Shown in pieces: positions 1-32,640 of a stretch of DNA of 32,640 bases (position 1 is the first letter of the stretch; each line of letters begins with the position of its first letter). Made by a program: the position numbers and the translations under genes. The DNA lies in the NCBI GenBank assembly GCA_025923195.1, contig JAICGJ010000051.1:1-32640 (forward strand), read 5' to 3'. A model generated the notes under the pieces. It was not told where the DNA came from. It searched no databases and worked only from the letters and a program-made list of their open reading frames with translations. The DNA is from Chryseolinea sp. (GTDB lineage Bacteria; Bacteroidota; Bacteroidia; Cytophagales; Cyclobacteriaceae).

Positions 1-1
1 T

Positions 2-679
2 CGCGACAGTTGGGGGTATAATCCGGAGATCCAGTTCCTTGCAAACCGCGGCTATGCTGTATTACAAATGAATTTTCGGGGCTCCACAGGATATGGCAGG
101 AAATTCTGGGAAGCATCGTTCCGGGAATGGGGACGTAAAATGCAAGACGATGTAAGCGACGGGGTGAAGTGGCTCATTAAGGAAGGTATTGCAGACTCGA
201 GCCGCGTGGCCATCTATGGCGGTAGTTATGGAGGCTATGCAACATTGGCTGGCATCACATTAACACCCGAGTTGTATAGCTGTGCCGTTGATTATGTCGG
301 TGTAGCCAATATGTTCACTTTTATGAATACGATCCCACCCTATTGGGAGCCATACCGCAAAATGCTTTACGAAATGGTGGGCGATCCTAAAAAAGACAGT
401 CTCATGCTCGCAGAAGTCTCGCCGGTTTTTCATGCCGATAAAATCCAAGTGCCTCTATTGGTAGCGCAGGGTGCCAACGACCCCCGTGTTAATAAAGCTG
501 AATCCGACCAGATGGTGGACGCCCTTCGCAGGCGCGGGTTAACCGTTGAGTACCTGGTAAAGGACAATGAAGGCCACGGCTTCTACAACCAGGAAAATCG
601 ATTTGATTTTTACGGTGCCATGGAGAAATTCTTCGAGAAACACTTACGAAAGGAATTACCGGACAAACAAAATATGTAG
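2..679 (+). CDS. S9 family peptidase (prolyl oligopeptidase), C-terminal part
   Basis: The reading frame is open from base 2, so the gene starts upstream of the window and only its C-terminal alpha/beta-hydrolase domain is present. The nucleophile serine sits in the elbow GGSYGGY (Ser codon 224-226), the acidic residue in GANDPRV (Asp codon 479-481) and the histidine in NEGHGF (His codon 575-577). This is the full Ser-Asp-His triad in the order and spacing of S9 acylaminoacyl/dipeptidyl peptidases. The enzyme should cleave short peptides, probably after export, but the N-terminal beta-propeller and any signal peptide lie outside the window. The tail after the catalytic His is short and basic and ends at TAG 677-679. 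No downstream partner gene follows on this strand for almost 1.9 kb. The family call is firm; the substrate is unknown. Confidence 0.93.
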
Positions 680-1276
680 CGTTGAATAAGGGTTTGCTTG
701 ACCTGCTACGACTTTGGTAGCCCATTTCATAACGTACTGGCTATCAGTGATGAATACATTTTGTGTCGGGAAGCGATATCCTGACAAATCTTAATTGTTC
801 TTAATTAATGTCTGTTTTTTAAAGTCAGCAGGGGGCAAATGTAAACATGCTATTCACTGCACAATAGAGAACTTCTATATACCTCCGCAAGGCTTACACC
901 CTTTTATCCAGCCCTTCATTCCGCGGCTCTTCACGTATCTGTGAGATGCGTGTTCCACTGAGCGAAATCCCAGGACGGCTCGCTTCATTTTAAAAGAAAA
1001 GGCATTTTAGCTGAACATGTGCGGGTCATGGTCGTACACTTTGCTACAGCAAGTGACTCAGTGCGGCATGTTGTTCATAGGTTTGTTTTGCAGGTATTCA
1101 CCGATTTTCATAACTACACTTCAAAAGGCTCTCAGAACATTTTTTTTAGAGACACTTTGCTGTTATACAACCATGCAACCTGCTTTGCAGAGGTTTTTCT
1201 TTAAAAATTATTACACACATTACGTAAGATCTTGATACTTTGCGTGAAATAAAAAATTCAACTCGCAGACACTCGT
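680..1276. other. gene-free stretch after the S9 peptidase
   Basis: No convincing gene here. Two overlapping short frames around 1017-1235 give Cys/Phe-rich translations with no family resemblance and no plausible leader, so they are treated as chance. No strong hairpin followed by a T-run was seen directly behind the peptidase stop. Confidence 0.5.
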
Positions 1277-1390
1277 GCTCCCAAGGAGCCGGATATTTCA
1301 AGGTGCCTGATTCCACATATGGTAGTACAAAAGAAGAGTTTCTGGCTTAAGAGTTGTGTTTCGCACCTGCGCCTAGATTAACCTCACCAT

Positions 1391-1655
1391 CGGCCAATGA
1401 TCATCGCACGAATTTTGGTGATCGTCTGTCGGAATCGTTGAGACACTGAGATCCAAGGAGGCTCCTACGGAGCCGTCGCGACCAGGTTAGGACGTTCTAT
1501 ATACAGGAGGCTCCTATGGAGCCCAATATGCCGGATTGTTTTTATATCAAATTCGATCGCCCACAAGTGACCCACGAATGTTTAAATAGGATATTATGAT
1601 TTTCATCTCGAACAATTTAATTCCGAACAAGATCTCGCGGCTCCATCGGAGCCTG
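1391..1655 (+). repeat. dyad-bearing repeat, direct copy A (~265 bp)
   Basis: First copy of a tandem non-coding repeat. It begins near GATCATCGCACG and contains three 15-bp dyads of the form GGCTCC-N3-GGAGCC at 1460-1474 (centre TAC), 1509-1523 (TAT) and 1639-1653 (ATC). Between dyads two and three lie conserved tracts such as GCCGGATTGTTTTT, CCCACAAGTGACCCA, ATGTTTAAATAG, TTTTCATCTCGAACAATT and CCGAACAAGATCTCGCGG. All recur in the same order in copy B at 1690-1958. A further isolated, weaker dyad lies upstream at 1277-1289. Copies A and B differ by many substitutions and small indels, so the duplication is not recent. No open frame spans the copies. Confidence 0.85.
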
Positions 1656-1689
1656 CTAGATTAATTTCAAATCCAAATATTGTTCCATT

Positions 1690-1958
1690 GGCCTACGATC
1701 ATCGCACGCATTTCCCAATTGGTTTGTGATCGTGTGTCGGAAATGACTGATACGCTGAGATCCAAGTAGGCTCCTACGGAGCCATCGCAAGCAGGCTGGG
1801 ACGTTTCTATAAACAGGAGGCTCCAATGGAGCCCTTGCCGGATTGTTTTTTCATCAAAATTCGATAGCCCACAAGTGACCCATGAAATGTTTAAATAGAA
1901 TTACTTATTTTCATCTCGAACAATTCCGAACAAGATCTCGCGGCTCCATCGGCGCCTC
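1690..1958 (+). repeat. dyad-bearing repeat, direct copy B (~270 bp)
   Basis: Second copy of the repeat at 1391-1655, in the same orientation and with the same order of conserved tracts. Its dyads are at 1769-1783 (GGCTCCTACGGAGCC, identical to the first dyad of copy A), 1819-1833 (centre AAT) and 1942-1956, where the right arm reads GGCGCC instead of GGAGCC. Dyad centres differ between copies while the GGCTCC/GGAGCC arms are kept in five of six cases. That pattern suggests selection on the hairpin arms rather than on the loop. Confidence 0.85.
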
Positions 1959-2008
1959 CTGTTTATAGAACATGACCAGGGCGCGATCCGGGCTCCGTAG
2001 GAGCCTCC
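1942..2008 (-). repeat. partial inverted copy of the dyad-pair segment
   Basis: Read on the minus strand, 1942-2008 matches the dyad-one to dyad-two segment of copies A (about 1458-1524) and B (about 1767-1833). It shows GGAGGCTCCTACGGAGCC, then a CGCG/CCTGGTC-like spacer, then GTTCTATAAACAGGAGGC and a final dyad. Its dyads on the plus strand are 1942-1956 and 1991-2005 (GGCTCCGTAGGAGCC, the reverse complement of the commonest dyad). The 1942-1956 dyad is shared with the end of copy B, so forward and inverted units interlock. This recalls REP/BIME mosaics of other bacteria, but no transposase or RAYT gene lies in the window. Confidence 0.75.
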
Positions 2009-2010
2009 TA

Positions 2011-2388
2011 GGTTTTCTCAACCCAACACACCTATTACCGTTTGAAGAAATTTTTATCCCATTCATTTTCAAATTTGTGGGTGATCATCTTTGTGTTTTG
2101 GTTGGACAAAACATGAAGAGGCGCACTTTTTAGTCAGTCGCCCTAAAGCCCACTTTGATTATTCTTGACTTAATGACAGCCATTAATTGTTAGTTCGCAA
2201 CCAAATAACGCGTCGGGATCACTTGGGCAAATATTTCGTGAACCACTACGACGCCTCTGCATGACTATGAAATTTCGAAATGAGATGTGTTCATTTAGGG
2301 ACCTCTTCGATCCGCGTACGGATGGCTCGTTCATAAACATTTGTCATTATACTATTCAACGTAACAATAACATTTGCGCGCAAAATTA
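2011..2388. other. gene-free stretch between repeat mosaic and padR control region
   Basis: No gene, tRNA or further GGCTCC dyad seen. The stretch becomes AT-rich towards padR and contains the short palindrome TTTGCGCGCAAA at 2373-2384. Confidence 0.5.
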
Positions 2389-2410
2389 CTTGAATTCGAG
2401 TGAATTCAAG
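2389..2410. promoter_or_regulatory. perfect 9-bp inverted repeat upstream of padR
   Basis: Arms CTTGAATTC (2389-2397) and GAATTCAAG (2402-2410) are perfectly complementary around the 4-base centre GAGT. No T-run follows, so a terminator is unlikely. It lies about 130 bp before padR and could be a protein-binding site or a hairpin in a leader. Its role is not known. Confidence 0.4.
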
Positions 2411-2512
2411 GAAGCTTGACCTCTTCTAATACCGTTTTTGGAAAAGCAATCCCATGGTCTAATTAAAAATAATCAAGATGGCAATGCAACCTGCCAATGG
2501 CGTTCAGCGTCT

Positions 2513-2535
2513 AATACATAAATCCCTTATGTATT
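2513..2535. promoter_or_regulatory. putative PadR operator
   Basis: Perfect inverted repeat with arms AATACATAA (2513-2521) and TTATGTATT (2527-2535) around the 5-base centre ATCCC. It ends 8 bp before the padR start codon. PadR-type repressors usually bind ATGT/ACAT-type dyads and often repress their own operon, so this is the natural autoregulatory site. Here the order is ACAT-N9-ATGT, which is not the textbook arrangement. Assignment rests on position and symmetry only. Confidence 0.55.
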
Positions 2536-2543
2536 GATCATTT

Positions 2544-2876
2544 ATGCATTCCCCTGAACTGTTAAAAGGTACCCTTCAGACTATCGTGCTGAAGGTGCTC
2601 AAAGACCATGGCAAAATGTATGGTTATGAAATCACCCAGCGGGTGAAGGAGCTTTCGGACGGGTACATCCTACTCACCGAAGGTGCCCTCTACCCTGCCC
2701 TTCACAAACTGGAAGCCGATGGCCTGCTAGAAACCGAAGTGGTCAACATCGGAAAACGAATACGAAAATATTATATGCTCACGTCGCCCGGCAAAATTCA
2801 GGCTAAAGAACGCGTCGCGGAATTTGTTGATTTCATTCAAACAATGGGTAGTGTACTGCAGGTAAGGTGGAGTTAA
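2544..2876 (+). CDS. PadR family transcriptional regulator
   Basis: A 110-residue winged-helix protein of the short PadR type. The N-terminus (LLKGTLQTIVLKVLKDHGKMYGYEI) is the classic first helix and turn of PadR, followed by the recognition region LTEGALYPALHKLEADGLLE and the wing GKRIRKYYMLT; a C-terminal helix after residue 85 serves dimerisation in this family. The start at 2544 is favoured because the MxSPELLKGTL-type N-terminus is normal for the family. The permease gene follows after 15 bp on the same strand, a pairing repeatedly seen in Bacteroidota and Acidobacteria. The regulator therefore most likely represses itself and the transporter. The effector is unknown. Confidence 0.93.
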   Translation: MHSPELLKGTLQTIVLKVLKDHGKMYGYEITQRVKELSDGYILLTEGALYPALHKLEADGLLETEVVNIGKRIRKYYMLTSPGKIQAKERVAEFVDFIQTMGSVLQVRWS

Positions 2877-2891
2877 TAGTCTTCGCACTTT

Positions 2892-5603
2892 ATGGCTGAG
2901 CTAACAAAAGACCATATCGATTATATCATCAAGGATCTCCACTACCGGGGCATCGTGCTGGAGGATTTTGATGACGAGATCATCGATCACATTTGTACAG
3001 GGGTGGAAGAACAGATGCGTACAGGAAAAAAATTCGTCGACGCATATCGCGCTGCCCTGAGGTCTTTCGGCAGTACCGATGGACTTCGCGAAACTCAAAA
3101 ACAAGTCATTCAAATCCGGACAAAAACAACGCTTATGTTAAAGAGCTACTTACTCCTTGCCCTGCGCAATCACGTCAGGAACAAATTTTACACGGCCATC
3201 AATGTAGGTGGACTTGCTGTCGGCATCGCTTCGTGCATTATCATTATGCTTTTCGTCAATCACGAACTTAGCTATGACAATTTTAACGAAAATGCTGATC
3301 GGATTTATCGCGTCAATACGGAACTGCGTTTCGGTGCCGTGCATAAGCGGCTTGCGATGGCGGCCGCGCAGCTGAGCGATCTATTCCCTCAGAACTACCC
3401 GGAAATAGAATCCGCGGTGAGAATGTGGGATTGGGGACGGCGTTACGTTAGCTTGCCGGAGCAGCGTGAGCGCTTCCACGAAAAAGTCGTCTGGGCCGAT
3501 AGCACGTTGTTCAACGTCTTTAGCATTCCGCTTCTTGAAGGTGAGGCCAGATCCGCACTCACGGAACCTAACACAATCGCTATCAGCCGAACGATGTCAG
3601 AGAAATTCTTCCCTGGGGTAAGTGCCGTAGGAAAGTTTCTGATCATGGATGATGTGAATCATCGCGTCACTGCCGTCTTTGAAGATCTTCCAGAAAACAG
3701 TCACTTTCACTTCGATATATTCCGATCAATTGTCGAACTCCCCGAAGCAAAGAACATGAGCCTTATCGGCGGAGACTGGATGAATCTTTACCTTCTGCTT
3801 CGTGAAGGGTCAGATCCGCAGGCACTGGAATCTAAATTTCCTGCGTTCGTTGAAAAGTATGTAGCCCCGCAGTTGGCCGACGCCCTTCAAGGAGATTACA
3901 CCATGGACAAATTCAAATCACAAGGAAATTCGTGGTTTTACTGGCTTACGCCTCTCCGTGACATTCATCTTCATTCCGACCTTGACGGCGAGCTTGAGGC
4001 TAATGGAAACATCACGTATGTATACCTATTTGCTGCCATTGCGATATTTATCTTGATCGTTGCCTGCATCAACTTCATGAATCTCTCTACCGCGCGTTCG
4101 GCCAACCGCGCCCGTGAAGTGGGGATACGCAAAGTGATGGGGTCGCTGCGCTCTCACCTGGTGCGACAGTTCCTTACCGAGTCGTGGGTCCTCAGTTTAG
4201 TATCCTTTGCGCTTGCCATCGGCATCGCTTGGTTGTCTCTGCCTGTATTCAATGACCTCGCCCTTAAAAACCTTTCCCTGCCGTTTGACGAGCCTTCTTT
4301 TTACATGGCATTGGTCATTGCGCTTGTGATCGTTGGTTTTCTGGCTGGATTGTATCCTTCCTTCTTCCTCTCTTCATTCAAACCCGTCAACGTATTAAAA
4401 GGAAAGCTGGCGCTGGGCACCAAAAGCGGTATCGTTCGAAGCAGCCTGGTCGTATTTCAATTTGTCATCTCCATATTTCTTATCGTTGGAACCATTGCCA
4501 TCCAAAAGCAACTGCATTACATTCAGAATAAAAAGATCGGATTTCAAAAAGACCAGGTGGTTGTCGTCCATAAAGCACACTTCCTGGAGAATCAAATTCA
4601 GGCATTTAAGGACGAGGTATTGCAAAATACTTTTATTACCTCTGGCACGATCACTGGATACTTACCAGTAGCGGGAACGTGGCGAAACAACAATACCTAT
4701 TGGCCTGAAGGAAAGAGTCCGACGGGAGATGACGTCGATGCTATGGTCTCGATGCAGGGTTGGTTCGTGGACTATGACTATGTGAATACCCTCGGTATGA
4801 AAATAAAGTTGGGCAGAAACTTTTCGCCTGACTTCCCCTCCGATTCTACCGAAAGTGTCATCTTAAATGAATCAGCCGTAGAAAAATTTGAGCTTGGTTC
4901 AAATCCATTGGGCAAAAAGATCAGTTCCTTTACCGGGGAGCGACCCGACGGATCACCGGATCCGGACGCCGTCAAAGCACGGACAGTCATCGGCGTAGTG
5001 GAAGATTTTCATTATGCAAACATGCGGGAGAACATCGCGCCGCTGGGCTTGTTGCTTCAACGTTCCAACGGTTATGTTGCTTTCCGCTTTCAGAGCAAGA
5101 GCACACAGGAAGTATTGAACAAGGTTGCAACACTGTGGAAAAAATTTGCATCCGGAAATCCATTTGAATACAGTTTCCTTGACGAAGACTATGGAAAAAT
5201 GTATGACTCCGAAAAAAGACTGGCTAGCATATTCGGGATATTTGCCGGTCTAGCCATCATCATTGCCTGCCTGGGATTGTTCGCGTTAGCAGCCTTTACG
5301 GCGGAACAACGTACCAAAGAAATCGGGATTCGAAAAACCCTTGGCGCTTCTGTCAAAAGCATTGTGTTCCTCCTCTCCAGAGAATACGGTAAACTCGTAA
5401 TCATTGCTTTTGTGCTAAGCACGCCGGCCGCGTGGTACGGTGTGCAGTGGTGGCTACAAGGCTATTCTTATCGTGCAACAATTGGCATAAGCGTATTCAT
5501 ACTTGCTGGAGGTATCGCTTTATTGATTGCCCTGTTAACAATCGGTTATCAATGCATTCGTGCGGCGACGATGAATCCGGCGCAGTCGTTGCGCAGTGAA
5601 TAA
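2892..5603 (+). CDS. FtsX/MacB-type ABC transporter permease with N-terminal prefix domain
   Basis: 903 residues, about 90 longer at the N-terminus than the two other permeases of this window. Residues 1-80 form a soluble, acidic, helical prefix (LTKDHIDYIIKDL, DFDDEIIDHICTGVE) of the permease-prefix type found in PadR-linked transporters. Then come a first membrane helix near 102-122, a large periplasmic MacB-core-like domain, a bundle of helices near 375-397, 428-450, 472-497 and 515-537, a second periplasmic domain, and three C-terminal helices from about 776. The cytoplasmic motifs REVGIRKVMGS and KEIGIRKTLGAS after the FtsX helices are the usual ATPase contact regions. The protein ends in NPAQSLRSE, as such permeases do. 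No ATPase gene is adjacent. Substrate unknown; this family includes macrolide and peptide exporters and lipoprotein-handling systems. Confidence 0.9.
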   Translation: MAELTKDHIDYIIKDLHYRGIVLEDFDDEIIDHICTGVEEQMRTGKKFVDAYRAALRSFGSTDGLRETQKQVIQIRTKTTLMLKSYLLLALRNHVRNKFYTAINVGGLAVGIASCIIIMLFVNHELSYDNFNENADRIYRVNTELRFGAVHKRLAMAAAQLSDLFPQNYPEIESAVRMWDWGRRYVSLPEQRERFHEKVVWADSTLFNVFSIPLLEGEARSALTEPNTIAISRTMSEKFFPGVSAVGKFLIMDDVNHRVTAVFEDLPENSHFHFDIFRSIVELPEAKNMSLIGGDWMNLYLLLREGSDPQALESKFPAFVEKYVAPQLADALQGDYTMDKFKSQGNSWFYWLTPLRDIHLHSDLDGELEANGNITYVYLFAAIAIFILIVACINFMNLSTARSANRAREVGIRKVMGSLRSHLVRQFLTESWVLSLVSFALAIGIAWLSLPVFNDLALKNLSLPFDEPSFYMALVIALVIVGFLAGLYPSFFLSSFKPVNVLKGKLALGTKSGIVRSSLVVFQFVISIFLIVGTIAIQKQLHYIQNKKIGFQKDQVVVVHKAHFLENQIQAFKDEVLQNTFITSGTITGYLPVAGTWRNNNTYWPEGKSPTGDDVDAMVSMQGWFVDYDYVNTLGMKIKLGRNFSPDFPSDSTESVILNESAVEKFELGSNPLGKKISSFTGERPDGSPDPDAVKARTVIGVVEDFHYANMRENIAPLGLLLQRSNGYVAFRFQSKSTQEVLNKVATLWKKFASGNPFEYSFLDEDYGKMYDSEKRLASIFGIFAGLAIIIACLGLFALAAFTAEQRTKEIGIRKTLGASVKSIVFLLSREYGKLVIIAFVLSTPAAWYGVQWWLQGYSYRATIGISVFILAGGIALLIALLTIGYQCIRAATMNPAQSLRSE

Positions 5604-5717
5604 CCGGTAATCGGTAAGTAGTAAGTAGTATTGCAGAGTCGCGAAGACAGAATCAAATCTAAAATCTAAAATTTAATTGTCCCAAGTTCGTGTTCACTGA
5701 CCATGATTCGTCAACAT
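5604..5717. other. short convergent intergenic spacer with simple repeats
   Basis: Between the permease and the convergent sigma factor gene lie two small tandem repeats: CGGTAA / GTAAGTA units at 5605-5630 and ATCTAAA units at 5655-5672. No hairpin with T-run was recognised, so termination here is unexplained. Confidence 0.5.
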
Positions 5718-6578
5718 TTAACCGAGAAACAACTTCAGTGACTCGCTCCGCGAAGTCTTCCTTAGTCTGCGCAAGGCCTGCTCTTTGATCTGACGAACTC
5801 TTTCCCTAGTAAGATGAAAATGATCTGCGATATCTTCAAGAGATTTTGCCTGCGTGCCACTGAGTCCGAAATAATGAACGAGAACATCTCTTTCCTTTTC
5901 CGTCAATGTTGATAGCGCACGTTCGATTTGTCCGCGAAGCGACTCTGCCATCAAGGCTGAATCAGGTGTTCCTTCCATATTCTCCAATACATCCAGCAAG
6001 CTGTTGTCTTCACCTGAAACAAAAGGTGCATTCATTGAGACGTGACGGCCGCCCATATTTAGAGCTTTATCCACATCCTCAATGGCAACTTTCAATACAT
6101 CTGCCACTTCCTGGTTTGAAGCTTCGCGCTGATATTTCTGTTCTAATTCTGAAAAAGTCCTATTAATCTTATTTAAAGAGCCTACGCGATTTAGGGGAAT
6201 GCGAACAATCCTGGACTGCTCAGCCAAAGCCTGCATAATTGATTGTCTTATCCACCAGACTGCATACGATATGAATTTGAAGCCGCGGGTTTCATCAAAT
6301 CTTTTCGCCGCTTTAATAAGGCCTACATTCCCTTCATTGATCAAATCACCCAGCGACAGGCCACTGTTCTGATACTGCTTTGCAACCGAAACAACAAATC
6401 TCAAATTCGCCTTTGTGAGCTTTTCAAGGGCTATTTGATCGCCTTCTTTAATTCGTCTGGCAAGCTCCACTTCCATCTCTGCTGTAATCAGTTCAACCTT
6501 ACCGATTTCCTGAAAGTATTTTTCCAGAGACTCACTTTCTCTATTCGTGATTTGTTTTACAATTTTTAACTGACGCAT
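5718..6578 (-). CDS. RNA polymerase sigma-70 factor, RpoD/SigA type
   Basis: 286 residues, matching the short Bacteroidota primary-sigma layout that lacks region 1.1. Visible parts are region 1.2 ([23 protein letters not shown]), region 2 with the core-binding and -10-reading helix ([46 protein letters not shown]), region 3 ([13 protein letters not shown]) and region 4 with the helix-turn-helix [19 protein letters not shown]. It starts with MRQLKI, as the family does. Region 3.1/4.1 and the tail ([14 protein letters not shown]) depart from the usual Bacteroidota RpoD wording as I know it. It may therefore be an additional RpoD-like paralogue rather than the main copy; this cannot be decided from one window. 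It directs promoter choice in the cytoplasm. A -7-like GATGTTTG lies about 30 bp upstream of the start on the minus strand, without a clear -33 partner. Confidence 0.93.
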
Positions 6579-6779
6579 CTTATAATTTCAAATTTTATTA
6601 CATTTTCCAAACATCGTATTGCCACTACGATTGTTGTTGACAGAAAATATGTTTCTGCTATGGCAATTGCCAGAAGGCCCATTCCTGAATTTACACTGAG
6701 AGAGGGGTTTAGAATTTGGACCCGCTAGAATAGCATTAATCCTCTGGTATTCTAACAATGTCAGTGATGAAAAAATTCT

Positions 6780-6799
6780 CGATAACCTCTTGGTTATCG
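6780..6799. terminator. 8-bp hairpin, possible terminator
   Basis: CGATAACC (6780-6787) and GGTTATCG (6792-6799) pair perfectly around the tetraloop TCTT. The following sequence CTATTTTATCT is only loosely T-rich and no gene ends nearby, so termination is a weak call; it could be another structured or protein-bound site. Confidence 0.3.
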
Positions 6800-6894
6800 C
6801 TATTTTATCTCTAGTTGTTCTGACTGGCTGAAACTAACGTGTGTTTTGCAGTATATGAGACTTTTCAAAGTTAAGGCAGTCGCCGGATAGTGCT

Positions 6895-7037
6895 ACGCAG
6901 AGATTTAAGCGTTGAGAACGCAGCAAAAATGCATCTGTGCCTGACGGCGAAAGCACTAGCGCTGAGAAATTCGCAGACCGATCGATGTCAACGCTCCGCG
7001 AACTTGGCGGGTATTATCTCAGCGTTCTCGGCGTTAA
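6895..7037. repeat. cluster of degenerate CGCAGAG-type words
   Basis: ACGCAGAGA (6895), AAGCGTTGAGAACGCAG (6907-6923), AGCGCTGAGAAATTCGCAGA (6959-6977) and, inverted, TCTCAGCGTTCTCGGCGTT (7018-7036) are variants of one another. They resemble the CGCAGAGAA-type simple repeats scattered through many bacterial intergenic regions. The copies are decayed and no function can be read from them. Confidence 0.4.
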
Positions 7038-7344
7038 TTTGCATTTGACTTAGTTTCATGCGGACATTCCCCAACGACTAGAATATACGCTGTCGAAACG
7101 CGGCATTTTAAAACACTATCCCGCCAAAATGCTGACGACACCTAAGGCTAAGCAATTAAACAATCCCTGCCCATTGCCAAACGTTTGCGGCTCAAAGCCA
7201 AGTGATGGTCAGCGGTAAATTTTCCTGTATAAAAAGCATTCCCTTTAAAAATTGGGTAAGGCCTACCTGGAAACGGTCTCCGCCTATCACATAACTCTTT
7301 AATAATCAATATATTACAAAAAATAGAAAAAATTTTTTCAAAAA

Positions 7345-7395
7345 ATGTAGCCATATAGCTACATATTCGTATATATTTGTAGCCATATAGCTACA
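7345..7395 (+). promoter_or_regulatory. arsR promoter with two identical operator dyads
   Basis: The 18-bp dyad TGTAGCCATATAGCTACA (arms TGTAGC/GCTACA) occurs twice, at 7346-7363 and 7378-7395, 32 bp apart, which is close to three helical turns. Between them TATATTTG (7372-7379) matches the Bacteroidota -7 consensus TAnnTTTG exactly. The upstream dyad thus covers the -33 region and the downstream one the expected transcription start near 7386. This is a repressor-operator layout, and the first gene downstream encodes an ArsR-family repressor starting at 7417. No separate TTTG -33 element is visible. Confidence 0.7.
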
Positions 7396-7416
7396 TATTC
7401 TAAAACGGATTGAAAG

Positions 7417-7743
7417 ATGAAACTAAGGAGAGATCCATTTCAGGCAATCGCTGATCCAACCCGGAGAGCAATCCTCGTGCTGCTTGCTGCACAAACGATG
7501 ACTGCCGGTGCGATCGCAGAAAAGTTCGATGTGGCGCGCCCCACCATATCGAAGCACATGCAAGTTTTAAATGAGTGTGAACTCATCACCGCTAACCAGA
7601 AAGGCAGGGAAATCTATTATGAGATCAAAGTGGACAAAATGAAGGAAATAGAAAAATGGCTGGCACAGTTCCGGGCGATCTGGAAAAACCGATACAACCA
7701 ACTAGACAATTTATTGTCAACGCTAAACGATAGTGAAAAATGA
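7417..7743 (+). CDS. ArsR/SmtB-family winged-helix repressor
   Basis: 108 residues. The N-terminal DPFQAIADPTRRAILVLLA and the helix-turn-helix MTAGAIAEKFDVARPTISKHMQVLNECELI, followed by the wing QKGREIYYEI, are diagnostic. The ELCVCD-type metal-binding helix of classical ArsR is absent (the protein has a single cysteine, in the recognition-helix region), so it is not expected to sense metals that way. The subgroup is the one that travels with AHSA1/SRPBCC genes. The C-terminal helix (IEKWLAQFRAIWKNRYNQLDNLLSTL) is the dimerisation helix and is the part duplicated just downstream. It probably represses its own operon through the dyads at 7346-7395. Confidence 0.93.
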   Translation: MKLRRDPFQAIADPTRRAILVLLAAQTMTAGAIAEKFDVARPTISKHMQVLNECELITANQKGREIYYEIKVDKMKEIEKWLAQFRAIWKNRYNQLDNLLSTLNDSEK

Positions 7744-7791
7744 TAACCGTAAAAAAGCGCTAGACAAGTGCTAAGGCAACCTTCTTTAAAA

Positions 7792-7909
7792 GATCAAGTT
7801 CGACATCATGAAAATAGAAAAATGGTTCGCCCAGCTTCGCGCGATTTGGAAAAATCGATATGAGCAACTCGACAAATTATTATCAACTCTAAACAACAAC
7901 AAAAAATGA
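7792..7909 (+). pseudogene. duplicated 3' end of arsR, 33-codon ORF overlapping the next gene
   Basis: From about 7792 the DNA again encodes the C-terminal part of an ArsR protein in frame (KIKFDIM..., compare EIKVDKM... in the intact gene). A stop (TAA) directly precedes it. An ATG at 7808 opens a 33-codon frame ending at TGA 7907-7909. Aligned to the last 34 residues of the intact ArsR, 26 positions are identical with one gap, while many codons differ silently, so the copies are old. The stop overlaps the start of the AHSA1 gene as ATGA (7906-7909), the usual translational coupling of arsR and ahsa1. The simplest reading is the tail of a former arsR left behind when another arsR was inserted or recombined in upstream. 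It may still be translated as a short helical peptide. Confidence 0.75.
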
Positions 7910-8409
7910 AAAACACCATGCAATTCGACTTCATTGTAGACAAAGAAAAAAACACTATAACTGTGAAAAGAGAATTCGCTGCCAAGCGTCAATTGGTTTG
8001 GGATTGCCATACGAAAAGCGAACTGCTTGATCGTTGGTTTGCTCCCAAGCCTTTTAGCACGAAAACAAAATCGATGCAGTTCAGGGAAGGTGGTCATTGG
8101 ATCTATGCCATGGTAGACCCTGAAGGAAAAGAGTACTGGGGACGAACTGAGTATACGAAGATCAACCCGATCGACGGCTACAAAACTCTTGATGCATTTG
8201 CTAACGAAAAGGGAGAAGTCAATCCTGATTTACCTCGCGCCAAATGGGACGTAACCTTTCTGGACAAAGGAGAAAATACACTCGTACAGACGGTAGTTAC
8301 CTACGATTCCCTTGAAGCGCTCGAGACTGTTATTAATATGGGTATGAAGGAAGGACTTACCTCCACACTCGAAAGACTCGACGATCTGTTGCTGACCTTT
8401 AACAAGTAA
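7906..8409 (+). CDS. AHSA1/SRPBCC domain protein
   Basis: 167 residues forming one START/Bet-v1-like fold. It shows the family opening (FDFIVDKEKNTITVKREFAAKRQLVWDCHTKSELLDRWFAP), the middle GHWIYAMVDPEGKEYWGRTEYTKI and the terminal long helix (MGMKEGLTSTLERLDDLLL). This family takes its name from the activator of Hsp90 ATPase but in bacteria is a general hydrophobic-ligand-binding fold, most often encoded after an ArsR-type repressor. No signal peptide, so cytoplasmic. The start at 7906 is supported by the ATGA overlap with the preceding arsR-tail ORF. The DoxX-like gene follows after 5 bp, so the three genes form one transcription unit. Ligand unknown. Confidence 0.9.
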   Translation: MKNTMQFDFIVDKEKNTITVKREFAAKRQLVWDCHTKSELLDRWFAPKPFSTKTKSMQFREGGHWIYAMVDPEGKEYWGRTEYTKINPIDGYKTLDAFANEKGEVNPDLPRAKWDVTFLDKGENTLVQTVVTYDSLEALETVINMGMKEGLTSTLERLDDLLLTFNK

Positions 8410-8414
8410 GCATT

Positions 8415-8816
8415 ATGAATAAGAACAAAATCATCTTCTGGGTAACAACGGTATTCCTATTTCTTTTCGAGGGCATAATGCCGCTGTCAACATTGATCTT
8501 TGCACCGTCTCAAGCCACGGCAGGAACCGTCTATCTGGATTATCCAGCTTACTTCGCCTATGTAATAATTGCGTTCAAAGTCCTTGGCTCGATACTGCTA
8601 ATTATTCCGGGCCTTCCAAGACCAATCAAGGAATGGACATATGCAGGTTTTGCTTTCAATTTCATCTGTGCCAGCGTAAGTCACTTTGTGGTTGATGGTT
8701 TCGCTTTTGTGAGCTTCTTTCCTCTTATCATTCTTGCAATTGCGGCCATATCGTATGTTACTTATTTCAAAGTATACCAGCATAAAAATCCGCCTTCACG
8801 CATAGCATTTGTATAA
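8415..8816 (+). CDS. DoxX-like family membrane protein
   Basis: 133 residues with four predicted membrane helices: about 7-28, 44-65 (YFAYVIIAFKVLGSILLIIPGLPRPIKEWTYAG spans the second helix and the following loop), 72-92 and 95-117. The motif KVLGSILLIIPGLPRPIKEW is typical of the DoxX-like (PF13564-type) family. Members accompany ArsR-AHSA1 pairs in many Bacteroidota. The DoxX group has been linked to redox or thiol-stress complexes, but no biochemical role can be assigned here. The tail is basic and cytoplasmic. It is the last gene of the arsR operon, with a strong terminator 46 bp behind it. Confidence 0.85.
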   Translation: MNKNKIIFWVTTVFLFLFEGIMPLSTLIFAPSQATAGTVYLDYPAYFAYVIIAFKVLGSILLIIPGLPRPIKEWTYAGFAFNFICASVSHFVVDGFAFVSFFPLIILAIAAISYVTYFKVYQHKNPPSRIAFV

Positions 8817-8861
8817 GCATCATTGCTTATCTGTTGACCACTGAAGAGAAGGTATAAAAAC

Positions 8862-8891
8862 AGCTAGGGAGTACGTGCTTACTCCCTGGCT
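8862..8891. terminator. bidirectional hairpin terminator
   Basis: AGCTAGGGAGTA (8862-8873) pairs with TACTCCCTGGCT (8880-8891) over 12 bp with one G-U pair and a six-base loop (CGTGCT). It lies between the convergent DoxX-like gene and the exonuclease gene and can serve both. The T-rich side on the plus strand is weak (TTATTGCATTTT). Confidence 0.7.
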
Positions 8892-8970
8892 TATTGCATT
8901 TTGACAAGCCTCTCTTTCAAATGCTATCAAATTGAAACTGCAGCGTCTACCCATAGGTTACACGTCACAA

Positions 8971-9801
8971 CTAAACAAGTTTTGCTGCAACGGCGTTTGC
9001 TCTGTCAAGCAAGCGCGGCTCACCCATTTTGCTGGCGAGCGCGGCAAAACCTGGTGTAGGACCTCGCCATCGCAGCTCGTCAATATCGCTAAATAGCCGT
9101 GCATCCGTTCGCAAAGTGGCGAGCCGTTTGAACAACAACGCTTGATCACGGTGACGACCAAGCAGTCTCTCCGGTAGAGCTTCGATCGGGCCGTATTGGT
9201 TCAACAGCCCGACTGCGCCAGACTTACCAATACCCGATATGCCTGGATAACCATCAGCGTTATCACCGATAAGTGCAAGTAGATCTGGGATGAGCGCCGG
9301 AGGCACACCATACTTTTTTCGAACCGCGTTTGCGTCTCTAATGGCTCCTGCTTTACGATCGATCTGTACAACCCGGTCTTCGCGTACACACTGGGCGAGG
9401 TCCTTATCCGGCGTCCAGATACACACCTTCTGAACTCGTTCATCGGCGGATGCCAGGTGCGCGGCTGAGGCAAGTGCATCATCCGCTTCCAACTCTACCA
9501 TTGGCCATGCAACAATACCCATAGACGCTAAAGCTTCTTCCAGTGGATGAAATTGTTTACGCAATGCCCACTCGATCCCCGCTCCTGTTTTATACTCGGG
9601 CCAAAGATCGTTGCGGAACGACTCGATAACGTGATCAGTAGCGACACCCAGGTGTGTAGCGTCTTGTTCAATCATCTCCAATACTCCATGCAAAACCCCT
9701 ATCACGGCTCCGAAAGGTTTGTCCTTACCGTTGTTATAACTACGCTGGCCATAGAAATGCCGGAACAGTTCATAAGTACCGTCGATGAGATGGACGATCA
9801 T
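8971..9801 (-). CDS. stand-alone 5'-3' exonuclease / flap endonuclease
   Basis: 276 residues with the PIN/FEN fold of the 5'-nuclease part of DNA polymerase I. Metal-binding acids are visible in LIDGTYELFRH (Asp7), VELEADDAL (Glu103, Glu105, Asp107, Asp108), TPDKDL (Asp132, Asp134) and IGDNADG (Asp180, Asp183). The last is followed directly by the helix-three-turn DNA-binding motif GISGIGKSGAVGLL. The arginine-bearing arch (ESFRNDLWPEYKTG) is also present. Such an enzyme removes 5' flaps or RNA primers. No polymerase domain is attached. Base composition is visibly richer in G+C (36 of 60 in the row 9001-9060) and the protein is Ala-rich, unlike the flanking genes, so horizontal acquisition is plausible. 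No partner gene adjoins. Confidence 0.88.
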   Translation of the reverse strand: MIVHLIDGTYELFRHFYGQRSYNNGKDKPFGAVIGVLHGVLEMIEQDATHLGVATDHVIESFRNDLWPEYKTGAGIEWALRKQFHPLEEALASMGIVAWPMVELEADDALASAAHLASADERVQKVCIWTPDKDLAQCVREDRVVQIDRKAGAIRDANAVRKKYGVPPALIPDLLALIGDNADGYPGISGIGKSGAVGLLNQYGPIEALPERLLGRHRDQALLFKRLATLRTDARLFSDIDELRWRGPTPGFAALASKMGEPRLLDRANAVAAKLV

Positions 9802-10153
9802 AGCATTACATTGTATCGCTACAATTATTTCGTGGTGAATGTGACTAACTGCAAGGCCATCCCGGCCCGCCTAATATTCTCAGGAACAAAAATGCGATAG
9901 AACGTGCGACAATATCAAACTATTGTTTAGTAACAAAGTCGTAAAAATTTCTGTTGGTGATTCCGTAAAAGCTTGATCTTTTTGTTGCCGGTCAAGACCA
10001 AACGGATTCACCATCTGTTTTTATAATGTTGCTTCCTTAAATAACGATGTTGTCACTCTTCATGGATTTCCTCATAAATGCGGCTCGACATCAACGTTCA
10101 AAATCGTACAAGTTGGCCGTTATCGCGCGTGCCAAATCGGTTTAAAAGGCTTT
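9802..10153. other. gene-free divergent spacer
   Basis: Lies between the divergently oriented exonuclease and permease genes. No gene or RNA recognised; the permease promoter follows at 10154. Confidence 0.5.
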
Positions 10154-10184
10154 TTTGCGTCTGAATTGAAAGATATTTAGTTTG
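10154..10184 (+). promoter_or_regulatory. putative Bacteroidota-type promoter of the permease gene
   Basis: TTTG (10154-10157), 19 bp, then TTAGTTTG (10177-10184), which matches TAnnTTTG in all but one fixed position. The expected transcription start is near 10191, giving a leader of about 38 bases before the ATG at 10229. Confidence 0.5.
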
Positions 10185-10228
10185 GCATAATTATGATTCC
10201 ACTATTGATGCTATCAATTCCCTGATTC

Positions 10229-12667
10229 ATGATATACAATTTCATCACCCTCTCTCTTCGTAAAATCCTGAATGAAAAATCGTTCACGGTGCTAACCGTT
10301 ACAAGTCTGTGTCTAGCTACTGTCTCGTGTACCATCATATTATTGTACGTGCGATATGAGCGAAGCTTCGATGACTTTCGCTCCACAGATGTCTACCGGA
10401 TCGCCTACCATGGATTTGAAAACAATGTCGAAACGGCGACTTCAGCTCAAATAGTGCCTGCGCTCGCACCTGCCATCAAACAGGATATTCCCGAAGTAAA
10501 AGATGCTGTAAGGTTCGCCCATACGGGTCCTTTTATGTCAGACCCGGTTATGGAATACATGGATAAAAAATTCCGCGAGAGCAAAATTTTCTTCGCAGAT
10601 AATGGAATGCTTTCCATGTTCTCCTATCCGATGATAAAGGGTTCTGCCGAAAAAGCGCTGGATAAGCCAAACCAGATGGTTCTATCAAAATCCGCTGCAG
10701 CAAAATATTTTGGAAAAGAAGACCCGTTGGGTAAAACAATAACATTTCATCAGGGGGAACGAGGCGCAAAAGAAATCGTCGTGACAGGTGTTTTCGAAGA
10801 TGTACCGTCCAACACACATTTACATACGGACTTCTTAGTCTCGTTTTCCACACTCGGGTTCAACCTCGACAACGACTGGGACTGGGGCAACTTTTATACA
10901 TACATTCAGGTCCAGCCGGGCGTAGATAGAAAAACAATAGAGTCAAAAATTCCCGAGCTCCTTAATAAGCGAATTGGCAAATTCATTACCGACGGCGCCA
11001 AGGCTGGTTATCGTATTGAGTTTTTACTCCAGCCAATTCAGACCATTCACCTGGAATCAAAATTGCACGGAGAAATTGAGCCAAACGGAGATTCAAGAAC
11101 CACAAATTTCCTGAACATCATAGCCATCTTCGTTCTACTTATTGCATGGATCAATTACATCAATTTTTCCATCGCTCGTTCAGCAGAAAACAGCAAAGAA
11201 ATTAGTATCCGTAAAATTAATGGATCAAGCCGTGGCCAGCTAATAGCTCAAGTTTTAACTGATGCCGCCACGGTCAATCTATTCGCCATGGGTATATCCA
11301 TTGGAGTCATTCAGTTGGCTCTGCCCACGCTAAAATTGATGATTGGATTACCAGACGCAATTGCTTTTACATGGGAAAGCGGTCTGATCGTCCTCGCCAT
11401 CTTTATTGCAGGAACACTTTGCTCCGGCCTATATCCCGCTATTTTCATATCAAAGTTAAATCCGATATACTTACTGAAAGGCAAAATCTCCCGCTCAGCC
11501 ATTAATTTAACATTGAACAAGGCTCTGATTGTTTTTCAGTTTACCGCTTCAGTCATATTGATTATTGGCACCATCACCGTTTTTAGTCAACTCACTTTTA
11601 TGCGTGACAAAGAACTGGGGCTGAATCTGGACCAGACTCTGATAGTAAAAGGTCCAGCTGTAAAAGACAGCACCTATCAGGCAACACTTTCTTCCTTTGC
11701 TAATGAAACAAAACGAATATCCAGTGTTTCTTCCTTCGCCGTTTCGTCCTCTATTCCTGGTGAGGAGGTGTACTGGGGGCGAAGCTTTTTTCGGAAGGAT
11801 AGGCCGGATAATATTATCGGATGTGCCATCATAGCAATTGACGAAAACTTTTTTGACTTATTTGGTGCACGTTTTTCAGCCGGTAGCAATTATCCAGACG
11901 GTACAACGGCATGGCGGAACTGCATCATCATTAATGAAACTGCTGCAAGAGCATTTGGATATGATGAACCGTCGCTCGCTGTTGATGAAACCATCATGTG
12001 GAAAGAAAACGATGAGCGACTCCCTAAACGGGTGATCGGTGTGGTGAAAGATTTTAATCAGCAATCGCTTCGAAAGAAAGTTGAGCCCATTGTTTTTACG
12101 TTAAAAAAATTTGTAAACGCACCTTGGGCAGGTGAGTTCTATGTTTTTAAAATGAGTGCAGACGATTTGAAAACTACTATTGCTGGCATTCAGGAATTAT
12201 GGCAAGCTGTGTATCCGCAAAATCCATTTGATTTTTTCTTTATGGATGAATATTTCAACGCGCAGTATAAGAATGATGAACGATTCGGCAACGTGTTCAC
12301 AGTCTTTTCCAGTCTGGCAATTCTTATTGCATCTATTGGACTGTTTGGCTTAACAGCATACATGACGGCCATGAGAACGAAAGAAATTGGTGTTCGGAAA
12401 GTTCTCGGCTCATCCACCTTTGCACTGGTTCGACTGTTGTCCGCTAATTACCTTATGTTAGTTTTAATTTCCTTTATCATCGCATGCCCGATAGCAATGG
12501 TGCTAATGGAAGAGTGGCTTTCCCAATTCGCATACCGCATTCCGCTCAGTATATGGATATTCATCAGCGCAGGTTCCATTTGTTTCTTCATTGCAATAAT
12601 AACTGTGGGCACAAAGAGCTGGCAATCGGCGACCATGGATCCTGTAAGGTCGTTGAAGTATGAATAG
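10229..12667 (+). CDS. FtsX/MacB-type ABC transporter permease
   Basis: 812 residues with the same plan as the other two large permeases here: N-terminal helix (about 19-42), MacB-like periplasmic domain with AKYFGKEDPLGKTI, membrane helices from about 293 (FLNIIAIFVLLIAWINYINFS), a second periplasmic domain, and three C-terminal helices. ATPase-contact motifs are KEISIRKINGSS and KEIGVRKVLGSS. The C-terminus is the standard DPVRSLKYE. It lacks the soluble prefix of the permease at 2892 and begins directly with the short cytoplasmic NFITLSLRKIL segment. Alone in its transcription unit, with no regulator or ATPase nearby; the partner ATPase must be encoded elsewhere. Substrate unknown. Confidence 0.9.
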   Translation: MIYNFITLSLRKILNEKSFTVLTVTSLCLATVSCTIILLYVRYERSFDDFRSTDVYRIAYHGFENNVETATSAQIVPALAPAIKQDIPEVKDAVRFAHTGPFMSDPVMEYMDKKFRESKIFFADNGMLSMFSYPMIKGSAEKALDKPNQMVLSKSAAAKYFGKEDPLGKTITFHQGERGAKEIVVTGVFEDVPSNTHLHTDFLVSFSTLGFNLDNDWDWGNFYTYIQVQPGVDRKTIESKIPELLNKRIGKFITDGAKAGYRIEFLLQPIQTIHLESKLHGEIEPNGDSRTTNFLNIIAIFVLLIAWINYINFSIARSAENSKEISIRKINGSSRGQLIAQVLTDAATVNLFAMGISIGVIQLALPTLKLMIGLPDAIAFTWESGLIVLAIFIAGTLCSGLYPAIFISKLNPIYLLKGKISRSAINLTLNKALIVFQFTASVILIIGTITVFSQLTFMRDKELGLNLDQTLIVKGPAVKDSTYQATLSSFANETKRISSVSSFAVSSSIPGEEVYWGRSFFRKDRPDNIIGCAIIAIDENFFDLFGARFSAGSNYPDGTTAWRNCIIINETAARAFGYDEPSLAVDETIMWKENDERLPKRVIGVVKDFNQQSLRKKVEPIVFTLKKFVNAPWAGEFYVFKMSADDLKTTIAGIQELWQAVYPQNPFDFFFMDEYFNAQYKNDERFGNVFTVFSSLAILIASIGLFGLTAYMTAMRTKEIGVRKVLGSSTFALVRLLSANYLMLVLISFIIACPIAMVLMEEWLSQFAYRIPLSIWIFISAGSICFFIAIITVGTKSWQSATMDPVRSLKYE

Positions 12668-12728
12668 TAGAACTTCGAGACTCTATACTAAGCGTGTCGG
12701 AGATCAATTCGTCTTTTCCCTACTTATA

Positions 12729-13598
12729 TTAACACTGATTAAGCATAAAATCATAAATAAGATTTAACACCTCATCAAAATTTGTTTCCAGCACCATATG
12801 GCCGCCATCGATAATATGGGTATAGGCAACGGGCAAATCCCTCTTGTAACAAAGGGCCTCGTTGACACTAAAAAACACATCATGCTTCCCCCATATAATC
12901 AAGGCAGCGGGTTGGTGAACACGGAAATACTCCTGAAAGACCGGGAACATTTTGATGTTATTCTTAAAATCACAATTCAGCTCGAACTGCATATCAATAT
13001 TGCCAGGCCTCCTCATACGATCCCAATCAAGCATCCACAATTCAGGACTGACCTTAGGTAGTAACTCTTCGGGTAACCCTGCAGTATACTGCATCCTTAT
13101 GCCTTCCTCACTTAAGAACTGAGAAACTTTGGCTTTCTTTTCAGGAGTGGGGTTTTGCCAGTAGTCTATCGTTTCATCCCATTGTGGGCCAATACCTTCA
13201 TCATATGCATTACCGTTTTGTACAATTATCTTTTGAATCTTCTCCGGATGGTTCACGCATAGTCGTAACCCAATAGGACAACCGTAATCGTGAAGATAGA
13301 CAGTGAATGACTTCAAGCCTATCTCATTCGTAAACTCATTGATGTATGCTGAAATATTCCTGAATGAATATTCAAAGATGTCTTTGGGTGGAAAAGCACT
13401 AAATCCAAATCCGGGGTAATCGGGTGCAACCAAATGAAACCTCTTCGACAAGGCTATCATCAAATTTTTAAACATTACAGATGAGGTTGGGAACCCGTGC
13501 AAGAGTAATATGGATGGATTTTTTCTATCACCAGCCTCTCGATAGAAAATATCGATCCCGTCAACTTTTATTGTTTTGTTAAGAATTTGTCTACTCAC
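12729..13598 (-). CDS. alpha/beta hydrolase of the epoxide hydrolase / haloalkane dehalogenase type
   Basis: 289 residues, single domain, no signal peptide. The oxyanion-hole motif HGFPTS begins at His34. The nucleophile elbow reads HDYG with Asp104 in place of serine, which is the signature of epoxide hydrolases and haloalkane/haloacid dehalogenases (usually HDWG). The acid is Asp240 in WGKHDVFF and the base His267 in GGHMVLE. The lid region near 130-200 contains several tryptophans and tyrosines suited to epoxide or halide binding, but residues that separate the two activities cannot be fixed by eye. It ends head-on against the permease gene with only 61 bp between and no clear terminator. 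Confidence 0.85.
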   Translation of the reverse strand: MSRQILNKTIKVDGIDIFYREAGDRKNPSILLLHGFPTSSVMFKNLMIALSKRFHLVAPDYPGFGFSAFPPKDIFEYSFRNISAYINEFTNEIGLKSFTVYLHDYGCPIGLRLCVNHPEKIQKIIVQNGNAYDEGIGPQWDETIDYWQNPTPEKKAKVSQFLSEEGIRMQYTAGLPEELLPKVSPELWMLDWDRMRRPGNIDMQFELNCDFKNNIKMFPVFQEYFRVHQPAALIIWGKHDVFFSVNEALCYKRDLPVAYTHIIDGGHMVLETNFDEVLNLIYDFMLNQC

Positions 13599-13800
13599 AT
13601 TTATAGTATTTTTTGAACAAGATCGAGCTGAATTCTATAACCAAAATTAATCGTAGTCGAGAAAGATTCCAGTCTCCGGTTTTCCGATTTCAACATAGGC
13701 ATCGCGCTCTTGCCGCTGACCTGCGTCAGTCAAACGAAATTCCGGGAAAAAACATTTATGATGCTTCTTCAGAGATTATGTGCAGATATGTTTGGAATGC

Positions 13801-15414
13801 CTATTTACTTTTGTGCGCAAACATCCATGAAAGAAATTCAGGATCGGCAAATGCATTGTCCCAGCTATTGTGATCGACGCCCGGGTATTCCGAGTATTTA
13901 TTTTTTACTTTCAATGACTTCAATTTGGCAAGCATTTCACGTGAAAGCTTCACATCAACAACGGAATCACTCGCGCCGTGAAAAAGCCAGAAGGCTGTTT
14001 TCTTTACGCGTTTGTCGTACAACTTTGTATCGCCTCCGCCGCAGATGGGTAAAGCCGCTGCATACAAATCCGGATAACGGTAAACGGATTCGAATGTTCC
14101 CATCGCGCCCATAGAAAGTCCCGTTATATAGATCCTCGATTTATCGACAGCCTCTTCATTTATTATTTTCTTCACCAGTTCATTTGCCGCTACGAGAGGC
14201 CAATGAGGCTTCTCATTATAATCGAAACTGATTCTATAAGGTTGGATTGATCTGTCGATCCTCACAGCCGCCCAATACGATTCTTCTGGACACTGCGGAA
14301 CCAGAATAATTGCGGGATATGCGTTACGATTCTCATCCTTCAGGAAGAGCTTCGCTCCATGCACGAGCTGTTTCTCGTTGTCGCTGCCCCTCTCCCCTGC
14401 TCCATGCAGGAAAAGGATCAGTGGATATTTCTTTGTTTTATCGTAATTGTCGGGATAAAGTATGCGGTATGGCAGAATATTTCCGGCCGACTCAAATTCT
14501 TTTCGCAGATATGGCTTCAATGCCGGATCGGGAGCTTTTAACAATCCCTGTACGTCGAGCCATTCTGAAAACCGTTCGATCCATCTGTCTGTAGGAAGAT
14601 TTTGAGTTTTCATTCCAAAGCCATGATCTCCCCTCGCGTACATGTGTAGCTCAGCATCCTTTTTTGCATTCAACCAGGCACTGTATAGGTCGATGCTGTG
14701 TGAAGCGAGGCCGAGTCCGTCGTTAGATGCAGTAAGGATGAATAATGGTGGCGCGTCCTGGCCAATTGTTCCAATCATCCCTTTTGGAAAGTATGGATAA
14801 ATAGGAGCCGCAAAATCTGGTCTGTTAGAACGGGTGTAATCGAACAAAGTGCCTGAAGTAACGGTGCCGCCGGCAGAAAATCCCATAATACCAATCCGGT
14901 TGGATACCACATTGAACTGATCAGCATGTTTGCGTACGTAAGCAATGGCTTCCCGGCCATCGGCGATTGCCAGAGGAATCGTGGCAGCATTCGCTTCTTC
15001 AAATTCTTTTTTACCCCACTTTGCCGTTACTTCCTTTACGGGATCATTGGTATAGCTGCGGGCTACTCTGTACTTCAAGACAAAACACGTAACACCTTTT
15101 TCCACGAGCCATCTGGCGGCGTCGAATCCTTCACTGTTGATGGACAGGGCATGGAATGCACCCCCTGGCGCGATGATTACGGCAGTGCCATTTGCTTTTC
15201 CTTCCTCTGGTGCGAACACTGTCAACGTGGGTTTGCTGACATTGTAGACAACTTTTGTTTGCCAGAGATTACTGTCGTTCTCCGCTTCTGACCATGTCCA
15301 TGATTCACTGCCAGGTGGAGGACCATCATAAAGCTGAATTACTTTTTGCTGCGCGACAGAATTCGAGGTGCAAATCAGCATGCAAAGGAGAAATGCAGAA
15401 GCAGTATTTTTCAT
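13801..15414 (-). CDS. secreted two-domain esterase (tandem alpha/beta-hydrolase domains)
   Basis: 537 residues starting with a signal peptide (hydrophobic 6-18, cleavage likely after SVAQ). Domain one, about 50-290, resembles acetyl-esterase / BD-FAE enzymes: oxyanion motif APGGAF, nucleophile Ser180 in GFSAGGT, Asp232 in TASNDG, His264 in RGDHGFG. Domain two, about 305-537, resembles feruloyl esterase/PHB-depolymerase-type enzymes: FLHGAGERG, nucleophile Ser434 in GLSMGAMGT, Asp483 in HGASDSV, His515 in GVDHNSW. Both triads look complete, so the protein probably removes two kinds of ester substituents from plant polysaccharide. It is the downstream-most gene of no obvious operon: 202 bp separate it from the hydrolase at 12729. 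Confidence 0.88.
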   Translation of the reverse strand: MKNTASAFLLCMLICTSNSVAQQKVIQLYDGPPPGSESWTWSEAENDSNLWQTKVVYNVSKPTLTVFAPEEGKANGTAVIIAPGGAFHALSINSEGFDAARWLVEKGVTCFVLKYRVARSYTNDPVKEVTAKWGKKEFEEANAATIPLAIADGREAIAYVRKHADQFNVVSNRIGIMGFSAGGTVTSGTLFDYTRSNRPDFAAPIYPYFPKGMIGTIGQDAPPLFILTASNDGLGLASHSIDLYSAWLNAKKDAELHMYARGDHGFGMKTQNLPTDRWIERFSEWLDVQGLLKAPDPALKPYLRKEFESAGNILPYRILYPDNYDKTKKYPLILFLHGAGERGSDNEKQLVHGAKLFLKDENRNAYPAIILVPQCPEESYWAAVRIDRSIQPYRISFDYNEKPHWPLVAANELVKKIINEEAVDKSRIYITGLSMGAMGTFESVYRYPDLYAAALPICGGGDTKLYDKRVKKTAFWLFHGASDSVVDVKLSREMLAKLKSLKVKNKYSEYPGVDHNSWDNAFADPEFLSWMFAHKSK

Positions 15415-15817
15415 TGTAGTTAATCTTATAGTGAAATTATATCCCGAGGACTATAGAAAAATACAAAATTTCAACAGACTTTAAATCACCGTATGGCCCG
15501 ACTTAAAACCGCATTCATAATCTTATTGAGTAAAACAGTTCATTGAAACCTGTAAGATGATTGTTTGTGTTAAGGGCGGTTTCTTAGAGACGAAAAAGGG
15601 GTTGGACTCGCCCGACTCTTTCAAGTCTGTAATTCTATTAATTAAAGTAATTAAGTTTCGTATTCGACAGCAATGCAGTTCAGCATGGCACCTTGGATAA
15701 TCATCGACCGCCTCCTCAGTTACATATCGTAGACATTTGATCACGTAATATTGATACAGATAGCGACACTGAAATCACAAGGATGGTTATTCAAACGATG
15801 TTTTTACTGGTATGGTA
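15415..15817. other. gene-free spacer between two minus-strand genes
   Basis: No gene, RNA or clear terminator recognised. A short minus-strand frame at 15523-15744 has no supporting features. Confidence 0.5.
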
Positions 15818-16486
15818 TCACTCCATTTTAAGGATGCCGTTTCGTATTGCGTACATTACAAGTCCCACGCGGCTCTTCACATTAAGCTTTTCAAAGAGTG
15901 CTTCTCGGTATCCGTCGATTGTACGCGGTGCTAAACACATCCGATCAGCGATTTCTTTATAAGTTAGTTCCGTACATGCAAGTTTTATAAATTCTATCTC
16001 ACGTTCATTTATGATAACACTCTTTTGGCTAGCTTCACTTTCAGAATGCAGACTGTGGATTAAAACACCGCTCACAAGGTCTGAATAATAATATCCTTTA
16101 CTCATAACGTCGTCTAAAGCTTTCCTCAACTCACCCGGATCGGCATCTTTAAGTACATAACCACGAGCACCAGCTTTGATCATTCGTATGACAGATTTTT
16201 CGTCATCATACATGGAAAGTGCAATAACTCTGACTTGGGGATATTGCTGATGAAGCCAGCTTGCCGTTTCATATCCATCCATTTCCGGCATGTTAATATC
16301 GAGTAAAACAATATCCGGAATCTCAACGGATTTTATCCTGGCGACAAGCTCTTTGCCGTTGTTGTACTCTCCAATCACCTGATATCCTTGAAATCCATCA
16401 ATCACTTCGACCATACCTTTTCTTAAGAGCGTATGATCATCGACAAGACAGACGTCTATTTTTCCTGCCGTCATGTTGAGGCGCAT
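15818..16486 (-). CDS. NarL/LuxR-type response regulator
   Basis: 222 residues. The receiver domain carries the acidic pair Asp16-Asp17 (VDDH), the phospho-acceptor Asp63 (LLDINMPEMDG) and the conserved lysine in YVLKDAD. The C-terminal LuxR-type helix-turn-helix (INEREIEFIKLACTELTYKEIADRMCLAPRTIDGYREALFEKLNVKSRVGL) binds DNA. Such regulators are usually phosphorylated by a HisKA_3-type kinase, which in Bacteroidota is often encoded next to them; none is present within 1.5 kb on either side, so this is an orphan. The internal ATG at codon 5 is an equally possible start. Target genes unknown. Confidence 0.93.
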   Translation of the reverse strand: MRLNMTAGKIDVCLVDDHTLLRKGMVEVIDGFQGYQVIGEYNNGKELVARIKSVEIPDIVLLDINMPEMDGYETASWLHQQYPQVRVIALSMYDDEKSVIRMIKAGARGYVLKDADPGELRKALDDVMSKGYYYSDLVSGVLIHSLHSESEASQKSVIINEREIEFIKLACTELTYKEIADRMCLAPRTIDGYREALFEKLNVKSRVGLVMYAIRNGILKME

Positions 16487-17361
16487 TAAAAGGTAACCAC
16501 TGAGTTCTTAAGATCTTCCATTGAATTGCAATTCTTATGTTGAGAGCGTTGACAAAAGAATTCGGACAACACAATAAATGCAAGCCGATATGATAAGCGA
16601 AGTTCCATTAACAATGATGAATGTAAGCTGATAATCCTGCTGCATAAAAACAGTTAAGTACAGATTTTATGACCGCAGTTTACACATACTGAACCGCTAA
16701 AGCCATGTTAGGCTTAGAAATTTAATCGTGAATTCGCTTTGAAAGAATGTGTTGCACGAAGAAAGGACTTATACAATGTCCTCTTTTTATTAGTTTTCAT
16801 AAAATATTGGGTTAGTTATTTTATTACTGAATATACTTCAAATGCAAGCAGGATGGATGCGAGAAAGGTAAATTTCCCTTTAATAGAGGAAAAATACTGA
16901 GTAAGTGTCTAACTCGTCGGAAGTATCCTTATAAAGCAACGTGGTTTTTCCCCTGTGCAACACGGGCAATTTCCCCTGGTATTGGTCCACTGACCAACAT
17001 TTAAGGCTGAAAGCGAAACTCAGTATATTCCACCGACTCGGACAGGCTGCTTCATAGATCCGTAAAGTCATCTACATGGCTTCCATCATCACAGTCTTCT
17101 TCCGCTTAAAGAAACAGGTTTTTCTTGAAGCAATAGGCGGTTTTTCACGTGGCATAGGCATTATCGCCGTAGCATCTTTGATGAACAAATCGCACACATC
17201 GCGAGGCGCAGACAACGCTGATCCTTCGATCGGATAATTGCAATTAGGATAACAGCGGATATTAAATCAGCTATTGGAATTCCCTTGTAGAGCCAGTACT
17301 CGCCAATAGCAGATCACGATGCGTCGCGAAGAAAGAATACAAAAAGTAAAAAAACACGTTT
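16487..17361. other. gene-free divergent spacer, 875 bp
   Basis: No gene can be supported. A 53-codon plus-strand frame at 17076-17237 (opening MASIITVFFRLKKQ) and a 63-codon minus-strand frame at 16880-17071 were weighed and not accepted. No tRNA-like or riboswitch-like structure was recognised. Confidence 0.5.
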
Positions 17362-18264
17362 ATGAAAACTTTGAGAAACTTCACAAAAATCAAACTTGAG
17401 ACAAGTGACATTTCTTTCGATGCGCTATCATCAGAAAATACAATCGGGGCATTAAGACAAATTAGTCAAACTCTGCAGGGCTCACATGCACTTACAAAAA
17501 GCCAAACAGCAGCCGATGGGATAAGAAACCGTTGCTTGCACATTTTAATTTTACTTCTCACCTGCCATGCAGTTTTTGGCGAAATCAAAAATGGTTATGA
17601 AAAACATATTCGAGCCTCGAAAGAATCGCTTAACATTCTGCGTGAAAGGCTTGAAGATGCGAATATGTTACCTGCGCAGCGGCGGAAGATTCAATTGACG
17701 ATCGCAACCCTTGTAGACCACGTTACCTATTTCGATCTCACCGAAGCGTTGCTAATTCAATTCAAAACTATTGCGCCAGAATTATACGCGGAAATCGATA
17801 CTATCACAGACCGACGTGGTAGGCCTGTAAGCGTTTACGTCAAATTTGTTCCAGTAAACGGAACCGATGTCCAGGCCGAGGGAACCACCTATATGGATCA
17901 GTCAGACTATGATATAGATACCTATCAATCGGAATATGGCGAGTTCACGGTTTCTGTCAAGATCTGGATTGTTCCAAGAGCTCTTTTGGTCTTAGCACAT
18001 GAAATGGGTCATATAAAATATCAAGTGCCACATGCTGCCCGTTATTTCGAGTTCTACAAAAAACATTACGATAATACGTCCACGGCAAGTTCCATAGGCC
18101 ACGATTTTGATGATCCCAGTGGCAAAAGTGCCATTCATTTTGAAAGGCGCTTCCAAAAGAACTATACAGATTTTCTAAAAATTTCAATCGGAAAAGTCCA
18201 AAACCCATTAGTGGTATTGGCTAGACTCAAGAAGAACTGGAGTAAAAATACGGAAGTCTTGTGA
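17362..18264 (+). CDS. putative zinc metallopeptidase (HEMGH), membrane-anchored or secreted
   Basis: 300 residues, family not recognised. The strongest clue is LVLAHEMGHIKY, a zincin motif with His213, Glu214 and His217 preceded by a hydrophobic strand-like stretch, as in HExxH metallopeptidases. A third zinc ligand cannot be fixed; Glu or His residues in SAIHFERRF are candidates. A hydrophobic segment (CLHILILLLTCHAVFG, about 57-74) preceded by Arg-Asn-Arg looks exactly like a signal peptide, yet it is internal because some 55 hydrophilic residues precede it from the only upstream ATG. Either the protein is anchored with a cytoplasmic tail, or translation starts at a non-ATG codon nearer to 17520. 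Residues 75-110 are helical and charged. The TIG lipoprotein gene follows about 290 bp later. Confidence 0.6.
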   Translation: MKTLRNFTKIKLETSDISFDALSSENTIGALRQISQTLQGSHALTKSQTAADGIRNRCLHILILLLTCHAVFGEIKNGYEKHIRASKESLNILRERLEDANMLPAQRRKIQLTIATLVDHVTYFDLTEALLIQFKTIAPELYAEIDTITDRRGRPVSVYVKFVPVNGTDVQAEGTTYMDQSDYDIDTYQSEYGEFTVSVKIWIVPRALLVLAHEMGHIKYQVPHAARYFEFYKKHYDNTSTASSIGHDFDDPSGKSAIHFERRFQKNYTDFLKISIGKVQNPLVVLARLKKNWSKNTEVL

Positions 18265-18471
18265 TACACTTGTCCTCCAATGGCAGATAGTATAACAGTT
18301 GCATCGTTGTCATCAACGTTTAAATCTATGCCCGAAATAATTACAAAAAAAGTACACAATAAATTAACTAAAACAAAACAATTATGGAAAAGCTATTAAA
18401 AACACTCGATGGTCCCGAATCAAAACATCAAGATATGAAGGGACATGAATTTACTCGCAATGACGGCCGGG

Positions 18472-18489
18472 AAAAAGCCGCGGCTTTTT
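18472..18489 (+). terminator. terminator- or attenuator-like palindrome
   Basis: AAAAAGCCG (18472-18480) is directly followed by its complement CGGCTTTTT (18481-18489) and then TCTTT. It folds into a 7-bp hairpin with a CGCG loop and a T-run. It lies 208 bp behind the metallopeptidase stop and 69 bp before the likely lipoprotein start, so it may terminate the upstream gene or attenuate the downstream one. Confidence 0.6.
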
Positions 18490-18557
18490 TCTTTAAAAAA
18501 ATTGGTACCAGTGTAATTGCACTAAACCAAATCTCGAACCTTTTAAATTACTACGAT

Positions 18558-18956
18558 ATGCAAAAGCAACTAGCCCTCGTTTTAACTCTCATTGCATTTT
18601 TCATGACCGCCTGCGAAGACGAGCACGTGGACCCAACGGGGGGGCGCAATCCTAATGATACCATTCCTCCAATAACGCAAACTATTCCTCCAGTGAGAAT
18701 TAATGCTATTTATCCAAATGCTGGGCCATCGGGTTCCACAGTAGCTATCTTCGGAGAAAATTTTGGCGCTTCAACTTCGGATAACTACGTTACATTCGAC
18801 TCAACAGATGCCGAGATTCTTTACGTTAGAGAAGGTATGCTAAGTGTTCGCGTACCAATGAACTTAGCAGAGGGTAACTATTCAATTAATGTCTCAGCTA
18901 ACGGACGAGTCGCGAGCGCACCTCGTATGTTTAGCGTCACTAATAGAACAGATTAA
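18558..18956 (+). CDS. TIG/IPT-domain lipoprotein, probably surface-exposed
   Basis: 132 residues from the ATG at 18558, chosen because it gives a proper lipoprotein signal (MQKQLALVLTLIAFFMTAC, lipidated Cys19). The acidic run EDE directly after the cysteine resembles the Bacteroidota lipoprotein surface-export signal. A Pro/Thr-rich linker follows, then one TIG/IPT immunoglobulin-like domain (about 45-125: INAIYPNAGPSGSTVAIFGENF ... VTFDSTDAEI ... LSVRVP ... GNYSINV). Such domains bind glycans or partner proteins. The frame is open back to an ATG at 18384, which would add 58 residues running through the palindrome at 18472-18489 and bury the signal peptide; that longer form is considered unlikely, though a short separate leader ORF from 18384 is possible. 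Confidence 0.8.
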   Translation: MQKQLALVLTLIAFFMTACEDEHVDPTGGRNPNDTIPPITQTIPPVRINAIYPNAGPSGSTVAIFGENFGASTSDNYVTFDSTDAEILYVREGMLSVRVPMNLAEGNYSINVSANGRVASAPRMFSVTNRTD

Positions 18957-18978
18957 CACTTTTTTAAATGTAGCACAG

Positions 18979-19020
18979 GTTGCTTCGTAAAGGTTAGACG
19001 TCACGCCTTTTCGAAGCAAC
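18979..19020. terminator. bidirectional terminator between convergent genes
   Basis: GTTGCTTCG-T-AAAGG (18979-18993) pairs with CCTTT-T-CGAAGCAAC (19006-19020), a 15-bp stem with one T-T mismatch and a 12-base loop. It lies between the TIG lipoprotein (+) and the DUF1080 gene (-). TTCTACTTTT follows on the plus strand. Confidence 0.75.
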
Positions 19021-19058
19021 TTCTACTTTTACCACAATGCTTAGATCACACCCTTGAA

Positions 19059-19754
19059 CTAGCGCTCGCGCTTTATTTCCTTGATGCCGACGTTTCTGAA
19101 TCTATGAGCGCCGCCCGGACGCCATGCACCTGGCATATTGAATCCACCGCGAATGGGTTGGTATAATGCAGTCCAGTGCGACTGGAAGCCGATCATCCCT
19201 TCAACGGCACCGGCAGTGAAATCATTTTGTGGTTGTGTCACCTCCCACATAATGACGCCATTCACCCACAGAGAAATTGTGGGGATTTCTCCAACCATTC
19301 GCACGCGGAAAGAATTCCAGTCATTCACCCTCCACACCTTCGCGATTTCCTTTGCCTCTGCAGACTTGCTGATCTGCATCGCTTCGCCAAACAGTGATCC
19401 TGTGCCGCCGGGCATTGCTAGCTCAATTTGATAAGCCTGCCCACTTTCTGTGGATCGGAGAAAAATTCCGCCATTACAGAACGAGTCTATCTTTACTTCC
19501 GCATACAGTTCAAAGTCCTTGAATTTTCTGTTGGTTAATAAAACTCCTCCTTGCCCGTACGGATACTGTTTCAAAGTAATTGCACCATTCTCGACATAGA
19601 AATTTCCTATGGTTCCCTGATGCGAGGTTCTACTGATATGCCATCCCTTTAAGTCTTTCCCACTAAACAAACTTTTGAAGCCCACAGGCATCTGAGCTTT
19701 TGCCTGACCTATCAAAAGGAAGACACATAGTAACGTATTGAGGTGCTTAATCAT
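19059..19754 (-). CDS. DUF1080 protein (3-keto-disaccharide hydrolase fold)
   Basis: 231 residues with a signal peptide (MIKHLNTLLCVFLLIGQAKAQ). The DUF1080 concanavalin-like fold is evident from its opening (FKSLFSGKDLKGWHI), the strand ENGAITLKQYPYGQGGVLLTNRKFKDFELYAEVKID, GGIFLRS, YQIEL and the closing GFQSH ... FRNVGIKEI. Proteins of this family hydrolyse or eliminate 3-keto-glycosides and are widespread in Bacteroidota that oxidise sugars outside the cytoplasm. Its start codon overlaps the stop of the SUMF1-like gene by four bases (ATGA, 19751-19754), so it is translationally coupled and is the last gene of the dehydrogenase operon. Periplasmic or surface location is expected. Confidence 0.9.
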   Translation of the reverse strand: MIKHLNTLLCVFLLIGQAKAQMPVGFKSLFSGKDLKGWHISRTSHQGTIGNFYVENGAITLKQYPYGQGGVLLTNRKFKDFELYAEVKIDSFCNGGIFLRSTESGQAYQIELAMPGGTGSLFGEAMQISKSAEAKEIAKVWRVNDWNSFRVRMVGEIPTISLWVNGVIMWEVTQPQNDFTAGAVEGMIGFQSHWTALYQPIRGGFNMPGAWRPGGAHRFRNVGIKEIKRER

Positions 19755-20596
19755 TTAGATCCCATATCTACATCTTTTACAACTCTGAAACCAACATCCC
19801 AGCCGTTGCCTGGCCCGCCGGCATGCGTCATGTAAGTGGCATTTTTTACATCTCCCGAAAATGACGCGCCTTTAAGAACATGCTGTTTTCCCTTTTTTGG
19901 CGGCACAGGATCGGCGAAGAGTTCCTCATTGTAGTAATCATGGACCCACTCCCATACATTTCCCAGCATATCATACAGGCCCCATGAGTTTGGTTGTTTA
20001 CTTGCAACAGCAATTGGCATTTCCTTGTTGAGGTTTGCAGCAGCTTGTATTTCATCCCAGGAAATGTCCTTTTTTGCGCCGGCACGAGCAGCATGCTCCC
20101 ATTCAACTTCCGATGGTAAACGATAGGTTTTTACATTTTCAAGTCGGTTAAGTCTCCTGATAAATTTCTGTGCTTCTTTCCATGAGACATTTTCAACTGG
20201 CAGGCTATCTGCACCATCAACCATTTTGAAATGAGACGGATTGTAGTCCATGACTTCTTTCCATTGCTTCTGCGTTACTTCAGTAGTCGCGATATAGTAG
20301 GATTTTGCGACCACGATAGAAAAGCCTCCCTTTGCATCGTTCAGCGCCATTTCCTTAGCTAACCTGAATTCTTCCTCATTATAACCACGTCCATCGCCCA
20401 TCCACATTATATAATCGTGCGGAACCGATTTGACCGTATCGGCGGGCACGGGATAAGGCGGCTGAAATTCACCCATTAAAATTTCACCTGGCTCGATTAA
20501 TACAAATTCCATCCCGATGCTATTCGTAAAATTCCTTTGGGCCATTACAAATTCGCCACTGAGCAGAAAAAATATCCATAAGATTCTTGCCGTCAT
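19751..20596 (-). CDS. SUMF1/FGE-fold protein lacking catalytic cysteines
   Basis: 281 residues with a signal peptide (cleavage likely after VMAQ20). The formylglycine-generating-enzyme fold is shown by MEFVLIEPGEILMG, YYIATTEVTQKQWKEVM, PVENVSWKEAQKFIRRLN, YRLPSEVEWEHAARAG, WGLYDMLGNVWEWVHDYY and the final VGFRVVKD. Where true FGE enzymes have the copper-binding cysteine pair in the GGSF-x-C region, this protein reads LKGASFSGD (243-249), and it has no cysteine at all. It is therefore not a sulfatase-maturating enzyme; a binding or scaffolding role is more likely. An unusual insertion of about 55 residues (43-98) separates the first strand from the YYIATTEVT block. It lies 14 bp behind the dehydrogenase gene and overlaps the DUF1080 start. 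Confidence 0.88.
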   Translation of the reverse strand: MTARILWIFFLLSGEFVMAQRNFTNSIGMEFVLIEPGEILMGEFQPPYPVPADTVKSVPHDYIMWMGDGRGYNEEEFRLAKEMALNDAKGGFSIVVAKSYYIATTEVTQKQWKEVMDYNPSHFKMVDGADSLPVENVSWKEAQKFIRRLNRLENVKTYRLPSEVEWEHAARAGAKKDISWDEIQAAANLNKEMPIAVASKQPNSWGLYDMLGNVWEWVHDYYNEELFADPVPPKKGKQHVLKGASFSGDVKNATYMTHAGGPGNGWDVGFRVVKDVDMGSK

Positions 20597-20610
20597 AAGC
20601 AGTGTAAAAG

Positions 20611-23454
20611 TTATTTCTTTCCTGAAATCCTATTGATCAATTCAATTTCAGCCAGTGGGAATAATGCATCACCTCTGCCTGGGCTATTAGGTCTGAAGAC
20701 GAAATAGAGATCATGCACGCCAATAGTTTCCTTGATTTCCGCCTCCGAAGGAATAGTGAAAGAATTTTTGTCTGATCCTCGCGCAAAAAATTTGGATGGA
20801 TCCAATGGTGGATATCTCTTCATTCGTTCCTGCTGTTCCGAAGTTGGGTTGATCAGACCATCAAATAATCCCCGGTACCGCGTATTAAATTGTTCGGGTT
20901 CGACAGTTGTCTCCCCAATTAATTCTCCATCTGGACGATCAAGCCTCACCTCAACCTTACCGCCTGGGTAAATATCATACAAGTGCCAGTTTGTCTTAAA
21001 TAGGATCTTTTTTACATTTGAAAGATCAAGCCCCTTGTAACCGATATAGGAACCAGCCTTTGCCGTCAGGAATATGTATTCATCAAGCTGATCTCTTAAC
21101 GCACCGCCTTCAATTATTTCTGCCTTCACCGGGTTTAGCTTTGGACTTCTTAGCACCAGTACTGTGTCTGTAGTTTGTGGTGGAATGGTTCCGGCACCCC
21201 GGTCGGTATAGGCTGCCCGAAAGATATATGCTCCTCTTCCATTATCATCTTGAGGCACGTTGAGAATATACTCTCCTTTGCCAGGGAGATTAGAAAGTCT
21301 TTGATTATTGATGTTCAAAATATATTTAGAGATCGTGCGCGCGTCGGTCAAGCTCATCGATGGATGCGCAGGCATATTGTTATCCGTTCCCCAAATCCCA
21401 GAACTACCCTTAATAATCCTGAACGCCAACGAATCTTTGGCGGCCGGCTTGCCATTGTATTTTTCTGCAATTTGTTTGAATGCGGGTCCTACTGCTTTTA
21501 CGTCTACAGTGTGGCACGTCCTACAATCACTTGACCGGATTAGACTTTGTGCAACGACGTCACGCGACGCAGCATCAAGTTCTGCATGACCTAGTTGTAT
21601 AGGCGCAAAATCAAACCCTTCCGACGTGTAATCAATGCTCACCACAACAGCATTGTGGTCAATTCCGCTGCCCAAGTTTCCATCCTCCTTGTCACTGACT
21701 TTTACCTCATACGCAACCTTGGTTCCAGGAAAGAAAAATGTTTTATTGCCGACATATTTTAAATCAACGATCGGCGGTTCATTCCCTGCGATCAGACGAA
21801 CAGTTGCGCTTCCATATTCACCTTCTCCATCAGTAACTGTAAGCGTAGCGGAATATACCCCAGTATCCGCAAGGGTGATAACAGGATTTTTGCCCGTTTT
21901 GCTAATCGTACTTTTATTACCTTCAATTTTCCATTCGTATTTTAATTCGTCTTGGTCGTAGTCAACCGTCCCCGTAGAACTCAATTCTGTGGTAAACGGA
22001 ACTGCTCCACCGTGTTTGGTTGCTGAGGCCTGAACAAAAGGTTTTCTGTTTCCGGCATGGTATTCCACCCTGACTAACCTGGATTCTGCAGCTGACCTAA
22101 CGGTATTGCTACCGTATTCCAACAGATAAAGATCACCAGAGGGCCCAAACTTAATATCCAACGGCTGCACTGGATGATAGTCAGGAGCAAAACGCTCCAT
22201 GGACACGTAATTTCCTTCCTGGTCAAGCGTAACGGCCATGATCCAGAATCTTGAATAGTCCGCCATCAGCCATTTACCTTCATAATATTTTGGAAAAGGT
22301 CGTTCAGGATTGCTGAAATCGCTCCTGTGAAAAATGGGGCCACCAATTGCGCAACGTGAGCTTGAACCGACAAGGGGAAATTTTTCAGAGGCCGCGTACG
22401 GATAATAGATCAAAGCTGGCTGAGCCGGAGGCAATTCTTTCAAACCAGTATTATTCGGAGAATTGTTAACCGGCTTGGCAGGATCAAGTTTCTCTCCGAC
22501 TTTGTTGTTGACGAAATCATACTTCGGTATCGCCTGATTGTCGGCAATAAAATACGGCCATCCAAAAAAACCAGGACCTTTAGCTTGATTTTGTTCATCA
22601 TAGCCTCGAGGACCCCTTTCAGAATCAGTATCCTGATCAGGCCCAATCTCTCCCCAGTAAATCCAACCTGTTTTGCTGTCAACTGATATACGCCACGCAT
22701 TTCGATGGCCCATCGTGTAAATTTCTGGACGTGTGTGAGCGGTACCGACCGGGAACAGATTCCCTTTGGGAATTGAATAAGTACCATCGGATTCAGGATG
22801 GATCCGCAATATCTTTCCACGAAGATCGTTGGTGTTGGAGGCGCCACGCTGGTCATCAAGGTAACTGAATCCCGGTCGTTCATCGGTTTGGGCGGTTAAT
22901 CGGTTACCAGTATTATTGCCAACGGTGAGGTATAAGTTGCCCTCCTCATCCCAGGCCATCCCCCCTCCGGTATGATTTGTATTTTCACGGTCAACAGGAA
23001 TTTTTAGTAAAACTTTTTCCGAATTCTCAATAAGTCTATCATCAGCAAACTCAAACCTCACCAGTTTAAAAACTTTTTCATTTGCTGGTGCATATTGAAG
23101 ATAGATCCAATGATTGGTTTTGAAGTTCGGATCAAGTGTCAAGCCGATAAGCCCTTGCTCGTTGCTCGTGTAAACGTCAAGTGTTTTAATTAACTTTACG
23201 GTTTTAGTTTTCAGATCGAATCTCTTAAGAGCACCCTTTCGTTCAATTATAAAAACTGAATTTTCGTCAGCAACCTGAAACATCATGGGCTCATCCAGAG
23301 CACCTTCTGGTGTAAGCGTGACTGCAATAAACCGATTATCTTCTGGTTTTAGGGCTGAATCTTCCTCAGCTCGCTCGTTCTGTACGGAGCACGAGACCAT
23401 CATTATCAGGATAAATAAAAAAATGCCTTTGTTTGAAATGGATTGGCAATTCAT
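20611..23454 (-). CDS. PQQ-dependent sugar dehydrogenase lipoprotein with PKD and cytochrome c domains
   Basis: 947 residues. A lipoprotein signal ends at Cys22 (MMVSC). About 40-460 is a six-bladed glucose/sorbosone-dehydrogenase propeller: NEQGLIGLTLDPNF, NHTGGGMAWDEEGNLYLTVGNNTG, GHRNAWRISVD, LDIKFGPSGDLYLLEYG. A PKD domain follows (about 466-560: TGTVDYDQDELKYEWKI ... GVYSATLTVTDGEG). A cytochrome c segment carries the haem motif CRTCH (Cys644, Cys647, His648) and a likely axial Met in NNMPAHP. The last ~170 residues (YIGYKGLDLSNVKK ... KVEVRLDRPDGELIGETTV) resemble a CBM6-like carbohydrate-binding module. The enzyme should oxidise a sugar at the outer membrane and pass electrons through its own haem. 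First gene of a three-gene operon. The true substrate is unknown. Confidence 0.9.
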   Translation of the reverse strand: MNCQSISNKGIFLFILIMMVSCSVQNERAEEDSALKPEDNRFIAVTLTPEGALDEPMMFQVADENSVFIIERKGALKRFDLKTKTVKLIKTLDVYTSNEQGLIGLTLDPNFKTNHWIYLQYAPANEKVFKLVRFEFADDRLIENSEKVLLKIPVDRENTNHTGGGMAWDEEGNLYLTVGNNTGNRLTAQTDERPGFSYLDDQRGASNTNDLRGKILRIHPESDGTYSIPKGNLFPVGTAHTRPEIYTMGHRNAWRISVDSKTGWIYWGEIGPDQDTDSERGPRGYDEQNQAKGPGFFGWPYFIADNQAIPKYDFVNNKVGEKLDPAKPVNNSPNNTGLKELPPAQPALIYYPYAASEKFPLVGSSSRCAIGGPIFHRSDFSNPERPFPKYYEGKWLMADYSRFWIMAVTLDQEGNYVSMERFAPDYHPVQPLDIKFGPSGDLYLLEYGSNTVRSAAESRLVRVEYHAGNRKPFVQASATKHGGAVPFTTELSSTGTVDYDQDELKYEWKIEGNKSTISKTGKNPVITLADTGVYSATLTVTDGEGEYGSATVRLIAGNEPPIVDLKYVGNKTFFFPGTKVAYEVKVSDKEDGNLGSGIDHNAVVVSIDYTSEGFDFAPIQLGHAELDAASRDVVAQSLIRSSDCRTCHTVDVKAVGPAFKQIAEKYNGKPAAKDSLAFRIIKGSSGIWGTDNNMPAHPSMSLTDARTISKYILNINNQRLSNLPGKGEYILNVPQDDNGRGAYIFRAAYTDRGAGTIPPQTTDTVLVLRSPKLNPVKAEIIEGGALRDQLDEYIFLTAKAGSYIGYKGLDLSNVKKILFKTNWHLYDIYPGGKVEVRLDRPDGELIGETTVEPEQFNTRYRGLFDGLINPTSEQQERMKRYPPLDPSKFFARGSDKNSFTIPSEAEIKETIGVHDLYFVFRPNSPGRGDALFPLAEIELINRISGKK

Positions 23455-23575
23455 CGTCTCAGAAAATTCACTAATTCAACGGATTTCAAGGTAATTATTT
23501 TCCTGCAATGAACTCAATGGCAGAACCTGTTCAAGCCGAAATGTTAAAATAACATCGCCAGAGCAAACATGTTCG

Positions 23576-23597
23576 AAAAAGCGGATAAGACGCTTTA
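23576..23597 (-). terminator. terminator of the DUF202 gene
   Basis: On the minus strand AAAGCG pairs with CGCTTT around a seven-base loop and runs into TTTTT. It lies 42 bp behind the DUF202 stop and upstream of the dehydrogenase operon, separating the two units. Confidence 0.6.
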
Positions 23598-23638
23598 TAA
23601 CGAGCTTTCAAATTCGATTGAACGTCGATCCGTGAAGG

Positions 23639-23941
23639 CTAATCGTTAATCACAGCTTTAATAAATGCTTCCGAAGAATTACCGATATTCCTTTTGCTCA
23701 CTTCAATTGATTTTCGCAAACGAAGGTATCTGACAATACCTAAAAGCATGATCAGCAAGCCAATCACAATCATTGGTGTACCTATGATTTTCCAAAAGTC
23801 GCTGACGATAAGGTGACCCAATGTTGAACCGGCTACAAGGAAGTACAATCCGGTTCTTATGTATGCTAGTAAAGTAGTTTCGTTTGCTAACTTCGTTCGC
23901 TCAATTGCGAGATATTCTCTGAGTACTAGATCTTTGTTCAT
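23639..23941 (-). CDS. DUF202 membrane protein (YidH type)
   Basis: 100 residues. The conserved N-terminal block LAIERTKLANETTLLAYIRTGL is the hallmark of DUF202. Three membrane helices follow or overlap at about 25-46, 50-64 and 68-88, with basic residues after the last (RYLRLRKS). The role of the family is unknown. It is divergent from the Crp/Fnr gene with 127 bp between, so the two may share a control region. Confidence 0.88.
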   Translation of the reverse strand: MNKDLVLREYLAIERTKLANETTLLAYIRTGLYFLVAGSTLGHLIVSDFWKIIGTPMIVIGLLIMLLGIVRYLRLRKSIEVSKRNIGNSSEAFIKAVIND

Positions 23942-23988
23942 ACTAATTGGCGGTCAATTGCTTAAATTTGATTTCAATATTGATCAAG

Positions 23989-24020
23989 TTGTGAATATCG
24001 GACTAACAACGATAATTTTG
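23989..24020 (+). promoter_or_regulatory. putative promoter of the Crp/Fnr gene
   Basis: TTG (23989-23991), 21 bp, then TAATTTTG (24013-24020), an exact match to the Bacteroidota -7 element TAnnTTTG at the expected spacing. The predicted transcription start is near 24027, about 40 bases before the ATG at 24069. Confidence 0.6.
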
Positions 24021-24068
24021 AATTTAAGTCAGCAAAAAAGCTGTCCTCAAAACGAATCTTAACGAATT

Positions 24069-24698
24069 ATGACAACCGAAATTACGCCTGCCGGGTTCTC
24101 GATAAACAGGAACCTTCTGGAAAAGCTCAAGAAAGAAGGTACAATAAAAACGTTCCCACCTGATACCGTTATTATCGATGAAAACGACTATATAAAGTAT
24201 ATTCCAATCGTACTCAACGGTTCAATAAAAGTTTTTAAGCTTGACGAAGAAGGTCGCGAAATTTTACTTTACTATATCAAACCAGGCGAAAGCTGCGTGA
24301 TGTCATTCCTGGGTGCAACCTGCAACGGAACCAGTAAGATCAAAGCTGTTGTCGAGGAAGAAGCGGAAATCCTTATACTTCCCGTACATAAGGCAACGGA
24401 CCTGATACGCGAGAACCCGCAATGGACGCAATTCATTTTCGAGCTTTATAACCGCAGATTTGAAGAGCTTCTGTCCGTGGTGAATGCAATTGCATTTCAA
24501 AAAGTAGACGAACGTCTCTGGGACCTGTTGAAAACAAAAGTAAAAATGCTCAAAACGACCGAGCTAAACGTTACACACCAGCAAATTGCCGATGAGCTGG
24601 GAACTGCCAGAGAAGTTGTCTCTCGTCTTCTCAAGCAACTTGAGAGAGATAAGAGAATCTCGATTTCAAGAAATAAAATTAAAGTATTGGCTATGTGA
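24069..24698 (+). CDS. Crp/Fnr family transcriptional regulator
   Basis: 209 residues: cyclic-nucleotide-binding-like beta-barrel (about 20-120), long dimer helix (about 125-150) and Crp-type helix-turn-helix (LNVTHQQIADELGTAREVVSRLLKQLERD, about 165-193). The barrel does not show the cAMP-binding RxxS/T signature; instead GESCVMSFLGATCNG places Cys76 and Cys85 in the ligand loop region. No Fnr-type N-terminal iron-sulfur cysteine cluster is present. The gene is first in a row of sulfur-handling genes on the same strand, so it is the probable regulator of that module; thiol-based sensing is an inference from the cysteines and context. Confidence 0.92.
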   Translation: MTTEITPAGFSINRNLLEKLKKEGTIKTFPPDTVIIDENDYIKYIPIVLNGSIKVFKLDEEGREILLYYIKPGESCVMSFLGATCNGTSKIKAVVEEEAEILILPVHKATDLIRENPQWTQFIFELYNRRFEELLSVVNAIAFQKVDERLWDLLKTKVKMLKTTELNVTHQQIADELGTAREVVSRLLKQLERDKRISISRNKIKVLAM

Positions 24699-24757
24699 CA
24701 ATAGTTACGGAATTCTTCCTGTTGCCACCGTAATTTTGAAGCATATTTTACGCGCAT

Positions 24758-25558
24758 ATGGAGATCTGGGGCTTCATTGCCTCAATAATAATGGGGCTTT
24801 CACTGGGTTTGATTGGAGGTGGTGGTTCGATTCTCACGGTGCCAATTCTTGTTTATCTATTTCATGTTGATCCGTTATTATCTACGGCTTACTCTCTATT
24901 TGTAGTTGGATTAACAAGCGCATTAGGATCTTTGTCCCATTTTAAAAAAGGTAACGTACATTTAAAAACAGCATTCATTTTCGGAATGCCGTCCATCATG
25001 GCCGTGTATACCATCAGAAAATTTGTCGTCCCGATAATTCCTGATCCGGTTTTCTCCCTTGATAATCTGATAGTAAGCAAGAATCTTCTTATAATGATCT
25101 TGTTTGCGCTGTTGATGGTCTTTTCCTCGGTATCAATGATCAATAAATCCACCTCAATTGTTGATAGAAATGACAATATTAAATACAATCTACCCTTAAT
25201 TTTCTTTGAAGGAATTATTGTTGGTGGTATCACCGGCTTTGTCGGAGCAGGCGGCGGATTCCTGATAATACCTGCATTAGTTCTCTTCGCAGGATTGCCT
25301 ATGAAACAGGCAGTTGGTACCTCTCTGCTAATCATAGCAATGAAATCCCTCATCGGATTTACCGGAGATCTTGGGATTCAAATCCTTGACTTCAGATTCA
25401 TGTTGCTGCTTTCTATGTTCGCCACCATTGGTATCATCTTAGGCTCCTACATTTCAAAATATATTTCAAATGAAAAGTTAAAGCCCGTCTTCGGATGGTT
25501 TGTGATGACAATGGGTGTTTTCATTCTTACGAAAGAGATTTTCTTCAATGGGCTATAA
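24758..25558 (+). CDS. TauE/SafE-type sulfite/organosulfur exporter
   Basis: 266 residues, almost wholly hydrophobic, with the two-fold repeated topology of the TauE/SafE family. The two repeat signatures are GLSLGLIGGGGSILTVPILVYL (about 11-32) and GGITGFVGAGGGFLIIPALVLFAGLPMKQAVGTSLLIIA (about 157-195). Eight membrane segments are likely, with a hydrophilic loop near 120-145. Family members export sulfite or sulfur-containing anions across the inner membrane. Position between a Crp/Fnr regulator and rhodanese/persulfide dioxygenase genes supports export of sulfite produced by persulfide oxidation. Confidence 0.9.
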   Translation: MEIWGFIASIIMGLSLGLIGGGGSILTVPILVYLFHVDPLLSTAYSLFVVGLTSALGSLSHFKKGNVHLKTAFIFGMPSIMAVYTIRKFVVPIIPDPVFSLDNLIVSKNLLIMILFALLMVFSSVSMINKSTSIVDRNDNIKYNLPLIFFEGIIVGGITGFVGAGGGFLIIPALVLFAGLPMKQAVGTSLLIIAMKSLIGFTGDLGIQILDFRFMLLLSMFATIGIILGSYISKYISNEKLKPVFGWFVMTMGVFILTKEIFFNGL

Positions 25559-25627
25559 TCTAAGAAACCGTCTGGAGGCCAACTTTATTATTGCAACTTG
25601 GTGAGTTAATTTGAATTACGAAAGTAA

Positions 25628-26239
25628 ATGATACTACAGGTCTTCTTTGTCGGCTTGATATTCAGTTTCGTAGGGTCTATTCCTCCTGGCACATTAAACA
25701 TTCTTGTGTTACAATTAGGACTGGAAAACAAAGTAAAAACTGCCCTGCGTTTCGCGTTGGCGGTAGCTATTATCGAATATCCATATGCCTGGATTGCCGT
25801 TGTCTTTGAGAATTGGATCACCTCCTCACCAATTGTCCTGCAAAACTTTCAGCTATTGGGTGCTTCGGTAATGACTCTTATCGGTATTCTCAGTTTATGG
25901 ACCGCCAGAAAACCGTCGAGCTTCTCTGTTGCCTTCCAGGAAAGCGGCTTCAGACGTGGCTTGCTGTTGAGTATTCTTAATCCACAGGCCATTCCATTTT
26001 GGATTGCTGTGACCGCATATCTTAAAATTGAAGGTTGGATTGACTTAAGCACAAACTGGCGGATTCATAGTTACGTTTTCGGAACTTCGGTTGGAGTAAT
26101 GATACTTTTGACTTTACTCGCTGTTATGTCACAAAAGGTATCGACGACATTTCAAAAAAATCCATTAATAAGAATGTTGCCAGGTCTGATTCTCCTCACA
26201 CTTGGAATTGTAGGATTAGTCAAATATTTCTTTTTCTAA
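25628..26239 (+). CDS. LysE/RhtB-type exporter
   Basis: 203 residues, six predicted membrane helices. The opening FFVGLIFSFVGSIPPGTLNILVLQLGLENKVKTALRFALAVAIIEYPYAWIAV keeps the LysE-type first helix with its PPG motif, and RRGLLLSILNPQAIPFWIAVTAYL is the characteristic NPxAxxFW segment. LysE relatives export amino acids and related small molecules. Here it sits inside the sulfur module, 69 bp after the TauE gene, so cysteine, a sulfur-containing amino acid or another sulfur metabolite is a reasonable but unproven substrate. Confidence 0.82.
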   Translation: MILQVFFVGLIFSFVGSIPPGTLNILVLQLGLENKVKTALRFALAVAIIEYPYAWIAVVFENWITSSPIVLQNFQLLGASVMTLIGILSLWTARKPSSFSVAFQESGFRRGLLLSILNPQAIPFWIAVTAYLKIEGWIDLSTNWRIHSYVFGTSVGVMILLTLLAVMSQKVSTTFQKNPLIRMLPGLILLTLGIVGLVKYFFF

Positions 26240-26564
26240 TGGAATGCCAGCTCAAAAGCTAATCATCGCGCCAAAAATCTGCCGATCCCTTCAATGCAAT
26301 GACTCACATTGACTTTTTCTGTGAAGAAGCACTTCTCGGAAATAAAAAAATTTTGAACCTACGGATGCGAAACCTCTTTGTGTGTAACGTTTATCACAGA
26401 ATTTTTGAGCCTTTTCAATTGTTTTGTAAACGAATTTCGATTCCAACAAAAAACTTGATATGTGACACCTGTCACTGACCAAAGACTGAAAAAGATCGAA
26501 ATTTGTATAGTGATCAGCAGGAAAATCCAGCTGGTATTTGAAAAGGCAAAAAACGAAAAGTTAA
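26240..26564. other. control region between exporter and rhodanese genes
   Basis: No gene supported (a short minus-strand frame at 26291-26482 is a chance frame). The notable element is the CRP-like palindrome at 26461-26476. Confidence 0.5.
26461..26476. promoter_or_regulatory. CRP-like box upstream of the rhodanese gene
   Basis: TGTGA (26461-26465), six bases, TCACT (26472-26476): nine of ten fixed positions of the classical CRP site TGTGA-N6-TCACA. Its core GTGACA-CC-TGTCAC is perfectly symmetric. It lies about 90 bp before the rhodanese start and the only Crp/Fnr gene in view is 1.8 kb upstream. A weaker relative, TGTGA-N6-TTACG, occurs at 24694-24709 before the TauE gene. Confidence 0.6.
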
Positions 26565-26894
26565 ATGTTTAATCTATTTTCATCCGAAACAATCGGGTAC
26601 AAAAACCTGGGTGGTAAAGAATTTAAGGAGGAGTATGAAGTATCTCGCAGCCCGGTCTTAATTGACGTTCGCACTCCTGGCGAGTATGCTTCAGGAACTA
26701 TAGCTGGTTCCAAAAACATCGACATTATGTCGCCATCATTCAAGGAAACTGTCAGCAAGCTTGAAAAGGATAAACAATACTTTTTATTCTGCAGAAGCGG
26801 GAGTCGCAGCGCTCAGGCTTGCGCCATAATGGCGAACGAAGGTTTCCAGGTAGCAAACTTGAAAGGTGGTATTGGCGAATGGATCTTCCAATAA
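26565..26894 (+). CDS. single-domain rhodanese
   Basis: 109 residues, one rhodanese domain without signal peptide. VLIDVRTPGEYASGTIAGSKNI is the standard opening, and the active-site loop CRSGSR starts at Cys76, the persulfide-carrying residue; GGIGEW closes the domain. It should transfer sulfane sulfur between thiols in the cytoplasm, for example delivering persulfide to the dioxygenase encoded 83 bp downstream. The CRP-like box lies upstream. Confidence 0.92.
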   Translation: MFNLFSSETIGYKNLGGKEFKEEYEVSRSPVLIDVRTPGEYASGTIAGSKNIDIMSPSFKETVSKLEKDKQYFLFCRSGSRSAQACAIMANEGFQVANLKGGIGEWIFQ

Positions 26895-26977
26895 AAATCG
26901 CCTTTGTGGCAACAGCTACTGATCAACTTTTCAAATTAAAAGGGGAAATTTGCAGAACAACTTAATTCTCGACGACT

Positions 26978-28390
26978 ATGTTTTTCCAACACGTTTATGA
27001 CAAGAGCCTAGCACAGGCAAGTTATTTTATTGGTTGTCAGCAGGCAGGGGTCGCTATGGTAATTGATCCAAAAAGGGACGTTGATACCTACATTGAAATT
27101 GCTCAGGAGAACAACCTGAAGATCACTCATGTTGCTGAAACGCATATACACGCTGATTTCCTGTCAGGTTCCAGGGAGTTGGCAAAACTCACCGGTGCCA
27201 AACTTTATCTGTCCGATGAAGGAGGAAGTGATTGGCAGTATCAATTCCCACACATAGGTCTTAAAGACGGAGACATCATCATGCTTGGCAATCTCAAGGT
27301 CGAGGTGATCCACACACCGGGTCATACACCGGAGAGCATAAGTCTTCTGTTAACGGACCTTCCAGCCAGTGACAAGCCGGTAATGCTATTCACGGGAGAC
27401 TTCGTATTTGTTGGAGATATAGGAAGGCCCGACCTTCTTGAGAAGGCTGCGGGTATGAAGGGTACCCAGGATATTGGGGCGAGCCAAATGTTCAAGTCAA
27501 TCAGAAAGTTTACGCTGCTTCCTGATTATATTCAGGTTTGGCCGGGGCATGGTGCAGGATCGGCGTGTGGTAAAGCCTTGGGCGCTGTCCCTGCTTCTAC
27601 GGTGGGCTATGAAAAAATCAGAAACTGGGCTTTGCAGTATAACGATGATGAGAAGGGTTTTGTGAAGTATCTGTTGGAAGATCAGCCTGAGCCGCCCAGG
27701 TATTTTGCAATGATGAAAAAACTTAACAAGGTGGATCGCCCTCTGCTAATAGAGGTTCCTAAACTGAAGAAATTATCTGTACATGAACTGAAAGACGCTA
27801 TCAATAAGGGAATCAAGGTAATTGACACGAGATCGAAAGTTGATTTTGCAAACGGCTTTATTCCCGGAACGATCAACATACAGGGAAACAATTCATTCGC
27901 CACATGGATGGGATGGTTTATCTCTTACGAAGAGTCCTTCATTCTTATCGCCGAAGAACCCACGCTCGAGGACTTAACACGCAAATTGATGCGCATTGGT
28001 ATGGATAACATCATAGGCTATATTCCCGATGTTCTAGAATGGCAAAAATCAGGGGAGAAACTGGAACGAAGCGAGATTGTCAGCTTGAATGAATTTAAAA
28101 ATATTATAAAAACAAATCACAGCCAGATCGTTGATCTGCGCGGAGCTGCAGAATATAAAACTGGTCACATCACTGGCACTGATAATGTGTTCATCGGGAC
28201 CTTGGAGCAAAACCTTGACAAGATCAAAAAGGACCAGCAAGTCGTGATCCATTGCCAGAGTGGAGACCGTGCTACTATCGGATATTCCATTCTCGCGAAG
28301 CACGGATTTAAGGAGATAAAGAACTACTCCGGAGGTATAAGCGAGTGGGTGGCTGAGGGAAATCCAATCGTTACAGAAGTCAGTTCTTAG
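26978..28390 (+). CDS. persulfide dioxygenase-rhodanese fusion (ETHE1-like MBL domain plus two rhodanese domains)
   Basis: 470 residues. The metallo-beta-lactamase-fold domain (1-245) has the ETHE1-type metal motif THIHADFLSG (His56, His58, Asp60), His112/His116 in HTPGHT, Asp141 in FTGDFVFVGDIGRPDLL and His191 in WPGHGAGS. ETHE1-like enzymes use one iron held by two His and one Asp to oxidise glutathione persulfide to sulfite. The first rhodanese domain (about 265-355) lacks an active cysteine (FILIAEEPTL at the loop) and is probably structural. The second (about 365-465) has Cys426 in HCQSGDR and should be active. Fusion of both activities allows channelling of sulfane sulfur. Sulfite made here would be exported by the TauE protein. 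Confidence 0.92.
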   Translation: MFFQHVYDKSLAQASYFIGCQQAGVAMVIDPKRDVDTYIEIAQENNLKITHVAETHIHADFLSGSRELAKLTGAKLYLSDEGGSDWQYQFPHIGLKDGDIIMLGNLKVEVIHTPGHTPESISLLLTDLPASDKPVMLFTGDFVFVGDIGRPDLLEKAAGMKGTQDIGASQMFKSIRKFTLLPDYIQVWPGHGAGSACGKALGAVPASTVGYEKIRNWALQYNDDEKGFVKYLLEDQPEPPRYFAMMKKLNKVDRPLLIEVPKLKKLSVHELKDAINKGIKVIDTRSKVDFANGFIPGTINIQGNNSFATWMGWFISYEESFILIAEEPTLEDLTRKLMRIGMDNIIGYIPDVLEWQKSGEKLERSEIVSLNEFKNIIKTNHSQIVDLRGAAEYKTGHITGTDNVFIGTLEQNLDKIKKDQQVVIHCQSGDRATIGYSILAKHGFKEIKNYSGGISEWVAEGNPIVTEVSS

Positions 28391-28754
28391 AACTGATTCC
28401 TTGAATATTCACAACTTATCTTGGTTAAAAGCAACAACCTTGATGCACTCCTTTGGAGGTGGATGAATTCAGATAAAATAATAACGCCGTACGTTGACAA
28501 GTTTTACTACGCGCCTTCCTAACGTGCTGAGTACCGGCCCTGACAAATTCGACATAAGAACAAAATCGCCACAATAGTTTTAATCAGCATCTTAGAAAAA
28601 TGAGAGTCTGGCTTGCTCCTTTTCGCAAGCATTTCGTAAATTTCCAGTTACTTGACAACATTATCTTTCCTGGTAAATTGAGCTCATATCCGCCGATGAT
28701 CCAACCGAACCAACATGCCACGCAGCGTGGTCATTCAGCTCGCCTATTCTTTTT
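28391..28754. other. gene-free stretch after the sulfur module
   Basis: No gene or RNA recognised. A short palindrome CCACGCAGCGTGG lies at 28718-28730, just before the oxidoreductase gene; no good terminator was found behind the dioxygenase gene. Confidence 0.45.
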
Positions 28755-29705
28755 ATGAAAGCGGCGGTTCGACTTACATATGGTTTGCCTGAAGTTATAA
28801 GCGTGAAAGATGTCGAGAAACCCGTACCTAGGAAAGGTGAAGTTTTGGTGAAGGTCTATGCAACAACCGTAAACAGAAGCGATTATCATGTACTGACAGG
28901 CAAACCTTTTGTCATGAAGCTTTCTACTGGCCTACTTAAGCCGAGATTAACTATTACTGGGTCAGACTTTGCGGGAAAAATTGAGAGTATCGGAAAAAAT
29001 GTGAGTCGCTTCAGAATTGGGGATAAGGTCATGGGGTTTATTGACATGGGCGCGCAGTCACATGCCGAGTATCTCGTGATATCTGAAGACAAGTTAACAG
29101 CGGCGCCTTCGAACATGAGCTATGTGCAGGCCGCTGCATGCCTGGAAGGTGCATTTTATGCACTCTGCGCCATTCAACTACTGAAGCCAAAAGCCGGCCA
29201 AAAGGCCTTGGTCTACGGTGCCACTGGAGCGATCGGCACATCCTATGTTCAATTTTTCAAACATTACGGTGTTTACGTCACGGCAGTCTGCGGTGGGGAA
29301 AATCGCGAGCTTGTAAAGTCGTTGGGGGCTAATAAAATTGTTGATTATAAAACGGAGGACTTTACAAAAGATCATGAGCGATATGATTTCGTATGCGACG
29401 CCGTCGGCAAGTGCAGCTTCGCCCAATGTAAGCACCTCCTGGTAGAGAGAGGAATATACACCTCATCAGCCCCTGGTTTTTTGCAGTTGTTAGTTTCGAC
29501 ATTCTCGGGCAGAAAGAAGGAAATTCTCGCTGTTCCGAAAAACCTCATAAAGAACCTGGAAATCATCAAAAATCTGGCTGAGGCGGGTCACTTCAAACCC
29601 GTAATCGATCGGAAATATCCATTGGAGAAAATTAATGAAGCATACGCCTACGTTGCCAGTGGCCAAAAAATTGGCAATGTGATCATCACGATACATGAGA
29701 GTTAG
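28755..29705 (+). CDS. NAD(P)H-dependent quinone oxidoreductase-like MDR enzyme
   Basis: 316 residues, medium-chain dehydrogenase/reductase fold. The N-terminal GroES-like domain shows PRKGEVLVKVYATTVNRSDYHVLTG and GSDFAGKIESIGKNVSRFRIGDKVMGF. The nucleotide-binding domain begins with ALVYGATGAIGTSYVQFFKHYG, an AxxGxxG-type motif of the zeta-crystallin branch, and closes with the usual INEAYAYVASGQKIGNVIITI. Catalytic and structural zinc cysteines are missing, as in quinone reductases. It probably reduces quinones or enones with NADPH in the cytoplasm. Single gene; the Cys-Leu-Glu-Gly stretch near 130 is typical of Bacteroidota homologues. Confidence 0.9.
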   Translation: MKAAVRLTYGLPEVISVKDVEKPVPRKGEVLVKVYATTVNRSDYHVLTGKPFVMKLSTGLLKPRLTITGSDFAGKIESIGKNVSRFRIGDKVMGFIDMGAQSHAEYLVISEDKLTAAPSNMSYVQAAACLEGAFYALCAIQLLKPKAGQKALVYGATGAIGTSYVQFFKHYGVYVTAVCGGENRELVKSLGANKIVDYKTEDFTKDHERYDFVCDAVGKCSFAQCKHLLVERGIYTSSAPGFLQLLVSTFSGRKKEILAVPKNLIKNLEIIKNLAEAGHFKPVIDRKYPLEKINEAYAYVASGQKIGNVIITIHES

Positions 29706-29924
29706 ATTTACACGTAGGACAAAAAGTACAGCGAACTTTTAACATTGATAATCCTATGTGGTTGGGCTTTTTTTGCTTACCATGATCCGGCCAAATGACC
29801 GCATCCGTACGAACCAATTCGCAAATGAACATGATGTATCTGGCCATATTCTGATTGAATATCAATTTAGCACTTTAGCCGCGGCATGGTTTTGGAAACT
29901 AATCTCATCAAACGACGCTGCCCT

Positions 29925-32321
29925 ATGCTCAGAAATTATTTATTGACTGCGTACCGAATCCTTAGACAAAACAAAGTGTACTCCATTATCAATATCACAG
30001 GACTCGCTGTGAGCATGACTTCGTGTCTGCTCCTTTTTTATATCATACGCTATGAGCTGAGTTTCGACACTTTTCATTCGCAGGGCCAAAATATTTATCG
30101 TATCGTCAATGAAGTACCTTATGAAGACGGGATGGACTATGGCGAAGGAATACCAGCTCCTCTTCCAGAAGCCTTGCGACTTGACTTTCCTCAGATCAAC
30201 CAGGTGGCTACCATATTCAGTATACCCGACAGTCAGATCGATGTATTCAATGGCCAACAAAATGGTGAGAGCACATTCAAAGAAGATCTTGGCGTGTTTT
30301 TCGCTGAACCGCAGTTCTTCAACATCTTTGACTTCGAATGGCTTCACGGCTCTCCGGCATCTTTAGTGGAACCTAATACTGCTGTCCTCACGCAGGAGAC
30401 TGCGGAAAAATATTTTGGCGACTGGAGAGATGCGATAGGGAAATCCATTGAATACCGGAACAGCAATATTCTAAAAGTGACTGGTATCCTTAAGAATATT
30501 TCTTCTGCCAGCGACTTTCCCTTGAAAGTCGTCATCTCGTTCAAAACTCGCGGACAGGAAAACAGCAGTTGGGGAAGTATTACCAGCAGAAGGCAATGCT
30601 TCATTTTGCTGGACGAACAAACTTCTCCAGCAGAGATCCAGAAACTGATGCCGGCATTTGAAAAAAAGCATCATCCCGTCGACCAGAATATACTCGATCA
30701 CTACACGCTTCAGCCCCTGTCCAATATTCATTCTGATGAACGCTACGGCAATTTTAATAACCGCACCGTCAGTAAGACCAATTTATTGGGGCTGGGATTA
30801 ATCGGCATCCTGCTGATGATCACGGCTTCCATCAATTTTGTAAATCTCGCGACAGCCCAATTGATGAAGAGAGCAAAGGAAGTAGGGGTGCGAAAGGTTC
30901 TAGGCAGTAACCAATGGCAGTTGGCCGGTCAATTCCTTGGAGAAATTTTGCTCATCCTGATCGCCTCGACTTTACTTGCCATTTTGGTTACTCAGGCTAT
31001 TTTTCCGTCAGTACGATCCGTGCTAAAGCTGCCTCCATCATTTAATCCCTCCGATCCACTGGAGGTTACGCTGTTTCTAATCATAATGAATTTTGCTATC
31101 GCTGCGTTGTTGGGATTTTATCCAGTTCGAATAATGGGAGAATTTAAACCGGTACACGCCATGAAGAGCAAAGTGGACAGTCACACTGTTGGTGGCTTAT
31201 CGTTGAGAAAAGGACTGGTAGTGGTGCAGTTTGTTATAGCGCAGGTTTTGGTCATTGCCACCATCATCATTGTTGAGCAACTAAATTATTTTCGCAGCGC
31301 TCCCCTGGGGTTTGATAAAGATCTTATTGTCATTGTGTCCCTGCCCAGTGACAGTGCCAGTCAGACCAGGTTTGCATCTTTTCGCAATAGCCTGCGACAC
31401 CACGCCGAAGTAAGAAATGCAAGCTTCAATTTCACGGCCCCCTTGTCGGGGACAAACAGAAGAACATCATTTCACTTTGATCATGCTGCTGAAGATGCTC
31501 CCTTTGAGGCCAATTTGAAGTACGCCGATGTTGAATTCTTCAGCACATATAATTTGACGCTTAGAGCTGGCCGCATTTATCAGTCTTCCGACACAGCGCG
31601 AGAATTTGTTGTGAATGAAACGTTCCTAAAAAGATTGGGAATTAACAATCCTGAACAGGGATTAGGTAAAGATGTCACAGTGAATGGTGTGACGCTTCCC
31701 ATCGTTGGTGTAGTCAACGATTTTCACCTACTCTCCCTGCAGAAAAAAATTGAGCCGCTGATTATGATGTGCGATGAGTCGCAATACCGGCATGCGGGAA
31801 TAAAACTTCATGGTAAAAACACACCCCAGGCAATTCGGGATTTGGAGAAGATGTATCGCTCCTTCTTTCCAGGGAATGTTTTTGAATTTCGATTTTTCGA
31901 TGATAACATCGCTAAACAATATTCAGAGGAAGAAAGGCTTTCTTCTGTGACCAGAATTTTCTCAACCATCGGCATATTCATTAGCTGCCTCGGTCTATAT
32001 GGGCTGATTTCTTTCATGGCCGTACAACGAACCAAGGAAGTTGGTGTGCGCAAGGTGCTGGGCGCCTCTCTCAAAGACATTGTTTTACCTTTCTATAAGG
32101 AATTCGCGATGCTGGTTCTGATCGCTTTTATCCTTGCTGCGCCAGTGACGGCCTATTTTATGTCAGACTGGTTGAATACATTTGCCTACAGAATTGACCT
32201 GAGTCCATGGATTTTCATTCTTGCGATAGTATTAACGCTAACCATTTCATTGTTAACCATCAGCGTTCAGGCGATCAAGGCGGCTCTCGCAAACCCAGTG
32301 GAGTCCTTGAGAAGCGAATAG
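29925..32321 (+). CDS. FtsX/MacB-type ABC transporter permease
   Basis: 798 residues from ATG 29925, preferred over the ATG at 29886 because MLRNYLLTAYRILRQNK is the normal start of these permeases and the extra 13 residues (VLETNLIKRRCP) match nothing. Layout: first helix about 18-41, MacB-like periplasmic domain, membrane bundle with KEVGVRKVLGSN, second periplasmic domain, final three helices with KEVGVRKVLGAS. The end NPVESLRSE is shared with the permease at 2892. No ATPase or regulator adjoins. Substrate unknown. Confidence 0.9.
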   Translation: MLRNYLLTAYRILRQNKVYSIINITGLAVSMTSCLLLFYIIRYELSFDTFHSQGQNIYRIVNEVPYEDGMDYGEGIPAPLPEALRLDFPQINQVATIFSIPDSQIDVFNGQQNGESTFKEDLGVFFAEPQFFNIFDFEWLHGSPASLVEPNTAVLTQETAEKYFGDWRDAIGKSIEYRNSNILKVTGILKNISSASDFPLKVVISFKTRGQENSSWGSITSRRQCFILLDEQTSPAEIQKLMPAFEKKHHPVDQNILDHYTLQPLSNIHSDERYGNFNNRTVSKTNLLGLGLIGILLMITASINFVNLATAQLMKRAKEVGVRKVLGSNQWQLAGQFLGEILLILIASTLLAILVTQAIFPSVRSVLKLPPSFNPSDPLEVTLFLIIMNFAIAALLGFYPVRIMGEFKPVHAMKSKVDSHTVGGLSLRKGLVVVQFVIAQVLVIATIIIVEQLNYFRSAPLGFDKDLIVIVSLPSDSASQTRFASFRNSLRHHAEVRNASFNFTAPLSGTNRRTSFHFDHAAEDAPFEANLKYADVEFFSTYNLTLRAGRIYQSSDTAREFVVNETFLKRLGINNPEQGLGKDVTVNGVTLPIVGVVNDFHLLSLQKKIEPLIMMCDESQYRHAGIKLHGKNTPQAIRDLEKMYRSFFPGNVFEFRFFDDNIAKQYSEEERLSSVTRIFSTIGIFISCLGLYGLISFMAVQRTKEVGVRKVLGASLKDIVLPFYKEFAMLVLIAFILAAPVTAYFMSDWLNTFAYRIDLSPWIFILAIVLTLTISLLTISVQAIKAALANPVESLRSE

Positions 32322-32509
32322 ACGGGTACCTGCAGTATAACAACACATAACGAGGTTAAAATCCAACCTTACCTACTCCGGAAGTATAACTCAAAATAAA
32401 AATCAACAGCTAGGTTTTCATCCCGCTAAATCAATCCTAATTGAAGTATCGCATTATCTTCTTCGGGGCGTAGACATCCTTTAATTCCATTCACTATATT
32501 TCCCGCCCA

Positions 32510-32640
32510 ATGCTTATTGAACAAAAAACTCTTAGACACTGGATCGATAATTTTTACGGATATGGATCTTGGCATGCTCAATTCTGGTTCATTGGCTACG
32601 AAGAAAGTGGCGGTGATGTGCCGGAGGAAGTAGCAGATAA
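32510..32640 (+). CDS. unrecognised protein, 5' end only
   Basis: The frame is open from ATG 32510 to the window end (43 codons). The visible N-terminus includes LRHWIDNFYGYGSWHAQFWFIGYEESGGDVPEE, aromatic-rich and well structured, so this is very likely a real gene. WFIGYEE recalls the FIGE-like strand of uracil-DNA-glycosylase-fold proteins, but the fragment is too short for a call. Confidence 0.6.
   Translation, partial: MLIEQKTLRHWIDNFYGYGSWHAQFWFIGYEESGGDVPEEVAD

Follow-up and report, generated by a model that had tools for sequence, protein, structure and literature searches.

The question raised by this locus is why the 3' end of an arsR gene occurs twice, once in an intact repressor gene and once more as a shortened copy (hereafter the tail) lying ahead of the neighboring AHSA1 gene. 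The window, by which we mean the whole stretch of 32,640 nucleotides analyzed, is one entire contig (JAICGJ010000051.1) of a Chryseolinea sp. genome of 6.57 Mb in 379 contigs. arsR, the linker, the second arsR 3' end, AHSA1 and a DoxX-like gene follow one another on the same strand (Table 1), and an AHSA1-domain gene downstream of arsR in this orientation is a feature of the two-gene module discussed at the end. From its spacing, the DoxX-like gene is the probable third gene of the operon. The ArsR protein matched PF01022 (E 1.8e-10) and HTH_20 (E 1.8e-11), both over the cut-off, and passed the cut-off of the ArsR/SmtB model NF033788, while the SdpR model NF033789 gave 91.7 bits, slightly under its cut-off of 100. 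Solved ArsR chains, such as 3f6o, align as far as residue 100 of its 108.

Table 1. Position and nature of the features in the arsR-AHSA1 segment of the window.
Feature	Position	Strand	Description or evidence
Two identical 23-bp direct repeats	7346-7368, 7378-7400	+	each with inner palindrome GTAGCCATATAGCTAC; repeat search
Intact arsR	7417-7743	+	108 aa, ArsR-type HTH repressor; ends in ATGA (7740-7743)
Seven-codon frame	7740-7763	+	opened by the ATGA that ends arsR; TAG stop; direct reading
Linker, 46 nt	7744-7789	+	between arsR and the second arsR 3' end
Second, shortened copy of the arsR 3' end (tail)	7790-7909	+	alignment, tree, profile search, repeat search
Open frame of 33 codons (33 aa) inside the tail copy	7808-7909	+	
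ATGA overlap of tail stop and AHSA1 start	7906-7909	+	direct reading; stop of the tail ORF at 7907-7909
AHSA1, 167 aa	7906-8409	+	PF08327, E 5e-17
DoxX-like protein gene	8415-8816	+	PF13564, E 1.5e-12

The similarity of the tail to arsR begins at about position 7790, 18 bases ahead of the ATG of the small ORF. Local DNA alignment of the two copies gave 94 identical bases out of 119 aligned, with one 3-base gap that corresponds to one lost codon, and the 39 aligned codons hold 27 base differences, distributed over 10 codons with residue changes and 10 silent ones. Within the small ORF, 26 of 33 residues are identical to the ArsR C-terminus (7 residue changes, 9 silent codons). A profile search of the window's own genome returned the tail as a separate match (7778-7906, E 1.2e-11, with one stop within the span before the ATG), and the repeat search recovered a tail/arsR repeat of 108 nt at 78% with a spacing of 166 nt; both results indicate that the similarity is far beyond chance. 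The stop of the intact arsR ends at 7743 and the AHSA1 ATG is at 7906, leaving 162 nt between them. The original prediction had described an old duplicated arsR tail with 26 of 33 aligned residues in common with the ArsR C-terminus and many silent differences, its stop overlapping the AHSA1 start as ATGA and the intact arsR lying more than 150 bp away; all of this was reproduced, and the second copy was recovered by DNA alignment, by the own-genome profile match and by the tree described below.

The origin of the linker was searched separately. An anchored alignment of the linker with arsR was equaled by 113 of 2000 dinucleotide shuffles, a borderline result, and its alignment with the AHSA1 start of the window by 222 of 1000. 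The beginning of the linker, TAACCGTAAAAAAG, resembles the 18-nt arsR-AHSA1 spacer of genome G375 (locus L148), which was the best of 21 targets; 12 of 1000 shuffles did as well against this spacer alone and 225 of 1000 when all targets were allowed. Of the AHSA1 5' end, the arsR interior and a G375-like spacer as possible sources, none was clearly above the shuffled controls once multiple targets were allowed.

To place the locus among its relatives, we collected stop-to-stop frames of at least 80 codons from loci L001-L167 that matched the window ArsR by blastp at E ≤1e-20, keeping one per identical DNA sequence. The set comprises 122 arsR genes including that of the window, some of them near-identical; the arsR copies of G036, G029 and G113 are identical to those of Cyclobacteriaceae bacterium SS2, Catalimonadaceae bacterium JC749 and a Cytophagales MAG, respectively. 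A search for closer relatives among 7 genomes of the genus of G180 and 3 of the genus of G184 added none at E 1e-25. Each neighborhood was then queried, up to the limit of its locus, with the C-terminal 42 residues of its own ArsR, and a second tail directly downstream of arsR was found in the window only and in none of the 121 other neighborhoods. Weak matches (E 1e-4 to 0.05) appeared in 14 other loci. In one of them, L141, they are on the opposite strand only, and in the remaining 13 the match lies at least 370 nt past the arsR stop which, judging by distance, is near the 3' end of the locus's own AHSA1. The C-termini of ArsR (to 7740) and AHSA1 (to 8409) are also alike in the window, both reading LDxLLxT, as they are in loci such as L088 and L102; this likeness may reflect either chance or a shared helix.

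An AHSA1 gene lies on the same strand within 900 nt downstream of 114 of the 121 other arsR genes, and none was found in the other 7. Measured to the projected AHSA1 start, the gap between the two genes is at most 10 nt in 105 of the 114 pairs, 11-60 nt in 7 and larger in 2, the last nine pairs indicating that AHSA1 can manage without an overlap in some relatives. The relatives with an arsR directly overlapping AHSA1 that the original prediction proposed to look for thus exist, and overlap or abutment of the two genes is the usual and probably also the ancestral state. The arsR and AHSA1 of the window, in contrast to most of the relatives sampled, neither overlap nor abut, and the overlap is kept by the tail, which consequently occupies the ancestral, AHSA1-proximal place. 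Additionally, eight loci (L075, L088, L117, L119, L130, L136, L156 and L159) show an arsR followed by two apparent tandem AHSA1 genes. In five loci of Pseudomonadota (L068, L071, L073, L089 and L107) the AHSA1 protein is about 65-72% identical to that of the window and ArsR only about 37-41%, indicating that the two genes are not diverging in step.

Phylogenetic analysis of the last 42 codons (32 rows, 126 columns) placed the tail and the window arsR as sisters with a support of 99/96, with L143-L145 next to them at an open fork (87/91). Constraining one copy or the other to join the L143-145 group by itself cost 10.1 log units, with an AU p of 0.026 in each test, p-values that are weakened by the choice of these groups after the relatives had been seen. 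The two copies share a K at alignment column 89 that is present in only one of the 121 other ArsRs, and an E at column 78 that is absent from the 30 close relatives and present in 18 of all 121. By raw identity the margin is small, the tail matching the window arsR at 90 of 117 positions and the next row, L075, at 86 of 117. The arsR N-terminal part clusters with L143 (94/80), AHSA1 does so more weakly (80/79, below the star threshold), and the nearest arsR genes sampled, L143-145, encode proteins 82-87% identical to the window ArsR. Judging from these trees, arsR, the tail and AHSA1 most likely share one lineage, and the locus can be explained without a foreign, diverged arsR. Since the tail is sister to the adjacent arsR, and the arsR body and AHSA1 go with the same relative, the data favor a duplication within the lineage over a replacement. 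The proposal that a resident arsR had been replaced by a diverged homologue was thus not upheld, and the best kin of the tail turned out to be the adjacent arsR, the kind of outcome named beforehand as favoring tandem duplication.

The start of AHSA1 may help to explain why this particular piece persisted. The ATG, within its ATGA overlap with the tail stop, has an A at -3, and the 60-nt stretch around it folds at only -0.5 kcal/mol; in Flavobacterium johnsoniae, an adenine at -3 is reported to favor initiation and mRNA structure to tune it (PMC6847099). The fraction of A in the last 18 nt of the tail is 0.67, against a mean of 0.63 in 44 relatives, so that a special A-richness of the tail end was rejected as average; at the arsR end it is 0.50, with an equal or lower value in 6 of the 44 relatives. 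According to the experiments described in PMC10666635, the final 15 nt of the gene upstream were enough for restart in two E. coli gene pairs, a distance of 38 nt lowered restart by 80-100% in E. coli, and termination-restart coupling faded within about 20-38 nt in E. coli and Haloferax, whereas restart across longer gaps was seen by other groups cited there. With restart reduced this far at 38 nt in E. coli, coupling between the intact arsR and AHSA1 across 162 nt is hardly to be expected. In the simplest reading, the end of the tail would still be the AHSA1 initiation region, and the 33-codon frame may be a putative coupling leader for AHSA1; retention of the tail as an initiation or coupling segment is plausible.

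Signals that could drive transcription were also searched. The 23-bp repeats upstream of arsR are spaced 32 nt start to start, visual inspection of 30 upstream stretches from close relatives showed a similar pair in 26, and the repeats are likely a putative ArsR operator pair. A Bacteroidota-type promoter motif had no match in 7380-8450, and its second half alone occurs at 7372, upstream of arsR. A sigma-70-type scan of 7200-8900 gave 7 sites against a mean of 3.8 (sd 1.8) in shuffles; the plus-strand sites inside arsR or the tail are at 7714 and 7855, and AHSA1 may have its own promoter.

Taken together, the explanation we consider probable is a duplication in the arsR-AHSA1 operon in which the AHSA1-proximal copy was reduced to its C-terminal third and its end was kept for the AHSA1 start. 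We infer that the duplication occurred after the split from the sampled relatives and would have left the operon with two 3' ends of arsR. Of the two copies, the one upstream would have remained a full repressor gene, and the one adjacent to AHSA1 would be, or would have been reduced to, the C-terminal third, kept since its end contains the ATGA with which AHSA1 begins. Initiation of AHSA1 would now take place at the final bases of the tail, which are unstructured and have an A at -3, and ribosomes translating the 33-codon frame may stop at the ATGA and restart on AHSA1, the expression of which would then depend on the frame.

The same duplication history could also have left neutral debris without function, the tail only supplying bases beside the AHSA1 ATG and its frame being open by chance, a possibility that we judge unlikely but that deserves weight. 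How the tail evolved bears on it from both sides. A codon model was fitted on a fixed 10-row tree with equal time for both copies, the tree uniting the window copies with L144 and L145 to the exclusion of L143 and so differing from that of the arsR N-terminal part. Under equal time, omega was 0.16-0.19 for the tail and 0.01-0.04 for arsR, and fixing the tail at omega 1 was worse by 10.95-11.36 in 2dlnL, which speaks against debris; with branch lengths free, the likelihoods (lnL -1788.94 versus -1789.31 with omega 1) give the neutrality test no power. The substitution pattern, which the original prediction proposed to check in the 33 codons, thus argues against neutrality under equal time and is silent otherwise. 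Setting the omega of the tail equal to that of arsR was worse by 14.5 over the full length, 5.7 over the C-terminus and a non-significant 2.4 over the small ORF alone. In neutral simulations that started from the window arsR codons, were counted when they had 24-30 differences and an open frame, and were summed over five ages, 10 or fewer residue changes were seen in 15 of 1453 cases (arsR omega 0.02) and in 17 of 1539 (omega 0.1). An open frame of the length of the tail ORF was kept in 17-39% of the neutral simulations, as debris would allow.

Residue changes numbered 8 in the tail and 1 in arsR with L143, L144 or L145 as reference (p 0.039), and 7 and 1 with L064 (p 0.07), so the two copies are not equally constrained; base changes (10-17 in the tail, 7-9 in arsR) never differed significantly. 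The codon lost by the tail sits where none of the 121 other ArsRs has a gap. The 8:1 ratio and this unique deletion are as expected if the protein of the tail no longer matters. The idea that constraint is stronger downstream of the small ATG than upstream of it was tried and rejected (residue changes in 7 of 33 versus 3 of 6 codons, Fisher p 0.16). If equal time holds, the tail is probably not neutral, and during part of its history its coding sequence would have been genuinely constrained, though less strongly than that of arsR. Such a constraint would suit either a long period as a full-length gene or a short ORF that was kept, two histories that 39 codons cannot separate; it would be compatible with a coupling leader or a helical peptide and could predate the truncation.

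A stronger claim, that the duplication uncoupled AHSA1 from the repressor and that the 33-codon remnant is a selected, translated leader, is doubtful on present data. If it were true, the rate of AHSA1 would be set by the leader's own start at 7808, independently of how frequently ArsR is translated, and a fixed-ratio regulator-effector pair would have become a separately tuned one.

Replacement in another form, in which a near-sister arsR entered upstream together with its spacer and the first two thirds of the resident arsR were lost, seems improbable. The likeness of the linker start to the L148 spacer would suit it, although 225 of 1000 shuffles reach the linker score with all 21 targets, and so would the result that neutrality over the whole history is disfavored, as expected from two long-lived full-length genes. 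Against it, a single lineage accounts for the arsR, tail and AHSA1 of the window, no arsR closer than L143-145 was found in samples of 59, 390, 390 and 395 genomes searched with differing queries and thresholds, and the profile search of the window's own genome offered no donor, the next best ArsR being 55% identical. An unsampled near sister may still have been the donor. It is most improbable that the tail encodes a functional 33-aa helix that would pair with the ArsR dimerization helix and tune the repressor: well-kept ArsR C-terminal residues (two W, two R, L-D, L) are retained, but one L has become F (F in none of 30 close relatives and in 15 of all 121), one F has become L (2 of 121), one residue is lost and no second tail was found in the other neighborhoods examined.

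The duplication with a retained 3' end therefore stays our preferred explanation, and the remnant is a small, fairly ordinary evolutionary scar. If it is kept for coupling, it would be a natural case of a gene end preserved only for the start of the next gene, and an example of how duplication can alter the translational ratio of a regulator-effector pair; as debris, it would be an ordinary scar. A remnant of this kind is undescribed in the literature searched, on ArsR-AHSA1 pairs and on partial duplications or truncated genes as leaders, which is not proof of its absence. Another arsR-AHSA1 pair of the same genome (L029 1183-1504; G000 contig C150) has an arsR frameshifted near codon 28 whose 3' part is open up to an ATGA overlap with AHSA1, and L014 (G037) shows a similar arsR split at a different site; these splits could be assembly errors.

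Three known systems offer a comparison. The pairing of ArsR with COG3832 (Aha1/AHSA1) is tabulated as a two-gene module among toxin-antitoxin-like pairs, for which the authors tend to favor a function in stress or antibiotic resistance (PMC2701414), and a Frankia paper also mentions the ArsR/AHSA1 pairing without showing an expression link (PMC4531530). The window resembles the tabulated module in its adjacent arsR and AHSA1 in one probable operon and differs from it, as tabulated there, in the second, shortened arsR end between the genes. Its tail stop and AHSA1 start resemble the 4-nt ATGA overlap of the termination-reinitiation systems described in PMC10666635 and PMC6728339, and in the E. 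coli pairs of the former a short stretch from the 3' end of the upstream gene is enough, as in the layout of the window; here, however, the upstream frame is a putatively translated 33-codon remnant and not a whole gene. Partial tandem duplication remnants, as generally known, are likewise part-gene copies neighboring their source on the same strand, this one being present in this genome only, and the window differs from them in that the duplicated 3' end also provides the region where the next gene starts. The locus is thus a minor variant of the known ArsR-AHSA1 pair, with a rearranged junction.
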